DNA of 64,000 nucleotides, taken from assembly GCF_000307265.1 (NCBI RefSeq), contig NZ_DF158898.1, positions 418,005 through 482,004 of the forward strand, in the 5' to 3' direction. This document shows, one piece after another, positions 1 to 64,000 of the stretch. Under the pieces are notes generated by a model. That model did no database searches, had not been told where the DNA came from, and saw only the letters and a list, made by a program, of their open reading frames with translations. Each line of letters begins with the position of its first letter. Within the stretch, counting starts at the first letter, position 1. The DNA comes from Oscillibacter ruminantium GH1. Its GTDB lineage: Bacteria; Bacillota; Clostridia; Oscillospirales; Oscillospiraceae. The translations under genes and the position numbers were made by a program.

Positions 1-608
1 AGTCTAAACGTAAAACTCGGCAATATTCCCATATTATTAAGCGATTTCCGAAAGGTACAATAATTGAAGAACGGCCTGCTGTAATAGCAAGCCGCTCCCG
101 GTATGGCGATTGGGAATTAGACCTCGTTGTGGGTCCGCATGGCTCGCGGCCTTGTCTCATGGTCATGACGGAGCGTAAAAGTCGGTTTGAGATTATCCGT
201 AAGCTGCCAAATCGTAAGACGGAATCTGTTGTGAAGGAATTAAATTTACTCTATCCGAAATATCATTTTAAGACGATTACCTGTGATAATGGCGGTGAAT
301 TTCAGGACTGGCAGCATATGGAGATTGATTCTCTCGGCAAGTCTCGTCTTAAGGTTTATTATTGTCATCCTTATTGCAGCTGTGAACGTGGTAGCAATGA
401 GCGTATGAATCGTATGATACGCCGCTTCTTTCCTAAGGGTACAAACTTTAAGGATGTTACTAAAAAGCGTATACAGGAAGTGCAGGACTTTTTAAATGGC
501 TATGAGCGTAAAATATTAGATTGGCAAACTCCACAAGAATTGTGGAGTTATTGTAGCTGATATTCCAAACATTTACAATTATTTTAAAAATACATTGACA
601 AATCTACA
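1..608 (+). mobile_element. IS30-family insertion sequence, right-hand part
   Basis: The window opens inside an insertion sequence. It carries the 3' two thirds of an IS30-type transposase. After the stop codon, the sequence AATCTACA at 601-608 is the complement of TGTAGATT, which resembles the terminal bases of IS30-type inverted repeats, so I place the right end at about 608. The left end and any target duplication lie outside the window. The element is clearly richer in A+T than the genes that follow, in keeping with transfer. Confidence 0.7.
3..560 (+). CDS. IS30-family transposase (5' end missing)
   Basis: The frame is open from base 3 of the window to the stop at 558-560, so the first visible residues belong to a protein that begins upstream. 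The retroviral-integrase-like core is visible: GDWELDLVVG supplies the first Asp, TCDNGGEF the second, and ERGSNERMNRMIRRFFPKGT the catalytic Glu, giving the DDE triad in the spacing expected for IS30. The sequence ends with a short tail typical of the family. It catalyses cut-and-paste or circle-mediated transposition of its own element. Nothing in the visible part is broken, so the element may be intact. It is an insertion next to the sporulation genes and has no visible link to them. Confidence 0.9.
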   Translation, partial: SKRKTRQYSHIIKRFPKGTIIEERPAVIASRSRYGDWELDLVVGPHGSRPCLMVMTERKSRFEIIRKLPNRKTESVVKELNLLYPKYHFKTITCDNGGEFQDWQHMEIDSLGKSRLKVYYCHPYCSCERGSNERMNRMIRRFFPKGTNFKDVTKKRIQEVQDFLNGYERKILDWQTPQELWSYCS

Positions 609-620
609 CTGAAAACAAGC

Positions 621-649
621 AAAAATCCCGCGTAAATCGCGGGATTTTT
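621..649. terminator. Intrinsic terminator, bidirectional
   Basis: Perfect 12-bp stem AAAAATCCCGCG (621-632) with CGCGGGATTTTT (638-649) around a 5-nt loop, with T-runs on both strands. It lies just outside the IS end and 25 nt downstream of the minus-strand ylmC-like gene, which it probably terminates. Confidence 0.85.
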
Positions 650-674
650 CTGCTGTTTTTTCAATTTGATGTCT

Positions 675-968
675 CTATGCCCCTCTCCACTTTCGCCGCT
701 GCCGCCGTTCACAGGCCGGGTCGCGGCGCTGGAAGGGTTTGTCGATTAGGATGATATCGTCCCCGATGCGCTGGATGCACTCCCAAGGGATGTAATATTC
801 CTCTCCCCTGCCGAACAGGCCGAAAAAGCGGCACGGACCATATACGATGATGGCGCACACCTGCCCATCCGGCAGCCGCAGCTCCACGTCCGCCACGTAG
901 CCCAAGCGGCAGCCGTCGCAGATGTTGATGACCTCCTTGCACCGCATATCCCGCATCCTGCACTGCAT
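675..968 (-). CDS. ylmC: YlmC/YmxH-family PRC-barrel sporulation protein
   Basis: A 97-residue protein with the family signature near the N-terminus: MRCKEVINI followed by DGCRLGYVADVE, then a hydrophobic strand AIIVYGPCRFFGLFG and IPWECIQRIGDDIILID. This is the compact PRC-barrel fold of YlmC/YmxH proteins, which often sit beside sigG in Clostridia. The molecular role is not established. I start at the ATG at 968 because GAGGTGAG lies 6-7 nt upstream; the longer reading begins with GTG at 977 and adds only three residues. The gene is divergent from sigG, with a 211-nt space between starts. The C-terminus is strongly basic (RRQRRKWRGA). Confidence 0.8.
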   Translation of the reverse strand: MQCRMRDMRCKEVINICDGCRLGYVADVELRLPDGQVCAIIVYGPCRFFGLFGRGEEYYIPWECIQRIGDDIILIDKPFQRRDPACERRQRRKWRGA

Positions 969-1113
969 TCTTCTCACCTCTCATGGGATTCTATGTGTGG
1001 GCATGAATGTCCTATGCGAATAAAAAGATTACTTCAAAATTTTGATTTCAACTTGTTTCAAACCGCAAGTCCTTGGGGCGCAGACATTCCCCACACCTCG
1101 ACAAAACCTTCCA

Positions 1114-1143
1114 GTATAGGAAAATCAGCCACCGGAAATACTG
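1114..1143 (+). promoter_or_regulatory. Sigma-F-type forespore promoter for sigG
   Basis: GTATA at 1114-1118, a 15-nt spacer, then GGAAATACTG at 1134-1143. This fits the Bacillus sigma-F consensus (GYWTA, about 15 nt, GGnRAnAnTW) at all but the last position. In B. subtilis the sigG gene (spoIIIG) is transcribed by sigma F, so the match is also functionally expected. The coding start is at 1180 with GAGGTGG at 1168-1174. Confidence 0.65.
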
Positions 1144-1179
1144 ACTCACGAAGAAAAAACAGGTAATGAGGTGGCTTTC

Positions 1180-1950
1180 ATGCAGGGAAAAGTCGAGATT
1201 TGCGGTGTAAACACATCCAAGCTGAAAGTTCTGAAAAACGACGAAACCATGGATTTGCTGCGCCGGACAAAGGAGGGCGACCGGGATGCGCGGCAAAAGC
1301 TGATTGAGGGAAATCTGCGGCTGGTACTCTCCGTGATCCAAAAGTTTTCCAACCGGGGCGAAAACGCGGACGACCTTTTTCAGGTCGGCTGTGTAGGCCT
1401 GATTAAAGCAATTGACAATTTCGACATCTCCCAACCCGTGCGCTTCTCCACCTACGGCGTTCCCATGATCGTAGGCGAGATTCGCCGGTATCTGCGGGAT
1501 AACAGCGCCATCCGAGTTTCCCGCAGTATGCGGGACACCGCCTACCGCGTCCTTCAGATGCGGGACAAGCTGATCGGCGAAAACCAGAGAGAGCCGTCGG
1601 TAGAGCAGATCGCCAAGGCGTTGGAAATCCCCCGCGAGGAGGTTGTCTTCGCCATGGACGCCATCACCGACCCCGTCTCACTTTATGAGCCGGTGTATTC
1701 GGACGGCGGCGACGCCCTGTGCGTCATGGATCAGGTACGGGACAAAAAGAATACCGACGAAAATTGGGTGGACCATATCGCTCTGAAGGAGGCGCTGCAC
1801 CGTCTGGATGACCGGGAGCGGCGGATTTTGGCCCTGCGGTTTTACGAGGGCAAGACCCAGATGGAAGTCTCCGCCGAGGTGGGCATCTCGCAGGCGCAGG
1901 TTTCCCGGCTTGAAAAGGGCGCGATTGAAACTATTCGGAAAAACTTGTGA
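1180..1950 (+). CDS. sigG: RNA polymerase sporulation sigma factor SigG
   Basis: A 256-residue sigma-70 factor close in length and sequence to B. subtilis sigma G. Diagnostic stretches are the N-terminal KVEICGVNTSKLKVLKN, region 2 (NLRLVLSVIQKFSNRG, DDLFQVGCVGLIKAIDNFD, FSTYGVPMIVGEIRRYLRD), the linker DPVSLYEPVYSDGGD, and region 4 (LDDRERRILALRF, GISQAQVSRLEK). It directs late forespore gene expression after engulfment. The ATG at 1180 is preferred over the GTG at 1171 because the spacing to GAGGTGG and the residues before KVEICG match the family better. Control by sigma F is suggested by the promoter at 1114-1143. It ends at a strong terminator shared with the convergent molybdenum hydroxylase operon. 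Confidence 0.95.
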   Translation: MQGKVEICGVNTSKLKVLKNDETMDLLRRTKEGDRDARQKLIEGNLRLVLSVIQKFSNRGENADDLFQVGCVGLIKAIDNFDISQPVRFSTYGVPMIVGEIRRYLRDNSAIRVSRSMRDTAYRVLQMRDKLIGENQREPSVEQIAKALEIPREEVVFAMDAITDPVSLYEPVYSDGGDALCVMDQVRDKKNTDENWVDHIALKEALHRLDDRERRILALRFYEGKTQMEVSAEVGISQAQVSRLEKGAIETIRKNL

Positions 1951-1984
1951 TACAATACCCTCTCTTTATCTTCTATCAACCGGC

Positions 1985-2019
1985 AAGTACCCCGCCGTCC
2001 AATGGACGGCGGGGTACTT
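1985..2019. terminator. Intrinsic terminator between convergent genes
   Basis: Perfect 16-bp stem AAGTACCCCGCCGTCC (1985-2000) and GGACGGCGGGGTACTT (2004-2019) with a 3-nt loop. It lies 34 nt after sigG and 15 nt after the end of the minus-strand hydroxylase operon, so it probably serves both. Confidence 0.9.
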
Positions 2020-2033
2020 AAGTATTTGATTAT

Positions 2034-2891
2034 TTAAATGCGCTCTTGCAGCCGGGCAAAAAGATCGGCGGTCAGACCTCTGGCCGCCTCTGTTTTATAC
2101 AGGCGGTTCGCCGGGCGGCAGTTGTCGTGGATGGTTTGGCTGATAATCTTCGTGACTGCGCTCAAAAGGTCACTGTCCTCTAAATGCCGCCCCACCATCA
2201 GGGCCTCCGTCTCCGGAACGCGCAGCGGTGTGGACGCCACCGCGCCCACGGTGAAGCGAGCCTGCTCCACCGTTCCGTCCTTCCCCATGCGCACAAGCGC
2301 GGCCATGCCCTCTCGGGAGATGGAAACCCGTTCCCGGGAACCGATCTTTTTAAAGGCACTGACACAGCCCTCGAAAGGTTTCTGGTCCATTATCACGGAT
2401 ATCACCGCCTGTCCCGGTTCCAGCGCATTCTTCTGGGGGCCCAGAATGAATTGATCCACCGGGAGGAGACGGGTGCTTCCATCTCCGCACAGCAACTCCA
2501 GCTTTGCGTCATACAGCCAGCTGACCGGGAGCATATCCCCGGCGGGCGAGGCGTTGCAGAGATTTCCCGCCATGGTGGCCTTATTCCGAATCTGAGGAGA
2601 GCCAACGTCCGAGGCCGCGTCGGCAACGGCGCGAAAGGCGGGAACGCTCTCCAGCACCTTTGTAATCTCCCACATAGTGGCCATAGCCCCCACGCGAAGC
2701 TCCCGCTCCCCAAGGCGCACCTCGTGAAGCTCTGGGATCAGGCCCGGATACAGCAGGATATCCGGGTCGAATTTGCCCCGCCGGGCTTGAATCACATAGT
2801 CCGTACCTCCGGCCACGACCTTGCTTTTGTCCGTGAATTGGGAGAGGGCGTCCGCCATCTCCCCCAGCGTTTTAGGCGTTAAACACCGCAT
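2034..2891 (-). CDS. Molybdenum hydroxylase, FAD-binding subunit (xanthine dehydrogenase family)
   Basis: A 285-residue protein of the CoxM/XdhB type. The FAD pyrophosphate motif is VVAGGTDYVIQ near residue 30, and the second FAD motif is TMAGNLCNASPAGDMLP near residue 105. The C-terminal CO-dehydrogenase flavoprotein domain follows (ISREGMAALVRM, AVASTPLRVPETE). It passes electrons from the iron-sulfur subunit through FAD to an acceptor. The ATG at 2891 overlaps the end of the iron-sulfur subunit gene by 13 nt and has GGAGGCG upstream. A longer open frame reaching 3248 only reads the neighbouring gene out of frame. It is the last gene of the three-gene operon, ending at the terminator at 1985-2019. 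Confidence 0.9.
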   Translation of the reverse strand: MRCLTPKTLGEMADALSQFTDKSKVVAGGTDYVIQARRGKFDPDILLYPGLIPELHEVRLGERELRVGAMATMWEITKVLESVPAFRAVADAASDVGSPQIRNKATMAGNLCNASPAGDMLPVSWLYDAKLELLCGDGSTRLLPVDQFILGPQKNALEPGQAVISVIMDQKPFEGCVSAFKKIGSRERVSISREGMAALVRMGKDGTVEQARFTVGAVASTPLRVPETEALMVGRHLEDSDLLSAVTKIISQTIHDNCRPANRLYKTEAARGLTADLFARLQERI

Positions 2892-3361
2892 GTGCGCTTC
2901 GCCTCCAGTTCCTTCGCCGCCCGCTGCACAGCCTTGACAATTTGTACATAACCGGAGCAGCGGCAAAGATTGCCGGACAGAGCCAGCCGGATTTCCGACT
3001 CTGTCGGGTTGGGATTTTTCAGGAGCAGGGCCTTGGCCGACATAATCATACCCGTGGTGCAAAAGCCGCACTGAATCGCGATTTCCTCTACAAAGCAGGT
3101 TTGCAGAATGTCCAGCTCGCCCAGCGCGGCCAGACCCTCGATGGTGGTGACGCGGCGGCCCTCCAGCTGCGCGGCAAGCGTCAGGCAGGCGTGAACCGCC
3201 TGATCGTCCAATAAAACGGTGCATGCGCCGCATTCGCCTTCTGCGCACCCTTCCTTAACGCCGGTGAGGTAGAGGTCCTCCCGCAGAATGTCCAGCAGGC
3301 GACGGTCGGGAGCCGTCTCCAGTTCAATTGGTTTTTCGTTAACAAAAAAGTGAAGTGTCAT
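2879..3361 (-). CDS. Molybdenum hydroxylase, [2Fe-2S] subunit
   Basis: A 160-residue CoxS/XdhC-type protein. The N-terminal plant-type ferredoxin domain has CAEGECGACTVLLDD and a later Cys in HACLTL. The C-terminal helical [2Fe-2S] domain has QCGFCTTGMI and GNLCRCSGYVQI. Length and cysteine order match the family. It relays electrons from the molybdenum site to the FAD subunit. Its ATG (3361-3359) overlaps the stop of the large subunit in an ATGA junction, so the two are translationally coupled. The order large, small, medium differs from many xdhABC operons but is common in Clostridia. Confidence 0.92.
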   Translation of the reverse strand: MTLHFFVNEKPIELETAPDRRLLDILREDLYLTGVKEGCAEGECGACTVLLDDQAVHACLTLAAQLEGRRVTTIEGLAALGELDILQTCFVEEIAIQCGFCTTGMIMSAKALLLKNPNPTESEIRLALSGNLCRCSGYVQIVKAVQRAAKELEAKRTCGV

Positions 3362-5613
3362 TGCTCTCTCTCCTTGGCCAGATATTTCAAAATGCAGTCC
3401 GGATCATAAGGCAGTGTCTCCAGAGAACTTCCCAGCGCGTCGTTTACCGCGCCGCATACGGCGGGAGCCGCCGGCACATAGCAGACCTCGCCAATGGATT
3501 TGGCCCCGAAAGGCCCCTCCTGCGAACGACCCTCCGTCAGGAGCTTCACCTGAATATCGGGAAGGTCTGTGGCCAAAAACAGATGGTACTTGGAAAGGCT
3601 CTCCGTACAGCGCCCATTCTTATCCACCGTCAGTTTTTCCCGCAGCGCTGCGCCGCATCCCATCTGGGCCGCACCCTGAATTTGAGCGGCGCACATGGCC
3701 GGGTTGATGGGCTGGCCGATGTCATGAACGGCCAGATAATCCAAAATCTTTGTAAACCCGGTCCAAGTGTCCACCTCCACATGGGCAAAGTGCACGCCGG
3801 TAACGCCGGGATTGGAGGTATTGTTGAACTGTGTCAGGATGCTGACGTTGCGCTTGAGTTTGACAATGCTCTCCCGGGACAGCTGGGCAAGGGATATCTT
3901 CACCCCTTCATCGTTCCGGCAGCGAACGGCGGAATCCTTTAGATACAGGCTCTCTTGGGGCAGGGAAAACAGCTTTGCGGCCCGCTCCAAAATCTCGTCC
4001 CGCAACATAACTGCCGCCTCATAAGCCGCACGGCCCAAAACAAAGGTGGTGCGGCTGGCAAAGCAGCCGTAGTCCACCGGAGTGACCGCGGTATCGCCCT
4101 CAGGCAGATAAACGTCCGTGTCGGGTATGTCCAGAACCTCACCGATAATCATCTGCATGGCTGTCACTGTGCCGCAGCCGTGGTCGTGGAGCGTCAAAGC
4201 GGCCTGCACCGTGCCGTCCTCGTTGAGACTGAGCCGCCCCTCCCCATAATCGTTGAAACGGGGATAATAAGTGTTGCCGTGTCCGCCGCAGCCCACGCCC
4301 ACGCCCCGGCGAAAACGGGGATTGGCAGTGTTGAACGCCCGATCTTCTTCCACCAGTTCATCCCAGTGGAAGGCCGACCGGCCCTGTTCCAAAGCCTCAT
4401 AAATCCGAATGTCCTCCAGAGGAACGCCGCTTTTGCGGTCAATCTCGCCGGGGAGAAGCGCGTTTTTCAGCCGCAGCGCAATCCGGCCCATGCCAAGCCG
4501 CCGGGCAGCTTGGTCAAGATGATGCTCCATCATAATGGCTTCCTCCGCGGCAGACCAGCTGCGGAACGCGCCGGAAACCGGCGTATTGGAGCTAATGACC
4601 CGCCCGCGGTAATGGAAGTACGGAACCCGATAGCAGCGGAAGGGTTTGCCGGACAGGGTTCGGATGTAGTCACAGGAGTTCCCGATGTACGCACCGGCAT
4701 CCAGCAGTACGTCCATATCAAGAGCAACCAGTGTACCGTCGGGCTTGAACTTGCTGCGAACCACCGCGCGCATCGCAGCGCGGACAACGGTGCAGCTCAT
4801 GGCCTCTCCCCGACTGTAAACCAACTTCACAGGACGGCCCAGTGCCTTGGCGATCAGCGCGGCGGTGGGCTCCAGGAACCACTCCTGCTTACCGCCGAAG
4901 GACCCGCCCATGGTGGTTTTGACCACCCGCACACGATGAAAGGGCATCTCCAGAAAATCCGCCAGCACAATGCGGATTCCATGGACGGTCTGGTTGGGAC
5001 TGTACACCGTCAGTTGCTGCTGATAGGGGTCGTAGTCCGCCACGCAGACATGCGGCTCCATGGTGGCATGATGCAGCCGTGGAATTTCAGTGAAGCTCTC
5101 CACCTCGATCAGCCCGTCTTTCTCCGGCGCGGTTCCCACATCGAAGGAAAATTCATCCCGGATCGGGGATTCGCCCGGAAGGCAGTTTTGTCCTGCAAGA
5201 GTGTCGTCAAAGCCGGTGGTAAAGGGCAGTTCCTCGTATTCCACCTCTATCAGGCGGGCGGCCTTCTCCGCCGTCTCCTGATTGCTGGCAGCCACCGCCG
5301 CCACCCGGTCGCCCACATATCGGACATAGCTGTTGAAGGCCCGCTCCTCGTCCGGCAGCTCCTGCGCTATGTTGGAGCGATAGTGGCTGTAAGTCCGCTC
5401 CGACGTGTTGAAGCAGTGAAACACACCGAAAACGCCGGGCAGCGCCAGCGCCTTTTCCGCGTGGATCTGTCTGACGTAGCCATGGGGAATCGTGCTGTGA
5501 ACCACCACCACATAGGCCATGTTGGGCAGCATGATGTCTGCGGCATATTTTACAAAACCCGCGGCTTTTCCCCGGGCATCATGAATTGGTTTATCTGTAC
5601 CGATCAATTTCAA
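3358..5613 (-). CDS. Molybdenum hydroxylase, molybdopterin-binding large subunit
   Basis: A 751-residue protein of the xanthine dehydrogenase/aldehyde oxidase large-subunit family. An N-terminal a/b hammerhead domain begins at KAAGFVKYAAD. Cofactor motifs follow: GGSFGGKQEWF, GAFRSWSAAEE (the usual AFRGFG...Q stretch, altered here), QIQGAAQMGCGAAL, and GAKSIGEVCYVPAAP near the C-terminus, which carries the invariant catalytic Glu. The family hydroxylates aromatic heterocycles or aldehydes with water as oxygen source. The start is a TTG at 5613 with GAGGAG seven nt upstream; the reading from 5649 has no ribosome site. Substrate cannot be read from the sequence. Xanthine or another purine is the default, but the shared operator with the ergothionase-like operon suggests an imidazole or related heterocycle (inference). 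Confidence 0.9.
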   Translation of the reverse strand: MKLIGTDKPIHDARGKAAGFVKYAADIMLPNMAYVVVVHSTIPHGYVRQIHAEKALALPGVFGVFHCFNTSERTYSHYRSNIAQELPDEERAFNSYVRYVGDRVAAVAASNQETAEKAARLIEVEYEELPFTTGFDDTLAGQNCLPGESPIRDEFSFDVGTAPEKDGLIEVESFTEIPRLHHATMEPHVCVADYDPYQQQLTVYSPNQTVHGIRIVLADFLEMPFHRVRVVKTTMGGSFGGKQEWFLEPTAALIAKALGRPVKLVYSRGEAMSCTVVRAAMRAVVRSKFKPDGTLVALDMDVLLDAGAYIGNSCDYIRTLSGKPFRCYRVPYFHYRGRVISSNTPVSGAFRSWSAAEEAIMMEHHLDQAARRLGMGRIALRLKNALLPGEIDRKSGVPLEDIRIYEALEQGRSAFHWDELVEEDRAFNTANPRFRRGVGVGCGGHGNTYYPRFNDYGEGRLSLNEDGTVQAALTLHDHGCGTVTAMQMIIGEVLDIPDTDVYLPEGDTAVTPVDYGCFASRTTFVLGRAAYEAAVMLRDEILERAAKLFSLPQESLYLKDSAVRCRNDEGVKISLAQLSRESIVKLKRNVSILTQFNNTSNPGVTGVHFAHVEVDTWTGFTKILDYLAVHDIGQPINPAMCAAQIQGAAQMGCGAALREKLTVDKNGRCTESLSKYHLFLATDLPDIQVKLLTEGRSQEGPFGAKSIGEVCYVPAAPAVCGAVNDALGSSLETLPYDPDCILKYLAKEREQ

Positions 5614-5676
5614 GATGATCCTCCTCACAAATGCGCCTGTCTCGCGCACATAACCATCTGCTAATTTTTCATTGTC

Positions 5677-5708
5677 AGTATAGCATCTCCGCGTTGAATC
5701 AGCGTTGA
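5677..5708 (-). promoter_or_regulatory. SARP-like operator and -10 of the hydroxylase operon
   Basis: On the minus strand: TCAAC at 5708-5704, TCAAC again at 5697-5693 (11-bp period; the longer TCAACGC is also repeated), 10 bp, then the -10 TATACT at 5682-5677. There is no recognisable -35. Direct heptamers with an 11-bp period, the last ending 8 bp before the -10, are the known layout of SARP activator sites. The divergent neighbour encodes a BTAD protein of that class. The same TCAAC pair with the same period is upstream of the ergothionase-like gene. Confidence 0.6.
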
Positions 5709-5763
5709 GTGTTTCTGCCTGTCGTGCTTCAGGTCCATTTTTTCCTCTGTGGGCGCAGAAATA

Positions 5764-5834
5764 TTCAGAAAATCTTGCTGCTTTTCAGAAAATCGTTGAA
5801 AGCTGTTGCACGCTTTTAACGCTTGTGTTAAATT
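5764..5834 (+). promoter_or_regulatory. Promoter of the BTAD regulator with upstream direct repeats
   Basis: A sigma-A-like promoter TTGCAC (5806-5811), 17 nt, TAAATT (5829-5834) lies 51 nt before the regulator start. Just upstream are two exact copies of TTCAGAAAATC at 5764-5774 and 5784-5794, with a 20-bp period. They may be a second operator or an autoregulatory site. Confidence 0.45.
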
Positions 5835-5885
5835 GTAAGAAAACGCATCGCCATATTCTGTGTGGAAATTAAGGAGGGCAACCAC

Positions 5886-8800
5886 ATGGCTGAACTGACG
5901 GCAAGGCTGTTTGGAATTCCGTCCGTCTGTATGGACGGACGCGAAATCACGCTGCCCTATAAAAAAGCGGATGCGCTGCTGTACTACTTGCTGATTAAGG
6001 GCAAGGCATCCCGCAGCGAACTGATTGGTCTGCTCTGGGGGGACACGGACGTCTCCACCGCACAAAAGAACCTGCGCCATGCCATCTATTCCATTCGCAA
6101 GGAATTGAATTGTGATCCTTTTCAGAGTGGGCAGCGAACCATGCTGGAATTCAACCCGGCGCTTCATATCCAATGCGACGTTTTGGATTTCCTGAAACGG
6201 GGCGATCTTGGCGCATATCACGGGGAGCTTTTGCGGGATTTTGAAATTCATCGGGCCAACGCTTTTGACGAATGGTTGAGCGACGAGCGGAATCTGCTGC
6301 AATCCCAGTATTTGCAGCGTTTGCTGGCTGCGGAAAAAGAGGCTTTTTTCTGTGGCGACTTTGCCCGGGCAGAAAAATACGGTCTGGCCTATGTGGAAGT
6401 GGACCCACTGGAGGAAACCGCCGTTTTAACGCTGATGCAAATCTACTGCGCCCAAAAAAAATTCCGTAAAGCAATTGGCCTTTACCACACGCTATGCAAA
6501 AACCTTTCCGATGCGTTCAGCATTTCCCCACTGAAGGAGACAACGGCGCTTTACTACAAAATCGTGGACGAGTGGAACGCGTCCACTTATAAGATTGACG
6601 ATCAAAATGACCAGCAGCTTTTCGGCAAGGATTTGGTGCTGCGCAAGCTGCTGATGCTGTGCAACGGCTCTCGGACAGAGCGTAAAAAGCCGGGGCTGCT
6701 GATTCAGGGGAAAATCGGCGTAGGCAAAACCTACCTGCTGGACTACGTTCTGCGGCAATATGACTTTTCGGACTGGTTGGTGTGCCGGGTTTCGTGCTAT
6801 CAGTCGGAAATGCGCACCGCTCTGGCGCCTTGGAACGCAGTGATGCTGGAGCTGATGTCGGAGATCAAGCCTTGGCACATCCAGATTCCAGAGGTCTATA
6901 TGAAAACGGCCACCGGCCTTTTCCCCTGCCTTTCTCTGGAATGCCAGCAGGATTATGTGACCACGGTGGGCGACTATCCCGCCGAGACGGACTATCATAT
7001 CGCGCAGGAGAGCACGCTGCTGATCTTCTCCGCCATTGCCAAAAAGCTGCCCATCCTGCTTGTGTTTGAGGATATCCAATGGATGGACGCCAGCAGTGCG
7101 GACATGCTGCTGCTGCTTTTGCGGCGGCTTGCCAACCAGGACGTCACCATTGTGTGCACCAGCCGCGACACCAGCCCGCTCCACATTCAGCAGATGCTGG
7201 AGACGGCGCAGATGGATAAACTGCTTGAAAGCTGCACCATGTATAACTTCACTTGGGATGAGACAAAAAATTTCGTCAGTTACTATCTCCCAGAGCGCTC
7301 CACACCCGAGGTCGTTGACGAGATCTATCACATTACGGAAGGCAACGGGCTTTTACTGGTGCAGTTGCTCAATTCCATGCAGGAGACGAAAGAACCCACT
7401 CACATCCCAAGCGATCTGAGCGGAATCATCCGCTCCCGACTCTCCAACCTGACCCCGGACGAGTCCCGGGTTTTGGACGCCATCTCCGTGTTCACGGACT
7501 GGGCTTCTTTTGATATTCTGACTTCGATCTTGACTAAGGACCCTCTGGAGCTGATGTATCTTTGCAACCAGCTGAAGCAAAAGGCTCTTCTGACGGAACT
7601 CACCAAAAATGGGACTCTGGGCTATGCCTTTTCCCACAAAAAAATTAAAGAGATCTTAGCCCAGCAACAATCGGAGTCCGCCCGCCGAATCTTGCATCTG
7701 CGGGTGGCACAGTATCTGGAAACGCAGATCAGCGGCGAACACCGGGAGCCATACGAACGGCTCATCAACCATTACACGGCGGGTGGAGATCGATATAAGG
7801 CATTTAAATACAAGGTTTTGTCTCTCAGTGCCTTCGCAGGAATGTGCTATGAGCTTCTGCCCATTTTAACATCGGATACAGAGTCTCTGGCTTTTGGCGA
7901 AGAAGGCATCATGGGTTACTTTCAGGTTTTGGAAGAAGAACTTTCCAGTCTGCGGGCGATCCGGTTCAGTGCAGACACACGGGAATTGGATTGGCTTGAA
8001 AGGGACCTGCTCTATGCCGAAAGCCGCTTCTGTGTTCACAGCGGGACCTATGACCGGGGCTTGGCCGTGCTGAATTGTCTGCTGGAGAGCAGCGAAGCCG
8101 CTGAAGATTGGGAAATGGCTATCAAGACGCATCTGCAATTTATTTACTGCGCCATTCAGACCTATGATTTTGACATGTTGCAAACGCATCTAAAATCCGG
8201 AATGCAGTATCGGGCAAAAATGGAACACATGCCGGAGTGGGGCAGCTACCTGCGGCTGTCCGGCCTGCTGGAGATGATGCTTGGAAACTATCAAGAGGCC
8301 CGCGCTCAGATGAATGCGTCTATTGCTGCTTTTAAAAAACTGGATTCGAATTCCAGTGGAAAATACGATATCAATATTGCCGGCGCGTATAACTACATTG
8401 GGGAATCTTACCGTCTGGAGCAAAACTACGACGAGGCGTTTCGTTATTTCAATCTTGCCATCGTTTACAATCGGAGCCGAGGCTTTTATCCCGGTGCCGC
8501 CATTTTCTACACCGATTACGGCGTAGCCGCCCACCAAAGCGGCAAAAAAGCAGAAGCGCGCCTGCTTTTTGAATACGCAGAGGAGCTTTATCAATCTTTC
8601 CACGAATACAGTCAATTCCCGATCACCCTATCTTATTTGGCGCTTTATGACGTGGAGGACGGGCGCTATGAAGATGCGGCAGCCCGCCTAAAAAAAGCGT
8701 TTAGCCTCTGCAATATGATTGGTTCTCCTTGGTGGATGGGGGTTTCCATTTACAACTGCTGGAAAATTCGCGAATTTTTGGAAAGCGAGGGGCTGGAAAT

Positions 8801-8930
8801 CCCGCAATTGCAGGCGCTCTGGCCCGCATCTAAGCGAGAGCACTGCGTCTGGGGATTGAAGTATCTCCACCGCCTAAAGCCACGGTGTGAAACGGCGGAA
8901 ATGGAACACGCGCTGCAAGCCCTCTCCTGA
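5886..8930 (+). CDS. BTAD/SARP-like transcriptional activator with AAA ATPase and TPR domains
   Basis: A 1014-residue multidomain regulator. Residues 1-90 form an OmpR-like winged helix (KADALLYYLLIKGKASRSEL, LRHAIYSIRKEL). Residues 95-230 are a bacterial transcriptional activation domain rich in helical hairpins. An AAA/NTPase domain follows, with Walker A GKIGVGKT at 275-282 and Walker B ILLVFEDIQWMD near 390-401. The rest (about 600-1014) is TPR-like (GAYNYIGESYRLEQNYDEAF). Such proteins integrate a signal and activate nearby operons by binding direct repeats. I start at ATG 5886 because AAGGAGGG lies 7 nt upstream; the GTG at 5862 does not have this. It is divergent from the hydroxylase operon and upstream of the ergothionase/BCCT operon, and matching operators at both make it the likely activator of both. 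Confidence 0.85.
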   Translation: MAELTARLFGIPSVCMDGREITLPYKKADALLYYLLIKGKASRSELIGLLWGDTDVSTAQKNLRHAIYSIRKELNCDPFQSGQRTMLEFNPALHIQCDVLDFLKRGDLGAYHGELLRDFEIHRANAFDEWLSDERNLLQSQYLQRLLAAEKEAFFCGDFARAEKYGLAYVEVDPLEETAVLTLMQIYCAQKKFRKAIGLYHTLCKNLSDAFSISPLKETTALYYKIVDEWNASTYKIDDQNDQQLFGKDLVLRKLLMLCNGSRTERKKPGLLIQGKIGVGKTYLLDYVLRQYDFSDWLVCRVSCYQSEMRTALAPWNAVMLELMSEIKPWHIQIPEVYMKTATGLFPCLSLECQQDYVTTVGDYPAETDYHIAQESTLLIFSAIAKKLPILLVFEDIQWMDASSADMLLLLLRRLANQDVTIVCTSRDTSPLHIQQMLETAQMDKLLESCTMYNFTWDETKNFVSYYLPERSTPEVVDEIYHITEGNGLLLVQLLNSMQETKEPTHIPSDLSGIIRSRLSNLTPDESRVLDAISVFTDWASFDILTSILTKDPLELMYLCNQLKQKALLTELTKNGTLGYAFSHKKIKEILAQQQSESARRILHLRVAQYLETQISGEHREPYERLINHYTAGGDRYKAFKYKVLSLSAFAGMCYELLPILTSDTESLAFGEEGIMGYFQVLEEELSSLRAIRFSADTRELDWLERDLLYAESRFCVHSGTYDRGLAVLNCLLESSEAAEDWEMAIKTHLQFIYCAIQTYDFDMLQTHLKSGMQYRAKMEHMPEWGSYLRLSGLLEMMLGNYQEARAQMNASIAAFKKLDSNSSGKYDINIAGAYNYIGESYRLEQNYDEAFRYFNLAIVYNRSRGFYPGAAIFYTDYGVAAHQSGKKAEARLLFEYAEELYQSFHEYSQFPITLSYLALYDVEDGRYEDAAARLKKAFSLCNMIGSPWWMGVSIYNCWKIREFLESEGLEIPQLQALWPASKREHCVWGLKYLHRLKPRCETAEMEHALQALS

Positions 8931-8966
8931 TCTGCGGGGTACAAAACACAAAATATGCAAAAGTCA

Positions 8967-9001
8967 AGCGCCGGGGTGCGGGAATTCCGCACCCCGGCGC
9001 T
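8967..9001 (+). terminator. Intrinsic terminator after the BTAD regulator
   Basis: 15-bp perfect stem AGCGCCGGGGTGCGG (8967-8981) and CCGCACCCCGGCGCT (8987-9001), loop GAATT, followed by CTCTTTATC. It closes the regulator transcript 37 nt after the stop. Confidence 0.85.
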
Positions 9002-9055
9002 CTCTTTATCATATCGACCTAGTCAACCTGCTTTTTTTGGGGGGTAAATCAGCGC

Positions 9056-9271
9056 TCAGACATTGGCGCACCGTGTACCTGCAACAATGTATTTTTTGCT
9101 GTCTGACACCACTATGTCCGTTTCGAACCAAAATGTAAGCAGCTCCGGCATTGTGGTCGCTTCCAGCATCTCCCGTGATACTTCCCCCTCAGCTTGACAT
9201 GCATAATGGCAGCGTGGTGTCTCCAGACTCATTCCCCGGACAATCGGCAGCCGTCCTTTGTGCCGAACCCA
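9056..9271 (-). pseudogene. Possible decayed coding fragment
   Basis: On the minus strand a 71-codon frame is open between stops, reading WVRHKGRLPIVRGMSLETP and then SREMLEATTMPELLTFWF and SKKYIVAGTRCANV to TGA at 9058-9056. The wording looks protein-like, but no good ribosome site precedes an internal ATG at 9232. The region just upstream is also protein-like in another frame (LITRLGTNGFGTKDGCRLSGE split by a stop). I read it as the remnant of a gene, family unknown. It is the only coding-like content of the 531-nt gap between the regulator and the ergothionase-like gene, besides the terminator and operator. Confidence 0.3.
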
Positions 9272-9340
9272 TTAGTCCCCAGCCGGGTAATCAATTGAAC
9301 TGGGTTCTCGAAATGTAGAAAATGGAACAGTTGACGGGAT

Positions 9341-9378
9341 TCAACTCTTTTTCAACCTTGCTGTGATAACATCATAAT
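9341..9378 (+). promoter_or_regulatory. SARP-like operator and promoter of the ergothionase/BCCT operon
   Basis: TCAAC at 9341-9345 and 9352-9356, again with an 11-bp period. Ten bp after the second copy is TAACAT (9367-9372), the same spacing as at the hydroxylase operon. An alternative -10, CATAAT, is at 9373-9378. There is no consensus -35. The extended repeats, ATTCAAC and TTTCAAC here against ACTCAAC and ATTCAAC at 5708-5693, also agree. The leader to the start codon is about 85 nt. Confidence 0.5.
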
Positions 9379-9462
9379 CGTCATTTGAGTAAGGTGTTTC
9401 TTTAATTTGCTAATTGGATACCGTAACACCCTCAAGGAATATGTTGAAAGGAAGCGAGAACA

Positions 9463-10971
9463 ATGTTTGAACCGTTGATTTTAGACGGCACAAACCTGAC
9501 TCTGGAGAATATGCACGATGTCATGTTCCTGAGACATCCTGTAGAAATAGCTCCGGAAGCCATGGAGTGTGCGTCGAAAGCGCGTCAAGTCCTCTTTGAC
9601 ATGGCCGCCCAAGGCCATCCTGTCTATGGCCTCAACCGAGGCGTGGGTTGGAACAAGGACAAGGAGTTTGACCAGGACTTTTTCGAAACTTATAATCGCA
9701 ATCTTCTTAACTGCCATTCTTTAGGCGTAGCTCCCTACTGCTCCACAGAAGAGGTTCGCGGCATGATGTTGCTGCGTTTAAGCACCGCCCTATGCGGCCG
9801 CACTGGTATTTCTGTGGATATTTTAAAGCTCTATCGCGATTTTCTGAATTACGGTATCCATCCCCGTGTTCCTCATCGTGGCTCCATCGGCGAGGGTGAC
9901 ATTACCACCCAGTCTTTGATCGGCCTGAGCATGATTGGAGAAAACGAAGTGGAGTACAAAGGCGAGATCATGTCTGCCACCCGCGCCTTTGAACTGACTG
10001 GTCTGAAGCCCGCCATTCTGGGTCCCAAGGATGGTCTTTCCATCGTGGCCCGAAACGGTCAGGGTGAGGCCCTTACCGCCATTCTGATCTATCAGATGGA
10101 ACAGTTGCTTCAGCTGGCCAACGGCGTCTATTGTCTGAGCCTAGAGGGATTGAACGGCGGCCTTCAGCCTTTGGGTGAGCGTGTCAATGAACTGCGTACC
10201 TTCCCAGGCCAGATTGAGACTGCCGCCATTTGCCGCAGCTATTTGGAAGGAAGTTATTTGGAACAACCCGACCCCAAGCGTGCGCTTCAGGACCCTCTCA
10301 CTTTCCGTTGTCATTCCGCTATTCAGGGCTCTATTGTGGATGCACTGAATTTTGTTCGGGAGACTCTGGTTCGTCAGGTAAACACCACCGACGACAACCC
10401 CTGTATCCATTACGAAAACAGCACCACCTCTGTCAGCCCCAATTTTGAGGTAACAACCTTGGTACTTGGCGTTGAGATGCTGGCTAATGCGTTGAGCCAC
10501 ATGTCCCGAACAGCCTGCAATCGCCTGATTCATCTGGCTGACCCGGCATTTACCGGTTTGAGCCGGTTCCTTACTCCCGAGGATGTAAAAGTCATTGCGT
10601 ACGGTACCATTCAGAAGGTGTTTACCGCCTTGGATGCGGAAAACCGTATGCTGGCCAATCCAAGTTCCATGGATCATATGCCGGTTGCCGGCAATATTGA
10701 AGATCACGCCAGCAATCTGCCTTTGGCCGTGGATAAGTGCATGAAAATGATCGACAATATGCGCTATATTCTGGCTATTGAAGCGATGCACGGCGCCCAG
10801 GCCACCGATCTTCGCGGAGATGTTACTCTGGGCTGCAAGACCAGCAAGCTGAAGGCAACTCTGCGCAAGGAGATTCCTTTCCTAGATAAAGACCGCAACT
10901 TGAGCCGGGATATCGCTTTGGCATACGATATGATTCTCCGCGGCGATCTCAATCGGGCTTTAGAAGATTGA
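9463..10971 (+). CDS. MIO-less ammonia-lyase homologue, probable ergothionase
   Basis: A 502-residue member of the histidine/phenylalanine ammonia-lyase fold. Family landmarks are visible: Tyr55 in YGLNRGVG, GLSIVARNGQ near 191-200, QDPLTFRCHS near 276-285, TDDNP near 309-313, and LANPSSMDHMPVAGNIEDH near 397-415. The MIO electrophile is normally made from Ala-Ser-Gly in GSVGASGDL; here that stretch is GSIGEGDI (140-147), one residue shorter and without Ala-Ser. Such a protein cannot act as an ordinary ammonia-lyase. The known MIO-independent member is ergothionase (Treponema denticola, Burkholderia), which eliminates trimethylamine from ergothioneine to give thiourocanate by acid/base catalysis. 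The adjacent betaine-type transporter fits a trimethylammonium substrate. Lys65, Lys67 and Lys385 are candidate catalytic bases (inference). AAAGGAAG precedes the ATG. Exact substrate (ergothioneine, hercynine or another) is unproven. Confidence 0.75.
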   Translation: MFEPLILDGTNLTLENMHDVMFLRHPVEIAPEAMECASKARQVLFDMAAQGHPVYGLNRGVGWNKDKEFDQDFFETYNRNLLNCHSLGVAPYCSTEEVRGMMLLRLSTALCGRTGISVDILKLYRDFLNYGIHPRVPHRGSIGEGDITTQSLIGLSMIGENEVEYKGEIMSATRAFELTGLKPAILGPKDGLSIVARNGQGEALTAILIYQMEQLLQLANGVYCLSLEGLNGGLQPLGERVNELRTFPGQIETAAICRSYLEGSYLEQPDPKRALQDPLTFRCHSAIQGSIVDALNFVRETLVRQVNTTDDNPCIHYENSTTSVSPNFEVTTLVLGVEMLANALSHMSRTACNRLIHLADPAFTGLSRFLTPEDVKVIAYGTIQKVFTALDAENRMLANPSSMDHMPVAGNIEDHASNLPLAVDKCMKMIDNMRYILAIEAMHGAQATDLRGDVTLGCKTSKLKATLRKEIPFLDKDRNLSRDIALAYDMILRGDLNRALED

Positions 10972-11004
10972 TTTATTGTGTCAAGTAAAAAGGAGAGAGA
11001 GCAT

Positions 11005-12630
11005 ATGAAAAAGGACAAGCGTTTCAGTATTCGGAAAGCTGTATTTTTCCCGCTGTTAGCTATTTATGCCGCGGTAATTGCCCTAGGTATTATCTCCCCA
11101 AAAATGTTTACTCAAGTTGAAAATACGGTGGTAAACTTTGCCTGCAATTGGTTTGGCTGGCTTTATCAATATCTGACCATCGGCATGGTCATCATTTGTG
11201 TGTGGGTTCTGTTCTCTAAAAAAATCGGCAGTATTCGCTTGGGCGGCAAAGATGCCAAACCGGTTATGAGCAAATGGAACTGGTTTGCTGTTTCCCTGTG
11301 TGGCGGTATTGCAACAGGCATTGTGTTCTGGGGAATTGCCGAGCCTATTACTCACTTTGTGGATGGTATTCCCGGTTTGTCTGTGGGTGGCACCCGCGAA
11401 GCGGCTCTGTATGCCTTGAGCACCTGTTATATGCACTGGGGTTTCCCTCTCTATGCCTACTATGCCGTAGCTGGCATCGGCATCGGTATTGCTGTTTACA
11501 ACATGCGTTTGTCCTACACCGTCTCCTCCGGCCTTTACTCTTTGGTGGGTCGCCGGATCAACGGGCGTCTGGGTGATATTATCGACCTGCTGTGCCTGTT
11601 CAGCATTGCAGGCGCCGTGTCCGCCTGCTTGGGCGTTGCCTCCATGCAAATCGGTTCTGGTACCGGACTGCTGGCTGGCTTCACTCCTACTCCCAAGACC
11701 TGGGCAATTATTTTGGTCATTATCGTGGCAACCTTCGTGATCTCCAGCTATACCGGTGTCCAGAAAGGTCTGCGCTGGATGTCCGATAAGAACGCCAAGA
11801 TCTACCTGCTACTTCTCCTCTATGTTTTCATTGTCGCCAATACCAAAAACATTCTGGCCATGTCCACGGAATCCACTGGCTTTTTTGCTCAGAACTGGAT
11901 CGTACAGAATACTTATCTGGGCGTGATGGCAGACGGCACCTCCAATTCCCAGTGGCCTGTCTGGTGGACCCTGAACTATTGGAGCTTTATGGTGGCCTAC
12001 ACCCCCATGATGGGTATTTTCTTGGCAAAGATTGCCCGTGGCCGTACTCTGCGTGAGTTCGTTCTGTTCAACTTTGCTTTGCCCGGCGGCTTTGGTATGC
12101 TTTGGTTCTCCATCTTTGGTTCCGCTTCCATCAACATGGAAATCAACGGTGCCGGCATCTATGAAGCTATGAAGAACACTGGTCTGGAGTCTACGATCTT
12201 TGCTTTCTTTAAAAATCTCCCGTTCTCCTCCATTCTGTCTGTTATCTTCATTTTGACAGCATTCCTGTCTGTTGTCACTTTGGCGGATGGCATGACGACC
12301 ACGATTACTACGATGACCCTGACTTCCAAGGTAGCTGACTCTGCTGAGCCCCCTTCCTCGTTTAAGGTGTTTTGGGGTGTGATCATGGCTTCTCTGGCTT
12401 TTATCAATATCGCTTCCGCCGCCATTACCGGCAACACCAGCGGTATTGATGCTACAAAGCTGCTGGCCATCACCTGCGCTTTCCCACTTCTTTTCGTTGT
12501 GCTGTTGCTTGCGATAGCTTGTGTGAAAACCTTGCGCCAGTACCACGAGAAATACAATGTGGTAGACGACAGTGCTCATGCAATTGTAGATGCAGACATG
12601 ATTGTTACTCACGACGAAGAGGAAATCTAA
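11005..12630 (+). CDS. BCCT-family transporter (betaine/carnitine/choline type)
   Basis: A 541-residue polytopic membrane protein with about 12 helices. Family motifs are GGIATGIVFWGIAEPITHF, YMHWGFPLYAYYAVAG, ISSYTGVQKGLRWMSD, and ARGRTLREFVLFNFALPGGFG. The aromatic-box helix reads WTLNYWSFMVAYTPMMG. The Trp residues that cage glycine betaine in BetP are mostly replaced by Phe, Met and Tyr, so a different trimethylammonium substrate is likely. The start is the ATG at 11005 with AAAAGGAGAG upstream; a GTG at 10978 would add nine residues and has no ribosome site. It follows the ergothionase-like gene by 33 nt, so the two are probably one operon: uptake, then removal of trimethylamine. It ends at a terminator at 12689-12721. 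Confidence 0.88.
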   Translation: MKKDKRFSIRKAVFFPLLAIYAAVIALGIISPKMFTQVENTVVNFACNWFGWLYQYLTIGMVIICVWVLFSKKIGSIRLGGKDAKPVMSKWNWFAVSLCGGIATGIVFWGIAEPITHFVDGIPGLSVGGTREAALYALSTCYMHWGFPLYAYYAVAGIGIGIAVYNMRLSYTVSSGLYSLVGRRINGRLGDIIDLLCLFSIAGAVSACLGVASMQIGSGTGLLAGFTPTPKTWAIILVIIVATFVISSYTGVQKGLRWMSDKNAKIYLLLLLYVFIVANTKNILAMSTESTGFFAQNWIVQNTYLGVMADGTSNSQWPVWWTLNYWSFMVAYTPMMGIFLAKIARGRTLREFVLFNFALPGGFGMLWFSIFGSASINMEINGAGIYEAMKNTGLESTIFAFFKNLPFSSILSVIFILTAFLSVVTLADGMTTTITTMTLTSKVADSAEPPSSFKVFWGVIMASLAFINIASAAITGNTSGIDATKLLAITCAFPLLFVVLLLAIACVKTLRQYHEKYNVVDDSAHAIVDADMIVTHDEEEI

Positions 12631-12688
12631 GTTACCCTCCCTATTATAATCAAGGCGTCACGGAATTTTCCCACTTACTCTTAGCAGA

Positions 12689-12721
12689 AATCGCCCCGCC
12701 GTTAAAAACGGCGGGGCGATT
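12689..12721 (+). terminator. Intrinsic terminator after the BCCT gene
   Basis: 15-bp perfect stem AATCGCCCCGCCGTT (12689-12703) and AACGGCGGGGCGATT (12707-12721) followed by CTTTATC. The 307-nt gap between the BCCT gene and glnS holds this, the glnS terminator and no gene that I can see. Confidence 0.85.
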
Positions 12722-12830
12722 CTTTATCATCAAACGGAGCGTTGAATTGTGCGTTGCTATATAAGGACAGAATTGTTTTTCTTCCAGAAGCCAGCGTTCT
12801 TTGGTCCAACCGGAAACCTATCGAAAAAAA

Positions 12831-12862
12831 TCTGCTCGGCGGCCCATAGGCCGCCGGGCAGA
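12831..12862 (-). terminator. Intrinsic terminator of glnS
   Basis: Stem TCTGCTCGGCGGCC (12831-12844) with GGCCGCCGGGCAGA (12849-12862), one wobble pair. On the minus strand it is followed by a run of seven T (12830-12824). It lies 76 nt after the glnS stop. Confidence 0.8.
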
Positions 12863-12937
12863 TCAGTTTTTCATCAGGTCACAGGTTCAAGCAGCTTCCT
12901 CAAACAGCCGCAGTTGTTCCCCGAACACTCTGAAATC

Positions 12938-14635
12938 TCACTTCTTAAAGCTGTCCTTCAAGCTGACACTGCGGTTGAACACCAGATGTTCCGGCTTGGA
13001 GTCCTTGTTGTCCAGACAAAAATAGCCCAGACGCATAAACTGGAAGTTGGCGGGCGCAACAGCGTCAGACAGTCCCGCTTCCACCTTGCAGCCCTCCAAA
13101 ACCTCCAGAGATTCAGGGTTCAGATAGTCCAAGAAGTCCTTGTCAGCGCCGTCGGGGTCCGCGTCGGTAAACAGGTTGTCGTACAGCCGCACCTCAGCGT
13201 CCACAGCGGTGGCAGAATCCACCCAGTGGATGGTCGCTCCCTTGACCTTCCGTCCGTCGGCAGGGTCGCCGCCGCGGCTGTCCGGGTCGTACTCGGCGGT
13301 GATTTCCGTCACATTGCCCTGCTCATCCGTCTCAAAGCCCACACAATGAATCAAATATGCGCCCTTCAGACGGCACTCGGGGCCGCCGGGATACAGGCGC
13401 TTGTACTTGGGCACTGGCTCCGTTAGGAAATCATCCGCTTCAATGAGAAGATGGCGGGAAAAAGGAACCTCGCGGGTCCCGGCGGCGGGGTCCAACGGGT
13501 TATTTTCCACGGTAACCGTCTCCGTCTTCCCCTCGGGATAGTTGAGAATCGTCAGCTTGACAGGCCGCAGAACGGCCATCACCCTGCGGGCAGTCTCGTT
13601 CAGGTCTTCCCGCAGGCAGTGCTCCAAAAAGCCGAACTCCACCACGTTGGCGGATTTGGCAACGCCGATCCGGTCGCAGAAATTGCGGATGGACCGAGGG
13701 GTGTAGCCCCGGCGGCGCAAACCGCACAGCGTGGGCATCCGGGGATCGTCCCAGCCGGAAACCATGCCCTCTTCCACCAGTCTGCGCAGCTTGCGCTTGC
13801 TCATAACTGTATGGTCAATGCCAAGGCGGGCAAACTCGATCTGCCGGGGCTTGGAGGGCAGGCTGCAGTGCTCCACCACCCAGTTGTACAGGGGGCGGTG
13901 CGCCTCAAATTCCAGCGAACAAAGCGAGTGGGTGATGCCCTCCAGCGCGTCCTGAATGGGGTGGGCAAAGTCATACATGGGATAGATGCACCATTTGTCG
14001 CCCTGACGGTGATGGTGCATGTGGTTGATGCGGTAAATTACCGGGTCTCGCATGTTGAAGTTGCCGCTGGCAAGGTCAATCTTGGCCCGCAGCGTCATGC
14101 GGCCGTTTTCAAACTCGCCGTTTTTCATTCGCTCAAAAAGGTCCAGACTCTCCTCGATAGGGCGGTCCCGCCAAGGACTGCGGGCCGGTACGCCGATTTC
14201 GCCCCGGTGTTCCCGGAACTCCTCCGGACTCAACTCACACACGTAAGCCAGACCCTTTTTAATCAGTCCCACGGCCTGCTTGTAGTCCTCTTCAAAATAG
14301 TCGGAACCAAAGAAAAACCGGTCGCCCCAGTCAAATCCCAGCCAATGAATGTCTTCCTTGATGGCGTCCACAAACTCCTCGTCCTCTTTCGTGGGGTTCG
14401 TGTCGTCCATCCGCAGATTGCATATTCCCCCGAACTTCTCCGCCATGCCAAAGTCGATGGTCAATGCCTTGCAGTGTCCGATGTGCAGATAACCGTTCGG
14501 CTCCGGTGGAAAACGGGTGTGGACTGTCATACCGGCGTATTGCCCGCCGGGAGCGATGTCCTCCTCGATAAACGTCTGAATAAAGTTGCGGCTTTCCGGA
14601 GTCTCCGTCTCCGGCGCCTTGCGTTCCTCTGCCAT
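12938..14635 (-). CDS. glnS: Glutaminyl-tRNA synthetase
   Basis: A 565-residue class I synthetase of the GlnS type. The N-terminal Rossmann fold has PPEPNGYLHIGHCKALTIDF with the HIGH motif, RMDDTNPTKEDEEFVDAIKE, and GDKWCIYPMYDFAHPIQDA. The second signature is VMSKRKLRRLV, equal to KMSKS. The C-terminal anticodon-binding beta barrels are complete (RLKGAYLIHCVGFETD, DSATAVDAEVRLYDNLF). It charges tRNA-Gln directly. The start is ATG at 14635 behind GGAAGGAAGG; the frame is open to 14719 without a ribosome site. It is a single-gene transcription unit with its own terminator at 12831-12862. Confidence 0.95.
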   Translation of the reverse strand: MAEERKAPETETPESRNFIQTFIEEDIAPGGQYAGMTVHTRFPPEPNGYLHIGHCKALTIDFGMAEKFGGICNLRMDDTNPTKEDEEFVDAIKEDIHWLGFDWGDRFFFGSDYFEEDYKQAVGLIKKGLAYVCELSPEEFREHRGEIGVPARSPWRDRPIEESLDLFERMKNGEFENGRMTLRAKIDLASGNFNMRDPVIYRINHMHHHRQGDKWCIYPMYDFAHPIQDALEGITHSLCSLEFEAHRPLYNWVVEHCSLPSKPRQIEFARLGIDHTVMSKRKLRRLVEEGMVSGWDDPRMPTLCGLRRRGYTPRSIRNFCDRIGVAKSANVVEFGFLEHCLREDLNETARRVMAVLRPVKLTILNYPEGKTETVTVENNPLDPAAGTREVPFSRHLLIEADDFLTEPVPKYKRLYPGGPECRLKGAYLIHCVGFETDEQGNVTEITAEYDPDSRGGDPADGRKVKGATIHWVDSATAVDAEVRLYDNLFTDADPDGADKDFLDYLNPESLEVLEGCKVEAGLSDAVAPANFQFMRLGYFCLDNKDSKPEHLVFNRSVSLKDSFKK

Positions 14636-14831
14636 ATTGCGTTTCCTTCCTTCCTGTGGCGCACTCCTGCTTTTGTTTATATAGATTTCTATTATACAAA
14701 CTCCGCGTGGAAATTGCAAGAGGAGCCTGCGCCGCCGGAAGGCGGTCCGGCTGGTTTTTCACCACTTTTGACGCATTCTTGATGTTTCAGACTCCCATAG
14801 GTCGAAAACATCCGACGCGATCGGCATTTTT

Positions 14832-15077
14832 CTAGCCCAGCAGCCAGTCCTCGGCCACGTCCCGCAGTGTCATCGGAGTCACCGCGCACCGCGCCAACAA
14901 TTCTATCAGCCGCCAAACCTGATCGCCGGACGGCGCAAGTCCAATCACGCGTTTTCGCTCATTACCACGGACGATCTCCACGCCATAACTCCCAATTTTT
15001 CCGTCTGTGCCGTCCAGTAGGTAATAATTTGTTTTTTCCCCAAGCACCTCTGTTTCCTCCACTAAAACTCTACGCAC
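14832..15077 (-). CDS. Small DUF6514-like protein
   Basis: An 81-residue acidic protein: RRVLVEETEVLGEKTNYYLL, YGVEIVRGNERKRVIGLAPS, VWRLIELLARCAVTPMTLRD. The pattern of a short YGV/I strand followed by a helix that ends in a 'DVAEDWL' motif recalls the DUF6514 small proteins of Clostridia; function unknown. The start is GTG at 15077 with GGGGAGGAAGC upstream. A consensus promoter (15232-15261, minus strand) lies about 150 nt upstream, with a long leader flanked by a 17-bp repeat, which supports this as a real gene. Confidence 0.55.
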   Translation of the reverse strand: MRRVLVEETEVLGEKTNYYLLDGTDGKIGSYGVEIVRGNERKRVIGLAPSGDQVWRLIELLARCAVTPMTLRDVAEDWLLG

Positions 15078-15162
15078 CTCCGCTTCCTCCCCTTCCTGGC
15101 AAACCGCAAAATGCCGGTCAGTGCCTTTGCTGTAAAATGCGCTGAATAGAAGCTAGTACACT

Positions 15163-15308
15163 TGCCATCCTATCATGTCATTGCGTCGAATTTTGTCGTA
15201 TTTTAATTCATAATCGTTGCGCTGACAAAATATTATTTTGCCTTTTGAAAAATTTTGTCAACTTTGCAAGATCTTTAGGCACCTGCATCAGTGCCATCCT
15301 ATCATGTC
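15163..15308. repeat. 17-bp exact direct repeat flanking a promoter
   Basis: TGCCATCCTATCATGTC occurs at 15163-15179 and at 15292-15308, exactly 129 bp apart. The minus-strand promoter at 15232-15261 lies between the copies, so one copy is about 30 bp upstream of the -35 and the other within the leader. It could be a paired operator or the scar of a small duplication or insertion. Confidence 0.7.
15232..15261 (-). promoter_or_regulatory. Sigma-A promoter of the DUF6514-like gene
   Basis: Minus strand TTGACA at 15261-15256, 18-nt spacer, AATAAT at 15237-15232. The surroundings are very AT-rich. It points at the GTG start at 15077. Confidence 0.65.
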
Positions 15309-15382
15309 CGCACTGGCTGTATCGCACAAGAATTGTACATTGCGCCGGGCGTGTCCAGCGGCGTACCGCCCCAGCGCAAAAT

Positions 15383-15412
15383 AAAGCGGCACGCGTGATC
15401 GCGTACCGCTTT
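15383..15412 (-). terminator. Intrinsic terminator of the gamma-glutamyltransferase operon
   Basis: Stem AAAGCGGCACGCG paired with CGCGTACCGCTTT around TGAT, one mismatch, 38 nt after the ggt stop. The plus strand also has TTTT, so it may work both ways. Confidence 0.6.
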
Positions 15413-15449
15413 TTACAACGAAATTTTCTATCCGACTATGACCGTCTGC

Positions 15450-17069
15450 TCACCAAGCGGCCACGGTGCCGTCCGCCCGCGGCTCTGTACCGCCCACCAG
15501 CGTACCATCCGACATGCGCCAGATAATCTGACCCCGGCCCATATCCAGATTGGAATTGACAATCTCCACCTGATGGCCTCTGACCGCCAGTTCTTGCGCG
15601 ATGTAAGCAGGAACCTCCCGCTCCAACTGAACCTTCTTCTCCCCCACCCACTGAAACCGGGGCGCGTCCAGACTCTCCTGCGGATTCATATGAAAATCCA
15701 CTGTATTTACCACCACCTGCACATGGCCTTGGGGCTGCATAAAGCCGCCCATCACGCCAAAGGGGCCAATCGGCTGTCCGTCCTTTGCCAAAAAGCCGGG
15801 GATAATGGTGTGGTAGGACTTTTTACCACCCTCCAAGAAGTTATCGCTGGACGGGTCTAATGAGAAATTGGCCCCCCGGTCCTGAAGTGTGATACCGGTG
15901 CTGGGAATGACCACGCCGGAGCCGAAGCGGTGGTAATTGCTCTGAATAAACGACACCATGTTGCCCTGCCCGTCTGCGGTGCAGAAATACACCGTGCCGC
16001 CGCAAGCGGGGTCGCCCGCCTCCGGGTAAACCGCCATGTCGGTGATGAGTCGGCGGCGGTCGGCGGCATACCGTTCCGAGAGCATGTCCGCGACCTTTGT
16101 GCGCATGTACCGGGGATCGGCTACGAATCTTTTTGCATCCACAAACGCCAGCTTGGTGGCCTCAATCATTTTATGATAGGTGTCCGCGCACTCCTTGCCG
16201 CCGGTCAAATCCAGACCTTTCAGCAGATTTAGGGCCATCAGCGCGGTGATGCCGTGTCCATTGGGGGGCATTTCAAACACATCGTAGCCCCGATAGTTGA
16301 CGGTGATCGGCTCCACCCAGCCCGCCCGATAGTCTTCAAAGTCCCGCTCCGTGAAAAAGCCGCCGGTCTTACGGGAAAACGCCACGATCTTTTCCATGAT
16401 CTCCCCGCGGTAATAGCTCTCGCAGTCCGTATCCGCCAGAGATTGAAGCGTTTTGGCGTAGTCCGGATTACGAAAAGTCTCGCCGGGGCCATAGGGCTGG
16501 CCGTTCTTTGTGAAATACTCCATCCACGGGCCAAAGACCTCCGGTTCCCGCTTGGCGGCGGCGGTAAACCGAACCGTTTCTTCCTTCCACTGGCGATACA
16601 CATTCACAGGGATGCAAAAGCCCTCCCGGGCGTATTCCATAGCGGGAGCCATCAATTCCGCCATGGACTTTGTGCCGAAACGGCGGCGCAGCTCTGCCCA
16701 AGCGCTGGGTGCGCCGGGCACCATGGTGGGCAGCCATCCGTCCAGAGGAACAGCGGTGTATCCCGCCGCCCGCACCACCTCGGCGGACAGCGCTTTGGGG
16801 GCCACTCCGGAGCCATTCAGACCGTACAGCTTTCCGCCGGTCCACACCAGCGCGAAGCAGTCCGATCCAAGGCCGTTTCCCGTCGGCTCCGTCAGCGGCA
16901 TTGTTGCCGCCATGGCGACGGCCGCGTCCATGGCGTTGCCGCCGGATTTCAAAATATCAAGCCCCACCTGAGAGGCAATGGGCGAGGTGGAGCAAGCCAT
17001 GCCCTTTTTGGCGTAGACCACGTTGCGGTGAGAGACATACGCGTATTTCAAAGGATCAAACTGTGGCAT
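15450..17069 (-). CDS. ggt: Gamma-glutamyltransferase family protein, no signal peptide
   Basis: A 539-residue Ntn-hydrolase of the GGT family. N-terminal landmarks are GMACSTSPIASQVGLDILKS, GGNAMDAAVAMAATM, and TGNGLGSDCFALVW. Autocleavage and catalysis would use Thr359 in CGGTVYFCTADGQGNMVS. The small-subunit signature PFGVMGGFMQPQGHVQV is present. The family hydrolyses or transfers gamma-glutamyl groups, for example from glutathione. There is no signal peptide or lipobox, unlike secreted GGT, so it is predicted to be cytoplasmic, like YwrD-type proteins. The start at 17069 has AAAGGAAA upstream. It follows the rnmV-like gene by 40 nt and is probably the last gene of the comEC-holA-rnmV transcript, ending at the hairpin near 15400. 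Confidence 0.88.
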   Translation of the reverse strand: MPQFDPLKYAYVSHRNVVYAKKGMACSTSPIASQVGLDILKSGGNAMDAAVAMAATMPLTEPTGNGLGSDCFALVWTGGKLYGLNGSGVAPKALSAEVVRAAGYTAVPLDGWLPTMVPGAPSAWAELRRRFGTKSMAELMAPAMEYAREGFCIPVNVYRQWKEETVRFTAAAKREPEVFGPWMEYFTKNGQPYGPGETFRNPDYAKTLQSLADTDCESYYRGEIMEKIVAFSRKTGGFFTERDFEDYRAGWVEPITVNYRGYDVFEMPPNGHGITALMALNLLKGLDLTGGKECADTYHKMIEATKLAFVDAKRFVADPRYMRTKVADMLSERYAADRRRLITDMAVYPEAGDPACGGTVYFCTADGQGNMVSFIQSNYHRFGSGVVIPSTGITLQDRGANFSLDPSSDNFLEGGKKSYHTIIPGFLAKDGQPIGPFGVMGGFMQPQGHVQVVVNTVDFHMNPQESLDAPRFQWVGEKKVQLEREVPAYIAQELAVRGHQVEIVNSNLDMGRGQIIWRMSDGTLVGGTEPRADGTVAAW

Positions 17070-17109
17070 TGGTAATTTCCTTTCTACATGCAGGTTTCAG
17101 ATCGCTCTG

Positions 17110-17703
17110 TCACATTTCTTCGTCCAGCAGCACCAGCAATTCCGCCCTGCCGTACAGCAGGTTCAGCGCATCCATCATGGCAGAGGTGGACAGATGCTCC
17201 GGCAGCGCCAGTTTTTTCATCAGCGTCCGGCGCTTTTCCGCGCTGTCTGGTCCGCCGGTAAGCCCCAGCTCGTAAAGGTCGGCCCGGGTCAGCGGTTCCT
17301 TGGCGGGTGCAGGGGCATCTTCCCCCTCAAAGGTGGCCCCAGCCCGCTCCAAAGCGGAGAGCAACACCTCCGGGCGCATCCCCTCCACGCCCAGCTTTCC
17401 CTCTTTTCCGGCCTTGCGCTTGCGGCGCTCCTTGCCGTAAAAATCCGGGATATAGGCCTGCTTCACCTTGTCCTTGGGCAGTGCCCCCTTGAGATAGTTT
17501 CGGATGACAAAGCCCGCCCCGTCGCTGTCCGTCAGGACGATGAGTCCCCGTTCGTCTGCCAGCCGCCGCAAAAGGGACAGCTTTTCCTTGTCGTTGAACA
17601 CGGCAAAGCCGTCCACAGGGAAAACGGCTGCATCCACCGTCTGGCAGAGGGTGTTTTTGTCGTACCGCCCTTCCACCACGATCACTTCCCGCACCTTTTT
17701 CAT
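17110..17703 (-). CDS. rnmV: Ribonuclease M5 (toprim + DUF4093)
   Basis: A 197-residue protein. The toprim domain spans residues 1-100, with the catalytic Glu in VIVVEGRYDKN and the DxD pair in IVLTDSDGAGFVIRN. A C-terminal DUF4093 domain follows (LTRADLYELGLTGG, RRTLMKKLALPEHLS, LNLLYGRAEL). RNase M5 matures the 5S rRNA in Firmicutes. The ATG at 17703 overlaps the holA stop in an ATGA junction, which fixes the start; an upstream extension to 17823 only reads holA in another frame. Confidence 0.88.
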   Translation of the reverse strand: MKKVREVIVVEGRYDKNTLCQTVDAAVFPVDGFAVFNDKEKLSLLRRLADERGLIVLTDSDGAGFVIRNYLKGALPKDKVKQAYIPDFYGKERRKRKAGKEGKLGVEGMRPEVLLSALERAGATFEGEDAPAPAKEPLTRADLYELGLTGGPDSAEKRRTLMKKLALPEHLSTSAMMDALNLLYGRAELLVLLDEEM

Positions 17704-18755
17704 CGCCGCTGCGCCCCCAAACGCACCAAAAGCAGCTTCAGCTCTCCGGCGCTGTCGATGCCCTTTTCGCTCTTCATCCGCCGATCCAGCACCTGACACT
17801 GCTTCACCGCAGCGGCGCACCACGGGGCGGTGGCTTTTTTCGCCGCGGAAAGCAGCATCCGCACAGGATAGTCCGACTTATAGCCCCAAAGGCTCATGAG
17901 CCAGTATTTGTCCTTGCCGCTGTCGATGGAAAGACGGGCGGTGTAGATGCGCCGCAGCTGCGCCCCCAGCATTCCTAAAATCAAAATCGGCTCCGTCTGC
18001 ATTTTCAAAAGGTCGCCTAAAATCCGGGCCGCGCTGTCGTAGTTCCCCGCCAGCACCGCATCGGACAGCTTGAATACCTCCGCCGACAGCACTGGGTCCG
18101 CCACCGCGTCGATGTCCTTTTCCGTGACGGTTTTCCCCTTCGTATAGGCTCCAATTTTGGCGATTTCCGGCACCAGACCGGTCATCAGCGGACCGCAGAG
18201 GAAAATGAGATACTCCGCCGTCTGCCGGTCAATATCCTTGCCCAAAGCCCGGAACCGCCGGACAATCCACGCCACGAGATCGCTGCTCTCCGCCGCGCGG
18301 AACTCCACCGCCGAAACGTGATCCGCCAGTGCCTTACAGAGCTTTTTCATGGTCTTGTTGGGCTTGTATTCCACCGTGTCATAGGAAAAAATAATACAGC
18401 AATACTCCGGCACATCTTCCAAAAACGCGATGAGCTTTTCTCTCTGATCCTCGCCCAGTTTAAATAGGTCCAGATCGCTGACAAGGATCAGTGTCCGCTC
18501 CGTCATCATCGGCATGGCCTCCGCCATCTCGGAAAGGGCTTGAATTGTCAGATCCTTCCCTTCCAGCCGATGATAGTTGAACTCCTCAAACCCCTTGGGA
18601 ACCAACTGCTTGCGCAGTTCGCCCAGATAATACTCCCGGAGGTATGCCTCTTCCCCGTAAAAAATATAGACGTTGCCGGGGGTTCCGGCGGCGATATCCG
18701 CCTTCAGTTTTTGAAACTCTTTGTTTTCCTTCGGTTTTGCCGCCTGATATGCCAT
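17700..18755 (-). CDS. holA: DNA polymerase III subunit delta
   Basis: A 351-residue HolA-type clamp-loader subunit. Near the N-terminus NVYIFYGEEAYLREYYLGEL corresponds to the delta opening motif. Further stretches are MMTERTLILVSDLDLFK and the C-terminal VLDRRMKSEKGIDSAGELKLL. Length and domain layout are standard. Delta opens the beta clamp during loading. GAGAGGTC precedes the ATG. The gene starts 9 nt after comEC ends and overlaps rnmV, in the comEC-holA order usual in Firmicutes. Confidence 0.9.
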   Translation of the reverse strand: MAYQAAKPKENKEFQKLKADIAAGTPGNVYIFYGEEAYLREYYLGELRKQLVPKGFEEFNYHRLEGKDLTIQALSEMAEAMPMMTERTLILVSDLDLFKLGEDQREKLIAFLEDVPEYCCIIFSYDTVEYKPNKTMKKLCKALADHVSAVEFRAAESSDLVAWIVRRFRALGKDIDRQTAEYLIFLCGPLMTGLVPEIAKIGAYTKGKTVTEKDIDAVADPVLSAEVFKLSDAVLAGNYDSAARILGDLLKMQTEPILILGMLGAQLRRIYTARLSIDSGKDKYWLMSLWGYKSDYPVRMLLSAAKKATAPWCAAAVKQCQVLDRRMKSEKGIDSAGELKLLLVRLGAQRR

Positions 18756-18764
18756 GTTGACCTC

Positions 18765-21020
18765 TCACTTTACAGAAATATGGACACTGCCCTGTTTGTC
18801 CGTCCGATAGACGGTCACGCCGGACCATACCAGCCGCCCCAACGCCTCATCCGTGGGGTGACCATAATGATTGCGGCCCACGCTGACCACGCCCAGCTCC
18901 GGTTTCACCGCGTCCAGCAGTGCTTTGCCTGTGGAATATTTGGAGCCATGGTGCCCCACGATCAGCGTCTCGATATCCGGCAGCGAATAAGTGGAAACCA
19001 GAACTTCTTCCGTCTTTGCATCCATGTCGCCGGTAATCAGCAGATCAAAGTCTCCCGCGGAGCAGAGCAGGGTCAGTCCGCTGTCATTGTCGTTGTCGCT
19101 GCCAAGGGGCGGATAGATCGTCAAAACGCTGTTTCCCAGCGTCCGCGTCTCCTCCTCTGTCACGAATTCCATGGCCGTCCCGTGGCTTTCCGCCGTCTCC
19201 GTCACCCAGTCCCGCAGGTCTGCGTCGTCCCAATAATCCGGGGCCAGAAGCGTTTTCACCTTCAGCCGGTCCATCAGTCCCGCCACGCCGGAGACATGGT
19301 CGTAATCATAGTGGCTCAATACCAGATAGTCCAGTTCTCCGCACCCCATGCTCAAAAGCTGATCAGCAGCGTCACTGCCCGCGCCCAGCCAGCTGACCGC
19401 GCTGCCGCAGTCCATCAGCGCGTACTGCCCGCCGGAGGCCATCGCGGTGCAGCTCCCCTGTCCCACGTCCACCACCACGATATCCAGCGTACCGCTGGAA
19501 TAGTAGATCCGCCCCAGCTTCACCGTTACCACGAGAGACAGCGCCGAAAGGATCGCGGCAAGCGCGTATTTGCGGCGGGCCTTGGGCTTGCAGAGATAGG
19601 CCGCGCCGAACAAAAGATAAAAATACACCAGCCAGTATTTTAAAAATGGGTTCGTGTAATACAGCGCATGATACGGGATTTTTGCCAGCCAGTGAACCAC
19701 CGTCAGCACGTAGGCAATCAGTCCTCGAGGAATCAGCGCCACAACAGCCGCCAGCGGCATCCAAACAAACCCCAGCAAAACGGAGATCAGCCCCACCGCA
19801 AAAATTCCGCTCACCGCCCACAGACACAAAAGGTTGGACAGCGGCGACACCAGCACCAGAAAGCCGAAATAGTGCGCCGTCAGCGGCAGCGTGAACACAA
19901 GCGCACCGCAGGTGGCGGAAAAGCTGGTGGAGACTGCCCGAAACGCCCTGCTCCGGTCTTTTTCACCCCGAAGCAGCCCATTCAGTTTTGGCGTGAGCCA
20001 CAGCATTCCGGCCACCGCCCCAAAGGACAGCTGCAGTCCAATAGACGCGGCGGCAAACGGGTTTTGCAGCAAGATCAAAAGCAGGGCAAAGCCCAGCGCT
20101 GTTGGCGAGTCCCCCTCCCGGCGCATCACCGGCGCGATCAGCACCAACAACAGCATTACGCATGCGCGGACCACAGAGGGCCGCGCACCTGTGAGAAGCG
20201 CATAGAAAATCAGCACCGGAATCGCAATGCACGTCGCCAGCCTCCGGCGTTTTTTTCCCACCAGAGCCAGCACCAGCAGCAGCAAAAACGAGCAATGAAG
20301 GCCCGAGACTGCCATGATATGATAGATGCCCGCCTCGCTGAGGTCCGTCCCGGCGGAATCGCTCAGCAGCGTGCTGTCTCCTGTAAGAATGGCGGTCATA
20401 AATCCCGCCGTCTCACCGGGATACAGTTCCAAAATTCCCGTCCGCATAGCCTGCCCCAATCGGGCGGGCCACCATCTGGGCGAGGATGCGCCCGTATCGC
20501 TGTACATTGCCTCTCCCCTGCCGTAGGCCAGCAGAAAAACACCCCGGGACGTGAAGGTCGTCACCTCATCGTCCTGAATCTTCGCCGCACTTTTCAAATG
20601 GACATCATCCGTGACGGTACATCCCGGAGTCAAGTCCAGCAGCGCCGCATCCCCGTAATACATGAACTGTACGCCTCGCAGATTTGGAAACTCCGCGCGC
20701 ACGGTGGCCTTTGCGCCGTAGTCCGTGGCCGTGGGATAGGCGCACAAGATCATGCTTACACCCATCTGATCGCTATCCGCCATCTGCTCCGCCGGAGCCT
20801 GCACCAGCAGGGTAAACGCCCAGTTATAGCCGATTGCCACGGAAAGGCCCGTGCAGATCAAAATTACCCGAAGCCGCACCGGTTCCCGCAGGAAAAGCGC
20901 CAACACACCCAGTCCCAGCGCCGCCCCGGCAGTGAGCAGCATCCAGCTTTCCGCCAACACATACTGCGCCAGAAAAATTCCGGCCGCAAAGGAAAAAGCC
21001 CATGTTGCCAGTTTCCTCAT
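18765..21020 (-). CDS. comEC: ComEC/Rec2 DNA uptake channel with beta-lactamase-like domain
   Basis: A 751-residue integral membrane protein with three parts: an N-terminal DUF4131 region (residues 1-170), the Competence channel domain with many helices (GIYHIMAVSGLHCSFLLLL, LLTGARPSVVRACVMLLL), and a C-terminal metallo-beta-lactamase fold (VVDVGQGSCTAM, LVLSHYDYDHVSG, LLITGDMDAKTE, LIVGHHGSKYSTG). It carries single-stranded DNA across the membrane in transformation and probably degrades the other strand. The histidine ligands are all present, so it looks functional. Its ATG overlaps the stop of the upstream XRE gene (ATGA). Confidence 0.93.
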   Translation of the reverse strand: MRKLATWAFSFAAGIFLAQYVLAESWMLLTAGAALGLGVLALFLREPVRLRVILICTGLSVAIGYNWAFTLLVQAPAEQMADSDQMGVSMILCAYPTATDYGAKATVRAEFPNLRGVQFMYYGDAALLDLTPGCTVTDDVHLKSAAKIQDDEVTTFTSRGVFLLAYGRGEAMYSDTGASSPRWWPARLGQAMRTGILELYPGETAGFMTAILTGDSTLLSDSAGTDLSEAGIYHIMAVSGLHCSFLLLLVLALVGKKRRRLATCIAIPVLIFYALLTGARPSVVRACVMLLLVLIAPVMRREGDSPTALGFALLLILLQNPFAAASIGLQLSFGAVAGMLWLTPKLNGLLRGEKDRSRAFRAVSTSFSATCGALVFTLPLTAHYFGFLVLVSPLSNLLCLWAVSGIFAVGLISVLLGFVWMPLAAVVALIPRGLIAYVLTVVHWLAKIPYHALYYTNPFLKYWLVYFYLLFGAAYLCKPKARRKYALAAILSALSLVVTVKLGRIYYSSGTLDIVVVDVGQGSCTAMASGGQYALMDCGSAVSWLGAGSDAADQLLSMGCGELDYLVLSHYDYDHVSGVAGLMDRLKVKTLLAPDYWDDADLRDWVTETAESHGTAMEFVTEEETRTLGNSVLTIYPPLGSDNDNDSGLTLLCSAGDFDLLITGDMDAKTEEVLVSTYSLPDIETLIVGHHGSKYSTGKALLDAVKPELGVVSVGRNHYGHPTDEALGRLVWSGVTVYRTDKQGSVHISVK

Positions 21021-21238
21021 TTTTTCGCCGGAGGCGCGGGGTTATTGATCCGGCCCAGCAAATAATCTGTGCTTGTGTTATACAGGTCCGCCAGCTTGAC
21101 AACCGCCCAGACCGGAATTTCGCGCTCGCCATTCTCATATCGCCGATAGACACTGCGGTGCATGTTGAGGTAATTCGCCACTTGCTGCTGTGTCTGGTCC
21201 CGATCTTCTCGTAAATCCCGAATCCTCTTAAACTCCAT
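21017..21238 (-). CDS. Small XRE-family DNA-binding protein
   Basis: A 73-residue Cro/cI-type helix-turn-helix protein: IRDLREDRDQTQQQVANYLN, MHRSVYRRYENGEREIPVWA, LADLYNTSTDYLLGRIN. The HTH is canonical. It is translationally coupled to comEC and is the first gene of the operon, so it may repress or tune this transcript. The ribosome site is weak (GGGTGAT). Its DNA target is unknown. Confidence 0.8.
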   Translation of the reverse strand: MEFKRIRDLREDRDQTQQQVANYLNMHRSVYRRYENGEREIPVWAVVKLADLYNTSTDYLLGRINNPAPPAKK

Positions 21239-21415
21239 ACCGTATCACCCAAAAAAATGTTACTAAACGGGAACATTATAAAATGGTATTGTGCTCATTC
21301 GGAGCCATTCTAACCAACCTTACAACATGTGCCTATCCTTGTCTACTTCTTATTGTACATGGTATTCTCCGATGACGCAAGGAGATCATCCGTGCTGGTG
21401 CAGTATGGCCCTGAC

Positions 21416-22510
21416 TCACGATACCGTCACGGAACCCGTTTTGGGACTGAGGATGCAAACATAGCTGTTTCCCCGCCCCAGATTCAACGGAATGCCGCCC
21501 TGTGTCGAATAGACAAAGGGACTGTTGCGGTTCGCGCGGCTCCAGCAGATGGGGATGGTTTTCCCGCCGCAGAAATACGTGCCCTTTCCCTCCCCGGTGG
21601 TCTTCACGGTCAGGCGGCCGTAGCTGTCGCCGGAGATTACGGAGATAGCGGTTTCCAGCACCAGCAGGTTTGTGACCCCAACCTGCTCTTCGGTGTTTCC
21701 GTCCACGTATTCCTTGCCATACTGCCCCACCATGTATTTGCCGGTGGCCGCGTCATAGTCAAAGGTTCCCGTCTTGTACTGGGAAAATTTCACGGAGACA
21801 TATTCCGCCGTCTCGCCGTTGAGCGGCGTGGCATCCTCCACGAATTTTTGGCTGTATCTATAATTAGATTTATGTTCTGTGCGGAAATGGCCCTCCGACA
21901 GATAGTTCAGGATGCTTTCGCCGGAGGTCAGCATACTGTGCTCATAGCCCATGGTCCTGCGCCTCTCCGCATCCCGCCAGAAAATCTTTGCGTCGGACCC
22001 GCCGTTGACTCCGTCCATATGATCCACGCCCCATTTGGAGATATCGGAATAGGCCTGCGGACTGCCCCCAGCGTGGACATACAATGCGTCATGCCCCAAA
22101 GCCAGCTCGATGTAATAAGGGCGGCTGGAGCGAATGCTTCCCAGCGCTCCCACGTTTTCCCCCTCCAGCGTCTGATACAGGGCCATCATGCGGGTAATCC
22201 CCCCCTCGGCGGGGACTTCGTAGATGATATCCGCCAGAGACGTGCCCAGTTGGGGCTGGGCGGCTTTCAAATTGTTCAGCATCACCGCCACAGGCCGCAG
22301 CGTTTCATACTCCGGCTCCATGGGGAGTCCCGTCAATGGATTCGTACCGGTGGGAACGTAAGGTTCCGGCTCCGGTTCCTCCACAAATGCGGGCACCACG
22401 GCAGAAACTGCCGGGGCCGACGAGGACGCTGCATCCTCCTCTGCCGTACCGCAGGCAGAGAGAGCAGCCAGCATCAACACCGCACACAAAAAGGAGAGGA
22501 TTTGTTTCAT
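21416..22510 (-). CDS. DUF3048 lipoprotein (YerB-like)
   Basis: A 364-residue secreted lipoprotein. The signal peptide MKQILSFLCAVLMLAALSAC ends in a lipobox with Cys20. After an Ala/Pro/Glu-rich linker the DUF3048 domain starts at TNPLTGLPMEPE and contains RPVAVMLNNLKAAQPQLG, ADIIYEVPAEGGITRMMALY, and GSIRSSRPYYIELALGHDAL. The C-terminal part (LVLETAISVI, GGKTIPICWSRAN) is the second half of the family. The function of YerB is not known. The start at 22510 is set by the signal peptide and AAAGGCGG upstream. It is divergent from the DUF4364 gene. Confidence 0.88.
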   Translation of the reverse strand: MKQILSFLCAVLMLAALSACGTAEEDAASSSAPAVSAVVPAFVEEPEPEPYVPTGTNPLTGLPMEPEYETLRPVAVMLNNLKAAQPQLGTSLADIIYEVPAEGGITRMMALYQTLEGENVGALGSIRSSRPYYIELALGHDALYVHAGGSPQAYSDISKWGVDHMDGVNGGSDAKIFWRDAERRRTMGYEHSMLTSGESILNYLSEGHFRTEHKSNYRYSQKFVEDATPLNGETAEYVSVKFSQYKTGTFDYDAATGKYMVGQYGKEYVDGNTEEQVGVTNLLVLETAISVISGDSYGRLTVKTTGEGKGTYFCGGKTIPICWSRANRNSPFVYSTQGGIPLNLGRGNSYVCILSPKTGSVTVS

Positions 22511-22613
22511 AAACGTGCCGCCTTTCGTTTCCTTTCCCCATATCATCCCACCGCAGGCTCGCTCCGTCAAGTAATTTTACATTTTTCCCCTGTACAAACC
22601 GGTAAAATACGGT

Positions 22614-22629
22614 TATAATTGTATACAAT
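22614..22629 (+). promoter_or_regulatory. -10 element overlapping a 12-bp palindrome
   Basis: TATAAT at 22614-22619 runs into the perfect palindrome ATTGTATACAAT at 22618-22629, so the palindrome would cover the transcription start of the DUF4364 gene. A weak -35 (TGTACA) lies upstream. The layout suggests a repressor site, possibly for the winged-helix product itself. Confidence 0.45.
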
Positions 22630-22665
22630 AACAGTAGACTTCCACCGGCGAAAGGAGGCGGTTTC

Positions 22666-23214
22666 ATGGCCGGACACGGTTTTATCAATGACAAGCTGGA
22701 AATCAAATTTCTGATTTTATACATCGCCGCGCGGGTGATCGAGCCGGTGCCTTTTGACACCATATTGGAGCTGACGCTGTGTGACGACGCCATCGACTAT
22801 TTCGACTTTTCCGAATGTCTTGCAGACCTTGTAAAGACAGAACACTTAACACGTTCGGAGGACGATTTATACATCATTACTGAAAAGGGAAAGCGGAACA
22901 GCGAGATCTGCGAGTCCAATCTCCCCTTCTCCGTCCGCCAACGGTGCGACAAAAATCTGGCGGACTGCAATCGTCGTCTGCGGCGGAAAAGTCAGGTGCA
23001 GGCAACCTCCGCCCAGCGGCCCAACGGGATGTGGACAGTGACTCTCTCCCTTGCGGACGACATGGGAAGCGTCATGGACCTAGAGCTGATGATGGTTCGG
23101 GAGGACATGGCCCGGGCGGTGGAAAAGCGCTTTCGCCAAAGTCCCGAGCGTCTGTATGGTCAGATCGTGGACCTGCTCCTTTCTGACGGGCAGGACGAAA
23201 AGAGCGAGAAATAA
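22666..23214 (+). CDS. DUF4364 winged-helix protein
   Basis: A 182-residue protein of the DUF4364 family found in Clostridia. The N-terminal 75 residues look like a winged helix (INDKLEIKFLILYIAARV, FSECLADLVKTEHLTRSEDD, LYIITEKGKRNSEICESNLP). The second half (MWTVTLSLADDMGSVMDLEL) is a family-specific strand-rich domain. It is probably a transcription factor of unknown target. GAAAGGAGGCGG lies upstream of the ATG. A palindrome at its own promoter hints at autoregulation (inference). Confidence 0.8.
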   Translation: MAGHGFINDKLEIKFLILYIAARVIEPVPFDTILELTLCDDAIDYFDFSECLADLVKTEHLTRSEDDLYIITEKGKRNSEICESNLPFSVRQRCDKNLADCNRRLRRKSQVQATSAQRPNGMWTVTLSLADDMGSVMDLELMMVREDMARAVEKRFRQSPERLYGQIVDLLLSDGQDEKSEK

Positions 23215-23241
23215 GGAAAGCGCTGAACCTTTCAATCAAAA

Positions 23242-23287
23242 AAGAGGCTCAGACTGGGCGGCTGCTGCCGCTCAGTCTGAGTCTCTT
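23242..23287. terminator. Bidirectional terminator between convergent genes
   Basis: 21-nt arms at 23242-23262 and 23267-23287 with two wobble pairs and loop TGCT. The minus strand has a run of seven T after the hairpin, for the DHHW gene; the plus side has TCTCTTCATTT, for the DUF4364 gene. Confidence 0.8.
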
Positions 23288-23310
23288 CATTTATCTCTGT
23301 CGAAAGCCTG

Positions 23311-24426
23311 TCACTGGCTCAGGAACAGCAGATTATTGTCCGTGACGAAATTCTGGACGCTGTAACTCACCACGATGTCGTCGATGCCGTTTTCAGCGGC
23401 ATACTGCGCCACCGGCAGACGGTAGTACCGCAGGTCCAGCAGATGAACCTCTGCGAAGGTCTGCGCCAGAAACGGCGCCATGGCATCAGCATAGGAATCC
23501 CGCACCAGCAAAATCTTCTGATCCGTGGCGGCGTTGGGATTCTCAATGACGCACAGCGGCTGGTTGCCCCCAAGGAAAGAGGAATATTTGTCCTTCTTCT
23601 CAAGATACGTCCGGTCGTACAGCGCCGCCGCTTCCGCTTTTCCACTGCGCCAAGAGGTCACCGTCAGTCCCTCCTCCGGGACATAATACTCCATAGTGTC
23701 CGGGATCAGCCAGTGAACGCCGGAGGTGGAATAGAGCGTACCGTTAAAGTCTTCCGAGACCGTTTTCTGTGTAAAGGAATCAATCCTTACAGGCGTTATT
23801 CCCAAACTGTTGCACAGCGCCGTGTAGCCATAATAGGCTCCGAGGCTCGTCCAATGGTGATCCGTGCGGTAGTAGACGGCCTCCCCAGCGTGCTCCTTGA
23901 GCACGGAGAGGTAATCCACACCCGGAAGCCCCGTCTCCGCCAGAGCGTTTTCGATAAACGCGCTCTGATCCGACACAGGCGCACCGGAGGGCAGTTTATC
24001 CCGCCAAATTTCAGATGCTGTGGGGATCAGCCCCAGATACACGGGGATACCGGTTTTTTCCGCCAGCGCGGAGACATAGGACAAGTTTTTTTCCGCCAGC
24101 GCGCCCGGCTCGTCTCCCCGGTTGATGAGGGTATCCCCGCAGAGATAGACGCCCCGGAACTCCGTCTTGCCCAGCATCTGCTCTACCCGTGCCTTCATGC
24201 CCGTCCAGCCGTCCCGGCCGGGAAACTGGTCCGCCAGATAGTCCTCTGTGTCCTCCATGAATGTCCCGTCCGCCACAGCGGCAGCAGTGAACGCCGGAAA
24301 CTGCTGAAGCGTCCGGTTTTCCGTCTCCGACCGCGCCCGATCCGGCAGGGCCAGATGCAAGGCCATCACGCCGAACAAAAACGCACAGAAAAGGCCTGAG
24401 AGGCAGATCGCGTATTTTTTTGTCAT
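23311..24426 (-). CDS. DHHW/AlgX-like SGNH-type surface protein
   Basis: A 371-residue membrane-anchored protein with an N-terminal signal anchor (residues 5-27) and then the usual ENRTLQQFP motif. The catalytic-like block is YRTDHHWTSLGAYYGY (DHHW), and a late block is ILLVRDSYADAMAPFLAQ. The family belongs to the SGNH-hydrolase-like proteins that partner MBOAT acyltransferases, as AlgJ/AlgX with AlgI. Its probable role is transfer of acyl groups to an extracellular polysaccharide. It starts 11 nt after the MBOAT gene ends, so the two form one unit. The polymer is unknown. Confidence 0.85.
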   Translation of the reverse strand: MTKKYAICLSGLFCAFLFGVMALHLALPDRARSETENRTLQQFPAFTAAAVADGTFMEDTEDYLADQFPGRDGWTGMKARVEQMLGKTEFRGVYLCGDTLINRGDEPGALAEKNLSYVSALAEKTGIPVYLGLIPTASEIWRDKLPSGAPVSDQSAFIENALAETGLPGVDYLSVLKEHAGEAVYYRTDHHWTSLGAYYGYTALCNSLGITPVRIDSFTQKTVSEDFNGTLYSTSGVHWLIPDTMEYYVPEEGLTVTSWRSGKAEAAALYDRTYLEKKDKYSSFLGGNQPLCVIENPNAATDQKILLVRDSYADAMAPFLAQTFAEVHLLDLRYYRLPVAQYAAENGIDDIVVSYSVQNFVTDNNLLFLSQ

Positions 24427-24437
24427 GCTCTCACCTC

Positions 24438-25832
24438 TTAAAACCGAAAATACAGGAACGGATTATAGCTGTTGTCCACGAGATACGCCGTACACACCGT
24501 CAGCCCCGCCAGCATCAGCACCGGCGCGGCGATTTGCCGCGCCCGCTCCGACAGCCGTTCCCACAGACGCAGGCCCAACGTGGTGGAAGCCAACGTCAAA
24601 ATCACCAGCGTCAATCCATAGCTTTTCAAAAGATATCCGTCCCTGGCGCTCCACAGCGCGCCGCCGCCGAAGCATACTCGAAGATACGCCCAGCATCGGC
24701 CTAAATCCTCGATTGCAAAAATACCCCAGCCCACGGCGGCTACCAAAAGCGTGTAAAGGTGTTTTACTGCACCAGGCGTACGCACCAGTACATTGCGAAG
24801 AATATACTTCTCCAAAATCAGCCATGCAGCAAAGTACAGGCCCCACAGGAGGAAATTCCAGCTGGCTCCGTGCCAGATGCCCGTCAGAGTCCAAACAATC
24901 AGGATGTTCCGCAGCGTCTTTACCGTTCCGCCCCGATTACCTCCCAGCGGAATATAAACATATTCCCGGAACCAACTGGTCAGGGACATGTGCCACCGTC
25001 GCCAGAACTCCGTGACGGATTTTGAAAGATAGGGGTGATCAAAGTTCTCCGGGAACGTGAAGCCGAAGATATACCCAAGGCCGATGGCCATGTCGGAATA
25101 CCCAGAGAAATCGAAGTAGATTTGAAAGGAAAAGGCGATCAAACCCAGCCAGCCGCCAAATGCGCTCAGCGTTCCGGCAGATTGGGCGGCAAGCTGGGCC
25201 TCCCACAACGCGCCGACAGAATTGGCCAGAAGCACCTTTTTCGCAAGACCCACCGTGAACCGCAGCGCGCCCTTGGCAAAACCCTCCGCCGTGCAGATCC
25301 GGTGGTCAAGCTCTGCCGCCACCTGTTTATACTTGACAATCGGCCCAGCGATCAACTGGGGGAACATGGTGACGAACGCCCCAAAGGCCACCACGTTTTT
25401 TTGCACCGGCGCATCCTTTCGGTACACGTCAATGGTATAGCTCATCGTCTGGAAGGTGAAAAATGAAATGCCGATGGGCAGGTGGACATTCAGATCCGGC
25501 AATGCCACGCCGGGAATCAGGGAGAGATTTGCGGCGATAAAATTGTAATACTTGAAAAATCCCAGCAGGAGTAAATTGAAAATCACAGACTGGGCCACAA
25601 ACCACCGGGCCTTTTTATCGTCGGCCCGGTACTTTTCTACCAGAATGCCGTGGACATAGTCGATGGCGATGGATAAAACCATAATGAGGACATATGCCCG
25701 CTCGCCCCAGCCATAAAACAGCAGGCTGACAACCAACAACACCAGATTCCGCCACTTTAATGGCACGACGAAATACAGCGCCAGCGTGACGGTAAGATAG
25801 AAAAATAGAAATACAGGACTGCTGAATACCAA
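24438..25832 (-). CDS. MBOAT-family membrane O-acyltransferase (AlgI/DltB-like)
   Basis: A 464-residue protein with about 11 membrane helices. Family blocks are LPIGISFFTFQTMSYTIDVY, AGPIVKYKQV, FDFSGYSDMAIGLG, FDHPYLSKSVTEFWRRWHMS, and the catalytic His in LTGIWHGASWNFLLWG. It moves an acyl group across the membrane to the DHHW partner for modification of a surface polymer. The start is TTG at 25832, with GGAGG seven nt upstream; no ATG fits. A terminator at 25862-25891 separates it from the upstream lipoprotein. Confidence 0.9.
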   Translation of the reverse strand: MVFSSPVFLFFYLTVTLALYFVVPLKWRNLVLLVVSLLFYGWGERAYVLIMVLSIAIDYVHGILVEKYRADDKKARWFVAQSVIFNLLLLGFFKYYNFIAANLSLIPGVALPDLNVHLPIGISFFTFQTMSYTIDVYRKDAPVQKNVVAFGAFVTMFPQLIAGPIVKYKQVAAELDHRICTAEGFAKGALRFTVGLAKKVLLANSVGALWEAQLAAQSAGTLSAFGGWLGLIAFSFQIYFDFSGYSDMAIGLGYIFGFTFPENFDHPYLSKSVTEFWRRWHMSLTSWFREYVYIPLGGNRGGTVKTLRNILIVWTLTGIWHGASWNFLLWGLYFAAWLILEKYILRNVLVRTPGAVKHLYTLLVAAVGWGIFAIEDLGRCWAYLRVCFGGGALWSARDGYLLKSYGLTLVILTLASTTLGLRLWERLSERARQIAAPVLMLAGLTVCTAYLVDNSYNPFLYFRF

Positions 25833-25861
25833 TACGGCGCCTCCTTTTTATTTAGGGGAAA

Positions 25862-25891
25862 AAAGGCCGCAGCCCGACGGCCGCGGCCTTT
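25862..25891 (-). terminator. Intrinsic terminator after the DUF4358-like lipoprotein
   Basis: Stem AAAGGCCGC paired with GCGGCCTTT plus inner GCC/GGC pairs and one mismatch; T-run on the minus strand (25864-25859). It lies between the lipoprotein and MBOAT genes, so part of the transcription probably stops here. Confidence 0.7.
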
Positions 25892-25905
25892 GGACCACCG
25901 ATTTT

Positions 25906-26388
25906 TTACGACGCGAACAGCGCGTTATAGGATTCAGTCAGCGTGGCCTGGCTATCCCCGGAGACAAGCAGAGAGGCGTAATTGCCGTTAACTGCAACCT
26001 GAGCGCCCTTCCATGCCTCCACAGAATCCGGATACCATGCGCCGCCATCGGCCTGCTCATCCGCCCGCTGCTGAAGGATATCCGCCGCCTTTTGGGCGTC
26101 CTCCGGGGATTTGCACTCCAACAGCACCACCTCGTTCACCACGGCGCTCATCATGGGCGCACGGGCAATAAACTGCTCCGTCTCAATGTCTCGCAGGCCG
26201 GGATAGTAGGTATCCAGCATGTCGTCGGGCATTTCGGCCATGTAGTTGTCATCCCAGTCGAGCTGGTCCGCCATGGACTCATAATAGGTCGTCAGGTCCA
26301 CATCCGCACTCTGGCTCTGGGAATTTCCGCATGCGGCAAGGCCCAAGACCAACAGCGCCGCCACGGCAAGAGATAACAGCTTCTTCAT
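25906..26388 (-). CDS. DUF4358-like lipoprotein
   Basis: A 160-residue lipoprotein with a signal peptide MKKLLSLAVAALLVLGLAAC (lipid-carrying Cys20) and a compact domain (YESMADQLDWDDNYMAEMPD, YYPGLRDIETEQFIARAPMM, VVLLECKSPEDAQKAADILQ). This pattern matches DUF4358 proteins, which are common beside MBOAT/DHHW gene pairs in Clostridia; the function is unknown. The start is fixed by the signal peptide and AAAGGAG upstream. A longer frame to 26529 has no ribosome site. The 332-nt gap to the next gene holds its promoter region and the ltaE promoter. Confidence 0.75.
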   Translation of the reverse strand: MKKLLSLAVAALLVLGLAACGNSQSQSADVDLTTYYESMADQLDWDDNYMAEMPDDMLDTYYPGLRDIETEQFIARAPMMSAVVNEVVLLECKSPEDAQKAADILQQRADEQADGGAWYPDSVEAWKGAQVAVNGNYASLLVSGDSQATLTESYNALFAS

Positions 26389-26536
26389 AAAATTTCGTTC
26401 TCCTTTGATTTCTTCTCGGCCCACAGGGGCCGGGTGGGTTTCAGCCTGTGAGTATGACGCAGAAGAGGCGCAGGAAGTTCCCACTCCATTCAAATTTTCT
26501 GCACTTTTTCCAATTTTATGAGTCTGCACCCAAATC

Positions 26537-26565
26537 TTGCTTTTTTATGTTTTTAGAGGTATGAT
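26537..26565 (+). promoter_or_regulatory. Sigma-A promoter of the threonine aldolase gene
   Basis: TTGCTT (26537-26542), 17 nt, TATGAT (26560-26565). It leaves a leader of about 150 nt in which I see no known riboswitch. Confidence 0.45.
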
Positions 26566-26720
26566 AGCAGAGAATCACGGAGTTTTCAATGTGGTTTTTG
26601 GTGAATTGCCGCAGGAAAACATTCGCTGCGGTTTGACCGAACGGAACCGGGCAAGCCCAATCAAACAGACAAGCGGCTGAAACAGAGTGGTTTGAATGAA
26701 ACCGAAGAAAGAGGGATTTT

Positions 26721-27746
26721 ATGTACAGCTTCCGCAATGATTACAGCGAGGGTGCGCACCCCACCGTTTTAAAGGCCCTGACCGACACGAATCTGGAACA
26801 GACCCGCGTATACGGACTGGACCCCCGCTGTGCCGAGGCGGCGGACCTGATTCGGACGCAGTGCGCCGCGCCGAACGCCGACATTCACTTCCTCGTGGGC
26901 GGCACCCAGACGAATCTGGTGGTGATCCACGCACTGCTGCGCTCTTTTGAGGCCGTAATCGCCGCCGACTCCGGCCACGTCAATACCCATGAAACTGGAG
27001 CCATCGAGGCTACCGGCCACAAGGTCTGTTCCATTCCCTCCCCCGACGGAAAGCTGACCTGCGCACTTGTGCAGGCCGTTTTAGACCAGCACGACGGCTC
27101 AGAGCACATGGTTCATCCCCGACTGGTCTACGTCTCCGACACCACGGAAATCGGCACGGTCTACACAAAGGCGGAGTTGACCTCCCTGCGGGACTTTTGC
27201 CGGGAGCGGGGCCTGTACCTCTTTTTAGACGGCGCGCGCCTTGGCTCCGCGCTAACGGCCGAAGGCAATGATCTGACACTGACGGATCTGGCGGCGCTGA
27301 CGGATGTGTTTACTATCGGCGGCACGAAAAACGGCGCGCTGTTCGGCGAGGCCGTTGTCCTGAACACCGGATGCACCAAAGAGAATTTCCGTGCCTACAT
27401 GAAACAGCGGGGCGCCATTCTGGCAAAGGGACGGCTGCTGGGCGTTCAATTCTCCGCGCTGATGAAGGACGGACTGTACTTTGAGATGGCCCGCCATGCC
27501 AACGAAATGGCCGGGCTTTTGCGGGATGGCATCGCGAAGTTGGGGTACGACTTTGCCTCTGACTCCCCCAGCAATCAGATTTTTCCGATCTTCCCGGACG
27601 AAGTGGTAAAAAAGCTGGAGACTTTCTGCGAATTTGAATCCAACGGCCCAGCCGGGGAAGGTTCCACCTGCATCCGTCTGGTTACCAGCTGGGCAACGCC
27701 CCAAAGCGCGGTGGAGCAGTTTTTGAAGAAGCTGGCGGAGGTATAA
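26721..27746 (+). CDS. ltaE: Low-specificity L-threonine aldolase
   Basis: A 341-residue PLP enzyme of the aldolase/beta-eliminating lyase family. Signatures are FRNDYSEGAHPTVLKALTDT, FLVGGTQTNLVVIHALL, DSGHVNTHETGAIEATGHKV, LDGARLGSAL, and the PLP lysine in TIGGTKNGALFGEAV. It splits L-threonine or L-allo-threonine to glycine and acetaldehyde. The N-terminus is complete, and the ATG at 26721 follows AGAGGG. The gene stands alone with its own promoter and a downstream hairpin. Confidence 0.88.
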   Translation: MYSFRNDYSEGAHPTVLKALTDTNLEQTRVYGLDPRCAEAADLIRTQCAAPNADIHFLVGGTQTNLVVIHALLRSFEAVIAADSGHVNTHETGAIEATGHKVCSIPSPDGKLTCALVQAVLDQHDGSEHMVHPRLVYVSDTTEIGTVYTKAELTSLRDFCRERGLYLFLDGARLGSALTAEGNDLTLTDLAALTDVFTIGGTKNGALFGEAVVLNTGCTKENFRAYMKQRGAILAKGRLLGVQFSALMKDGLYFEMARHANEMAGLLRDGIAKLGYDFASDSPSNQIFPIFPDEVVKKLETFCEFESNGPAGEGSTCIRLVTSWATPQSAVEQFLKKLAEV

Positions 27747-27813
27747 CCTATTCCACCGCAGTGTAAAAAAGTCCGCATGGCTAGGGTTCCACGTCACTCA
27801 TAACGCAACCACG

Positions 27814-27850
27814 AAGCCGCCGTCGCTGTTTTATACAGTGTCGGCGGCTT
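27814..27850 (+). terminator. Hairpin after the threonine aldolase gene
   Basis: 16-nt arms AAGCCGCCGTCGCTGT (27814-27829) and ACAGTGTCGGCGGCTT (27835-27850) with one mismatch and one wobble. No proper T-run follows, so it may be a weak terminator or an mRNA-end stabiliser. Confidence 0.5.
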
Positions 27851-27953
27851 TGTGCGCAGTCTGCGAATTGGACGGCGGAGCCGTGGAGCAGGAAACAGCT
27901 TTGTTGGTACGCGCGGCATGATGCCTGCTCATAAATTTTTAAATCAGGCAACC

Positions 27954-28604
27954 TCACAGGGGCAGTTCTGTTTTTCCGTTTGGATCGCACCGCTGTAAAA
28001 AAGACAGAATCTCCCCGCGGACGGAATCGGAGTCCGCGCCGCGTCTTCCAAGCCGGTCGCAGTAACCCAGCAGGGCAATTTCCGCAAGATCGGTCTTTTG
28101 CTTCATACCCGAAATGTCTTGAAATGAGAGACGCTTGTTTACATATAGAATCTGCATGTGATAGCGCACAAGCATAGCGGTTTTTTGAGCAAATTCCGTG
28201 TCGTCCGTCATTGCAAGGAGAAATTCGCAGGCCATTTTAGCGCCTATTTTATCGTGGTCATAAGCAGTGATTCGTCCCTTGCGAACTCTTGTTGCGGCGG
28301 GTTTTCCAATGTCGTGCAGCAAGGCCGCCCACATAAAAGCCCGCGCGTCCGCACTGAATTGCTTGATCTTTGCCGCCTCGTCCACAACAAGCAGCGTGTG
28401 TTCCCACACGCTGCCCTCCGGATGATGCACAGGAGACTGCTCCGTTTTCTGCTGTTTCAGCAGATTTTCAAATAAGCGCACATGAGGCCACACTTCATCT
28501 GCCAGAACTCTGAGCCGTTTTGACGGCTGTTCGTCGTGGAGAAGGCACTTTTCAGTCGCTTGAAACGCTTCTCTATCAGAAATCATAAGCAGAGTATTTT
28601 CCAT
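27954..28604 (-). CDS. HD-domain phosphohydrolase-like protein
   Basis: A 216-residue protein with an HDIG-type metal site: VWEHTLLVVDEA, WAALLHDIGKPAATR, YDHDKIGAKMACEFL. The helical spacing is that of tRNA-nucleotidyltransferase-like and related HD hydrolases. It probably cleaves a phosphoester or nucleotide; the substrate is unknown. The start at 28604 has only a poor ribosome site. It lies 28 nt after the surface protein gene on the same strand, so it may be read through from it. Confidence 0.75.
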   Translation of the reverse strand: MENTLLMISDREAFQATEKCLLHDEQPSKRLRVLADEVWPHVRLFENLLKQQKTEQSPVHHPEGSVWEHTLLVVDEAAKIKQFSADARAFMWAALLHDIGKPAATRVRKGRITAYDHDKIGAKMACEFLLAMTDDTEFAQKTAMLVRYHMQILYVNKRLSFQDISGMKQKTDLAEIALLGYCDRLGRRGADSDSVRGEILSFLQRCDPNGKTELPL

Positions 28605-28632
28605 TTCTACGGTTTTTATGAATGGATTCCTT

Positions 28633-29439
28633 TTACCGGCAAACTCCTATATGCAGATCTGAGGAAAAGCCATTTGTGTTTATGAAACCGCTGTCGTGAT
28701 TTACTTGTGGGGTGGCGCATGAAGTGAGCTGCATTTTGAATGCGACTCGGCCGCTATCCGCCGGGCGAATTGTCAGTGCATACGTCGCCTGCCCAACGGT
28801 TTCTGCGCATGTTCGGTTGAATTTTCTGAGTTGGCCAACGCCATGCAGGAAAAGCCCGTTTAAGGTGCCGCAGGGGCTCACAGACTCCATTTCAACCTCT
28901 GAAGCGTAAAAATACAGTCCTTCACATTCGTCGCCCACCGTGTATCGGATGGCGCGGTTTCGCCTGTCCCCGCACGGTATAAACGCATGAAGGGATGCGC
29001 CAAAGCCACAAAACGGATCGCAAGGATTTTCAATGCAGCCTTTGCCTGTTCCCATCAGACAATAACCCCGGCAGCACTTTGTTGTCGTCGAACGCGTACA
29101 AGTGGTTGACGTGGTGGTGGTAGTGGTGGTAGTGGTGGTGGTCGTTGTGCAAGGCATCAGTTCGTGAACGTTCTCCAGCTTAAATTGCAGCAGCATCTGA
29201 AGCTTAATCATGGTTTTCAGCATATCGTCGGCGCTTTTGTTCACTGCAACAACATCTTCCAGCGGGCATCCACCGCTCTCGCAGCGCTCGAGCACGTACT
29301 GTATTTTGTCGTGCTCTGCGTCCATGAGCTTTGACAGACTGATTTCTTCCATGGCGATGGACGTCAGTAAGAGATTTACCGCATCACAAAGATCAATATC
29401 AATACAAGGATCAACATCCGGTATCGTCGGAAATGACAT
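28633..29439 (-). CDS. Putative spore- or cell-surface protein, Thr-run and Cys-rich tail
   Basis: A 268-residue protein in three parts. Residues 1-95 are helical (FPTIPDVDPCIDIDLCDAVN, LLLTSIAMEEISLSKLMDAE, KIQYVL) and match the divergent neighbour at 32 of the first 50 positions. Then comes a linker of 13 consecutive Thr (98-110) plus more Thr/Ser. The tail is Cys-rich (KCCRGYCLMGTGKGC and further Cys) and ends with strands like SGRVAFKMQLTSCA. From memory, similar NLLLASIAxEELxLA domains occur at the N-terminus of spore-surface proteins of Firmicutes. There is no signal peptide, as for spore-coat or exosporium proteins made in the mother cell. The Thr run is a likely glycosylation site, and a glycosyltransferase is nearby. 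Start at ATG 29439, seven nt after AAAGGAG. Confidence 0.65.
   Translation of the reverse strand: MSFPTIPDVDPCIDIDLCDAVNLLLTSIAMEEISLSKLMDAEHDKIQYVLERCESGGCPLEDVVAVNKSADDMLKTMIKLQMLLQFKLENVHELMPCTTTTTTTTTTTTTSTTCTRSTTTKCCRGYCLMGTGKGCIENPCDPFCGFGASLHAFIPCGDRRNRAIRYTVGDECEGLYFYASEVEMESVSPCGTLNGLFLHGVGQLRKFNRTCAETVGQATYALTIRPADSGRVAFKMQLTSCATPQVNHDSGFINTNGFSSDLHIGVCR
29110..29148 (-). repeat. ACC/ACT codon repeat encoding 13 Thr
   Basis: Thirteen Thr codons in a row, mostly ACC with a few ACT, ACA and ACG, inside the surface protein gene. A triplet repeat of this kind can gain or lose whole codons without a frameshift, so linker length may vary between strains. Confidence 0.8.
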
Positions 29440-29578
29440 GAGCATTCTCCTTTCTCGGAAATGGTATCTGAGACAATTCCGCACTCCATTGTATTTTGGT
29501 TCTTTCTCCGGGGTGCATGCACACAGTTTGAACCGTCGAAATATAATGCAAGGGACCCGATTTAGAAAGGAGCGTTCT

Positions 29579-30325
29579 ATGTCTTTTCCAAACATTCCCG
29601 ACGTGGATGCGTCTATCGATATTTCCATTGAGGATTCTGTGAATCTTCTGCTTGCCTCCGTTGCTTTTGAGGAATTGGGCCTCGCCCATCTCATCAACGC
29701 CGAGGCTGAAAAGATCCAGTATGTGCTTGGTACTATCGAGGGGCAGACGCGGCTGGATCCTCCCCCCACGATGGATGATCTGCTGGCAGTCAATCACTCC
29801 GTCGACCAGACGCTGCGCGATATCATCAAAAAAGAGATGCTGCTCCAGTTCAAGCTGGAGGATGTGCTGACCATCAGCACTACCACCACGACCACCAGCA
29901 CCTCGTCCACCAGTTCCTCCACCACGGACGAACCCGTGGAGGCCGGCTCGGCCTGGTCCGTGGGCACCGATTTCGGCACCGGCAACGCCCAGTATACGTC
30001 CATCGGTCCCAGGGACCCCAGCAAGACAGTGAATCTCGGTTTGGGGAATGACCATATCGACATCGGTTCCGTCGCGATGGTTCGCAGTGGTAGTAACCTG
30101 CTGGTGACCATTTCCACCGACTCTTCGTACACGATGGATCAGGTCCATCTGTATGTGAATAACGTGGTTCCCACCAACAGCGCTCCCGGCCTGTTCCCCT
30201 ATAAGCACGAGGTCACCGGCCCCGAAAATTATTTCACGTCTTTCACCTTCACGGTGGACGTGAGCGCTTTTGCAGGACAGACGATCTATGTTGCCGCTCA
30301 CGCGCATGTGTATTCGTTGATTTAA
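29579..30325 (+). CDS. Putative spore- or cell-surface protein with Thr/Ser linker
   Basis: A 248-residue paralogue of the divergent gene. The N-terminal helical domain (FPNIPDVDASIDISIEDSVN, LLLASVAFEELGLAHLINAE, KIQYVL) is followed by a coiled region, a linker of Thr/Ser at about 100-116 (STTTTTTSTSSTSSSTTD), and a C-terminal beta-rich domain (WSVGTDFGTGNAQYTSIG, LLVTISTDSSYTMDQVHLYV, YFTSFTFTVDVSAFAGQTIY). No signal peptide. The C-terminal domain differs completely from that of the neighbour, so the pair share an anchoring domain but display different heads. GAAAGGAG precedes the ATG. Both genes have an AATAYAAT element upstream, which could be a sporulation -10 (weak evidence). Function unknown. 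Confidence 0.65.
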   Translation: MSFPNIPDVDASIDISIEDSVNLLLASVAFEELGLAHLINAEAEKIQYVLGTIEGQTRLDPPPTMDDLLAVNHSVDQTLRDIIKKEMLLQFKLEDVLTISTTTTTTSTSSTSSSTTDEPVEAGSAWSVGTDFGTGNAQYTSIGPRDPSKTVNLGLGNDHIDIGSVAMVRSGSNLLVTISTDSSYTMDQVHLYVNNVVPTNSAPGLFPYKHEVTGPENYFTSFTFTVDVSAFAGQTIYVAAHAHVYSLI

Positions 30326-30344
30326 ACCCTCACGCATAAGAAAC

Positions 30345-30367
30345 GGGCCGCCCTTTTCGGGCGGCCC
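30345..30367. terminator. Terminator between convergent genes
   Basis: GGGCCGCCC (30345-30353) with GGGCGGCCC (30359-30367); short loop with TTTT, then ATTCTTAG. It separates the plus-strand surface protein from the minus-strand glycosyltransferase. Confidence 0.75.
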
Positions 30368-30371
30368 ATTC

Positions 30372-31655
30372 TTAGTCTTCCAGCAGCGGCTGCAATTGGT
30401 TATACCAGATCCACTTCGGTCCAAACATTTTCCGCGTCAGGGTTTTGGCCCGCAGCACGGAATCCTCCCGCATCCGATCCACGATCTTCTCGGCGTGGTT
30501 TTGCAAATATCCAAGCTCCGACGGCTGATAATTTTCCTTTGTATCAAATCCGAAGTTGCGTGCATCCCAGCGCATAAAATATGCGCCCAGCTTTTTCCCG
30601 AGTTCTTCCAACGCGGGAACCGCCTCGTTCACGACCAGAAAATTCCCACGGCTGGCCGCCTCAAGCACGGTGAGTCCGAACGACTCCGAATAAGACGGGC
30701 AGATGAACAGATTCGACAAAGTAAACAATTCCAATACACCGCTGCGCGGAAATCCATTCTCATACCCCAGATCACTGGTGAAGACCATGGCCTCATCCTC
30801 CAGACCGCACACCTGCCCCGTGGCCCGGATGACGCGCTTATAGTTCTCCGCGTTGGTATCCATACAGGGAAAATCACAGAAGATCACCGTGACTGTCTGC
30901 TCTGTGGTTTTCCGAATCGCACCAGCCAGCGCCGCAACTTTTTCAAACTTTTTCGCTGTGGTAAACCGACCGGGATATACAATGAGAATATCCGGCGTCA
31001 GCAGATCAACCGTTTTTTGAATCGCCATGGTATCCGCACTCATTGCGGACAGCAGATCCAGACTGTTTGACACCACGCGGCACTTTCCCTCCGGAACGCC
31101 GTACTGTTTTGCAAGGGCCGGAATCCCCGACTGGGTGGGATAGGCGTAAACCGTATTCGGCATGGGGGTATAGCGATAAGAAAACGGAGCGGTTGACGCA
31201 GGCGGATGATTGACCGGTGCGGAATGGGTAAAGGCGATGAATCGAACATGCGGCAAGGTTTCCTGAGCCTTTCGGATGGCAGCGTTGTGGACCAAATGCC
31301 ATCCCTGGTAATGAATGTCGTGCATGATGCACACATCCACATCAGCCAACGCCGCCTTGAATCCCTCTGCAATCACCTCGGCCTCGGCAAAAAAGGTGTC
31401 ATGAAGCTCTCCGTCCGGCAGGGAATAATCATGCCACTCAATCCGCTTGCCGTTCAAGCGATTTGTAATTTTGACCCACTCGATCCGTTTATCCGCAAAG
31501 ATACCCTGCCGATCCTTGTCCGGGCAGTCCTCACTGACCAAGAGCTTTGTAGAGATTCCGGCGTCCAGCAGCATTTTCAAATGCTCGGCGACCACGTTGA
31601 CCAGAGAATATGTAGCGCTGAGTCCATTAAACATCGTAAGAATCGCGACCCTCAT
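30372..31655 (-). CDS. GT4-family glycosyltransferase
   Basis: A 427-residue GT-B fold enzyme. The N-terminal acceptor domain includes LVNVVAEHLKMLLDAG and IMHDIHYQGWHLVHNAAIRK. The C-terminal donor domain has ILIVYPGRFTTAKKFEKVAA and the GT4 signature FICPSYSESFGLTVLEAASR with the conserved Glu. It has no membrane helix or signal. The sugar and acceptor are unknown. The position, convergent with a Thr/Ser-linker surface protein, suggests that it glycosylates those linkers or makes a linked glycan (inference). The start is ATG 31655 with GGAGG upstream; a GTG two codons earlier is less well placed. Confidence 0.85.
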   Translation of the reverse strand: MRVAILTMFNGLSATYSLVNVVAEHLKMLLDAGISTKLLVSEDCPDKDRQGIFADKRIEWVKITNRLNGKRIEWHDYSLPDGELHDTFFAEAEVIAEGFKAALADVDVCIMHDIHYQGWHLVHNAAIRKAQETLPHVRFIAFTHSAPVNHPPASTAPFSYRYTPMPNTVYAYPTQSGIPALAKQYGVPEGKCRVVSNSLDLLSAMSADTMAIQKTVDLLTPDILIVYPGRFTTAKKFEKVAALAGAIRKTTEQTVTVIFCDFPCMDTNAENYKRVIRATGQVCGLEDEAMVFTSDLGYENGFPRSGVLELFTLSNLFICPSYSESFGLTVLEAASRGNFLVVNEAVPALEELGKKLGAYFMRWDARNFGFDTKENYQPSELGYLQNHAEKIVDRMREDSVLRAKTLTRKMFGPKWIWYNQLQPLLED

Positions 31656-31778
31656 CTGCACCCCTCCAAATTACCAGCAAAAATTGCACTTAGTCTAGTC
31701 TATGCGCTTAGGCTGGTGAGGTGTTATAAAAAAGTCTGAATGAGCGCTGCATCCTTGCCGTTGCCTTCAATTTATTAA

Positions 31779-31812
31779 AACCGGCCTTGGCAAATTCATG
31801 CCAAGGCCGGTT
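31779..31812. terminator. Intrinsic terminator of the DEAD-box helicase gene
   Basis: 14-bp perfect stem AACCGGCCTTGGCA (31779-31792) and TGCCAAGGCCGGTT (31799-31812), T-rich on both sides. It lies about 100 nt after the helicase stop. Confidence 0.85.
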
Positions 31813-31911
31813 TTTTTCCTGTCCATCTTGAACGATCTGGTCCTCTCCAAATCGGCTACAAGATCGCTGGATTCATCATGCGGTGTTGTCTGCCGAAGCA
31901 ATGGGCTTCAA

Positions 31912-33621
31912 TCAATGCCTGTGGCCGGAGGGCTTTCCCCGTTTCGGGCCATTCCGGTCCTTTCGTTTCCCACCGTGATAGGGCACGGCAGCGCCGCGGG
32001 CCCCGGGCTTTGACATTTTGCGGGCAGTCCGCTCTGCTGCGGGCATTGGCATGGCAATAACCGGTTTTCCGCAGATTTTGCAGCCCCGCATGGCGGCAAT
32101 CACATCGTCCACCGCCTCTGCCGGGACAGTGACGGACGAAAAGGACTCGGAAATCTGAATCTTACCGAGGTCATGGGAGCTGAGCCCCGCCCGCTCTGTG
32201 ACAGCGCCCACAATGTGGCGCTCGCTCACGCGGTTGGCAGAACCGATATTAAACACGACCCCCGCCATCGCGCGGTGCTCCCGCACCGCCACCTTTTTCA
32301 CATTTCCTGTCAGATCTTTCAGCTTTTCCGTGCTGCTCACGGCGCGCATTCCCAGCAGCGCGGCGGCAATCCGCTCCGGTGCGTAGCCCTTTTGCATCAG
32401 CTGCTCGATCATTTCCGTGTGGAATGGCGCGGGTTCAGCCTGCATAGCGTTTTCAATGGACTGAATTGTGCGCTGTTGATTGGCATTTTCGATATCCGCC
32501 ACGGTTGGAATATCAATCTGTGTAATTTCAGATTTTGTGCGTTGGGCAAGCCGCTGCAGCTGAATCGCCTGCATCCGGCCACAGCACAAGGTCAGCGCCG
32601 TACCGGTTCGGCCCGCGCGTCCGGTTCGGCCGATGCGGTGGACATAGGAATCGGATTCCTTGGGAATGTCAAAGTTCACCACGTAATCAATATCGCTCAC
32701 GTCAATGCCCCGGGCAGCCACATCCGTGGCCACCAAAATGGACACGCGTCCCTTGCGAAACCCATTCATCACCGTGGTGCGCTGAAGCTGCTTCATGTCG
32801 CCGTGCAGGCCCTCCACAGAAAAGCCCGCTGCGCTGAGACGCTCGGCCAGTTCATCCACCATGGTTTTGGTATTTGAAAAAATGATCGCCCTGAGGGGAC
32901 GGTAGTAGTGAAGAAGCAGCAAAAGAGCTTCGGCTTTCTGCTTGGGCGGAACGTCCACATAGACTTGCTTGATCGCATCCAGCGTGACCTGATCGTGATT
33001 CACGTCGATGCGGACAGGCTCGTGCTGAAACTGCTCCGCGATGGTCAGGATTTCTCTCGGCAGCGTTGCGGAAAAAAGGACGATCTGCCGCTGTTCCGGT
33101 ACGTCCTGCAGGATCACCTCGATATCCTCCCGGAAACCCATGTTCAGCATTTCGTCCGCCTCGTCCAAAATCACCAGCTTCAGCCCGGACAGGTCCAGCG
33201 TACCCCGCCGCAGATGATCCATGATCCGGCCCGGCGTTCCGATGACGAGATTAGCGGAGCGCAGATTGCGGAACTGATCCCGGTAATCGGAGCCGCCGCA
33301 GATGTCGGCGGAACGAACATAGCGCAGGTGTTTCGCCAGTTTGCGAATTTCTTCACCGCACTGGTGGGCCAGCTCCCGGGTGGGCGAGAGCACCAAAACC
33401 TGTACGCCTTCGGTTTCCGCGTCCACGCACTCCACCGCGGGAATGCCAAACGCCACGGTCTTTCCCGTGCCGGTCTGTGAGCGGGCCAGTACGTCTGCGC
33501 CGGTGCGGATTACCGGGATGGCCTCCGCCTGAATGCTTGTTGTTTCGGTGAAGCCCATTTCAGTCACCGCGGTCAAAAGTTCGGGGGATAGGGAAAGCTG
33601 GTCAAATGTGGTAGTTGTCAT
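31912..33621 (-). CDS. DEAD-box RNA helicase (DeaD/CsdA type) with DbpA-like C-terminal domain
   Basis: A 569-residue RNA helicase. Q-motif and motif I (TTSIQAEAIPVI, ARSQTGTGKTVAFG), motif Ia (LSPTRELAHQ), motif II (VILDEADEML), motif III (LFSATLP), motif V (ATDVAARGIDV) and motif VI (HRIGRTGRAGRTG) are all present. The C-terminal RNA-binding domain (VVFNIGSANRVSERHIVGAV, ISESFSSVTVPAEAVDDVI) is of the DbpA/CsdA type, followed by a basic tail. It probably helps ribosome assembly or mRNA unwinding, often cold-induced. The start at 33621 has GAGGA upstream. A strong promoter and a terminator-like hairpin lie in the leader, which suggests attenuation control. Confidence 0.9.
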   Translation of the reverse strand: MTTTTFDQLSLSPELLTAVTEMGFTETTSIQAEAIPVIRTGADVLARSQTGTGKTVAFGIPAVECVDAETEGVQVLVLSPTRELAHQCGEEIRKLAKHLRYVRSADICGGSDYRDQFRNLRSANLVIGTPGRIMDHLRRGTLDLSGLKLVILDEADEMLNMGFREDIEVILQDVPEQRQIVLFSATLPREILTIAEQFQHEPVRIDVNHDQVTLDAIKQVYVDVPPKQKAEALLLLLHYYRPLRAIIFSNTKTMVDELAERLSAAGFSVEGLHGDMKQLQRTTVMNGFRKGRVSILVATDVAARGIDVSDIDYVVNFDIPKESDSYVHRIGRTGRAGRTGTALTLCCGRMQAIQLQRLAQRTKSEITQIDIPTVADIENANQQRTIQSIENAMQAEPAPFHTEMIEQLMQKGYAPERIAAALLGMRAVSSTEKLKDLTGNVKKVAVREHRAMAGVVFNIGSANRVSERHIVGAVTERAGLSSHDLGKIQISESFSSVTVPAEAVDDVIAAMRGCKICGKPVIAMPMPAAERTARKMSKPGARGAAVPYHGGKRKDRNGPKRGKPSGHRH

Positions 33622-33730
33622 GAAGGTCCTCGTTTCATAAAAATCGTTTATCAGCAATGCGGAGGCGTATGGTTGCCGTCCGCTCTGTTTAATCTGTCGT
33701 CTGAAAAAAGTATTTTACTTTAACGCAAAT

Positions 33731-33761
33731 AAAAACCACCAAAAATCACAATTTTTGGTGG
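33731..33761 (-). terminator. Leader hairpin with T-run, probable attenuator
   Basis: Stem CCACCAAAAAT (33761-33751 on the minus strand) with ATTTTTGGTGG (33746-33736), loop of 4, followed on the minus strand by TTTTTATTTG. No minus-strand gene ends just upstream, and it sits about 55 nt into the helicase leader and 110 nt before its start codon. Confidence 0.65.
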
Positions 33762-33823
33762 CTCATAGATCAGCTGTTCTCACAGCGATTCTTTATTTTC
33801 CATGCAAAAAAGTACGTTTTTTT

Positions 33824-33852
33824 ATTATAGCAGGAGAAATCGGGTTTGTAAA
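33824..33852 (-). promoter_or_regulatory. Sigma-A promoter of the helicase gene
   Basis: Minus strand TTTACA at 33852-33847, 17 nt, TATAAT at 33829-33824. It gives a leader of about 195 nt. The region 33622-33955 contains only this promoter, the attenuator-like hairpin and the ribosome site of the divergent gene. Confidence 0.75.
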
Positions 33853-33955
33853 GCAATATTTCTGTTCTCAGCCGATTTTTAGCAAGAATTTTTTCTCTGA
33901 CGCACTCATTATTTTCCCAGAAATCGCCAATACTATCCGTCGAGGAGGCGGGCTG

Positions 33956-34795
33956 ATGGATTATTTACGGCGGACGAAGGGGTTTGAGGGCTGGTATTTC
34001 AAGCATCAAAAGGGCGAGGACGTAATCGCGTTCATTCCGGGCGTCGCAAAAAGCGGCGCGTTTATCCAAGTGATTTCTCAAAGCGGGTCCCGGCAATTCG
34101 ACGTGCCTGAGCTGTCTGTGGAGCGCGGCGTTATCCGGGCGGGAAACTGTCTGTTTTCAAAGCAGGGCTGTCAAATTGACCTACCCGGAATTTATGGAGA
34201 AATCCGCTATGGGCCGCTGACTCCCCTGCGTTCAGATATCATGGGGCCGTTTCAATACCTTCCCATGCAGTGTCGGCACGGTGTCATCAGTATGGCGCAC
34301 ACACTGGCAGGAGACATCTCCATGGACAATCATCTGCACAGCTTTGACGGTGGTCGTGGCTATCTCGAAACCGATAAAGGAACGTCGTTTCCCCGTTCCT
34401 ATCAGTGGCTGCAATGCAACGACTTCCCTGCCACCTGCTCTTTGATGGTTTCCATCGCCCACATTCCGCTGTGCGGCACAAGTTTCACCGGCTGCATTTG
34501 CGCAATCATCCACGAAGGACATGAATATCGTCTGGCCACTTATCGCGGTGTTCAAATCCTTGCATCCCGAGAAAATTATATTAAACTTTCACAGGGAAAA
34601 CTCTTACTCGAAATCGAAATAAAGCCCGCTCACAGCGGCCACCCCCTTCGCTCGCCGATACAAGGCAGAATGTCCGGTATTATTCGAGAGAGCAGCAATG
34701 CCTGCATTCGTGTTCGTCTGTGGGATCAAAAAGAGCCGATTTTTGATCTGCAAAGCCATCACGCCATGTATGAGTTTGTACCGGAACAGGCTTGA
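33956..34795 (+). CDS. Tocopherol-cyclase-like family protein
   Basis: A 279-residue protein. Family landmarks are FEGWYFKHQKGEDVIAFIPG near the N-terminus, IYGEIRYGPLTPLRSDIMGP, SFDGGRGYLETDKGTSFPRS, YQWLQCNDF, and EYRLATYRGVQI. It resembles the tocopherol cyclase fold, which in many anaerobic Firmicutes occurs as a protein of unknown role, since tocopherol is not made there. The ATG at 33956 has GAGGAGGCG upstream; the long upstream extension to 33755 is not translated-like. The stop is 26 nt before the distal end of the CRISPR array. Confidence 0.75.
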   Translation: MDYLRRTKGFEGWYFKHQKGEDVIAFIPGVAKSGAFIQVISQSGSRQFDVPELSVERGVIRAGNCLFSKQGCQIDLPGIYGEIRYGPLTPLRSDIMGPFQYLPMQCRHGVISMAHTLAGDISMDNHLHSFDGGRGYLETDKGTSFPRSYQWLQCNDFPATCSLMVSIAHIPLCGTSFTGCICAIIHEGHEYRLATYRGVQILASRENYIKLSQGKLLLEIEIKPAHSGHPLRSPIQGRMSGIIRESSNACIRVRLWDQKEPIFDLQSHHAMYEFVPEQA

Positions 34796-34821
34796 ATGCA
34801 GTGCTTTCTCCATAATACCAA

Positions 34822-36735
34822 ATTTCAATCCACGCACCCCGTGCGGGGTGCGACTGTCTCCCGCCGCAAATTGATCTCGTGGCTCATGATTTCAATCCAC
34901 GCACCCCGTGCGGGGTGCGACCATTGTCAGCGGTCTGGCGGCTACCGGCATTAATATTTCAATCCACGCACCCCGTGCGGGGTGCGACCGCTCAAAAAGG
35001 CGCTCACGCTCATCGCCAGATATTTCAATCCACGCACCCCGTGCGGGGTGCGACATTTGGCGCCGCACGGTTCTTCTGCCTCCCGGTAATTTCAATCCAC
35101 GCACCCCGTGCGGGGTGCGACTGGAACAGATCTGAATGACGTTGTTGATCCAAATATTTCAATCCACGCACCCCGTGCGGGGTGCGACTTTCCGCAAACT
35201 GTTTGCGCTGACACCATTGCGGCGATTTCAATCCACGCACCCCGTGCGGGGTGCGACTGTAACGTTACAGAAACGTAACGTAACGCAGACAATTTCAATC
35301 CACGCACCCCGTGCGGGGTGCGACGTCTGTCCGCAGTTTACGGCGCTGTGGTGCGCTGTATTTCAATCCACGCACCCCGTGCGGGGTGCGACCAGTCAGT
35401 TTGAAACATCGCGTTGTGGTCGAGTGTGAATTTCAATCCACGCACCCCGTGCGGGGTGCGACGGGCGGCGAGAGGCCGCGATACTTTTTGAAATAAATTT
35501 CAATCCACGCACCCCGTGCGGGGTGCGACTGCCGCAACGGTCAACGCTATTTCCGGGTTAATGATTTCAATCCACGCACCCCGTGCGGGGTGCGACGGCG
35601 GGCACCGCGGGCGCCCTGCAGGAAATCATAATTTCAATCCACGCACCCCGTGCGGGGTGCGACATGTACAAGTGCAATACTCCCATCACTGCAGGGATTT
35701 CAATCCACGCACCCCGTGCGGGGTGCGACGTCCAGCAGGGCTGCTTTGCCGTCACCTACGACATTTCAATCCACGCACCCCGTGCGGGGTGCGACATTAT
35801 ACGATGCAGACCTAAAGATTCATCGTGAGATTTCAATCCACGCACCCCGTGCGGGGTGCGACACTGCCGTGACGTCATTTTGTCTGGCTGTTGACCATTT
35901 CAATCCACGCACCCCGTGCGGGGTGCGACTCCGCGTGGAATTTCTTTGCCAACCACCTAGGAGATTTCAATCCACGCACCCCGTGCGGGGTGCGACTTTT
36001 TTGGAGGTACATTATGAACACACCCGACATATTTCAATCCACGCACCCCGTGCGGGGTGCGACCACGCAGGCGCTTTCCAACGGATACCTGTGCATTATT
36101 TCAATCCACGCACCCCGTGCGGGGTGCGACCAATACGTCCACCAGCAACGACAGCAACGGCGGCATTTCAATCCACGCACCCCGTGCGGGGTGCGACAAA
36201 TTGACACGCTGGTGGACGGTGTGACCTACGTATTTCAATCCACGCACCCCGTGCGGGGTGCGACTAGCTCGTCCTGCGCAATGGCGTTTGCGAAAAAATT
36301 TCAATCCACGCACCCCGTGCGGGGTGCGACTGGGTAGCGGAGAAAACCGGAACGCAGTAAGAAAGATTTCAATCCACGCACCCCGTGCGGGGTGCGACGT
36401 GTGGTGGGTGGGACTGGAGGTGGATACGGATTATTTCAATCCACGCACCCCGTGCGGGGTGCGACAGCAGCATTAACAAATTCCTTGAATGGATGAAATA
36501 TTTCAATCCACGCACCCCGTGCGGGGTGCGACCGTGATCGACGATGCAACATATCTGATGGCTAATATTTCAATCCACGCACCCCGTGCGGGGTGCGACC
36601 CTGACTATGCGCCACCGGAGATTGAAGACATTGAGATTTCAATCCACGCACCCCGTGCGGGGTGCGACTGGGGGCAAAATACCCGGTGCATTGATAACCC
36701 CAATTTCAATCCACGCACCCCGTGCGGGGTGCGAC
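34822..36735 (-). CRISPR. Type I-C CRISPR array, 29 repeats and 28 spacers
   Basis: Twenty-nine copies of a 33-bp repeat, written on the plus strand as ATTTCAATCCACGC followed by ACCCCGTGCGGGGTGCGAC. The core contains the perfect palindrome GCACCCCGTGCGGGGTGC. I found every copy identical by eye, including the terminal one at 34822-34854. Spacers are 33-37 bp, mostly 34. Read on the minus strand, the repeat ends in GGATTGAAAT, the 5' handle typical of I-C, so crRNA is made from the minus strand. The leader-proximal, newest spacer is 36669-36702, and the oldest is 34855-34888. No degenerate end repeat is seen. The plus-strand open frames reading ISIHAPRAGCD or FNPRTPCGVR are artefacts of the repeat. 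Confidence 0.98.
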
Positions 36736-36905
36736 AGCAAAATTAGATAAAACTCCGTCTGGATTTTATCCAATTTGCACAGCGCTATTATTTTAATTCA
36801 TTAAATTTGGGTAAAAACGAAAAAATGGGCTTGTTAAGTTTTCAGAATCACCGAAAAATGCAGTGCGAAAGAAGCCATGTTTTTCTGTGTGCTGGCGGTT
36901 CGCAA
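36736..36905 (-). promoter_or_regulatory. CRISPR leader
   Basis: 170 nt of AT-rich sequence between cas2 and the first repeat. Six nt from the repeat is a dyad, AATTAGATAAAA (36741-36752) and TTTTATCCAATT (36764-36775), with one mismatch, which could be an anchoring site for adaptation or a transcription signal. I see no clear -35/-10 pair. Confidence 0.7.
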
Positions 36906-37196
36906 TCAAACGATCAGCGGGCCTTCGGGAGCATAGGAGCCATCTTTTCCAAAGTGTTCGATTTTGGTTTCGTATTGCTTTCCAAGGTAATAAAAACGCA
37001 GGCTGTCTCGTTGGGTATCCATGATTTCACAAAGCTTTGCCTGCAAAAGTCGACACTGGCCCGCGTCAAGCAGGCACTCAAAAACGGAATTTTGGACGCG
37101 CTGCCCGTAGTTGACGCACTGTTTTGCAATTTGCCGCAGACGGCGGCGACCAGCGGCGTCTTCCGTGTTTACGTCGTAGGTAATCACAACCAACAC
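36906..37196 (-). CDS. cas2: CRISPR-associated endoribonuclease Cas2
   Basis: A 96-residue Cas2. The N-terminus LVVITYDVNTEDAAGRRRLR carries the catalytic-type Asp after beta strand 1, then CVNYGQRVQNSVFECLLDAG is the family signature. The ferredoxin-like fold is complete. With Cas1 it forms the spacer integrase. The start is GTG at 37196 behind GAGGG; a longer frame to 37244 overlaps cas1. It is the last gene of the cas operon, 10 nt after cas1. Confidence 0.95.
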   Translation of the reverse strand: MLVVITYDVNTEDAAGRRRLRQIAKQCVNYGQRVQNSVFECLLDAGQCRLLQAKLCEIMDTQRDSLRFYYLGKQYETKIEHFGKDGSYAPEGPLIV

Positions 37197-37206
37197 TGTG
37201 CATCCC

Positions 37207-38238
37207 TCACTTCCATAAAAACGGCGGATAAGCATCCAGATCACCGCGCAGATATCGACTTAGTAAGAGCGCCTGAACATATGGAATTAGTCCCCATGGT
37301 ATTTTCTCGTTTAAGTAAGGGTGAGTAATCTCCTCTTGTTTTTTCTTTTGCCAGTTTTTCAGAATCTTTCTTCGTCCGTCGTCTGTCAGCAAAACAGCAC
37401 CGCTTTCGCGCATGTCAAAATCATTGGGTGAAATTTGCCGCAAATTGATCTGTGTCAGCACAAACCGGTCTGCCATGCAGGGACGCAGCTCCTCCATCAA
37501 ATCAAGCGCCAGCGAGGTGCGTCCGGGACGATCACGGTGGAGATACCCAACATAGGAATCCAGCCCCACTACTTCCAGCGCAGAGGCACAGTCGTGCGCC
37601 AGCAAACTGTATATGAAAGACAGCAACGCGTTAACACGGTCAAGGGGCGGACGGCGGCTGCGTTCGCGGAAAAAGAAGTGCTCCTTTTCGTGGAGAATCA
37701 GCTCATCAAACACGCTGAAATAGGCCGCCGCTCCTACCCCCTCCAATCCGCGCAGGGAGTCTATGGAGGTTTCCTCCGCTACGGCGGGCAGCAACGCCTT
37801 GATCCGGGTCGATGCATCCCGGAGTGCGCTTTCGTCCAGACGCAGCTTGTGATCCCGCAGTGAGCGCTCGATGCTCCAGCGCGTGTTATACAGCTTGCCA
37901 AAAATAAAGCCCCGCGCAGCTCGGCAGCTTTGTGCCGGATCGTCTGCAATGCGGTACTGCGTCCGCCGCAGCAGCACATTGCCGTTGCTCTCTCCGCAAG
38001 CGCGAGCAAGGAATCTCCCTCGCGGTGAGCAGAAAGACAGGGCAATATTCCGATCAGCACAGGCTCCCATCAGCGCAGGAGATGCCCCGGCATAGCAGAA
38101 TGCGATGATTCCAGTCAGCGTATGTAGTGGAAAACGGGCAACTATTTGCTTTTCCCGGTTCACAACGACATTTTCCCCATCAAGCGAAAGATATGCGTCC
38201 TCAGACGTGACAAAGAGGGTATTAAGGAGTTGTTTCAT
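37207..38238 (-). CDS. cas1: CRISPR-associated endonuclease Cas1, type I-C
   Basis: A 343-residue Cas1. The N-terminal beta domain (LFVTSEDAYLSLDGENVVVN, FPLHTLTGIIAFCYAGASPA) is followed by the helical catalytic domain: LRGLEGVGAAAYFSVFDELI (Glu), DRVNALLSFIYSLLAHDCAS, GYLHRDRPGRTSLALDLMEE (His and Asp). The metal-binding Glu-His-Asp set looks intact, so the integrase should be active. The start overlaps the cas4 end by 17 nt. Confidence 0.97.
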   Translation of the reverse strand: MKQLLNTLFVTSEDAYLSLDGENVVVNREKQIVARFPLHTLTGIIAFCYAGASPALMGACADRNIALSFCSPRGRFLARACGESNGNVLLRRTQYRIADDPAQSCRAARGFIFGKLYNTRWSIERSLRDHKLRLDESALRDASTRIKALLPAVAEETSIDSLRGLEGVGAAAYFSVFDELILHEKEHFFFRERSRRPPLDRVNALLSFIYSLLAHDCASALEVVGLDSYVGYLHRDRPGRTSLALDLMEELRPCMADRFVLTQINLRQISPNDFDMRESGAVLLTDDGRRKILKNWQKKKQEEITHPYLNEKIPWGLIPYVQALLLSRYLRGDLDAYPPFLWK

Positions 38239-38899
38239 CGGCGGCCTCCTCCCAATGCTCCCGAATATACGCAGATGCCGACTGGGTTCGCAGTAACTTG
38301 GGCAGGCACAGCTCTTTCAGCGAACAGGCGTTGCATCCCTTGGTTGGTTTCACTTTGGGTGTGCTGCCTCTGCGGACAAGGTCGTGCATTTCCGCAAGAG
38401 CAGCCGTTACCCGCTGACGCAGTTCCTCTGTAAAGGCGATTGGGACGCGGCGGCGCAGTTCGCCGTAATACAGCGCACCCTCTGGAATTTCACAGCACAG
38501 CATGGATTCCAGACACATGGCCTGTCCACACAGTTGGAGCGTATCGCCGCTTTGCGCGTTGGGCTTGCCGCGTTTATATTCCACCGGATACGGAAGCCAA
38601 AGCCCCTCCTTTTGAGACAGGAAAACGCCATTTGGATCTTTGTGAAATTCCAACACATCGCATTCGCCGGACACGCCCAGTTCTGCTGAAAAAACGTGCA
38701 TTCCGCGGGTAATAAAGCAGTCTCCCCGGCTATCTCGAAAGTCTTTGTCGTGGGCGTGTTCGTGCATCAGCGCACCATCAATCGTGCGAAAATTCTCCGC
38801 CCACTGCTGCTCGATATGGATCAGCGCCCAACGCCTTCGGCAGAAATGAAAGTGCTGTAAGCCGGAGAGTTGTAGAAAATCCTCCTCGTTATAGGCCAT
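38222..38899 (-). CDS. cas4: CRISPR-associated exonuclease Cas4
   Basis: A 225-residue Cas4/RecB-like nuclease. The iron-sulfur cluster ligands are visible: one Cys in FHFCRRRWALIHIE and three in GCNACSLKELCLPK. The nuclease core includes SGECDVLEFHKD and PVEYKRGKPN (the Asp/Glu/Lys set). It trims prespacers and selects the PAM end. It overlaps cas7c by 11 nt upstream and cas1 downstream. Confidence 0.95.
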   Translation of the reverse strand: MAYNEEDFLQLSGLQHFHFCRRRWALIHIEQQWAENFRTIDGALMHEHAHDKDFRDSRGDCFITRGMHVFSAELGVSGECDVLEFHKDPNGVFLSQKEGLWLPYPVEYKRGKPNAQSGDTLQLCGQAMCLESMLCCEIPEGALYYGELRRRVPIAFTEELRQRVTAALAEMHDLVRRGSTPKVKPTKGCNACSLKELCLPKLLRTQSASAYIREHWEEAADETTP

Positions 38900-39746
38900 C
38901 GACGATTTCGCAGGACAGGCCGGGCAGTTCCTCCAGTGTCACATTGTAATCGTCCACACAAGCGGGCGCGTCTACCCCTTCCTTGGGGGTAACATGCAGA
39001 CTGCGATGTACCTTGGCGGAGGAATACTGACCGATTGGGCAGTCGTGTTCCCACCAGTACAGTTTGACGACCTCCATAGACCCCTCGGGACGGGCGGCGG
39101 ACGCGTCGTTTTCAAACAGCGTACGCAGGCACTCTTTTATCAACACGGCGTCCTCGTCGGTAAAACCGGTTTTCTGCGCAAGCTGCACGTTGATCGAGCC
39201 CTTGATGCGGTACAATCCGAAACGCACCATATGCTTGGAGCCCATGGTGTCGGAGGAGCGCTTGTCAGCATCCCCCGCCTCGTTCTTTGCCGGTTCGCCG
39301 TTGACGCTTTTGGTAATTTGCATGGAATTGATCTCCACCGGGGAAACGCTGACCGCTTGATGAACCGTAACCGGTCCGCGCACACCCACGGAAACACTGC
39401 CGGACTTGAACGCAAACACCTGACCAAAGGAGCGGACGTCCGTCCAGATTTCGCAGGCCTTTTGGGCGTATTCCTCCCGATCCTTGGTCTTGGGCAGAGT
39501 TTTGGAGGCGCGTTCGCTCAGGCTCTTAAAACCGTCGTCACTGCGCTCGTCGGACTGGACGAAGATGTTCGCGCCCAGATCCTGCATCCGGTTGCGCAGC
39601 TTGCGCTTGATACAGACATCAGAAATCTCACCAAAACCCTGATAATCAGTGCGGGGACGGTTCCCGTTCAGGGGATCGCCATTGCAGTTTGCCATGCTCA
39701 CAGACACCAACGCGGTAAAGTCAATCTTGTGATTCAAAACGCTCAT
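38889..39746 (-). CDS. cas7: Cascade backbone protein Cas7c (Csd2)
   Basis: A 285-residue Cas7 of subtype I-C. Characteristic are HKIDFTALVSVSMANCNGDP, NRPRTDYQGFGEISDVCIKR, DVRSFGQVFAFK, RGPVTVHQAVSVSPVEI, and TMGSKHMVRFGLYRIKGSIN. It forms the crRNA-coating filament of Cascade. It overlaps the cas8c stop at an ATGA junction. Standard length. Confidence 0.96.
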   Translation of the reverse strand: MSVLNHKIDFTALVSVSMANCNGDPLNGNRPRTDYQGFGEISDVCIKRKLRNRMQDLGANIFVQSDERSDDGFKSLSERASKTLPKTKDREEYAQKACEIWTDVRSFGQVFAFKSGSVSVGVRGPVTVHQAVSVSPVEINSMQITKSVNGEPAKNEAGDADKRSSDTMGSKHMVRFGLYRIKGSINVQLAQKTGFTDEDAVLIKECLRTLFENDASAARPEGSMEVVKLYWWEHDCPIGQYSSAKVHRSLHVTPKEGVDAPACVDDYNVTLEELPGLSCEIVDGL

Positions 39747-41557
39747 TCTTCATTTCCTCCATTCGTTGTATCAGATACAGTGACGGTTTCTTTCCTGATG
39801 TAAAACGCTTCGCGCTGGTGGCTGTATCCGAACAGATAGGTGTCGTCCAGCCGCTTGTTCAATTCCCGGTCTTTGGCGTCCATTTTGTTTATGATGTCAT
39901 CGGTAATGCGGCGGTAATATGCCCGCAGGCCGGGATTCAGGCGGGCATAATAGGAGATCAGCTTTTCCGAAAGAACGCGCCATCCGTAGACCGGACGCTG
40001 CGAAAAGACGGATTGCAGCCGGATCGCGTTAGGCTCCCGGCCCTCCTGCTTGTCGTAGGTGCAGCGCTCCACCTGCTCGGCCACCGCCAGCAGGCGGCCG
40101 TAAAGATAGCTGCGGTCGCAGTTGTTTTCATCCAGTGCCAAGGTCCATTCCTCCTTTGAAAATTTGTCATTTCTGTCTTTTCGAATAATTGCACAGGCAA
40201 TTGAGAGAACGATATCCCGGTTTGCGGGGCTGTATGCCTGCGGCTGGCTGGCGCGGATTGCAAGCGCTTGCACCATGTCGGCAGGAATGCTTGCCCGGTC
40301 GATCACACACGATAGCAAACGCTGCACCTGATCGCGGATCAGCCTGTCATCCGCATCAAGGCGACCATCGCGTTCAACACCAAAGGCGCTCAGTGCAATC
40401 ATGCGCAGTGCTGGCGACCACTCCTGTCCGTACCGCATCCAGACGCAGGTTTGATACCAGTGCTCCAACCGGTCAAGAAAGTCGCTGGAGCGCAGCTCAT
40501 TATAATAGGTGACGGACAGCCGTCCGGTAGTGGCGGCGTCCAGCGCGGCAATTACCACAGTCTCCTGCGGTGGGATGGCTTTTTTATAACCGCTGAGGGA
40601 GGAAAGCAATTCCCGTCGGAAATTAGGCAAATCCGCCTTCTGCTCACTGCTTGGCCCATAGCCGAGAAAATTCAGAGAAGGCAGGTCGTCGCATTGGGGC
40701 GTCCACCAGAAAAAGGTTCTCCCGCCAAAATCCACGCCATGATTCGCGGCCAGCCAGCGCAGGGCGGCGTGGGCCCGCTGGGTCGCGGTATATCCCACAT
40801 TCGCTGCCTGAGCTGCTTCGGTAAAGCGTCCACGATAGGTGAAGCCGCTGGAGTCGTTGGCAGAGATTAGCTTGGCGCTGTTGCTCTTGGTCAGAACACC
40901 CTTGGGATGAAACAGAGCCGGAATGTCCATCTCACCGGACACAAGACAGCGATCGCAGGGCGCATCGCGCCGCAAATTCTCATAAAACCGAATAAACGAA
41001 TCGAACAGCGACGCATCCTCCCAGCAGGCGGAGGGCGACTCGTGCGCCGTCAGTACCCGCCAGCGCACAAGGCATTTGGCATACTCGATCCCCTCGATCT
41101 TGCCATCCGTGGGCGCTCCATCCGCGTCCAGCTGGAGGATGTTCCACGCGGCAAGGTCGGACAGGATCGTGCCGCCCTGTATGTACTGCAAAATCGCCCG
41201 CACCTTGGGGTGAGAGCAGTCCGACTCCGCCCATGCGGTCAGCTGGCGGAGGTAGGCGGCGTATTTCTCGCCGCCAAAGGGCGCGAGATACCGCAGCTGG
41301 TCGGACAGCGGATGGGCGACGCTGTTGTCACCGGTGCGGTTCAAAGAGAGCTCCGTCACCGGAATGATCGTCTCCCCCTCTGCCTTGGCAAGTGCGCGGG
41401 CATTGACAAATGCGCCGTTTTCATCCAGTGAGAGTTCAATGCGGGCATTTTGAAAGGCGTGGGAAATTGGGGAGAGCGTCTGCTGGCCCGCCACCGATAC
41501 GCCCACCAGCATTTGCTGACTGTTATAGGTTTCCAGCGCGGCTTGCAGCAGGCTCAT
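39743..41557 (-). CDS. cas8c: Cascade large subunit Cas8c (Csd1)
   Basis: A 604-residue Csd1 family protein. Family blocks are SLLQAALETYNSQQMLVGVS near the N-terminus, CLVSGEMDIPALFHPKGVLT, GYTATQRAHAALRWLAANHG, FFWWTPQCDD, and the C-terminal YARLNPGLRAYYRRITDDII. In I-C systems it recognises the PAM, and an internal start can give the small subunit Cas11c. The ATG at 41557 has AGGAGGG upstream and overlaps the cas5c stop (ATGA). Confidence 0.96.
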   Translation of the reverse strand: MSLLQAALETYNSQQMLVGVSVAGQQTLSPISHAFQNARIELSLDENGAFVNARALAKAEGETIIPVTELSLNRTGDNSVAHPLSDQLRYLAPFGGEKYAAYLRQLTAWAESDCSHPKVRAILQYIQGGTILSDLAAWNILQLDADGAPTDGKIEGIEYAKCLVRWRVLTAHESPSACWEDASLFDSFIRFYENLRRDAPCDRCLVSGEMDIPALFHPKGVLTKSNSAKLISANDSSGFTYRGRFTEAAQAANVGYTATQRAHAALRWLAANHGVDFGGRTFFWWTPQCDDLPSLNFLGYGPSSEQKADLPNFRRELLSSLSGYKKAIPPQETVVIAALDAATTGRLSVTYYNELRSSDFLDRLEHWYQTCVWMRYGQEWSPALRMIALSAFGVERDGRLDADDRLIRDQVQRLLSCVIDRASIPADMVQALAIRASQPQAYSPANRDIVLSIACAIIRKDRNDKFSKEEWTLALDENNCDRSYLYGRLLAVAEQVERCTYDKQEGREPNAIRLQSVFSQRPVYGWRVLSEKLISYYARLNPGLRAYYRRITDDIINKMDAKDRELNKRLDDTYLFGYSHQREAFYIRKETVTVSDTTNGGNEE

Positions 41558-42303
41558 GTTGCTCCCTCCTCTTGCGTACATTCCGCATCAGAAAATTCGC
41601 GCAGGCCGGTAAAGTTCCGGTGCTCCTCTCCGAAGGGCTTGACCTCCATTTCGCGGACAACGCGCTGAATGGGGCAGTCCACCGGCGGCAGGAATTCGAT
41701 CACGCCCTTTCGCATCACCGGATGCCAATAGCGGGTGGTCATGTGCCCCTGCGTTTCGGGGGAATAGGCCTCGTCGGCATAAGTCATACCGTGGTACATC
41801 AGGCCGAAGGCCAGCTCCGGCGTACTGTCATAGGCTCCCGGGCCTTCTCCAAACACGCATGGCTCCACATATGCCTGACATTCCCGTGTGCCGAGAAAAA
41901 CGTCCCGGCGGCCGCCGCGGGCAATCATGCGGCAGGCGATATTGTGGTGCTTGTTCTCGTTTTGGTCGACTGCCAACTCCGGCCGGTTCTCGTTCCAGAT
42001 AAAGTGCGCCCGCACCTGATACCGGCAGTTTTTCAGATAGGTGTAAAAGGACAGGTCGTTACCGCCAGCGTATTTGATGGGGCGAACGCCTTTGACCTCA
42101 GTCTGAATCGGGTTCATCACGCGCACTGCGTCAATCACCCAGATCAGCGTCGGCTTCCAGTACACCGAGGAAAGCACGCCTTTCAGCGCTTCATAGGTGG
42201 GAATTTGCAGCGTACACTTTTCACCGCCCAGATGCATGACCGGGTCGGTGAACAAAGCGTAATCACCGTACACTTCAAATTCCACGGTATTTCTGTAATT
42301 CAC
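41554..42303 (-). CDS. cas5: Cascade subunit and crRNA endonuclease Cas5c
   Basis: A 249-residue Cas5d-type protein. The N-terminus YRNTVEFEVYGDYALFTDPV, then GGEKCTLQIPTYEALKGVLS and the late block DSTPELAFGLMYHGMTYADE are family-specific. In type I-C, which has no Cas6, this protein cuts the pre-crRNA. The start is GTG at 42303 with AAGGGGG upstream; the frame is open further but only over the end of cas3. The gap from cas3 is 13 nt. Confidence 0.93.
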   Translation of the reverse strand: MNYRNTVEFEVYGDYALFTDPVMHLGGEKCTLQIPTYEALKGVLSSVYWKPTLIWVIDAVRVMNPIQTEVKGVRPIKYAGGNDLSFYTYLKNCRYQVRAHFIWNENRPELAVDQNENKHHNIACRMIARGGRRDVFLGTRECQAYVEPCVFGEGPGAYDSTPELAFGLMYHGMTYADEAYSPETQGHMTTRYWHPVMRKGVIEFLPPVDCPIQRVVREMEVKPFGEEHRNFTGLREFSDAECTQEEGAT

Positions 42304-42316
42304 ATTGCAGACCCCC

Positions 42317-44686
42317 TTAAATCTCCCAGAAATCATTTTGCGTTTCATCAAACCGGACGCCGGTGTTTTCATCGTAAGCGGAGGGCAGCAGGGCAAGCAC
42401 AATACCGTTGCAGACGGGATAAATCGCCCCTTTTTGCTGTAAGCTCCGCAGCTGATAGTCAAACAAGGAAACGGTGCAGCGCTTGCCGCGCAGCAGCTGT
42501 TGTTTACAAAAAGCAGGATCGTACTTTGCCTGCTCAGAAACCAGCGCATTGATCACGGCTCCTCCCTCCCCGTAAGGCACCAGCACGTCCGTGGAGTTGT
42601 CGTCAAAGACGCGGAACGCGTCTCCGGCTGTTTTGAAGGCTTGAAGCAGTCCAACCGGACGTTCAGCCTTTGGACAGCGCGTGTAAAACTGGAGGTTTTG
42701 CGAAAGCAGGTCAAACATGGAGGAGGTGTATTTTGCAAGATAAAAATCCTGTGCGCCGCGGGGCATGGCAGTATACAGCAAGCGATAGTAGCGCGAAACG
42801 GCATCATCGGATTGTAAGTCCCCGTGAAAGGTTGCCAAAAGGCGCTCAGACGCATCCTGCGCCTGCCGGATATCCGGCAGATGGGACAAGCTCTCCCCTT
42901 TTAGATTCACCAGATAAACCGGGCAGATATGCCCCTTTTCCCCGCTGCGGTTGCACCGTCCGGCGGACTGAATGGCATTGTCCATCCCCGCAAAGACGCG
43001 GATGACGCAGTCGAACGAAAAATCAACGCCAGCTTCCACCAGCTGGGTAGATATGCACAAAACCGGCTGTCCCGCATCCAAACAGGCAAGAATTTTTTGC
43101 AGCGTGTCAATGCGGTGCGCCATACACATGGAGGTGGACAGATGGAAAACCTGCGCATCCGCGCTTTGCAGCAGCCGATAAAGATCCAGCGCCTGCGCCT
43201 TTTTGTTGCAGATCAGCAGAACGCTTCCGTTCTGATGCAGCTGCTCCAACGTGAAGGCGGCAAGTTCCTCCTCCGTGTAACCGCCGGGAACACGGCGGTC
43301 AAGGAGTTCCGTGCGCTTAAAGGGCGCCCACAGCGCCGGGTCGTAGGGAACCAAGTCCTGCGCGCCCCGCAGCGGATGCACCGCCGCATCCAGACTCGGC
43401 TGGGTTGCAGAGCACAGAATGACACTTGCGCCGCTAACACCGCTGAGAAAGTTGACCGCCAGATTGAACAGGGTCAGCATCGTTTTCGGCACCGACTGCA
43501 CTTCATCCAGCACCACAACGCTGCCGCTCAGTGCGTGCATTCGCCGGATGCAGGAGGTGCGCCCGTCGAACAGGGTATTCAAAAACTGCACCAGCGTAGT
43601 GATGACCACCGGCGCATCCCAGTTTTCCATCAGCAGCTCGCGGGAGTCCCATTCGTCGGTTTGCTCAGACTGGGGCGCGACCACATTGGAGTGGTGTTCG
43701 AGAATCAGAGTCTCATCCTCGATCCACGACCGCAGAACGGCGGCGTTTTGTTCTAACACGGAAAGCAGGGGCGTCACGAAAATAATCCGGCTGGCGCCAT
43801 GTTTTGCCGCATGTGCCAGCGCTGCCCGCAGGCTTGCCAGCGTTTTGCCGCCGCCGGTGGGAACGGACAGGCGGTATATCCCCCGGGGCTTTTCCCCCAG
43901 TGCGCGGCACTGGTCGGAAATCTGCCGACGGACCACGTCTACCGGCCTTTCCCGGGGCAGCCGATCCAGGCGATTTTCCATGGCGCACAGCCGCTCTGCC
44001 CAGATGGGGCAAAGATCGGCAGGAATGGTGGGTGTTTGCATGTTCTGCATAAACTCTGCGGTATCCTGCCGGTCGGCGTCGATCAACGCAGACAGCAGCA
44101 TGCGGCACAGCATGGCACAATAAAACAGCATCTCGTCCGCAGACTGGGTCAACGGCCGGATGGTTTCAATTTTGGCAGTAAGCTCCCGCTCCGCCTGGGC
44201 GAAGAGGGCGTCCAGTGTGTCAAGATCCGCGCACTGTGTAAGAAAAGCGGCTTTTGCTTCGGTATAGTGATTATCCTGCGTGTAAATCCGGTGAAAAAAG
44301 CCGCTGCGCCCGTCCGGATCAACGCAGTCAAACTGCCCGTGGTGAGCGCCCGCCGCAAAGGCCAGTATCTCGCAGATCATGCGGCGCATTGGAGACGCAT
44401 CGGGTGAGACATAACGCTCGAACAAAAACTGAACGGCTGCAAACGTATGGTTCACGCTGCCCACCCGCACCGATTCGCCGCGGGCTGCGCGGGTGATATA
44501 GTCCGCGAACACACCTGTGTCTTTGCCCATGTCGTGCAGCAGTCCGGTCAGTTTTCCTACCGCGCCGAGTCCCTGCCGCAGCAAAATTTGCTCGCAGAGA
44601 ACAGCAACATTCTCGCAGTGTTCAGCCACTGTCTGCACGGTTTGCGCACTATCCTCTTCGATCCGGATGTGTGCGGGGTAAAGCAT
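42317..44686 (-). CDS. cas3: CRISPR-associated helicase/nuclease Cas3
   Basis: A 789-residue fused HD nuclease and SF2 helicase. HD ligands are in VAEHCENVAVL, GLLHDMGKDTG and AAGAHHGQFD. The helicase has Walker A SVPTGGGKTLASLR near residue 280, the DExH-like box VVLDEVQSVPK, LCSATQPSLD, and VEAGVDFSFDCVIRVFAGMD with QSAGRCNRSGEKG. It degrades the target DNA recruited by Cascade. I start at ATG 44686, six nt after GGAGAGG; a GTG two codons upstream is possible. It is the first gene of the cas operon. All catalytic motifs look intact. Confidence 0.96.
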   Translation of the reverse strand: MLYPAHIRIEEDSAQTVQTVAEHCENVAVLCEQILLRQGLGAVGKLTGLLHDMGKDTGVFADYITRAARGESVRVGSVNHTFAAVQFLFERYVSPDASPMRRMICEILAFAAGAHHGQFDCVDPDGRSGFFHRIYTQDNHYTEAKAAFLTQCADLDTLDALFAQAERELTAKIETIRPLTQSADEMLFYCAMLCRMLLSALIDADRQDTAEFMQNMQTPTIPADLCPIWAERLCAMENRLDRLPRERPVDVVRRQISDQCRALGEKPRGIYRLSVPTGGGKTLASLRAALAHAAKHGASRIIFVTPLLSVLEQNAAVLRSWIEDETLILEHHSNVVAPQSEQTDEWDSRELLMENWDAPVVITTLVQFLNTLFDGRTSCIRRMHALSGSVVVLDEVQSVPKTMLTLFNLAVNFLSGVSGASVILCSATQPSLDAAVHPLRGAQDLVPYDPALWAPFKRTELLDRRVPGGYTEEELAAFTLEQLHQNGSVLLICNKKAQALDLYRLLQSADAQVFHLSTSMCMAHRIDTLQKILACLDAGQPVLCISTQLVEAGVDFSFDCVIRVFAGMDNAIQSAGRCNRSGEKGHICPVYLVNLKGESLSHLPDIRQAQDASERLLATFHGDLQSDDAVSRYYRLLYTAMPRGAQDFYLAKYTSSMFDLLSQNLQFYTRCPKAERPVGLLQAFKTAGDAFRVFDDNSTDVLVPYGEGGAVINALVSEQAKYDPAFCKQQLLRGKRCTVSLFDYQLRSLQQKGAIYPVCNGIVLALLPSAYDENTGVRFDETQNDFWEI

Positions 44687-44782
44687 AAGCACCCTCTCCT
44701 TTCCTTTTCACATAGCGGTTTCTGCAATCGGCTCCTCATAACTGCTGTCTCGCAAAATCGCGGGTCTGAACGCATTTTTACG

Positions 44783-44816
44783 AAAAAAGCCGCGCAGGAA
44801 ATTCCTGCACGGCTTA
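44783..44816 (-). terminator. Terminator upstream of cas3
   Basis: Stem AAGCCGCGCAGGAA with TTCCTGCACGGCTT, one mismatch, followed on the minus strand by TTTTTT. It lies about 190 nt after the aldo-keto reductase stop and 100 nt before cas3, insulating the cas operon. The rest of the 322-nt gap shows no gene. Confidence 0.7.
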
Positions 44817-45008
44817 CTTACCATGATGCTCTGGAAACCCGCAAGGTTACCGTTGGTATAGTCTAACATATTTTTACAAATTTTTCAAGTTTGTTATCCG
44901 ACATAGCTCAATTTCAAATTTCCCACTGTGATTTTCGGTCAAAATTTTTCTTCCAGCGTTTGCCTCTCCGAATTTCCAAATGACCGATTTCGTGTTCTTA
45001 CGTGAAAA

Positions 45009-46157
45009 TCAGTGTCCAAATACCGCAGCCGCCCGTTTCATATTCTCTCGAATAGACACCTGAAAAGGACATCTGCTCTCACAGGTACCACATTGCACAC
45101 ATTCACCTGCATGATGCTCCAAAACGCGATAATGCTCCCGCACGGTTTCAGGCAGTTCCTTTGCCGCAGTCGCGAGATTCAGAAATTTTGTGACGCTTGC
45201 AATATCAATCTGTTTAGGACATGGCTCACAGTGGCTGCAATACATACAGTGGCCAGACCAGTTGATTCTCGGGAACGAGGATAACGCCAGCGCGTAGTCT
45301 CGCGCTTCCTCAGGGGTATCTTCGTAAGCAACACTCGCCTCCAGCTGCTCCACGGAATGCGCCCCGGCGAGCACCACCGACACCGCGGGCCTTGACAATG
45401 CATAGGAAATGCACTGCGCAGAGCTCAGGGCCACGCCCGCCGGGCTTAGTTCCGCACTGAGCAGGTCTCCGCCGCCGAAGCACTTCATAACCGTGATGCC
45501 GACTTCCATCCGCTGGCAGGTTTCATACAGTTTCTGCCGGTCCGGGTCCATATTTGTGAGCTGCGTTGTGTATGCCTCCTCGGCCCAGAGATCCTCCACG
45601 TTTTCACTGGCGGGCTGCAAATCATAGCAGGGATTCACGCTGAACATCAGAACTTCAATCTTTCCAGTTTCCACCGCTTTCCTGGCAACCACCGGATTGT
45701 GAGAACTCAGTCCGACATGGTGAATCCTGCCCTCTTTTTTCAGCTGCTCCGCAAACTTCAAAATGCCATTATTGACGATGCTTTCCCAGTCCCTGAGAGA
45801 ATCGCAGTAGTGAATCATTCCAACATCCAGATAATCGGCATCCAAAAGCTGCATCAGCTCCTCAAAGCCGCGTTTTACTTCTTCCAAATTCCGTGAGCGG
45901 AGATACTGCCCGTTCTTCCAGACAGAGCACAGGTGCGCCTGTATGATAAATTTTTCCCGTCTGCCTTTCAGCGCCTTTCCAACGGCAGCCCGAACCTCCG
46001 GGTCCGAAGCATACAGGTCAAAATAGTTAACGCCGCTTTTTTCCGCCGCGTCGAAGAGCTTTTTCGTCATGCGGCAGTCGTCCTCCGAAAAGCCCTCGCA
46101 CCCCATCCCGATCTCACTGACCCGAAGACCTGTTTTCCCAAGTTGTCTATAGTTCAT
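45009..46157 (-). CDS. Aldo/keto reductase with C-terminal 4Fe-4S ferredoxin domain
   Basis: A 382-residue protein. The AKR barrel covers about residues 1-270: NYRQLGKTGLRVSEIGMGCE, NYFDLYASDPEVRAAVGKAL, DVGMIHYCDSL, and HHVGLSSHNPVVARKAVETG. Then two ferredoxin-like Cys groups follow, CMYCSHCEPCP and CVQCGTCESRCPF. It probably reduces a carbonyl substrate with electrons passed through the clusters; the substrate is unknown. GGAGGAAG precedes the ATG at 46157. Its promoter has a 19-bp spacer, as in MerR-controlled genes, so it may respond to aldehyde or electrophile stress (inference). Confidence 0.85.
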   Translation of the reverse strand: MNYRQLGKTGLRVSEIGMGCEGFSEDDCRMTKKLFDAAEKSGVNYFDLYASDPEVRAAVGKALKGRREKFIIQAHLCSVWKNGQYLRSRNLEEVKRGFEELMQLLDADYLDVGMIHYCDSLRDWESIVNNGILKFAEQLKKEGRIHHVGLSSHNPVVARKAVETGKIEVLMFSVNPCYDLQPASENVEDLWAEEAYTTQLTNMDPDRQKLYETCQRMEVGITVMKCFGGGDLLSAELSPAGVALSSAQCISYALSRPAVSVVLAGAHSVEQLEASVAYEDTPEEARDYALALSSFPRINWSGHCMYCSHCEPCPKQIDIASVTKFLNLATAAKELPETVREHYRVLEHHAGECVQCGTCESRCPFQVSIRENMKRAAAVFGH

Positions 46158-46196
46158 ATTCGTCTTCCTCCATTCGTTGTCCCACTATCTTAATAA

Positions 46197-46227
46197 AGTG
46201 TAAACCCTGAAGTTGGCTCTAAGTCAA
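46197..46227 (-). promoter_or_regulatory. MerR-type 19-bp-spacer promoter of the aldo/keto reductase
   Basis: Minus strand TTGACT at 46227-46222, a 19-nt spacer (TAGAGCCAACTTCAGGGTT) and TACACT at 46202-46197. A long spacer between good -35 and -10 elements is the hallmark of promoters activated by MerR regulators. The CTTAGAG start of the spacer resembles sites of the AdhR/NmlR class. No cognate regulator is adjacent. Confidence 0.55.
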
Positions 46228-46442
46228 TACTTTTTCATAAAAAGTAAAATTTGCGGAGCTTTTTTGTTGACATTCACAAATTTCAAGAAAACGATTTGAA
46301 CTCTCAGTTGATTCGTTTGATTCAGTCCGTGAAAAGTGTTCAGAGACGATCTCCCTCGAAAAATAGCATCTTATCATAAGACAGGCGAAGAACGCATAGG
46401 TTGTCCTATCACATTCAGAATGTTGAAGAGGGTATGATACAT

Positions 46443-49106
46443 ATGAAAACATGGAAACAGAATCTCAACATCGGCCTTACGAAGGCGCAGGTAGAGGAAT
46501 CCCGGCGGCAGAACGGACCGAATACGCTGGAGCAGGAAAAGCGGACAAGCTTTTTAGCCTCGTTCTTGCAGAGCTTTGGCGATCCCATCATCAAAATTTT
46601 GCTGGTGGCTCTGGCGATCAACGTTCTTCTCTTTTTTCGCAATTTTGACTGGTACGAAGCAATCGGCATCTGCATTTCGATTCTGCTGGCCACGTTTGTC
46701 TCCACGCTCAGCGAGTACGGAAGCGAATCCGCATTTCGAACGCTGGAGGAAGAAAGCGCCCGAATCCGGTCACGGGTTCGCCGCGCCGGCGGCGCGGAGG
46801 AAATCCCCATTGAGGAAATCGTAGTCGGGGATTTGGTTTTGCTGCAAAGCGGAGAGCGGATTCCCGCGGACGGCATCCTCGTCTCCGGTTCTCTGCGCAT
46901 GGATCAATCGGCGCTGAACGGCGAGAGCGTTGAGGTAAAAAAAAGCCCCGCCGCCGGAGAACCCACAGAGAATCTCGCCCCGGAAGATCCTTACAGTCTC
47001 TTTCGGGGAACGGTCGTGTGCAGCGGAAACGGCGTGATGCGAGTGACACAGGTGGGAAAGGCCACACTCTATGGCACTCTTGCCCGGGAACTGCAAAGCG
47101 AGACGCGAAACAGCCCCATGAAACTCCGGTTGGAGCAGCTGGCGGGTACTCTGAGTAAAATCGGATATATCGCCGCCGTGGCTGTGGCACTGGCCGATCT
47201 GACCCACGCATTTCTGATCGACAACGGCTTTCAGTGGGCGGTCATCGCCGCACAGTGCCGGGACTTCCATTTGGTTGTGGCACGGATTTTACACGCCCTG
47301 ACGCTGGCTATCACCACGGTGGTGGTGGCGGTGCCGGAAGGGCTGCCCATGATGATTACCATCGTTCTGTCCGCCAACATGAAACAGATGATGCGCCGTC
47401 ACGTGCTGGTCCGAAAGCTGGTGGGTATTGAGACTTCCGGCAGTCTCAACGTCTTGTTCACCGATAAAACCGGCACTTTAACGCAGGGAAAGCTGACCGT
47501 CTCCTCCTTTGTCACTGGGGACGGAACCGTTCACACAGATCGGAAATCCCTGCAAAAGGGCCCGGAACTGTGGCGGCTGATTGAGCTGGCCTGTGCGAAA
47601 AACAACGAAAGTCTGGTATCCAAGCAGGGTATCATCGGCGGCAATGCCACCGACCGCGCGCTGATGGAATACGCACTCCCCCTCTCCCCCAAAGTCTCGG
47701 GCGCAGCCATCCAAAGTCAGATTCCGTTTGACAGCCGATATAAATTCTCCGCAGTCACCCTGACAGAACCAGCATCTCTGGTTCTGGTCAAGGGTGCGCC
47801 GGAGCGGATTCTCCCAGCGTGCCGCCGGTGGTACGCACCGGACGGTTCCATCCGTCCGCTGACCGGAACGTCCACACTGAAAAGCAGGCTCTCTTCGATG
47901 ACGGGCGATGCGATGCGGGTATTGGCTTTGGCCGTCTCGGAAAAGCAAGTCTCTGCCGAAGGCTCGTTTGAAAACCTGATTCTAATTGGGCTGGTTGGCA
48001 TCCGGGACAACATCCGTTCTGACGCGGCATCCGCCGTCCGGCGCGTGCAGAAGGCCGGAATTCAGGTGGTTATGGTCACCGGAGACAATCAGGAAACCGC
48101 CGCGGCAATTGCCCGGGAATGTGGAATTTTACATGGCGAGGAAACGGAATGGGTCCTCACCAGTGCCGAGATGGCACGGCTCAGTAATTGGGAACTGAAA
48201 GAACGCCTGCCGTCTTTGCGGGTGGTGGCAAGAGCCATGCCCAGCGACAAAAGCCGATTGGTGCGTGCGGCGCAGGATTTGGGGCTGGTGGCGGGCATGA
48301 CCGGAGACGGCGTCAACGACGCCCCCGCTCTCAAGCAGGCGGACGTGGGTTTTGCCATGGGAAACGGGACGGAGGTTGCAAAAAGCGCGGGAGACATTGT
48401 CATCTTAAACAACAGCTTCTCCTCTATCTGCGAGGCCGTGCTTTACGGCCGCACCATTTTCAAAAGCATCCGAAAGTTCATCATCTTCCAGCTGACCATG
48501 AATCTGTGCGCCGTGAGCGTGTCCGTTCTGGCCCCTATGATCGGCATCGACACGCCGATCACCGTGGTGCAGATGCTCTGGATCAACATTATTATGGACA
48601 CGCTGGCAGGTCTTGCCTTCGCTGGGGAACCCCCGTTGAAGGAGTACATGGAGGAACCACCCAAGCAGCGGGACGAGCCGATCATCAACTCCTATATGAA
48701 ATCCCAGATCGGCGGCACGGGGACATATACCGTCGTGCTGTGCATTGCCTTTTTGAAGCTGCCCTTCTTTATCAACGCCTTTCAGGGCCGGGACAATCCG
48801 GTTTATTTCATGACGGCTTTTTTCTCCGTCTTTATCTTTGCCGGAATCCTGAACAGCTTCAGCGCCCGCACCTACCGCCTGAATATTCTAGAAAATTTAA
48901 AGGACAACCCACCTTTTTTCATCATTATGCTGGTCGTCTCTCTGGTGCAGCTTTTGATGATCTATTTCGGCGGCTCGGTTTTTCGGACAGTGAATCTCCA
49001 GTTGACGGACCTCTTCAAAATCCTGTTGATTGCCTCGACGGTGCTTCCGGCAGATTTCATCCGCAAGCTCTACTTGAAAAAGCGCGGAAGATTCAGAGGA
49101 GTGTGA
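46443..49106 (+). CDS. Calcium-type P-type ATPase (PMCA-like)
   Basis: An 887-residue P2-type cation ATPase. The actuator motif region is MDQSALNGESVEVKKSP. The membrane site is VVVAVPEGLPMMITIVLS, with PEGLP as in plasma-membrane Ca pumps. Phosphorylation is at Asp341 in LFTDKTGTLTQGKL, with KGAPERILP in the nucleotide site and TGDGVNDAPALKQADVGFAM as hinge. A C-terminal group of membrane helices completes the pump. It exports a cation, most likely Ca2+. Two starts are possible; ATG 46443 is used, with ATG 46434 three codons upstream too near the GAAGAGGG. Confidence 0.9.
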   Translation: MKTWKQNLNIGLTKAQVEESRRQNGPNTLEQEKRTSFLASFLQSFGDPIIKILLVALAINVLLFFRNFDWYEAIGICISILLATFVSTLSEYGSESAFRTLEEESARIRSRVRRAGGAEEIPIEEIVVGDLVLLQSGERIPADGILVSGSLRMDQSALNGESVEVKKSPAAGEPTENLAPEDPYSLFRGTVVCSGNGVMRVTQVGKATLYGTLARELQSETRNSPMKLRLEQLAGTLSKIGYIAAVAVALADLTHAFLIDNGFQWAVIAAQCRDFHLVVARILHALTLAITTVVVAVPEGLPMMITIVLSANMKQMMRRHVLVRKLVGIETSGSLNVLFTDKTGTLTQGKLTVSSFVTGDGTVHTDRKSLQKGPELWRLIELACAKNNESLVSKQGIIGGNATDRALMEYALPLSPKVSGAAIQSQIPFDSRYKFSAVTLTEPASLVLVKGAPERILPACRRWYAPDGSIRPLTGTSTLKSRLSSMTGDAMRVLALAVSEKQVSAEGSFENLILIGLVGIRDNIRSDAASAVRRVQKAGIQVVMVTGDNQETAAAIARECGILHGEETEWVLTSAEMARLSNWELKERLPSLRVVARAMPSDKSRLVRAAQDLGLVAGMTGDGVNDAPALKQADVGFAMGNGTEVAKSAGDIVILNNSFSSICEAVLYGRTIFKSIRKFIIFQLTMNLCAVSVSVLAPMIGIDTPITVVQMLWINIIMDTLAGLAFAGEPPLKEYMEEPPKQRDEPIINSYMKSQIGGTGTYTVVLCIAFLKLPFFINAFQGRDNPVYFMTAFFSVFIFAGILNSFSARTYRLNILENLKDNPPFFIIMLVVSLVQLLMIYFGGSVFRTVNLQLTDLFKILLIASTVLPADFIRKLYLKKRGRFRGV

Positions 49107-49291
49107 CAAGACCGCCATCTGTCACAAGTGGGATTGCCCATGAAATCTCAGACATTGCCCGGCTTTTCCAGCAGCAGGCCGGCACCGAGTGGTTGAAAAG
49201 TGCCTTCCCTTTACAGCTTAACAAGCTGCGTGAATAAAGCGCCCAGCTTTTCATAAATTGAAACACCTGTATAAAAGGCGGTGCTGCCAAT

Positions 49292-50821
49292 TTGATACGT
49301 TCAAAAGTCTTACTCATCAATTCTTTGATTCTCTGTTCGTCTACGCTGGGATTGCAGATGCTCTCACTGCTGTTTCGCTCCTATCTCGCCAAGACGCTGG
49401 GCGCAGAGGGAATGGGACTTTTGCAGCTGACCGCCACCATTCAGATGTTTTCAATCGCTCTGGCGACAATGGGACTTCGTCTGACGGTGTCGCGGATGGC
49501 AGCGCAGGAGTTTGCCCACCGCCATTTTTCGGGGGCGATCCATGTAGTCCGAGCCTGTTTTTTCTGCGGCGTGATTGCCGGGACACTGGCTATGCTGGCG
49601 CTTTATTTCAGCGCTCCGTGGCTGGGAACGGCGCTTTTAAAAGATACGCGGACCATTCTGGCCCTCCGAGTCTTTGCGTGGAATCTGCCGTTTGTGGCGC
49701 TGTCATCCGTTTTCAATGGCTATTTTGTTGCGGCAGATCGGGCATACGACGTTGCCATCACGCAGGTTTTGGAGCAGCTGGTGGAACTCGGCACCGCTGT
49801 TTTTCTTCTGCACAGAACACTCCACCCGGAATTATCGGATGCCTGCGCGATGATCGCACTCAGCTCCGGTATCGGAGAGGCAGTCTCTTGCATTTTGCAA
49901 TATGCGCTCTATCGGCAGGACGCGAATAAGAAACTGCGTCAGGGCGGCGGCTCCACGCCGAGGCGCTTTCGCCGATTGCTGCAAACAGCAATGCCGGTGG
50001 CCGGCAGTACGCTTGCCGCCACCGGCACACGGGCCGCGGAAAACCTTTTGATTCCCCACGGTCTGCGACACAGCGGTATCTCAGAGTCACAGGCTTTGTC
50101 TGTTTTCGGTCTGATCCACGGCATGGTGATGCCGCTTTTGATGTTTCCCGCTCAGATGATGGCTCCCATGCTGGAATTGCTTTTGCCGGAGCTGGCCGCT
50201 TGTCAGGCCAGCGGACATCTGCGCCACAAGAACTACATGGTCAACCGCGTGACACGGATCGTTCTGATCTTCTCCATTGGAATCTCGTGGGTATTTTGGA
50301 GCTTCTCCAAAGAGCTGGGAACTCTCTTTTTCCGCAGCACAGACATTGCGCCCTATCTGCGCATTTTGGCCTTTCTCGCACCACTTTTTTATTTCGAGCT
50401 TCTGTTCGACATGATTCTCAAGGGCCTTGGAAAGCAGCTCTATTCTTTGAAATGCGATTTGTACACGTCCGCCATGGACATGTTCCTTTTATGGGTTCTC
50501 CTTCCGCGCTTGGGCGTGGGCGGATACTTGATCGCAGCCTTTATCACGGCGGCGCTGAAATTTCTCTGGAGCCTTCACGGTGTGGCCGCCAATGCAGTGT
50601 TGGAACTCCGAATGCGCGACCTGTGCAAGGTTCTTGCGTGCATTGCCGGTGCTGCGATGGTCACATGGGCCGTGTTTTACCTGCTGAATCATGGGCAGGA
50701 AATGGAACTGCATCCCCTTTTCAGGTGCTTGGTAACGCTCTTCAATTTTTGGGTGCTTCTCCGGATTACATCCTGCGTTTCAAAAGAAGATGTGATATGG
50801 ATCCGCTCTCTCATGCACTAG
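49292..50821 (+). CDS. SpoVB-like lipid/oligosaccharide flippase
   Basis: A 509-residue membrane protein with about 14 helices of the polysaccharide-biosynthesis/MviN group. The N-terminal pattern LQMLSLLFRSYLAKTLGAEG, MGLLQLTATIQMFSIALATM, GLRLTVSRMAAQEFAHRHFS is typical of SpoVB and related proteins of Firmicutes. It may flip lipid II-like or polysaccharide precursors, possibly in spore cortex synthesis. The start is TTG at 49292 after AAAGGCGG. It converges with the GNAT gene with only 5 nt between. Confidence 0.82.
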   Translation: MIRSKVLLINSLILCSSTLGLQMLSLLFRSYLAKTLGAEGMGLLQLTATIQMFSIALATMGLRLTVSRMAAQEFAHRHFSGAIHVVRACFFCGVIAGTLAMLALYFSAPWLGTALLKDTRTILALRVFAWNLPFVALSSVFNGYFVAADRAYDVAITQVLEQLVELGTAVFLLHRTLHPELSDACAMIALSSGIGEAVSCILQYALYRQDANKKLRQGGGSTPRRFRRLLQTAMPVAGSTLAATGTRAAENLLIPHGLRHSGISESQALSVFGLIHGMVMPLLMFPAQMMAPMLELLLPELAACQASGHLRHKNYMVNRVTRIVLIFSIGISWVFWSFSKELGTLFFRSTDIAPYLRILAFLAPLFYFELLFDMILKGLGKQLYSLKCDLYTSAMDMFLLWVLLPRLGVGGYLIAAFITAALKFLWSLHGVAANAVLELRMRDLCKVLACIAGAAMVTWAVFYLLNHGQEMELHPLFRCLVTLFNFWVLLRITSCVSKEDVIWIRSLMH

Positions 50822-50826
50822 GCGTT

Positions 50827-51351
50827 TCATGATAGCTGCTTTTCAAGGAGAACCAGATGAACGCCCTCAAGCCCATTGAAGACGCAGGGAACAACACCCG
50901 CCTCTATGTACCCCAGCTTCTTATACAGGGCCCGGGCATTTGCGTTTTTTTCATTGGTGTCCATTCTAAGGTTTTTGCAGCCATGCGCTCTGGCATAGTC
51001 TTCATAAAATGCAACAAATCTTTGCCCGTAGCCTTTTCTCACCGCTGTTGGGGAGATTACCAGCGTATGAAGTACCATGACGTTCTCGTCGGCCGCGGCA
51101 TAGTGCCAGTTTGCTCCGTTGTAGACATCCACCTGCTGCTGGTTGATGATCCCGGTTCCAACGATCTTGCCGTCATCCTCCTGAACAAACAGATCGCCCC
51201 GGTTCAATGCCATCTCCGCGGTGGCCGCAGTCGGATAGACTCCGCGTTTCCAACCAATCGTCACAAGGCCGTTTTCCTCGGCAGTGTGAATCTCTGAAAA
51301 TATCGTCTCAATTGCTGGCAAGTCCGCCGCTTCTGCATTCCGAATGTTCAT
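50827..51351 (-). CDS. GNAT-family N-acetyltransferase
   Basis: A 174-residue acetyltransferase: NIRNAEAADLPAIETIFSEI, then the acetyl-CoA-binding core VLHTLVISPTAVRKGYGQRF followed by DTNEKNANARALYKKLGYIE. The fold is complete. The substrate is unknown; no neighbouring gene suggests one. Start ATG at 51351, with GGAGGATG upstream. Confidence 0.85.
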   Translation of the reverse strand: MNIRNAEAADLPAIETIFSEIHTAEENGLVTIGWKRGVYPTAATAEMALNRGDLFVQEDDGKIVGTGIINQQQVDVYNGANWHYAAADENVMVLHTLVISPTAVRKGYGQRFVAFYEDYARAHGCKNLRMDTNEKNANARALYKKLGYIEAGVVPCVFNGLEGVHLVLLEKQLS

Positions 51352-51514
51352 TTTTTCATCCTCCGGCTAATTTGATCGCCTGATAAATTTTCACTTTGCT
51401 ACGGAGTTCAGTTTACCATAGGCGTTAATTCAAAACAAGATCAATCACACCCAGCTAAACCACCGGCATTCACTGCGGCAGTCGTGTTTTCGCGGGTACG
51501 GCAGTTGATTTCAG

Positions 51515-51706
51515 CTACCATCTTTCTGCATAAAAGAGCACGCTGTTTTCCGAATCACTAACTGCGGTGAGGAACCGTTTTCCGTGATTCCAGTCGTTCT
51601 CTTTACTTGGAGTGGCAGATATTGCATAAACCACCGTATCCGCCGGCAGGTCGAACGGACTGAGCGTACCTATAAAAATCCCGTAATCCTCTGGGTGATT
51701 CTCGGC
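51515..51706 (-). pseudogene. 3' remnant of a broken gene
   Basis: Sixty-three codons on the minus strand read as a good protein tail: AENHPEDYGIFIGTLSPFD, LPADTVVYAISATPSKENDW, then FLTAVSDSENSVLFYAERW and TAG. The frame is closed by TAA just upstream, and no start or ribosome site exists. The regularity of the sequence suggests the C-terminus of a lost protein. Family not recognised. The rest of the 424-nt gap before the next gene shows no gene. Confidence 0.5.
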
Positions 51707-51775
51707 TTATAACAGATAATAGCAGAGATGTCACATTACCATTCGTGGTATCTCTGTTTAATTGTTGTAACGAAT

Positions 51776-51955
51776 TTACTTTTTAAACATGAACAAAACA
51801 ATAGTTAACAGCGAAACCACGACTGCCGCAAACGATAGCACGAAATGGAACTGCATATTCTCCTGTGGATAAAACCGTATCCACAATCCACAGATTAAAG
51901 TGCAAATTAGCAACAAGATAGATACACTGCCCATGATTTTTAGCAAAATGCCCAT
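51776..51955 (-). CDS. Small membrane protein, 59 residues
   Basis: A short gene with AAAGGAG about 12 nt before the ATG at 51955. It reads MGILLKIMGSVSILLLICTL, then a loop with IRFYPQENMQFHF, then VLSFAAVVVSLLTIVLFMF and KK. Two hydrophobic segments of about 20 residues are evident. It overlaps the upstream gene at TAATG, so it is translationally coupled and is the last gene of the TetR operon. Its role is unknown; with the 129-residue partner it may make a small transporter or sensor (inference). It is well formed despite its length. Confidence 0.7.
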   Translation of the reverse strand: MGILLKIMGSVSILLLICTLICGLWIRFYPQENMQFHFVLSFAAVVVSLLTIVLFMFKK

Positions 51956-52344
51956 TATTCTCTATTCTCCTTTACCGTGTGGTAAGCAAATCTCAATCTC
52001 GCAACTTGACCCAATATAATGCCAAGGCAAATCATGGTCGCCATAAGCCAAAATCCCAACTTATCCATTGCCCTATTGCCAAAGATCAATGCCATGGGAG
52101 ATTGAACCAGCAAAACCAGAGTAATGATGCCCAACAGTCTATTTTTACGGTAATTGGAAAGCGGAGCAACGGAATTACTCGGATAATTCATTCGTACAAT
52201 CTGGTCAAGAACAAGCCCAACAGTGGCTAAAATGAACATGATTAAAATTCCGTAACCCTCATAAAACCAATCGACCACAATCAGTGCGGGAACAGCCATC
52301 GCAAAAGAAATAAGTGAAAGCATCTTTAAGCTATTTTTCATCAT
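51955..52344 (-). CDS. Small integral membrane protein
   Basis: A 129-residue protein with about four hydrophobic segments: LSLISFAMAVPALIVVDW, YGILIMFILATVGLVL, LLGIITLVLLVQSPMALIF, and FWLMATMICLGIILGQVARL. Family not recognised. It is flanked in one operon by a TetR regulator (overlap 14 nt) and the 59-residue membrane protein (TAATG). GGGGGGAT precedes the ATG at 52344. The AT content is higher than in the surrounding genes, suggesting acquisition. Confidence 0.65.
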   Translation of the reverse strand: MMKNSLKMLSLISFAMAVPALIVVDWFYEGYGILIMFILATVGLVLDQIVRMNYPSNSVAPLSNYRKNRLLGIITLVLLVQSPMALIFGNRAMDKLGFWLMATMICLGIILGQVARLRFAYHTVKENRE

Positions 52345-52906
52345 TAATCCCCCCTAAAAACAAATTTAACTGCATATCAAGAAAATTCTGCATTTGCTGT
52401 GCATCACAAATATTGATTCCGGAATACTTGAGAAAATCTTCCGCCCTATAAAAGATCAATTGCATGGTGTAAACCATTTGAAATGCAATGACTCTGCAAT
52501 CGGTTTCACTTTTTGTTGCTCCGAAATGCATCTTGATGTATGGCAGAATATCAAGGGGCAAAGAAATTCCATCATTTAGCATTAAGTATGGAATAGACAA
52601 TTTTGTAAGCTCTCGGTACTTTATCATCGCACTACAAATATGTAGTAGCAATTCCCGCAGCTGCTCCTTTGCGGAACTGCCCAATGTCACTGTATGGCAA
52701 TGCCGCTCAAACTCTTCGGCAATGATTTCATCAACTGCAATTTTCAAAAGCGCATCTTTAGATTTAAAGCAATAGTTTATCATCGCCAGATTTGTTTCTG
52801 CCTCGGATGAAATTTGCCGTGCAGTCAAGCTTTCCAGTGGCGTACCATCAGTCAGCAAACGTTTTGTGGTATCAATTAGTTTTCTGCTTGTATCTTGATT
52901 TGTCAT
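52331..52906 (-). CDS. TetR-family transcriptional repressor
   Basis: A 191-residue TetR-like protein. The N-terminal HTH is SRKLIDTTKRLLTDGTPLES, LTARQISSEAETNLAMINYC, FKSKDALLKIAVDE. The C-terminal ligand domain is helical (LLLHICSAMIKYRELTKLSI, VIAFQMVYTMQLIFYRAED). It is the first gene of the operon, and its promoter is overlapped by a perfect dyad, so it is probably autorepressed and relieved by an unknown ligand. ATG 52906 is preferred to a GTG at 52936, because GGGGGG lies 10-15 nt upstream of it and the HTH begins there. Confidence 0.85.
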   Translation of the reverse strand: MTNQDTSRKLIDTTKRLLTDGTPLESLTARQISSEAETNLAMINYCFKSKDALLKIAVDEIIAEEFERHCHTVTLGSSAKEQLRELLLHICSAMIKYRELTKLSIPYLMLNDGISLPLDILPYIKMHFGATKSETDCRVIAFQMVYTMQLIFYRAEDFLKYSGINICDAQQMQNFLDMQLNLFLGGINDEK

Positions 52907-52920
52907 AATTACTAAGTCCC

Positions 52921-52981
52921 CCCTATAGTTAAACATGTATTAAACACGTTTAACTATAGGGTAAAAAGGTACAGATGTCAA
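52921..52981 (-). promoter_or_regulatory. TetR operon promoter and operator dyad
   Basis: Minus strand TTGACA (52981-52976), 17 nt, TATAGT (52958-52953). The -10 lies inside a perfect 14-bp inverted repeat: CCCTATAGTTAAAC at 52921-52934 and GTTTAACTATAGGG at 52948-52961, with a 13-bp spacer. Binding there would block the promoter. This is an unusually clear operator. Confidence 0.85.
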
Positions 52982-52991
52982 GCGGTATTAC

Positions 52992-53319
52992 TCAAAAAAC
53001 ACGATGGTTGATTTGATTTACCGTTTCTATACAAGAATTGACTGAATATACGTCAGAGCCATTTCCGGTCCACGCGGCCTGAGATTCAAATTTTTTCTGA
53101 TAAGCGTCGGTGCTCTCGTCGGATGCTTCAATCTGCAAAGCAAACTCCTCACCGCTCATCATAAAAGCTGGGTTCCACCGCCGTCCATGTGACAAATATG
53201 TAAAACGCGCCAAAAAGCAGGAATAACGGAACTGCCGCAAGGATGGGAAATTTTATCCTTTCCGTCTTTTTCGCACTCTGTATGCCGCTCTGTCGACTTG
53301 CGCTGCCATCTCTTAGCAT
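52992..53319 (-). pseudogene. Frameshifted small membrane protein gene
   Basis: From ATG 53319, seven nt after AAGGAGG, the frame reads a basic N-terminus and a membrane segment FPILAAVPLFLLFGAFYIFV, then TWTAVEPSFYDER and TGA at 53151-53149. In the next frame, without a gap, GEEFALQIEASDESTDAYQK and more protein-like sequence continue to a stop at 52994-52992. I read this as one single-pass protein of about 108 residues broken by a +1 shift near 53150, or as a real 56-residue gene with downstream relic. It overlaps the end of the vanW-like gene by 7 nt, so it belongs to that operon. Confidence 0.55.
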
Positions 53320-54179
53320 GAATAGCCTCCTTCAGTATCGTTGGACTGCTTTACGTTCGTCGAGGGCACGTCACCGGAAAGAAACGGCGCATACATGGTA
53401 ATCGCTGAATTCTCAACAGCAAGCCGTTCATCCAGCAGTTCCCCATACAAATTGAATCGCTGCTGATAGAGCTGATTGTGCCGGGTATAGCCACCCCAGT
53501 ATTCACTGCGAAACTCATGATTCCGCTCCACAATCTCAAACCGGTCCTGCGGCTTTTCCGATATCCGCCACTCCCCTTCCAAATCGTCCGCGCCAACACG
53601 AATCAAGAGCTGATAGATATCCTGCGTATCGTTGCGGATCATCAGATCACCATAAGGATAAAAGCAGGTTGCGCCGCTGCCAAAGGGCTGTGTCCGATTG
53701 GAATCCGGGAAGACATCATACCCGTGCCGATGACGCTCCAACACAGTCAGCGGCGTGTGCAGCGTCATCCAGAAAATCAGATTGGAAAGCTGACAGAGCC
53801 CACCGCCGATTCCGCCTTGAAAGGAGCCGTTTCTGAGAATCATACCGGGCAAATAGCCTTTTCCTCTGGACGGCCTGCCAATCAGTTTCCAATAACTGAA
53901 AATTTCTCCCGGCCGAAGCAGAATCCCGTTGACGCGCCGGGCGGCAATTTTCAGATTGACAATTTTATTCTCCTGCATCCACATGTCAACGTCTTTCAGT
54001 TTTCGCAAAAGAACCGTTTGATGTGCAAAGCAGGTGTATGGCAGTAATTGTTCTTGTCTCGCAGAGGCAAACGAATTTCGCATTTTGATCCAAAGCAGAC
54101 GGCGCAATGCCCCGTAATACAGCTTTCCTGCTCGGAGCCGCGCGGCAGACCGCTTCTTTGGCCTTTCAGAATTTTGCAT
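53313..54179 (-). CDS. VanW-family protein
   Basis: A 288-residue protein with the VanW core: ARRVNGILLRPGEIFSYWKL, IGRPSRGKGYLPGMIL, and GGIGGGLCQLSNLIFWMTLH, followed by HGYDVFPDSNRTQPFGSGAT. There is no vancomycin-resistance cluster here; such proteins are common outside it, and the function is unknown, probably linked to the cell wall. The start is ATG 54179 after GGAGAAGG; the GTG at 54185 is possible. It lies 33 nt after the polysaccharide deacetylase. Confidence 0.85.
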   Translation of the reverse strand: MQNSERPKKRSAARLRAGKLYYGALRRLLWIKMRNSFASARQEQLLPYTCFAHQTVLLRKLKDVDMWMQENKIVNLKIAARRVNGILLRPGEIFSYWKLIGRPSRGKGYLPGMILRNGSFQGGIGGGLCQLSNLIFWMTLHTPLTVLERHRHGYDVFPDSNRTQPFGSGATCFYPYGDLMIRNDTQDIYQLLIRVGADDLEGEWRISEKPQDRFEIVERNHEFRSEYWGGYTRHNQLYQQRFNLYGELLDERLAVENSAITMYAPFLSGDVPSTNVKQSNDTEGGYSC

Positions 54180-54212
54180 CAACACCGTCCTTCTCCCGTC
54201 GGCTCAGCCGCG

Positions 54213-55175
54213 TCAGTCTGACAAGATGCGGCTGAGCTTGGTTTTCATCGTCACCGTCCAGCGAGGCAGATTTTGCAGACCGTGCGTCAAATCCGCCGTC
54301 CCCTTTTTCGTCACAACCGTCACTGGGAACAACGAGTCAACCAGCGGCTGGGCGTCCGGCTCCACAATGCCGTAAGGATAGGCAAAGAAAGTCACCTTCC
54401 TCTGCAATTTTTCTTCAATTCGATCTTGACTTTTTTTGATGTCGTCCAAAACACGCGTTTGAAAGTTGTCGTCGGATTCATCAGGCTTTCGTTGGATGCC
54501 GTTGATTCCATGAGGCGTAAAATTGCCGTTGCGGTCATCCAGATTATGCAGGAGATACGTGTGAGAGCCAATCTCCACCAGACCGGAATCCTCCATTTCC
54601 CGACACATGTCCCAGCTGAGGAAGGACGATGCGCAGACATCCTGCATATAGACCATAATGGAGATAACTGCTTTCGCCTGATATTTTTGCAGCAAAGGAT
54701 ACGCCAGTTCGTAGTTGCTGCGGTAGCCATCGTCAAAGGTGATGAGAATCGGCTTGTCCGGCAGAGCTTTTCCTTCTGCCAACTCCCGGGGCAGAATCGT
54801 ATGATACCCGTTCTCCGTGAGCCATTGTAAATCCGCATTGAGGCGTGTGTCGGTAACCGTCATCTCATTGCAGGTTTCTCCCTCCCGCACCACATGATGG
54901 TACATTAGAATCGGCAGTTGGCGGCCGTCGTAGGAAACCGGCTCATGCTTTACCGGTTCGGGTTCTGTTAACTTGGCGTCGGTTGGTGCCTCTGCTGTAA
55001 AAGCATCGGTGTCTCGAGGCGTTTCCAAGGAAACAGGCACAGTCCCCTCCACTTCCGGCATTTCAACCGGCTCATACATGCTATGAGAATTCCCTTGCAA
55101 ATGAATCAGAAGCGCGGCTGTTACAAGAACGATACTTAAAAGGATTCGCGCCACCCATATTGATCTTCGTGACAT
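54213..55175 (-). CDS. Membrane-anchored polysaccharide deacetylase
   Basis: A 320-residue protein with an N-terminal anchor (residues 8-25, ARILLSIVLVTAALLIHL), a Pro/Glu/Thr-rich spacer, and a NodB domain. The domain has the metal site ILITFDDGYRSNYELAYPLL, then EIGSHTYLLHNL and FFAYPYGIVEPDA. It probably removes acetyl groups from peptidoglycan or another surface glycan outside the membrane. Two metal His and the catalytic Asp are seen. It is first in the operon with VanW. Confidence 0.87.
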   Translation of the reverse strand: MSRRSIWVARILLSIVLVTAALLIHLQGNSHSMYEPVEMPEVEGTVPVSLETPRDTDAFTAEAPTDAKLTEPEPVKHEPVSYDGRQLPILMYHHVVREGETCNEMTVTDTRLNADLQWLTENGYHTILPRELAEGKALPDKPILITFDDGYRSNYELAYPLLQKYQAKAVISIMVYMQDVCASSFLSWDMCREMEDSGLVEIGSHTYLLHNLDDRNGNFTPHGINGIQRKPDESDDNFQTRVLDDIKKSQDRIEEKLQRKVTFFAYPYGIVEPDAQPLVDSLFPVTVVTKKGTADLTHGLQNLPRWTVTMKTKLSRILSD

Positions 55176-55372
55176 TACTTAACTTCTTTCTGTTTCTTAT
55201 TTTATTTCTATTTTACGGTTCTTCCGGGAAAAATCCTCTCAATTTGGTGACAAAGCGCAATCCTGTAAGTCATTTTTGTTTTATATGGATGACGAGTCAC
55301 AGGATTGAAAGGTTTCATTTTTCATAGCCTCAACAAAAGGAACGCGCAGGTTTTGCAGGAGCGTAAACACAG

Positions 55373-55416
55373 AAAAAGAAATCCCCCCGGCCATTGCGGT
55401 GGAAGGATTTCTTTTT
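55373..55416. terminator. Bidirectional terminator-like hairpin
   Basis: AAAAAGAAATCC (55373-55384) paired with GGATTTCTTTTT (55405-55416), with inner CCGC/GCGG-type pairs. It stands in a gap (55176-55764) upstream of the ABC-F leader. No gene I can support ends here, so it may insulate the two transcription units. Confidence 0.55.
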
Positions 55417-55591
55417 AATCCGGGTAAGGATTTGAATCTTTGATCTGTTGAGAAATTTCCATGCCGCTATTTTAATTTCCTTGAAACTGTCCTCGCAGGG
55501 GTCTTGGATCACCAGAGCGTTGTAATCAATAGATTATCCCAAAGGACTCAAATCATCCGCATTAGCCATATGAATTTTCCCCGATCTGTGG

Positions 55592-55597
55592 TATCAT
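55592..55597 (+). promoter_or_regulatory. Extended -10 of the ABC-F leader
   Basis: TGGTATCAT at 55589-55597 is an extended -10 (TGn TATCAT) without a good -35. The predicted start is near 55604, four or so nt before the uORF ATG. Confidence 0.4.
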
Positions 55598-55607
55598 GAA
55601 TAAAACT

Positions 55608-55670
55608 ATGATTAAAAACGGACATCCGCATACGTTGTGTGCCGGCGTTTTAATTGAAGTCGGCGGCTGA
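55608..55670 (+). CDS. Leader peptide (uORF), 20 residues
   Basis: ATG at 55608 begins a 20-codon frame, MIKNGHPHTLCAGVLIEV and two Gly, ending TGA at 55668-55670. It would be nearly leaderless from the promoter above. Its 3' end lies inside the first hairpin of the leader (55663-55679). Short uORFs at this position are typical of ABC-F resistance genes controlled by ribosome stalling. Translation is not proven. Confidence 0.45.
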   Translation: MIKNGHPHTLCAGVLIEVGG

Positions 55671-55749
55671 TCCAGCCGCACAGTCTGGAATTTCACAGGC
55701 TCTGATTGTGATTCCAGACACAATCCCGCCTTTCCGGCGGAGTTTTTTT
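55663..55749 (+). promoter_or_regulatory. Attenuator region of the ABC-F gene
   Basis: Three hairpins follow in order. H1: GCGGCT/AGCCGC (55663-55679). H2: GTCTGGAAT/ATTCCAGAC (55683-55691 and 55711-55719). H3: CCGCC/GGCGG (55726-55740) followed by seven T, a terminator. GGCGG in the 5' side of H1 (55662-55666) can pair with CCGCC of H3, so opening H1 could block termination. It ends 15 nt before the ABC-F start. Confidence 0.55.
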
Positions 55750-55764
55750 ACCAAGGAGAACCCA

Positions 55765-57318
55765 ATGAGCATTCTAACCGTCAGTCACGTTACCCACGGC
55801 TTTGGCGCCCGCCAAATTTTGAAGGACGCCTCTTTCCGCCTGCTGAAGGGAGAGCATGTGGGCCTCGTGGGCGCCAACGGCGAAGGGAAAACCACCTTTT
55901 TGGACATTATCACCGGTAAGCGCAGTCCCGACGAGGGCACTGTGGAGTGGTGCAGCCACATCACCACCGGCTATCTGGATCAGTTCAGCGTGCTGGAAAA
56001 AGGAAAAACCATCCGCGATATTCTGCGCGGCGCTTTCGCGCCCATGTACGCGCTGGAACAGGAGATGCTTTCGCAGTATGACCGCATGGGAGACTGCGCG
56101 GGCACGGAGCTGGAGAAGCTGATGGCGGATGTGGGCGAAATTCAGGAAATTTTGGAGCGTTCCGGCTTCTACGTGCTGGATTCCCGGATCGAGGAGTACG
56201 CAGGCGGACTGGGTCTGGGCGACATCGGCTTGGATCGGGATGTCAGCGAGCTGTCCGGCGGACAGCGGGCCAAGGTGCTGCTGACCAAGCTGCTGCTGGA
56301 AAATCCCATGATCCTGATTTTAGACGAGCCAACCAACTTTTTGGATGAAAATCACATTGCTTGGCTGAAGCGCTTTTTGCAAAACTATGAAAATGCGTTC
56401 ATTCTCGTCTCCCATGACGTTCCTTTTCTCAATGACGTGGTAAATGTGATCTATCATGTGGAAAATACCGTTCTAACCCGCTATTCCGGCAATTATGAGC
56501 AATTTCAGGAGCTTTACGAGGTAAAAAAGCGTCAGCTGGAGCAAGCCTATGAAAAGCAGCAGAAGGAGATTGCCCAGTTGGAGGATTTTGTGGCCCGGAA
56601 CAAGGCCCGGGCTGCCACCGCCACCTTGGCCCGCAGCCGCCAGAAGCGGCTGGATAAAATGGAGATTATTGAACTGGACCGTGAGAAGCCAAAGCCGACG
56701 TTCTCCTTCTCCCCCGCCCGCACCCCCAGCCGGGAGGTCGTCACGGCAAAGAATCTGGTTCTGGGCTATGGCGAACCCCTGACCCGCCCGGTAAGCATCA
56801 TCGTGGAGCGCAACCAGAAAATTGCCATCCGCGGCGTGAACGGGCTGGGCAAATCCACGCTTCTGAAAACCCTGCTGGGCCTGATCCCGCCGGTTTCCGG
56901 CGCCGTGGAGCTGGATCAGTTTGCAGAGGTGGGATATTTCGAGCAGGAGGAACGCGGCAACGACCATACCGCTCTGGAAGAAATCTGGAACGAGTTTCCC
57001 GGCATGAGCAACGGAGAAGTCCGGAGCGCGCTGGCAAAATGCGGCCTGACTACCGAGCATATCACCACCCAGATGCGGGTTCTTTCCGGCGGAGAAAACG
57101 CCAAAGTGCGTCTTTGCAAACTGATGCTGCGCCCCATGAATCTGCTGGTGCTGGACGAACCCACCAATCATCTGGATGTTGAGGCCAAGGAGGCGCTGCG
57201 CACCGCCATTCGGAATTACAAGGGCACACTGCTGCTGGTGAGTCACGAACCGGAGTTCTATTCCGATCTGGTGACCCAGATCTGGAATGTAGAGGATTGG
57301 ACCACTAAGCTGATCTGA
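55765..57318 (+). CDS. ABC-F family ATPase (possible antibiotic-resistance type)
   Basis: A 517-residue soluble protein with two ABC domains and no membrane segments. Domain 1: Walker A GANGEGKTTFLD, signature LSGGQRAKVLL, Walker B LILDEPTNFLDENH. Domain 2: Walker A GVNGLGKSTLLK, signature LSGGENAKVRL, Walker B LVLDEPTNHLD. Between them is a long charged linker (EVKKRQLEQAYEKQQKEIAQ), the arm that reaches the ribosome in ABC-F proteins. Such factors rescue ribosomes from antibiotics or tune translation. The leader with uORF and attenuator speaks for an inducible resistance type. ATG 55765 follows AAGGAG; a long TTG extension is not supported. Confidence 0.9.
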   Translation: MSILTVSHVTHGFGARQILKDASFRLLKGEHVGLVGANGEGKTTFLDIITGKRSPDEGTVEWCSHITTGYLDQFSVLEKGKTIRDILRGAFAPMYALEQEMLSQYDRMGDCAGTELEKLMADVGEIQEILERSGFYVLDSRIEEYAGGLGLGDIGLDRDVSELSGGQRAKVLLTKLLLENPMILILDEPTNFLDENHIAWLKRFLQNYENAFILVSHDVPFLNDVVNVIYHVENTVLTRYSGNYEQFQELYEVKKRQLEQAYEKQQKEIAQLEDFVARNKARAATATLARSRQKRLDKMEIIELDREKPKPTFSFSPARTPSREVVTAKNLVLGYGEPLTRPVSIIVERNQKIAIRGVNGLGKSTLLKTLLGLIPPVSGAVELDQFAEVGYFEQEERGNDHTALEEIWNEFPGMSNGEVRSALAKCGLTTEHITTQMRVLSGGENAKVRLCKLMLRPMNLLVLDEPTNHLDVEAKEALRTAIRNYKGTLLLVSHEPEFYSDLVTQIWNVEDWTTKLI

Positions 57319-57500
57319 TTCCTTTTGCGCGCGCCGTTAAAAATCTGTTACAGTTCTTTTTGCCGCGCAGGCACGGCCCTTTGTAAGGTTGACACTTCCT
57401 GAATCGGTTCCTATAATGAGTTGACAACGTGCTGTTCTACAAAGGCGCATGTCTAAAAATACGGCGTCTTGCGGGATGCCTGTCTAAGTATGGAGGAACT

Positions 57501-58310
57501 ATGCCAGATCTAATTTATGAAGTAAAAGGCCACGCGGCCTACATCACTCTGAACCGCCCCGAGCATTTGAACTGCTTTAGTGAAGAGATGATTCACCTTT
57601 GGACTGCCGCGCTTGAGGATATCCGGGATCGCGACGACATTTACGCCGTACTCCTTTCCGGAAACGGCAAGGCGTTTTGCGCAGGAGGCGACGTGAAAGC
57701 CATGGCCGCAGGCGACGGCTTTTTTGAAAGCCACGAAGATATCACCTCCACCGCCCTTGCACGAAAGAACTCCCTGTGGACGGGCATTCAGCGGATTCCG
57801 CTGATTCTGGAAGAGATCGACAAGCCGGTGATCGCCAAAATCCACGGCCCCGCCGTGGGCGCCGGTTTGGATATGGCGCTGATGTGCGACGTTCGCATCG
57901 CTGCGGAGAGCGCCACCATGTCGGAGAGCTATTTCAACGCCGGAATCGTTCCCGGAGACGGGGGCGCTTATTTTCTGCCCCGTCTGGTAGGGCGTGATAA
58001 GGCGTTGGACATGTTCTGGACTGCCAAGGTACTGAACGGAACGGAGGCGGAGCGAATCGGCCTTGTCACTCTCGCCGTTCCGGACGACCAGCTGGACGAT
58101 TATGTGGAAGCCTATCTGGGTAAGATTCTGAAAGCGCCGCAGCAGGCGATGCGCCTTACAAAACGTGCGATTTATCAAAGTGAGCAGAGCACGCTGCGCG
58201 CATCTCTCGATATGGTTTCCTCTTTCATGGGAATTGTGACCGAGCTGGACGATTACCGCACACGCACAGCCGCTTTAGCGGAGAAGCTGAACCGGAAGAC
58301 CCCCAAATAA
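57501..58310 (+). CDS. Enoyl-CoA hydratase/isomerase family protein
   Basis: A 269-residue crotonase-fold protein: AYITLNRPEHLNCFSEEMIH, the oxyanion loop GNGKAFCAGGDVKAMAAG, IHGPAVGAGLDMALMCDVRI, and SESYFNAGIVPGDGGAYFLP. It acts on an acyl-CoA; hydratase, isomerase or decarboxylase activity cannot be told apart. The start is ATG 57501 behind TGGAGGA. It is not in a fatty-acid operon. It stands alone, with a terminator at 58372-58409. Confidence 0.87.
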   Translation: MPDLIYEVKGHAAYITLNRPEHLNCFSEEMIHLWTAALEDIRDRDDIYAVLLSGNGKAFCAGGDVKAMAAGDGFFESHEDITSTALARKNSLWTGIQRIPLILEEIDKPVIAKIHGPAVGAGLDMALMCDVRIAAESATMSESYFNAGIVPGDGGAYFLPRLVGRDKALDMFWTAKVLNGTEAERIGLVTLAVPDDQLDDYVEAYLGKILKAPQQAMRLTKRAIYQSEQSTLRASLDMVSSFMGIVTELDDYRTRTAALAEKLNRKTPK

Positions 58311-58371
58311 AGGAGCTATTTCCGGGCATGATCCGCTGTTCACTGCAAAAGAATCCGCATTGCCACAAAAG

Positions 58372-58409
58372 CGTGGGCAATCTCGCCGATCAGGGCGGGG
58401 TTGCCCACG
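58372..58409 (+). terminator. Intrinsic terminator after the crotonase gene
   Basis: CGTGGGCAATCTCGCC paired with GGGCGGGGTTGCCCACG, one mismatch, followed by TTTTATATTA. Located 62 nt after the stop. Confidence 0.85.
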
Positions 58410-58514
58410 TTTTATATTACCGTCATATTTTCACAATCGTCCAGCCTATCCCTGCACCAAGACGGCGAACCCTGCTATGCAAAAACGGCGGGTTCGTCTC
58501 GATTTTCTTTACCA

Positions 58515-58545
58515 TTGATCTATTTCTAAAGGCATATGGTATAAT
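58515..58545 (+). promoter_or_regulatory. Promoter of the ArsR gene
   Basis: TTGATC (58515-58520), 19 nt, TATAAT (58540-58545), with TGG before the -10 (extended). It lies 32 nt before the ATG of the ArsR gene. Confidence 0.5.
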
Positions 58546-58577
58546 GGTTCAAACCGATAAACAGAAGAAGGTGCGCT

Positions 58578-58952
58578 ATGATTGACCAAAGCGAGATTTT
58601 GACTCTTTTACCGGAGTTTAAGGGCTGCCAAAAAATATTGTCTGCCATCGGTGATGAAGCGAGACAGCATATTATTATCCGGATGCTTGCGTCTAACCAC
58701 AGCGGAGAAGTCCGGTGCGGCGGAATGCGCGTGGGTGAAATTGCGGCGCTGTCCAGCCTGTCCCGTCCCGCGATTTCTCATCACTTGCAAATTCTCAAGG
58801 ATGCAGGCTTATTGAAAATGCGCCGCGAAGGCACACGCAATTATTACTATTTCGATGCGGATATGATTGCCCTGCAAAATCTGATTGGAATGTTAGGACA
58901 CATTCAAAAAATTATGGCGCGTTTGCCTGATCGGAGCGGTAAAAATGAATAA
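58578..58952 (+). CDS. ArsR-family winged-helix regulator
   Basis: A 124-residue ArsR/SmtB-type protein: CQKILSAIGDEARQHIIIRM, then the HTH VGEIAALSSLSRPAISHHLQ, ILKDAGLLKMRREGTRNYYY. No obvious metal-binding Cys pair in the HTH helix, so the inducer may not be a metal. GAAGGTGCG precedes the ATG. The nitroreductase gene follows 175 nt later and may be its target. Confidence 0.85.
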   Translation: MIDQSEILTLLPEFKGCQKILSAIGDEARQHIIIRMLASNHSGEVRCGGMRVGEIAALSSLSRPAISHHLQILKDAGLLKMRREGTRNYYYFDADMIALQNLIGMLGHIQKIMARLPDRSGKNE

Positions 58953-59127
58953 AACTCCCATTTCGGCCCAGAACGTACACGGAAAATCGCCGAAAATAGA
59001 AAGCCGCCCGGGCGTTTTCCCAAGCCACGATTCGGAAGTAAACAAACAAGCTATGAAACGATAGACAGAAACGGCACGGCTGGTGGCCATGTCATCAACC
59101 AAATATATAGTAACAGGAGGACTTTCA

Positions 59128-59802
59128 ATGGAAATTTTTGATGCAATCAAAACACGACACTCGGTGCGCAGCTATCTCAATAAGCCCATTCCTGAACAAG
59201 TTGTATCACAGCTGCAGGCAGAAATTGACGCTTGCAATCACGAAGGCGGCCTTCAAATCCAGCTGATTACCAACGAACCCAAAGCCTTTGACGGCATGAT
59301 GGCGCATTACGGCAAATTTTCGGGTGTACAAAATTATATTGCGCTCATCGGTAAAAAGGGCGGTGATCTTGAGGAAAAGCTGGGATATTACGGTGAGCGT
59401 ATCGCCCTGAAAGCGCAGATGCTGGGGTTGAACACTTGCTGGGTGGCCTTGACTTTTTCCAAAGGAATTACCAAGAAAAGCTGCTCAATCAACCAAGGGG
59501 AGAAGCTGGTCTGTGTCCTTTCTCTGGGCTATGGCGCAACGCAGGGCGTGTCACATTCTTCTAAGCCTATGGAGTCTCTTTGCTCTGTGAACGGCAATAT
59601 GCCGGAATGGTTCAAACAAGGCATGGACGCGGCCATGCTTGCTCCCACGGCAACAAATCAGCAAAAGTTTCTTATAACCTATGTAGATGACGAGGCAGTC
59701 CTAGCGAAGTCCTTGGGCGGATTTTACTCCAAAGTGGATTTAGGCATCGTGAAGTATCATTTTGAAGCAGGTGCGCAGAGCCATTCTTTTTCTTGGCGCT
59801 AA
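59128..59802 (+). CDS. Nitroreductase-family protein
   Basis: A 224-residue FMN-dependent nitroreductase-like protein: FDAIKTRHSVRSYLNKPIPE, then a GYYGERIALKAQMLGLNTCW segment, and LAPTATNQQKFLITYVDD near the C-terminus. It probably reduces a nitro or quinone compound using FMN. ATG 59128 is behind ACAGGAGG; a longer frame to 59083 has no ribosome site. An ArsR gene precedes it. Confidence 0.82.
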   Translation: MEIFDAIKTRHSVRSYLNKPIPEQVVSQLQAEIDACNHEGGLQIQLITNEPKAFDGMMAHYGKFSGVQNYIALIGKKGGDLEEKLGYYGERIALKAQMLGLNTCWVALTFSKGITKKSCSINQGEKLVCVLSLGYGATQGVSHSSKPMESLCSVNGNMPEWFKQGMDAAMLAPTATNQQKFLITYVDDEAVLAKSLGGFYSKVDLGIVKYHFEAGAQSHSFSWR

Positions 59803-59870
59803 TCTTGGTCTGTGCCGTCCCAAAGCCCCGCCTCCCTTCTATTGATATTCACGCCAATTCCACTCGGAGA

Positions 59871-59899
59871 TTGACAGAAGATTCTTTTTGTGGTACACT
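59871..59899 (+). promoter_or_regulatory. Promoter of the MATE gene leader
   Basis: TTGACA (59871-59876), 17 nt, TACACT (59894-59899) with TGG before the -10. It produces a leader of about 108 nt before the MATE start, which contains the terminator-like hairpin below. Confidence 0.7.
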
Positions 59900-59942
59900 C
59901 CAATCGCTCACTCGGAGGGTGTGTCATTCGTTTAGAAATGGC

Positions 59943-59999
59943 AAGCCGGATAAGGTGACAGGTTGAAACGCCTGTTCCTTTATCCGGCTTTTTGTTTTT
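59943..59999 (+). terminator. Leader terminator, possible attenuator of the MATE gene
   Basis: AAGCCGGATAAGG pairs with CCTTTATCCGGCTT (one bulge) and encloses ACAGG/CCTGT; it is followed by TTTTTGTTTTTG. It stands between a strong promoter and the GGAGG of the MATE gene at 60001, so full-length transcripts must read through it. Short frames (for instance ATGGCAAGCCGGATAAGGTGA split at 20 bases, from 59937) overlap its 5' arm. Confidence 0.65.
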
Positions 60000-60013
60000 G
60001 GGAGGAAAAGAAA

Positions 60014-61333
60014 ATGGACTTATTATACGGTAACGTCAAAAAAGTTTACTTTAACTATTTGAGCGCGGCTTTTGGCAGCGCACTTATCAGCTCTATTTAC
60101 AGCACCGTGGATATGGCTGTGGTGGGACAGTATCAAGGGCCAGCCGGGACGGCCGCGCTGGCGATTGTGTCGCCCATTTGGAACATTGTTTACAGTCTTG
60201 GCCTTCTCATGGGGATTGGCGGGTCTGTGCTTCTGGGCGCGGCAAAGGGGCGCGGAGACGAACAGCAGAAAAACGAGTGGTTTACTTCCGCGCTGATCGG
60301 CACGATTGTGCTGGCTGTGATAAGCTGGGGGGTTGTTGCCCTTTTCGACACCCAGCTTCTTCAGCTTTTTGGCGCAGAAGAAACCCTGCTGCCCTTGGCA
60401 AAAGAATATCTTTTTCCGATTAAATTTATCGTACCTCTGTTTTTGTTCAATCAGCTGTTCACCGCGTTCCTGCGCAATGACAACGCCCCTGCGCTGGCGA
60501 CGGTGGCGGTGCTGTCCGGCGGCATTTTCAACGTGTTCGGCGATTTCTTTTTTGTGTTCACGCTGGATATGGGGATTTTTGGCGCGGGTCTGGCCACGGC
60601 CATCGGCGCGCTGATCTCCGTGCTGGTGATGCTGACCCACTTTTTCACCCGTAAAAATACGCTGAAGCTGGTGAAGCCCCACGGAATTGTGGGACAGCTG
60701 AAGCGAATTACAGTCACCGGCATCTCGACCTTTTTTATCGACGCGGCTATGGGCATCCTCACGATGCTGTTCAATCGTCAGATTGTCCGGTATCTTGGAA
60801 CGGACGCACTGGCGGTCTACGGAATCATTGTCATGATCAGCACCGTGGTGCAGTGCTGCGCATACAGCGTGGGGCAGGCGGCGCAGCCCATCATCTCCAT
60901 TAACTATGGCGCAGAAAGCTGGACGCGCATTAAGGAGACGCTCAAATACGCGCTTTACGCCGTGTGCTTTTTCAGCCTGACATGGACAGCCTTGATTTGC
61001 GCCATCCCCAATGGCTTTGTCCGCGTGTTTATGACGCCGAGTGCCGAAATTCTCCGCATTGCGCCGTTTATTCTGAGAAGCTACGGCATTTCGTTTCTGC
61101 TTCTCCCCCTCAACATTTTTTCCACCTATTATTTTCAGGCCCTGATGAAGCCGGTTCCTTCCTTCGCGGTTTCTGTTGCCAGAGGTTTGCTCATCAGCGG
61201 CAGTTTGATTTTGACGCTGCCGGTGGTTGCCGGCGCAAACGCCTTGTGGTATGCGATGCCTATTACCGAGGCCGTTGTGGCTGTGGCGGTCGTCGGATTG
61301 ATGGTCAAGTATACAAAACAGCTCGCTAATTAA
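60014..61333 (+). CDS. MATE-family efflux pump
   Basis: A 439-residue protein with 12 predicted helices. Family marks are SIYSTVDMAVVGQYQGPAGT near the N-terminus, LGLLMGIGGSVLLGAAKGRG, and VYGIIVMISTVVQCCAYSVG, QAAQPIISINYGA. It exports cationic or other drugs in exchange for Na+ or H+. ATG 60014 has GGAGG upstream. A second MATE gene lies next to it, convergent. Expression appears to be controlled by the leader. Confidence 0.88.
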   Translation: MDLLYGNVKKVYFNYLSAAFGSALISSIYSTVDMAVVGQYQGPAGTAALAIVSPIWNIVYSLGLLMGIGGSVLLGAAKGRGDEQQKNEWFTSALIGTIVLAVISWGVVALFDTQLLQLFGAEETLLPLAKEYLFPIKFIVPLFLFNQLFTAFLRNDNAPALATVAVLSGGIFNVFGDFFFVFTLDMGIFGAGLATAIGALISVLVMLTHFFTRKNTLKLVKPHGIVGQLKRITVTGISTFFIDAAMGILTMLFNRQIVRYLGTDALAVYGIIVMISTVVQCCAYSVGQAAQPIISINYGAESWTRIKETLKYALYAVCFFSLTWTALICAIPNGFVRVFMTPSAEILRIAPFILRSYGISFLLLPLNIFSTYYFQALMKPVPSFAVSVARGLLISGSLILTLPVVAGANALWYAMPITEAVVAVAVVGLMVKYTKQLAN

Positions 61334-61472
61334 AATTGTGCAGCGATCACCTGTATACACAGTCTCTTTATGCTCGCGTGATTTTTGTTGCAATCGAATC
61401 ACTAAAAGCGCTGTCACATTCCACGAAAATCATTGTAGACGAAAACGCTTTGATCCGCTGTTCTCTCCCTCG

Positions 61473-62801
61473 TCAATAGCCATACTTTGTCTCATACTTT
61501 TTTACGAAGCATACCGACAACACCAGCGCCATGCACTCAGCTATGGGAACGGAGAGCCACAAGCCGTCTATTCCAAGGAAGACCGGGAGAATCAAAATAC
61601 AGCCCGCAAGGAATACGAAGGTTCGGGAAAAGGAAATAACCGCCGAGATCAATCCATTTCCCAATGCGGTAAAGAGTGCGCTGGAAAAAGTATTGAAGCC
61701 CGCAATCAGCAAGGCCGCCGAAAACAACCGGTTTCCATGCAGAGCCATGGCATAGGCCGGGTTATCCGGGCCTGTAAAAATGCCGATCAACTGCCGGGAA
61801 CTCAGCACGGTCAGAATCGTCGTTGCAATTCCCAACGCACCAATCAGCTTCAAACTGAGGGCCTTCAACTTTCTCAGCTTCTCCCGGTTTTGCTCTCCGT
61901 AAAAATAGCTGAACATGGGGGAGGTTCCCAGCATATAACCCATGTAGACCGCGTTCATAAAGCTGAACACATAAAAGATAATGGTGCTGGCGGCCACGCC
62001 GTTCTCCCCTGCATAGTGCAGCATGGAGCGATTAAACAGCAGCATGACAACGCCGCTCACCAGATTGGAAAAAAACTCTGAAACGCCATTGGACAAGGTT
62101 CTGGTGAGCACGCAGCCTCTGAATTTGGGGCGCACAAAGTGGAGCATCCGCTTTTTATTAAAAAAATAAGCCATAATAATCAGGCAGGGAATCATCATAC
62201 CCAGACCGCTGGCCAGAGCGGCTCCCATCATGCCAAAGCCAAATAGCTTGATGAATATAAAGTCAAATGCGATGTTAAACACGCCGCCAAACAAAGAGCT
62301 TGCCATGGCCAGCTTGGAGCCGCCTGCTGCAATGACATACATCAGGACATTGGAAAACAGAAGCTCCGGGACGATAAAAGCAATGTAGGTGGACAGATAG
62401 CTTTGGCAGTAAGCAGTCACCACCGGCGACGCACCGAATGAGCCGCTGAGTTGAGAGACAAATGCAGTCCCTCCCAGTGTCAACACAATGCCAATCAGAA
62501 TGTTGACAAGGATCAGCATTGTAAAGTCCTCTTTTGCTTCCTGCTCCTTTCCCTCGCCCATCTTCTTCATCACCACGGCGCTGCCACCGGAGGCAAGCAT
62601 AGCGGCAATGGCCATCAGAATGCTGAAAAAGGGCGCAATCAGCGTCAGGGCGGAGAGCGCATCTGTTCCGATCAAGTTGGAAATAAAGACCCCGTCTATC
62701 ATGGAATAAAGGGATTGGATAACCGTCATCAGCATGGTGGGGATGACAAATACCAATAAATTTTTAAAATTAAGCGGTTTATGATAAATTGTTTCATTCA
62801 T
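61473..62801 (-). CDS. MATE-family efflux pump, MerR-controlled
   Basis: A 442-residue MATE protein: LNFKNLLVFVIPTMLMTVIQ, SLYSMIDGVFISNLIGTDAL, AMLASGGSAVVMKKMGEGKE, and ISFSRTFVFLAGCILILPVF. About 12 helices. It is not a close copy of the neighbouring pump. It is divergent from a MerR-type regulator and driven by a promoter with a 19-bp spacer. GGAGG is upstream of the ATG at 62801. Probably drug or toxin efflux induced by its own substrate. Confidence 0.88.
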   Translation of the reverse strand: MNETIYHKPLNFKNLLVFVIPTMLMTVIQSLYSMIDGVFISNLIGTDALSALTLIAPFFSILMAIAAMLASGGSAVVMKKMGEGKEQEAKEDFTMLILVNILIGIVLTLGGTAFVSQLSGSFGASPVVTAYCQSYLSTYIAFIVPELLFSNVLMYVIAAGGSKLAMASSLFGGVFNIAFDFIFIKLFGFGMMGAALASGLGMMIPCLIIMAYFFNKKRMLHFVRPKFRGCVLTRTLSNGVSEFFSNLVSGVVMLLFNRSMLHYAGENGVAASTIIFYVFSFMNAVYMGYMLGTSPMFSYFYGEQNREKLRKLKALSLKLIGALGIATTILTVLSSRQLIGIFTGPDNPAYAMALHGNRLFSAALLIAGFNTFSSALFTALGNGLISAVISFSRTFVFLAGCILILPVFLGIDGLWLSVPIAECMALVLSVCFVKKYETKYGY

Positions 62802-62832
62802 GTGGCGGGTACCTCCATAGCGTTACTTGCGA

Positions 62833-62876
62833 TTGGACAAAGGACATGATAGACTATACAGCAGCTGTATTGTCAA
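62833..62876. promoter_or_regulatory. MerR operator with overlapping divergent promoters
   Basis: Minus strand: TTGACA (62876-62871), 19-bp spacer, TATCAT (62851-62846), serving the MATE gene. Within the spacer is the dyad ATACAG-CAG-CTGTAT (62856-62870), extending to 23 bp with one mismatch. Plus strand: TTGGAC (62833-62838), 16 nt, TATACA (62855-62860), serving the regulator and overlapped by the same dyad. This is the classic MerR activator/repressor layout. Confidence 0.85.
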
Positions 62877-62893
62877 TAGGGAGAAATGAGTTT

Positions 62894-63760
62894 ATGAAAG
62901 ACCAATATTTTACTGCCGGGGAATTTGCAAAACTCCATCACGTCAATAAACGCACGCTGCATTATTACGATGAAATCGGGCTGTTCCAGCCAAATCGCAA
63001 GGGAGAAAACGAATACCGGTATTACTCTTATCAGCAAAGTCCGGAATTTGAAATGATTCTGGCTTTTCGGGAACTTGGCATGAGCATTGAAGAAATCAAA
63101 GCGTATTATGCGGAACGGACGCCGGAAAACTTCCGCAGGATTCTGCAGGACAAGCAGCATTCGATTCATGAGCAGATTCGTCACCTCAGGAAGATCCGTC
63201 AGATGCTGAAAGTAAAGGAAGCCCAGCTTAACCTATGTGAGCAAGCTGATTTTGACGCCATTACCATGATAGACTGCGAAACGGAATACCTACTTTTGAG
63301 CGATCCAATGAACGGAGATTTCGGCAGCGACGATTTCAAGATTTTATTTGAGCAGATGGTGGCTGCGCCTGCGGGGCAGCTGTTGAATAGTCGTTATGGA
63401 AGCATGATTGATACCGCGCAGCTTTTACAGGGGAATTTCGATGCCTATGCCTACTTCTTTACCCAGATTGCCAATCCAGTCAACAAAAAGGGATTATTCC
63501 GGAAACCCAAGGGATCGTATCTGCGCACATTCTGCAAAGGGGATTGGTCGCAAATCCCCGCCACATATGAGCGGCTGCTTGCCTATGCAGAAGAGCATCG
63601 TTTGACGCTGACCGGCTATGCTTACGAGGAGGGGATTAATGAGATGGTAATCTCCTCCATAGACGAATATGTGGCGCAGATTACAGTGCGGTGCTTTGCT
63701 TCAGAGGAAGTCAAAGGAGCCTATCATTCTTCTGAAAAATGCGATCCGCAGTCTTCTTGA
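62894..63760 (+). CDS. MerR-family regulator with effector-binding domain
   Basis: A 288-residue protein. The N-terminal MerR HTH reads FTAGEFAKLHHVNKRTLHYY, DEIGLFQPNRKGENEYRYYS, FRELGMSIEEIKAYYAERTP. A coiled-coil helix follows (RILQDKQHSIHEQIRHLRKI). The C-terminal half (DCETEYLLLSDPMNGDFGSD onwards) is like the GyrI/BmrR effector domains that bind multiple drugs. ATG 62894 is set by GGGAGAA upstream and the HTH start. It is the likely activator of the divergent MATE pump. Confidence 0.88.
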   Translation: MKDQYFTAGEFAKLHHVNKRTLHYYDEIGLFQPNRKGENEYRYYSYQQSPEFEMILAFRELGMSIEEIKAYYAERTPENFRRILQDKQHSIHEQIRHLRKIRQMLKVKEAQLNLCEQADFDAITMIDCETEYLLLSDPMNGDFGSDDFKILFEQMVAAPAGQLLNSRYGSMIDTAQLLQGNFDAYAYFFTQIANPVNKKGLFRKPKGSYLRTFCKGDWSQIPATYERLLAYAEEHRLTLTGYAYEEGINEMVISSIDEYVAQITVRCFASEEVKGAYHSSEKCDPQSS

Positions 63761-63869
63761 CATTACCAAACTTATTCTGAACGGCGCCGGGGCAACTGTT
63801 GGGAAAGCAGTTGGTTTAAAGTTATCATGCAAAATATTTTTAAATTAAAATCGTTCGACAGAATCCGCA

Positions 63870-63899
63870 TTGACGCAGAAATACATCTGGTTGTATAGT
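63870..63899 (+). promoter_or_regulatory. Promoter of the partial gene at the window end
   Basis: TTGACG (63870-63875), 18 nt, TATAGT (63894-63899), 34 nt before the ATG at 63934. Confidence 0.55.
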
Positions 63900-63933
63900 G
63901 GTTCTATCTTTTACAGAAAGGTTGTGGACCTGA

Positions 63934-64000
63934 ATGGCTGCAAAAACCGCAGCGGACCGCATCACCATGATTGATGCAAAAATTGCGAAGAAAAACACGG
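63934..64000 (+). CDS. Start of an unidentified gene (3' end outside)
   Basis: ATG at 63934 with AGAAAGG upstream and a promoter at 63870-63899. Only the first 22 residues are seen, MAAKTAADRITMIDAKIAKK and two more. The sequence is Ala/Lys-rich and likely helical. No family can be named. Confidence 0.5.
   Translation, partial: MAAKTAADRITMIDAKIAKKNT

Follow-up and report, generated by a model that had tools for sequence, protein, structure and literature searches.

Paired TCAAC repeats at two Oscillibacter ruminantium promoters as probable operators of an AfsR-like regulon for ergothioneine breakdown

According to the available text of PMC10936776, SARP-controlled promoters carry repeats 11 or 22 bp apart, the 3′ repeat standing 8 bp from the −10 element. 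AfsR of Streptomyces coelicolor (structures 8hvr, 8k60 and 8jke) regulates antibiotic production, is built of an OmpR-type DNA-binding domain, a BTAD, an NTPase and TPRs in that order, and uses two repeats 11 bp apart directly upstream of the −10; in the same source the −35 element of afsS, TTCAGC, lies inside its upstream repeat. PimR, of the SARP-LAL type, binds heptamer direct repeats (consensus CGGCAAG) with 4-bp spacers and needs two heptamers, its operator being placed upstream of the −35 rather than beside the −10 (available text of PMC5930380). A gut pathway for ergothioneine has been described that combines ergothionase with a xanthine-oxidase homologue (Feng et al., JACS 147:257; Zhou et al., Cell Host Microbe 2025; as relayed in PMC13405746 and PMC12771579), and activity is reported in C. 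symbiosum. No account of how anaerobes control ergothioneine breakdown was found in the papers searched.

The window, i.e. the whole 64,000-nucleotide stretch of O. ruminantium GH1 DNA analysed here, likewise holds an ergothionase and a xanthine-oxidase homologue, but adds to these a predicted BTAD regulon. Its relevant features are:

2034..2891, minus strand: FAD subunit of the Mo enzyme (inferred start; as listed, the open reading frame extends to 3248, overlapping the Fe-S gene)
2879..3361, minus strand: [2Fe-2S] subunit of the Mo enzyme, from domain searches
3358..5613, minus strand: Mo-binding subunit, xanthine-oxidase family (TTG start at 5613 inferred from AGGAGG; listed frame to 5649)
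5677..5682, minus strand: −10-like TATACT of the Mo-enzyme operon, 10 bp past the proximal TCAAC, with TGC in front as in an extended −10, and with position-wise conservation
5693..5708, minus strand: putative operator of the Mo-enzyme operon, TCAAC (5708-5704) N6 TCAAC (5697-5693), from the sequence and homologous sites upstream of relatives' xdh operons
5886 (ATG)..8930 (stop), plus strand: 1014-aa regulator, an AfsR-like large SARP, from domain searches, structure model and fold match
9341..9356, plus strand: putative operator of the ergothionase operon, TCAAC (9341-9345) N6 TCAAC (9352-9356), with homologous sites in L013, L014, L015 and L035
9367..9372, plus strand: −10-like TAACAT of the ergothionase operon, 10 bp past the proximal TCAAC, a spacing common to the other sites
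9463..10971, plus strand: predicted ergothionase (ergothioneine trimethylamine-lyase; E 1.2e-198 to 6s7j)
10978..12630, plus strand: BCCT-family betaine-type transporter, from domain searches (internal ATG at 11005)

The initial annotation had described TCAAC pairs with an 11-bp period and 10 bp to the −10 at both promoters, and these coordinates were confirmed exactly in the sequence. Read as heptamers (TCAACNN), the repeats end 8 bp from the −10 at both operators, and because of this distance and the 11-bp period the window sites fit the published SARP geometry, in agreement with the earlier appeal to that rule. The arrangement thus resembles that of AfsR, as does the window's TTCAAC the afsS element TTCAGC; with PimR it has in common the spaced heptamers, though neither their position nor their consensus. 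ACGCTG and ACTCTT, which stand 17 bp ahead of the two −10s, agree with TTGACA at only 1 and 0 positions, respectively, and both promoters therefore lack a −35, as had been claimed. The ergothionase promoter offers CATAAT (9373-9378) as another candidate −10; TAACAT is favoured solely because it has the conserved spacing. Both window operators flank one BTAD gene. No operator was found ahead of that gene, either in the window or among the strict sites of the comparative set described below, and BTAD autoregulation is consequently unsupported.

Conservation was assessed in 76 ergothionase loci of other genomes (window not included), found by an alignment-based scan of genome contigs; a scan with a single protein as query returned no relative. 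The pattern T[CT][AG]AC-N6-T[CT][AG]AC-N10-TANNNT occurs at 25 sites in 20 of the 76 loci, and the 79 other period and spacer settings tried gave at most 7 sites each. All but one of the 25 sites lie on the same strand as, and within 300 bp upstream of, xdh (Mo-enzyme), erg or bcct genes, while the upstream windows examined, which also included those of btad genes, make up 2.5% of the strand-bases searched; the 25th site (L040:24) precedes a BCCT gene at a greater distance. As the count demanded TA...T, the xdh site of L014 (TATAAA) is left out. If as many as two mismatches to the TCAAC pair are tolerated, a site precedes both the xdh operon and the ergothionase gene in 5/5 of the nearest loci (window, L013, L014, L015 and L035), and the BCCT gene in all four of these where a gap separates it. 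C. symbiosum (L037) has the same genes as the window together with a TCAAC operator. The 5′ flanks of homologous genes, which the initial annotation had proposed for comparison, thus show the repeats, the 11-bp period and the 10-bp distance recurring in other genomes. Of the 33 loci that contain a BTAD gene 16 have a site, versus 4 of the 43 that do not (Fisher p 0.00017). Among the site-bearing loci lacking a BTAD gene, the genome of L013 carries a BTAD of 51% identity on a different contig, the genomes of L031 and L040 hold BTADs of 25–29% identity, and that of L036 has BTAD fragments only. The strict site is missing in 17 of the 33 BTAD-bearing loci, some of which have variants.

The regulator reported between the two operons is a real open reading frame of 1014 aa. 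It comprises an OmpR-type DNA-binding domain and a BTAD (about residues 1-242; PF03704 above its Pfam cut-off), followed by an AAA_16 ATPase (252-428) and TPR_12 (839-911; numbering of the 1022-aa frame), i.e. the domain order of AfsR. A structure model of residues 1-252 reached a pLDDT of 91.6, and its top fold matches (residues 1-234) were AfsR (8k60/8hvr) and EmbR; VIA aligned 222 residues with AfsR at Z 17.4, rmsd 4.2 and 23% identity. Its sequence identity to AfsR is only some 20%. By sequence the profile match to AfsR was weak (E 2.5), so that the fold match carries the likeness. The AfsR equivalog NF053617 (NCBIfam) gave 19 bits against a cut-off of 1430, and the protein is for this reason called AfsR-like, not AfsR. 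It also differs from AfsR in its origin outside Streptomyces, its named relatives being mostly Firmicutes, and in its predicted targets, which are catabolic. Homologues were found in 15 of 341 genomes of the class (E 1e-15); a profile search with the DNA-binding domain alone gave nothing useful.

With a probability of roughly 0.83, both repeats are operators of one ergothioneine-breakdown regulon in which the neighbouring AfsR-like BTAD protein switches the Mo-enzyme and ergothionase-BCCT operons. The single SARP/BTAD-type regulon put forward in the initial annotation is well supported at the level of sequence, by sites recurring upstream of the same genes. A five-base motif is short, and the TTGAC of the second operator class looks like a −35 box; even so, it is barely credible that the repeats are chance matches or pieces of ordinary promoters. 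TCAAC-N6-TCAAC occurs twice in the window, whereas in 100 shuffles it averaged 0.08 and never reached 2, and for the full architecture with TANNNT a first-order Markov model predicts 0.001 per 64 kb versus 2 observed. In the whole genome (3,108,242 bases) the pair occurs three times and the reversed control pattern not at all; the third copy (C4:309122) sits within a 198-aa open reading frame and has no −10. The period and spacing are fixed and conserved upstream of the same genes, which contradicts chance. The proximal repeat ends 10 bp and the distal 21 bp before the −10, neither of them at 17 bp, and TTGAC as a −35 box was rejected on this spacing. Nine of ten off-locus matches inspected fall inside open reading frames of at least 188 aa on either strand. 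The tenth, C. symbiosum L102, is intergenic, and no cluster gene was recognised beside it by eye.

A somewhat less remote, if still improbable, reading is that the operators are real but bound by another BTAD protein, one of two paralogues or several together, controlling these operons and a urocanase gene. The genome does hold two paralogues, C4:262839 and C1:402172, each beside a urocanase gene; the latter has His65, as the window regulator does, and its urocanase carries TTGAC-N6-TCAAC-N10-TATAAT. Against this, a BTAD gene lies within the locus in 33 of the 76 cases, and the nearest relatives of the window BTAD (46–51% identity) share the locus, or once only the genome, with the same operators. 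The regulon of the neighbouring protein remains the preferred reading.

The operator class was found to track residue 65 of the recognition helix: His loci have TCAAC in 18/22 half-sites and Asn loci TTGAC in 18/18, L013 being represented by the BTAD from another contig (L115). The underlying tree and residue table omit L017, L028, L030 and L086 of the 33 ergothionase-locus BTADs, and L114, L124, L128, L132, L145, L147, L151 and L152 of other loci (duplicates, partial or odd frames); the TTGAC sites of L028 and L030 thus stay outside the Asn count. Residue 65 aligns with AfsR T88, which contacts base −36, and AfsR is reported to tolerate change at this base pair (both in the available text of PMC10936776). 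Since His65 forms one clade among the ergothionase-linked regulators, the association amounts to a single evolutionary event. Of other His65 BTADs, L134-L136 lack a TCAAC-TCAAC pair within the flanking DNA retrieved, and L133, the genome's own His65 paralogue, has just a mixed TTGAC/TCAAC site nearby; thus His65 alone does not predict the site. A TAGAC pair occurs near an Asp65 BTAD (L123) and near an Asn65 BTAD (L146/L167). On these three grounds a general code of His65 for TCAAC was rejected as an established fact. It is conceivable, on a tentative view, that an AfsR-like SARP family in non-Actinobacteria anaerobes is devoted to the catabolism of imidazoles (ergothioneine, urocanate, histidine), reading paired T-N-N-A-C repeats one helical turn apart, with the −36 base pair set by the T88-equivalent residue (His for C, Asn for T); the ergothioneine regulon would then reach urocanase and pass the desulfurised product on to the Hut pathway under common control. 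This extension is held less likely because AfsR tolerates the −36 change and 6 of the 8 urocanase loci examined lack a site.

Under the preferred reading, two DNA-binding domains of the BTAD protein would lie next to each other, each on one of the TTCAAC-type repeats a helical turn apart; they would fill the usual −35 space and hand RNA polymerase to the −10, so that both operons would be turned on jointly. The ATPase/TPR part may sense an inducer, perhaps ergothioneine or thiourocanate. BCCT would import ergothioneine, ergothionase would split it into trimethylamine and thiourocanate, the Mo enzyme most likely would remove sulfur reductively to give urocanate and H2S, and urocanate would enter histidine breakdown via urocanase. 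The sites, their conservation at fixed geometry ahead of these genes, the conserved gene set, the AfsR-like fold and the single clade of linked Mo enzymes are observed, whereas operator binding by the BTAD protein, activation, the inducer, and what the Mo enzyme of this organism acts on and in which direction are points that we infer. Ergothioneine is a dietary antioxidant from which bacteria make trimethylamine and, apparently, H2S, and the regulon model would explain how such anaerobes turn its breakdown on. One regulator with conserved operators would make induction testable in cultured gut species such as C. symbiosum, and the operator model permits genome screening for regulated ergothioneine degraders. 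The SARP promoter rule, drawn from Streptomyces antibiotic genes, would be carried into anaerobic catabolism, and operator/recognition-helix pairs become available for probing SARP base recognition. The set had been thought undescribed as one system; the enzyme pathway is in fact published, according to the sources cited above, and it is for the regulator and operators that no description was found in the literature searched.

The Mo, [2Fe-2S] and FAD subunits of the Mo enzyme are all present (Pfam). Oxidation of the remaining heterocycle, as first proposed, is not supported: the available text of PMC12771579 gives reductive cleavage of an aromatic C-S bond for the gut xanthine-oxidase homologue, and reductive desulfurisation is probably the reaction here instead. 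In a quick tree (omitting rows up to 600 aa long, copies already in, and L186), 46 of 48 Mo subunits from ergothionase loci group into a single clade (SH-aLRT 100), joined by 2 of the 17 other rows, L025 and L050 falling outside. Because of this single clade, the same reductive reaction appears likely in the window enzyme, provided that the published enzyme belongs to it. Hydroxylation of thiourocanate or a later heterocycle is accordingly judged unlikely, even though Pfam and NCBIfam assign the enzyme to the xanthine dehydrogenase family and many of the solved relatives listed are dehydrogenases or oxidases; the best match, 4-hydroxybenzoyl-CoA reductase, is yet a reductive enzyme. Unrelated recruitment of the window enzyme and its 32–39% identical counterparts of other loci was rejected by the single clade.

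The lyase had been called ergothionase-like, which is borne out: over nearly the whole chain it is 61% identical to the T. denticola enzyme of structure 6s7j. In the alignment both have SIGEGDITT (IGEGD) at the place of the MIO motif, which in MIO lyases is Ala-Ser-Gly. Ergothionase is described as lacking MIO in the available text of PMC13405746. A search of 295 genomes of the order gave 9 matches at the limit used, only the window's own being strong; the remaining 8 (29–31% identical) are presumably histidine ammonia-lyases. The BCCT gene, 6 bp from that of ergothionase, is probably co-transcribed with it, and BCCT genes occur in 47 of 77 loci, the window counted.

The genes considered here lie on contig C3 of a genome of 3,108,242 bases in 29 contigs, and are arranged in the window as follows:

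5613-3358, minus strand, Mo subunit of the Mo enzyme
3361-2879, minus strand, Fe-S subunit of the Mo enzyme
2891-2034, minus strand, FAD subunit of the Mo enzyme
5886-8930, plus strand, BTAD regulator (1014 aa)
9463-10971, plus strand, ergothionase
10978-12630, plus strand, BCCT transporter, starting 6 bp after the ergothionase gene

The ergothionase and the solved enzyme of T. denticola share 61% identity, and both carry SIGEGD at the position of Ala-Ser-Gly, the motif of MIO-dependent lyases. An order-wide search returned 9 ergothionase matches at E 1e-60 among 295 genomes, the only strong one being the window's own, while the remaining 8 showed 29-31% identity. At the left window edge (129-560 and 1171-1950), a weak rve integrase-core match below the Pfam cut-off adjoins a sigma-70-family gene.

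Inspection of the sequence confirmed the two TCAAC pairs of 11-bp period reported by the initial annotation at 5708-5704 and 5697-5693 on the minus strand and at 9341 and 9352 on the plus strand, with exactly 10 bp separating them from TATACT (5682-5677) and TAACAT (9367-9372), respectively. Only 0.08 such pairs are expected in 64 kb, and for the full architecture including the -10 the Markov estimate is 0.001. The whole genome holds three TCAAC pairs, two of them in the window, and none of the reversed control pattern; the third is located within an ORF and has no -10.

The pairs were also found to be kept with fixed geometry in the 5'-flanks of xdh (Mo enzyme), erg (ergothionase) and bcct (transporter) genes of related genomes, as expected under the single BTAD regulon for ergothioneine breakdown that had been proposed. 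An ergothionase scan with one genome per species yielded 76 loci (2.92 million strand-bases), in which the pattern T[CT][AG]AC-N6-T[CT][AG]AC-N10-TANNNT occurred 25 times, in 20 loci. All sites except one (24/25) were found on the same strand as xdh, erg or bcct and ≤ 300 bp before the gene, in upstream windows making up 2.5% of the sequence searched (binomial p 7e-38, a value which ignores the relatedness of the loci); the 25th, in locus L040 (L040:24), also precedes a BCCT gene, at greater distance. Across 80 settings of period and spacer, 11/10 gave these 25 sites, 11/11 the next best count of 7, and 9/10 gave 6. The five nearest loci all have a site before the Mo operon (5/5) and before the ergothionase (5/5), and one is also present before the transporter wherever a gap separates that gene (4/4); some of these sites differ from the TCAAC pair at one or two positions, and the xdh site of L014 has TATAAA.

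Strict sites were observed in 16/33 loci with a BTAD gene as compared with 4/43 loci without. Among the latter, the genome of L013 encodes, on a different contig, a BTAD of 51% identity, the genomes of L031 and L040 hold BTADs of 25-29% identity, and that of L036 only BTAD fragments; the last three loci are on contigs of 8-10 kb. The strict site was absent from 17/33 BTAD-bearing loci, and some loci without it display variants, which carry a further mismatch, have TAGAC, or use a 9- or 11-bp spacer. TAGAC-N6-TAGAC pairs at the same -10 distance were seen near BTAD genes at L123:4364 and L167:5677, the regulator residue 65 being Asp in L123 and Asn in L146 (the same genome place as L167). Another operator class, TTAAC-N6-TTAAC-N10-TA...T, was encountered near BTAD genes at L164:6919, L165:11670 and L131:38; in L164 and L165 a 327-aa gene follows ~50 bp downstream of it, and the L164 gene has no Pfam match.

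An AlphaFold2 model of residues 1-252 of the BTAD protein, built on a 30-row alignment, reached a pLDDT of 91.6, and in a Foldseek search with this model AfsR (8k60, 8hvr; best E 1.7e-9) and EmbR ranked first. VIA gave Z 17.4 against AfsR (rmsd 4.2, 222 residues) and 16.1 against EmbR; unrelated TPR proteins scored lower, at ~12. According to PMC10936776, SARP repeats have a period of 11 or 22 bp, with 8 bp between the 3' repeat and the -10, and AfsR binds two repeats as a side-by-side dimer that engages sigma region 4. The window sites follow this rule in both repeat period and -10 distance, the heptamer TCAACNN being followed by 8 bp to the -10. The predicted regulator would act by a SARP-like mechanism, with a role and lineage that are apparently new: the literature searched gave no account of BTAD control over an ergothioneine pathway, which is weak evidence of absence as subscription papers were outside the search, and none of the matches listed combined an ergothioneine term with SARP or BTAD.

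Two operator classes go with residue 65, which is situated in the recognition helix (56-74) of the model. At loci with a His65 regulator 18/22 half-sites are TCAAC, 3 TTGAC and 1 TCGAC, and strict sites are present in 8/10 loci; at Asn65 loci all half-sites (18/18) are TTGAC, with strict sites in 8/21. Such co-segregation of residue and operator would be the trace expected of a bound regulator. Residue 65 aligns with T88 of AfsR, in a weak profile match (E 2.5); the AfsR stretch there, VRTYASRLRK, agrees with R87, T88, S91, R92, R94 and K95 named in PMC10936776, where T88 is the residue in contact with the -36 base pair. Laying TTCAAC on the AfsR sequence TTCAGC, we infer that -36 is the position changing from C to T between the classes. 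Conversely, the same paper reports AfsR to tolerate change at -36, and no TCAAC-TCAAC pair was found near other His65 BTADs. The His rows of the ergothionase loci form one clade together with an own-genome paralogue (L133), and the His65/TCAAC association consequently counts as one evolutionary event. A residue-65 recognition code is thus best regarded as a lead.

ORF clustering over 77 loci, the window included, recovered the large subunit of the Mo enzyme in 48 loci, a BCCT in 47 and a BTAD in 33, the last count also being obtained by tblastn (33/76 ergothionase loci). Recurring Mo-cofactor and maturation genes were XdhC/CoxI (12 loci), MobA-like NTP transferase (9) and MoaA-like (6), and urocanase was present in 19 loci, each cluster being named from one scanned representative. 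No Mo-enzyme match was detected in Paenibacillus, Pseudochrobactrum and other ergothionase loci of proteobacterial type. In a quick Mo-subunit tree, a single clade (SH-aLRT 100) contained 46/48 ergothionase-locus rows and 2/17 paralogues from elsewhere; the xanthine-oxidase-type subunits of L025 (Peptoniphilus catoniae) and L050 (Maledivibacter) fell outside it. Judged by this co-occurrence and the single Mo-subunit clade, the ergothionase-linked genes are a largely dedicated set. Two ergothionase-like genes, L037 and L070 (50% and 43% identity to that of the window), occur in C. symbiosum ATCC 14940, and only L037 adjoins a Mo enzyme and TCAAC operator within the stretches examined.

The heterocycle oxidation assigned to the Mo enzyme in the initial annotation is not supported by the literature: PMC12771579, citing Feng et al., describes a gut bacterial xanthine-oxidase homologue of the ergothioneine pathway that cleaves an aromatic C-S bond reductively, and PMC13405746 has a thiourocanate desulfhydrase releasing H2S. 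On both statements the conversion of thiourocanate to urocanate and H2S is favoured, and the presence of urocanase in 8/8 genomes searched fits this reaction. From clade and context, the window enzyme would likewise perform C-S cleavage.

Both other BTADs of the genome adjoin urocanase genes (L157, C1:395000-413000; L158, C4:255000-274000). The C1 urocanase is preceded by TTGAC-N6-TCAAC-N10-TATAAT (L157:3232, 300 bp before the probable ATG), and no operator-like site was found at the C4 urocanase. The same architecture stands before the L209 urocanase, which belongs to the L035 genome, and before a 680-aa gene of L166, urocanase-like by appearance. Among the eight urocanase loci L203-L210 the site is present in two (L203, the C1 gene, and L209) and absent from six. 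In other genomes BTADs have in their vicinity lyase genes of 27-30% identity to the ergothionase (L160, L161, L166, L170-L172), presumably HutH, which suggests SARP-type control of histidine breakdown. L172 belongs to the genome of L026, Acidaminococcus massiliensis.
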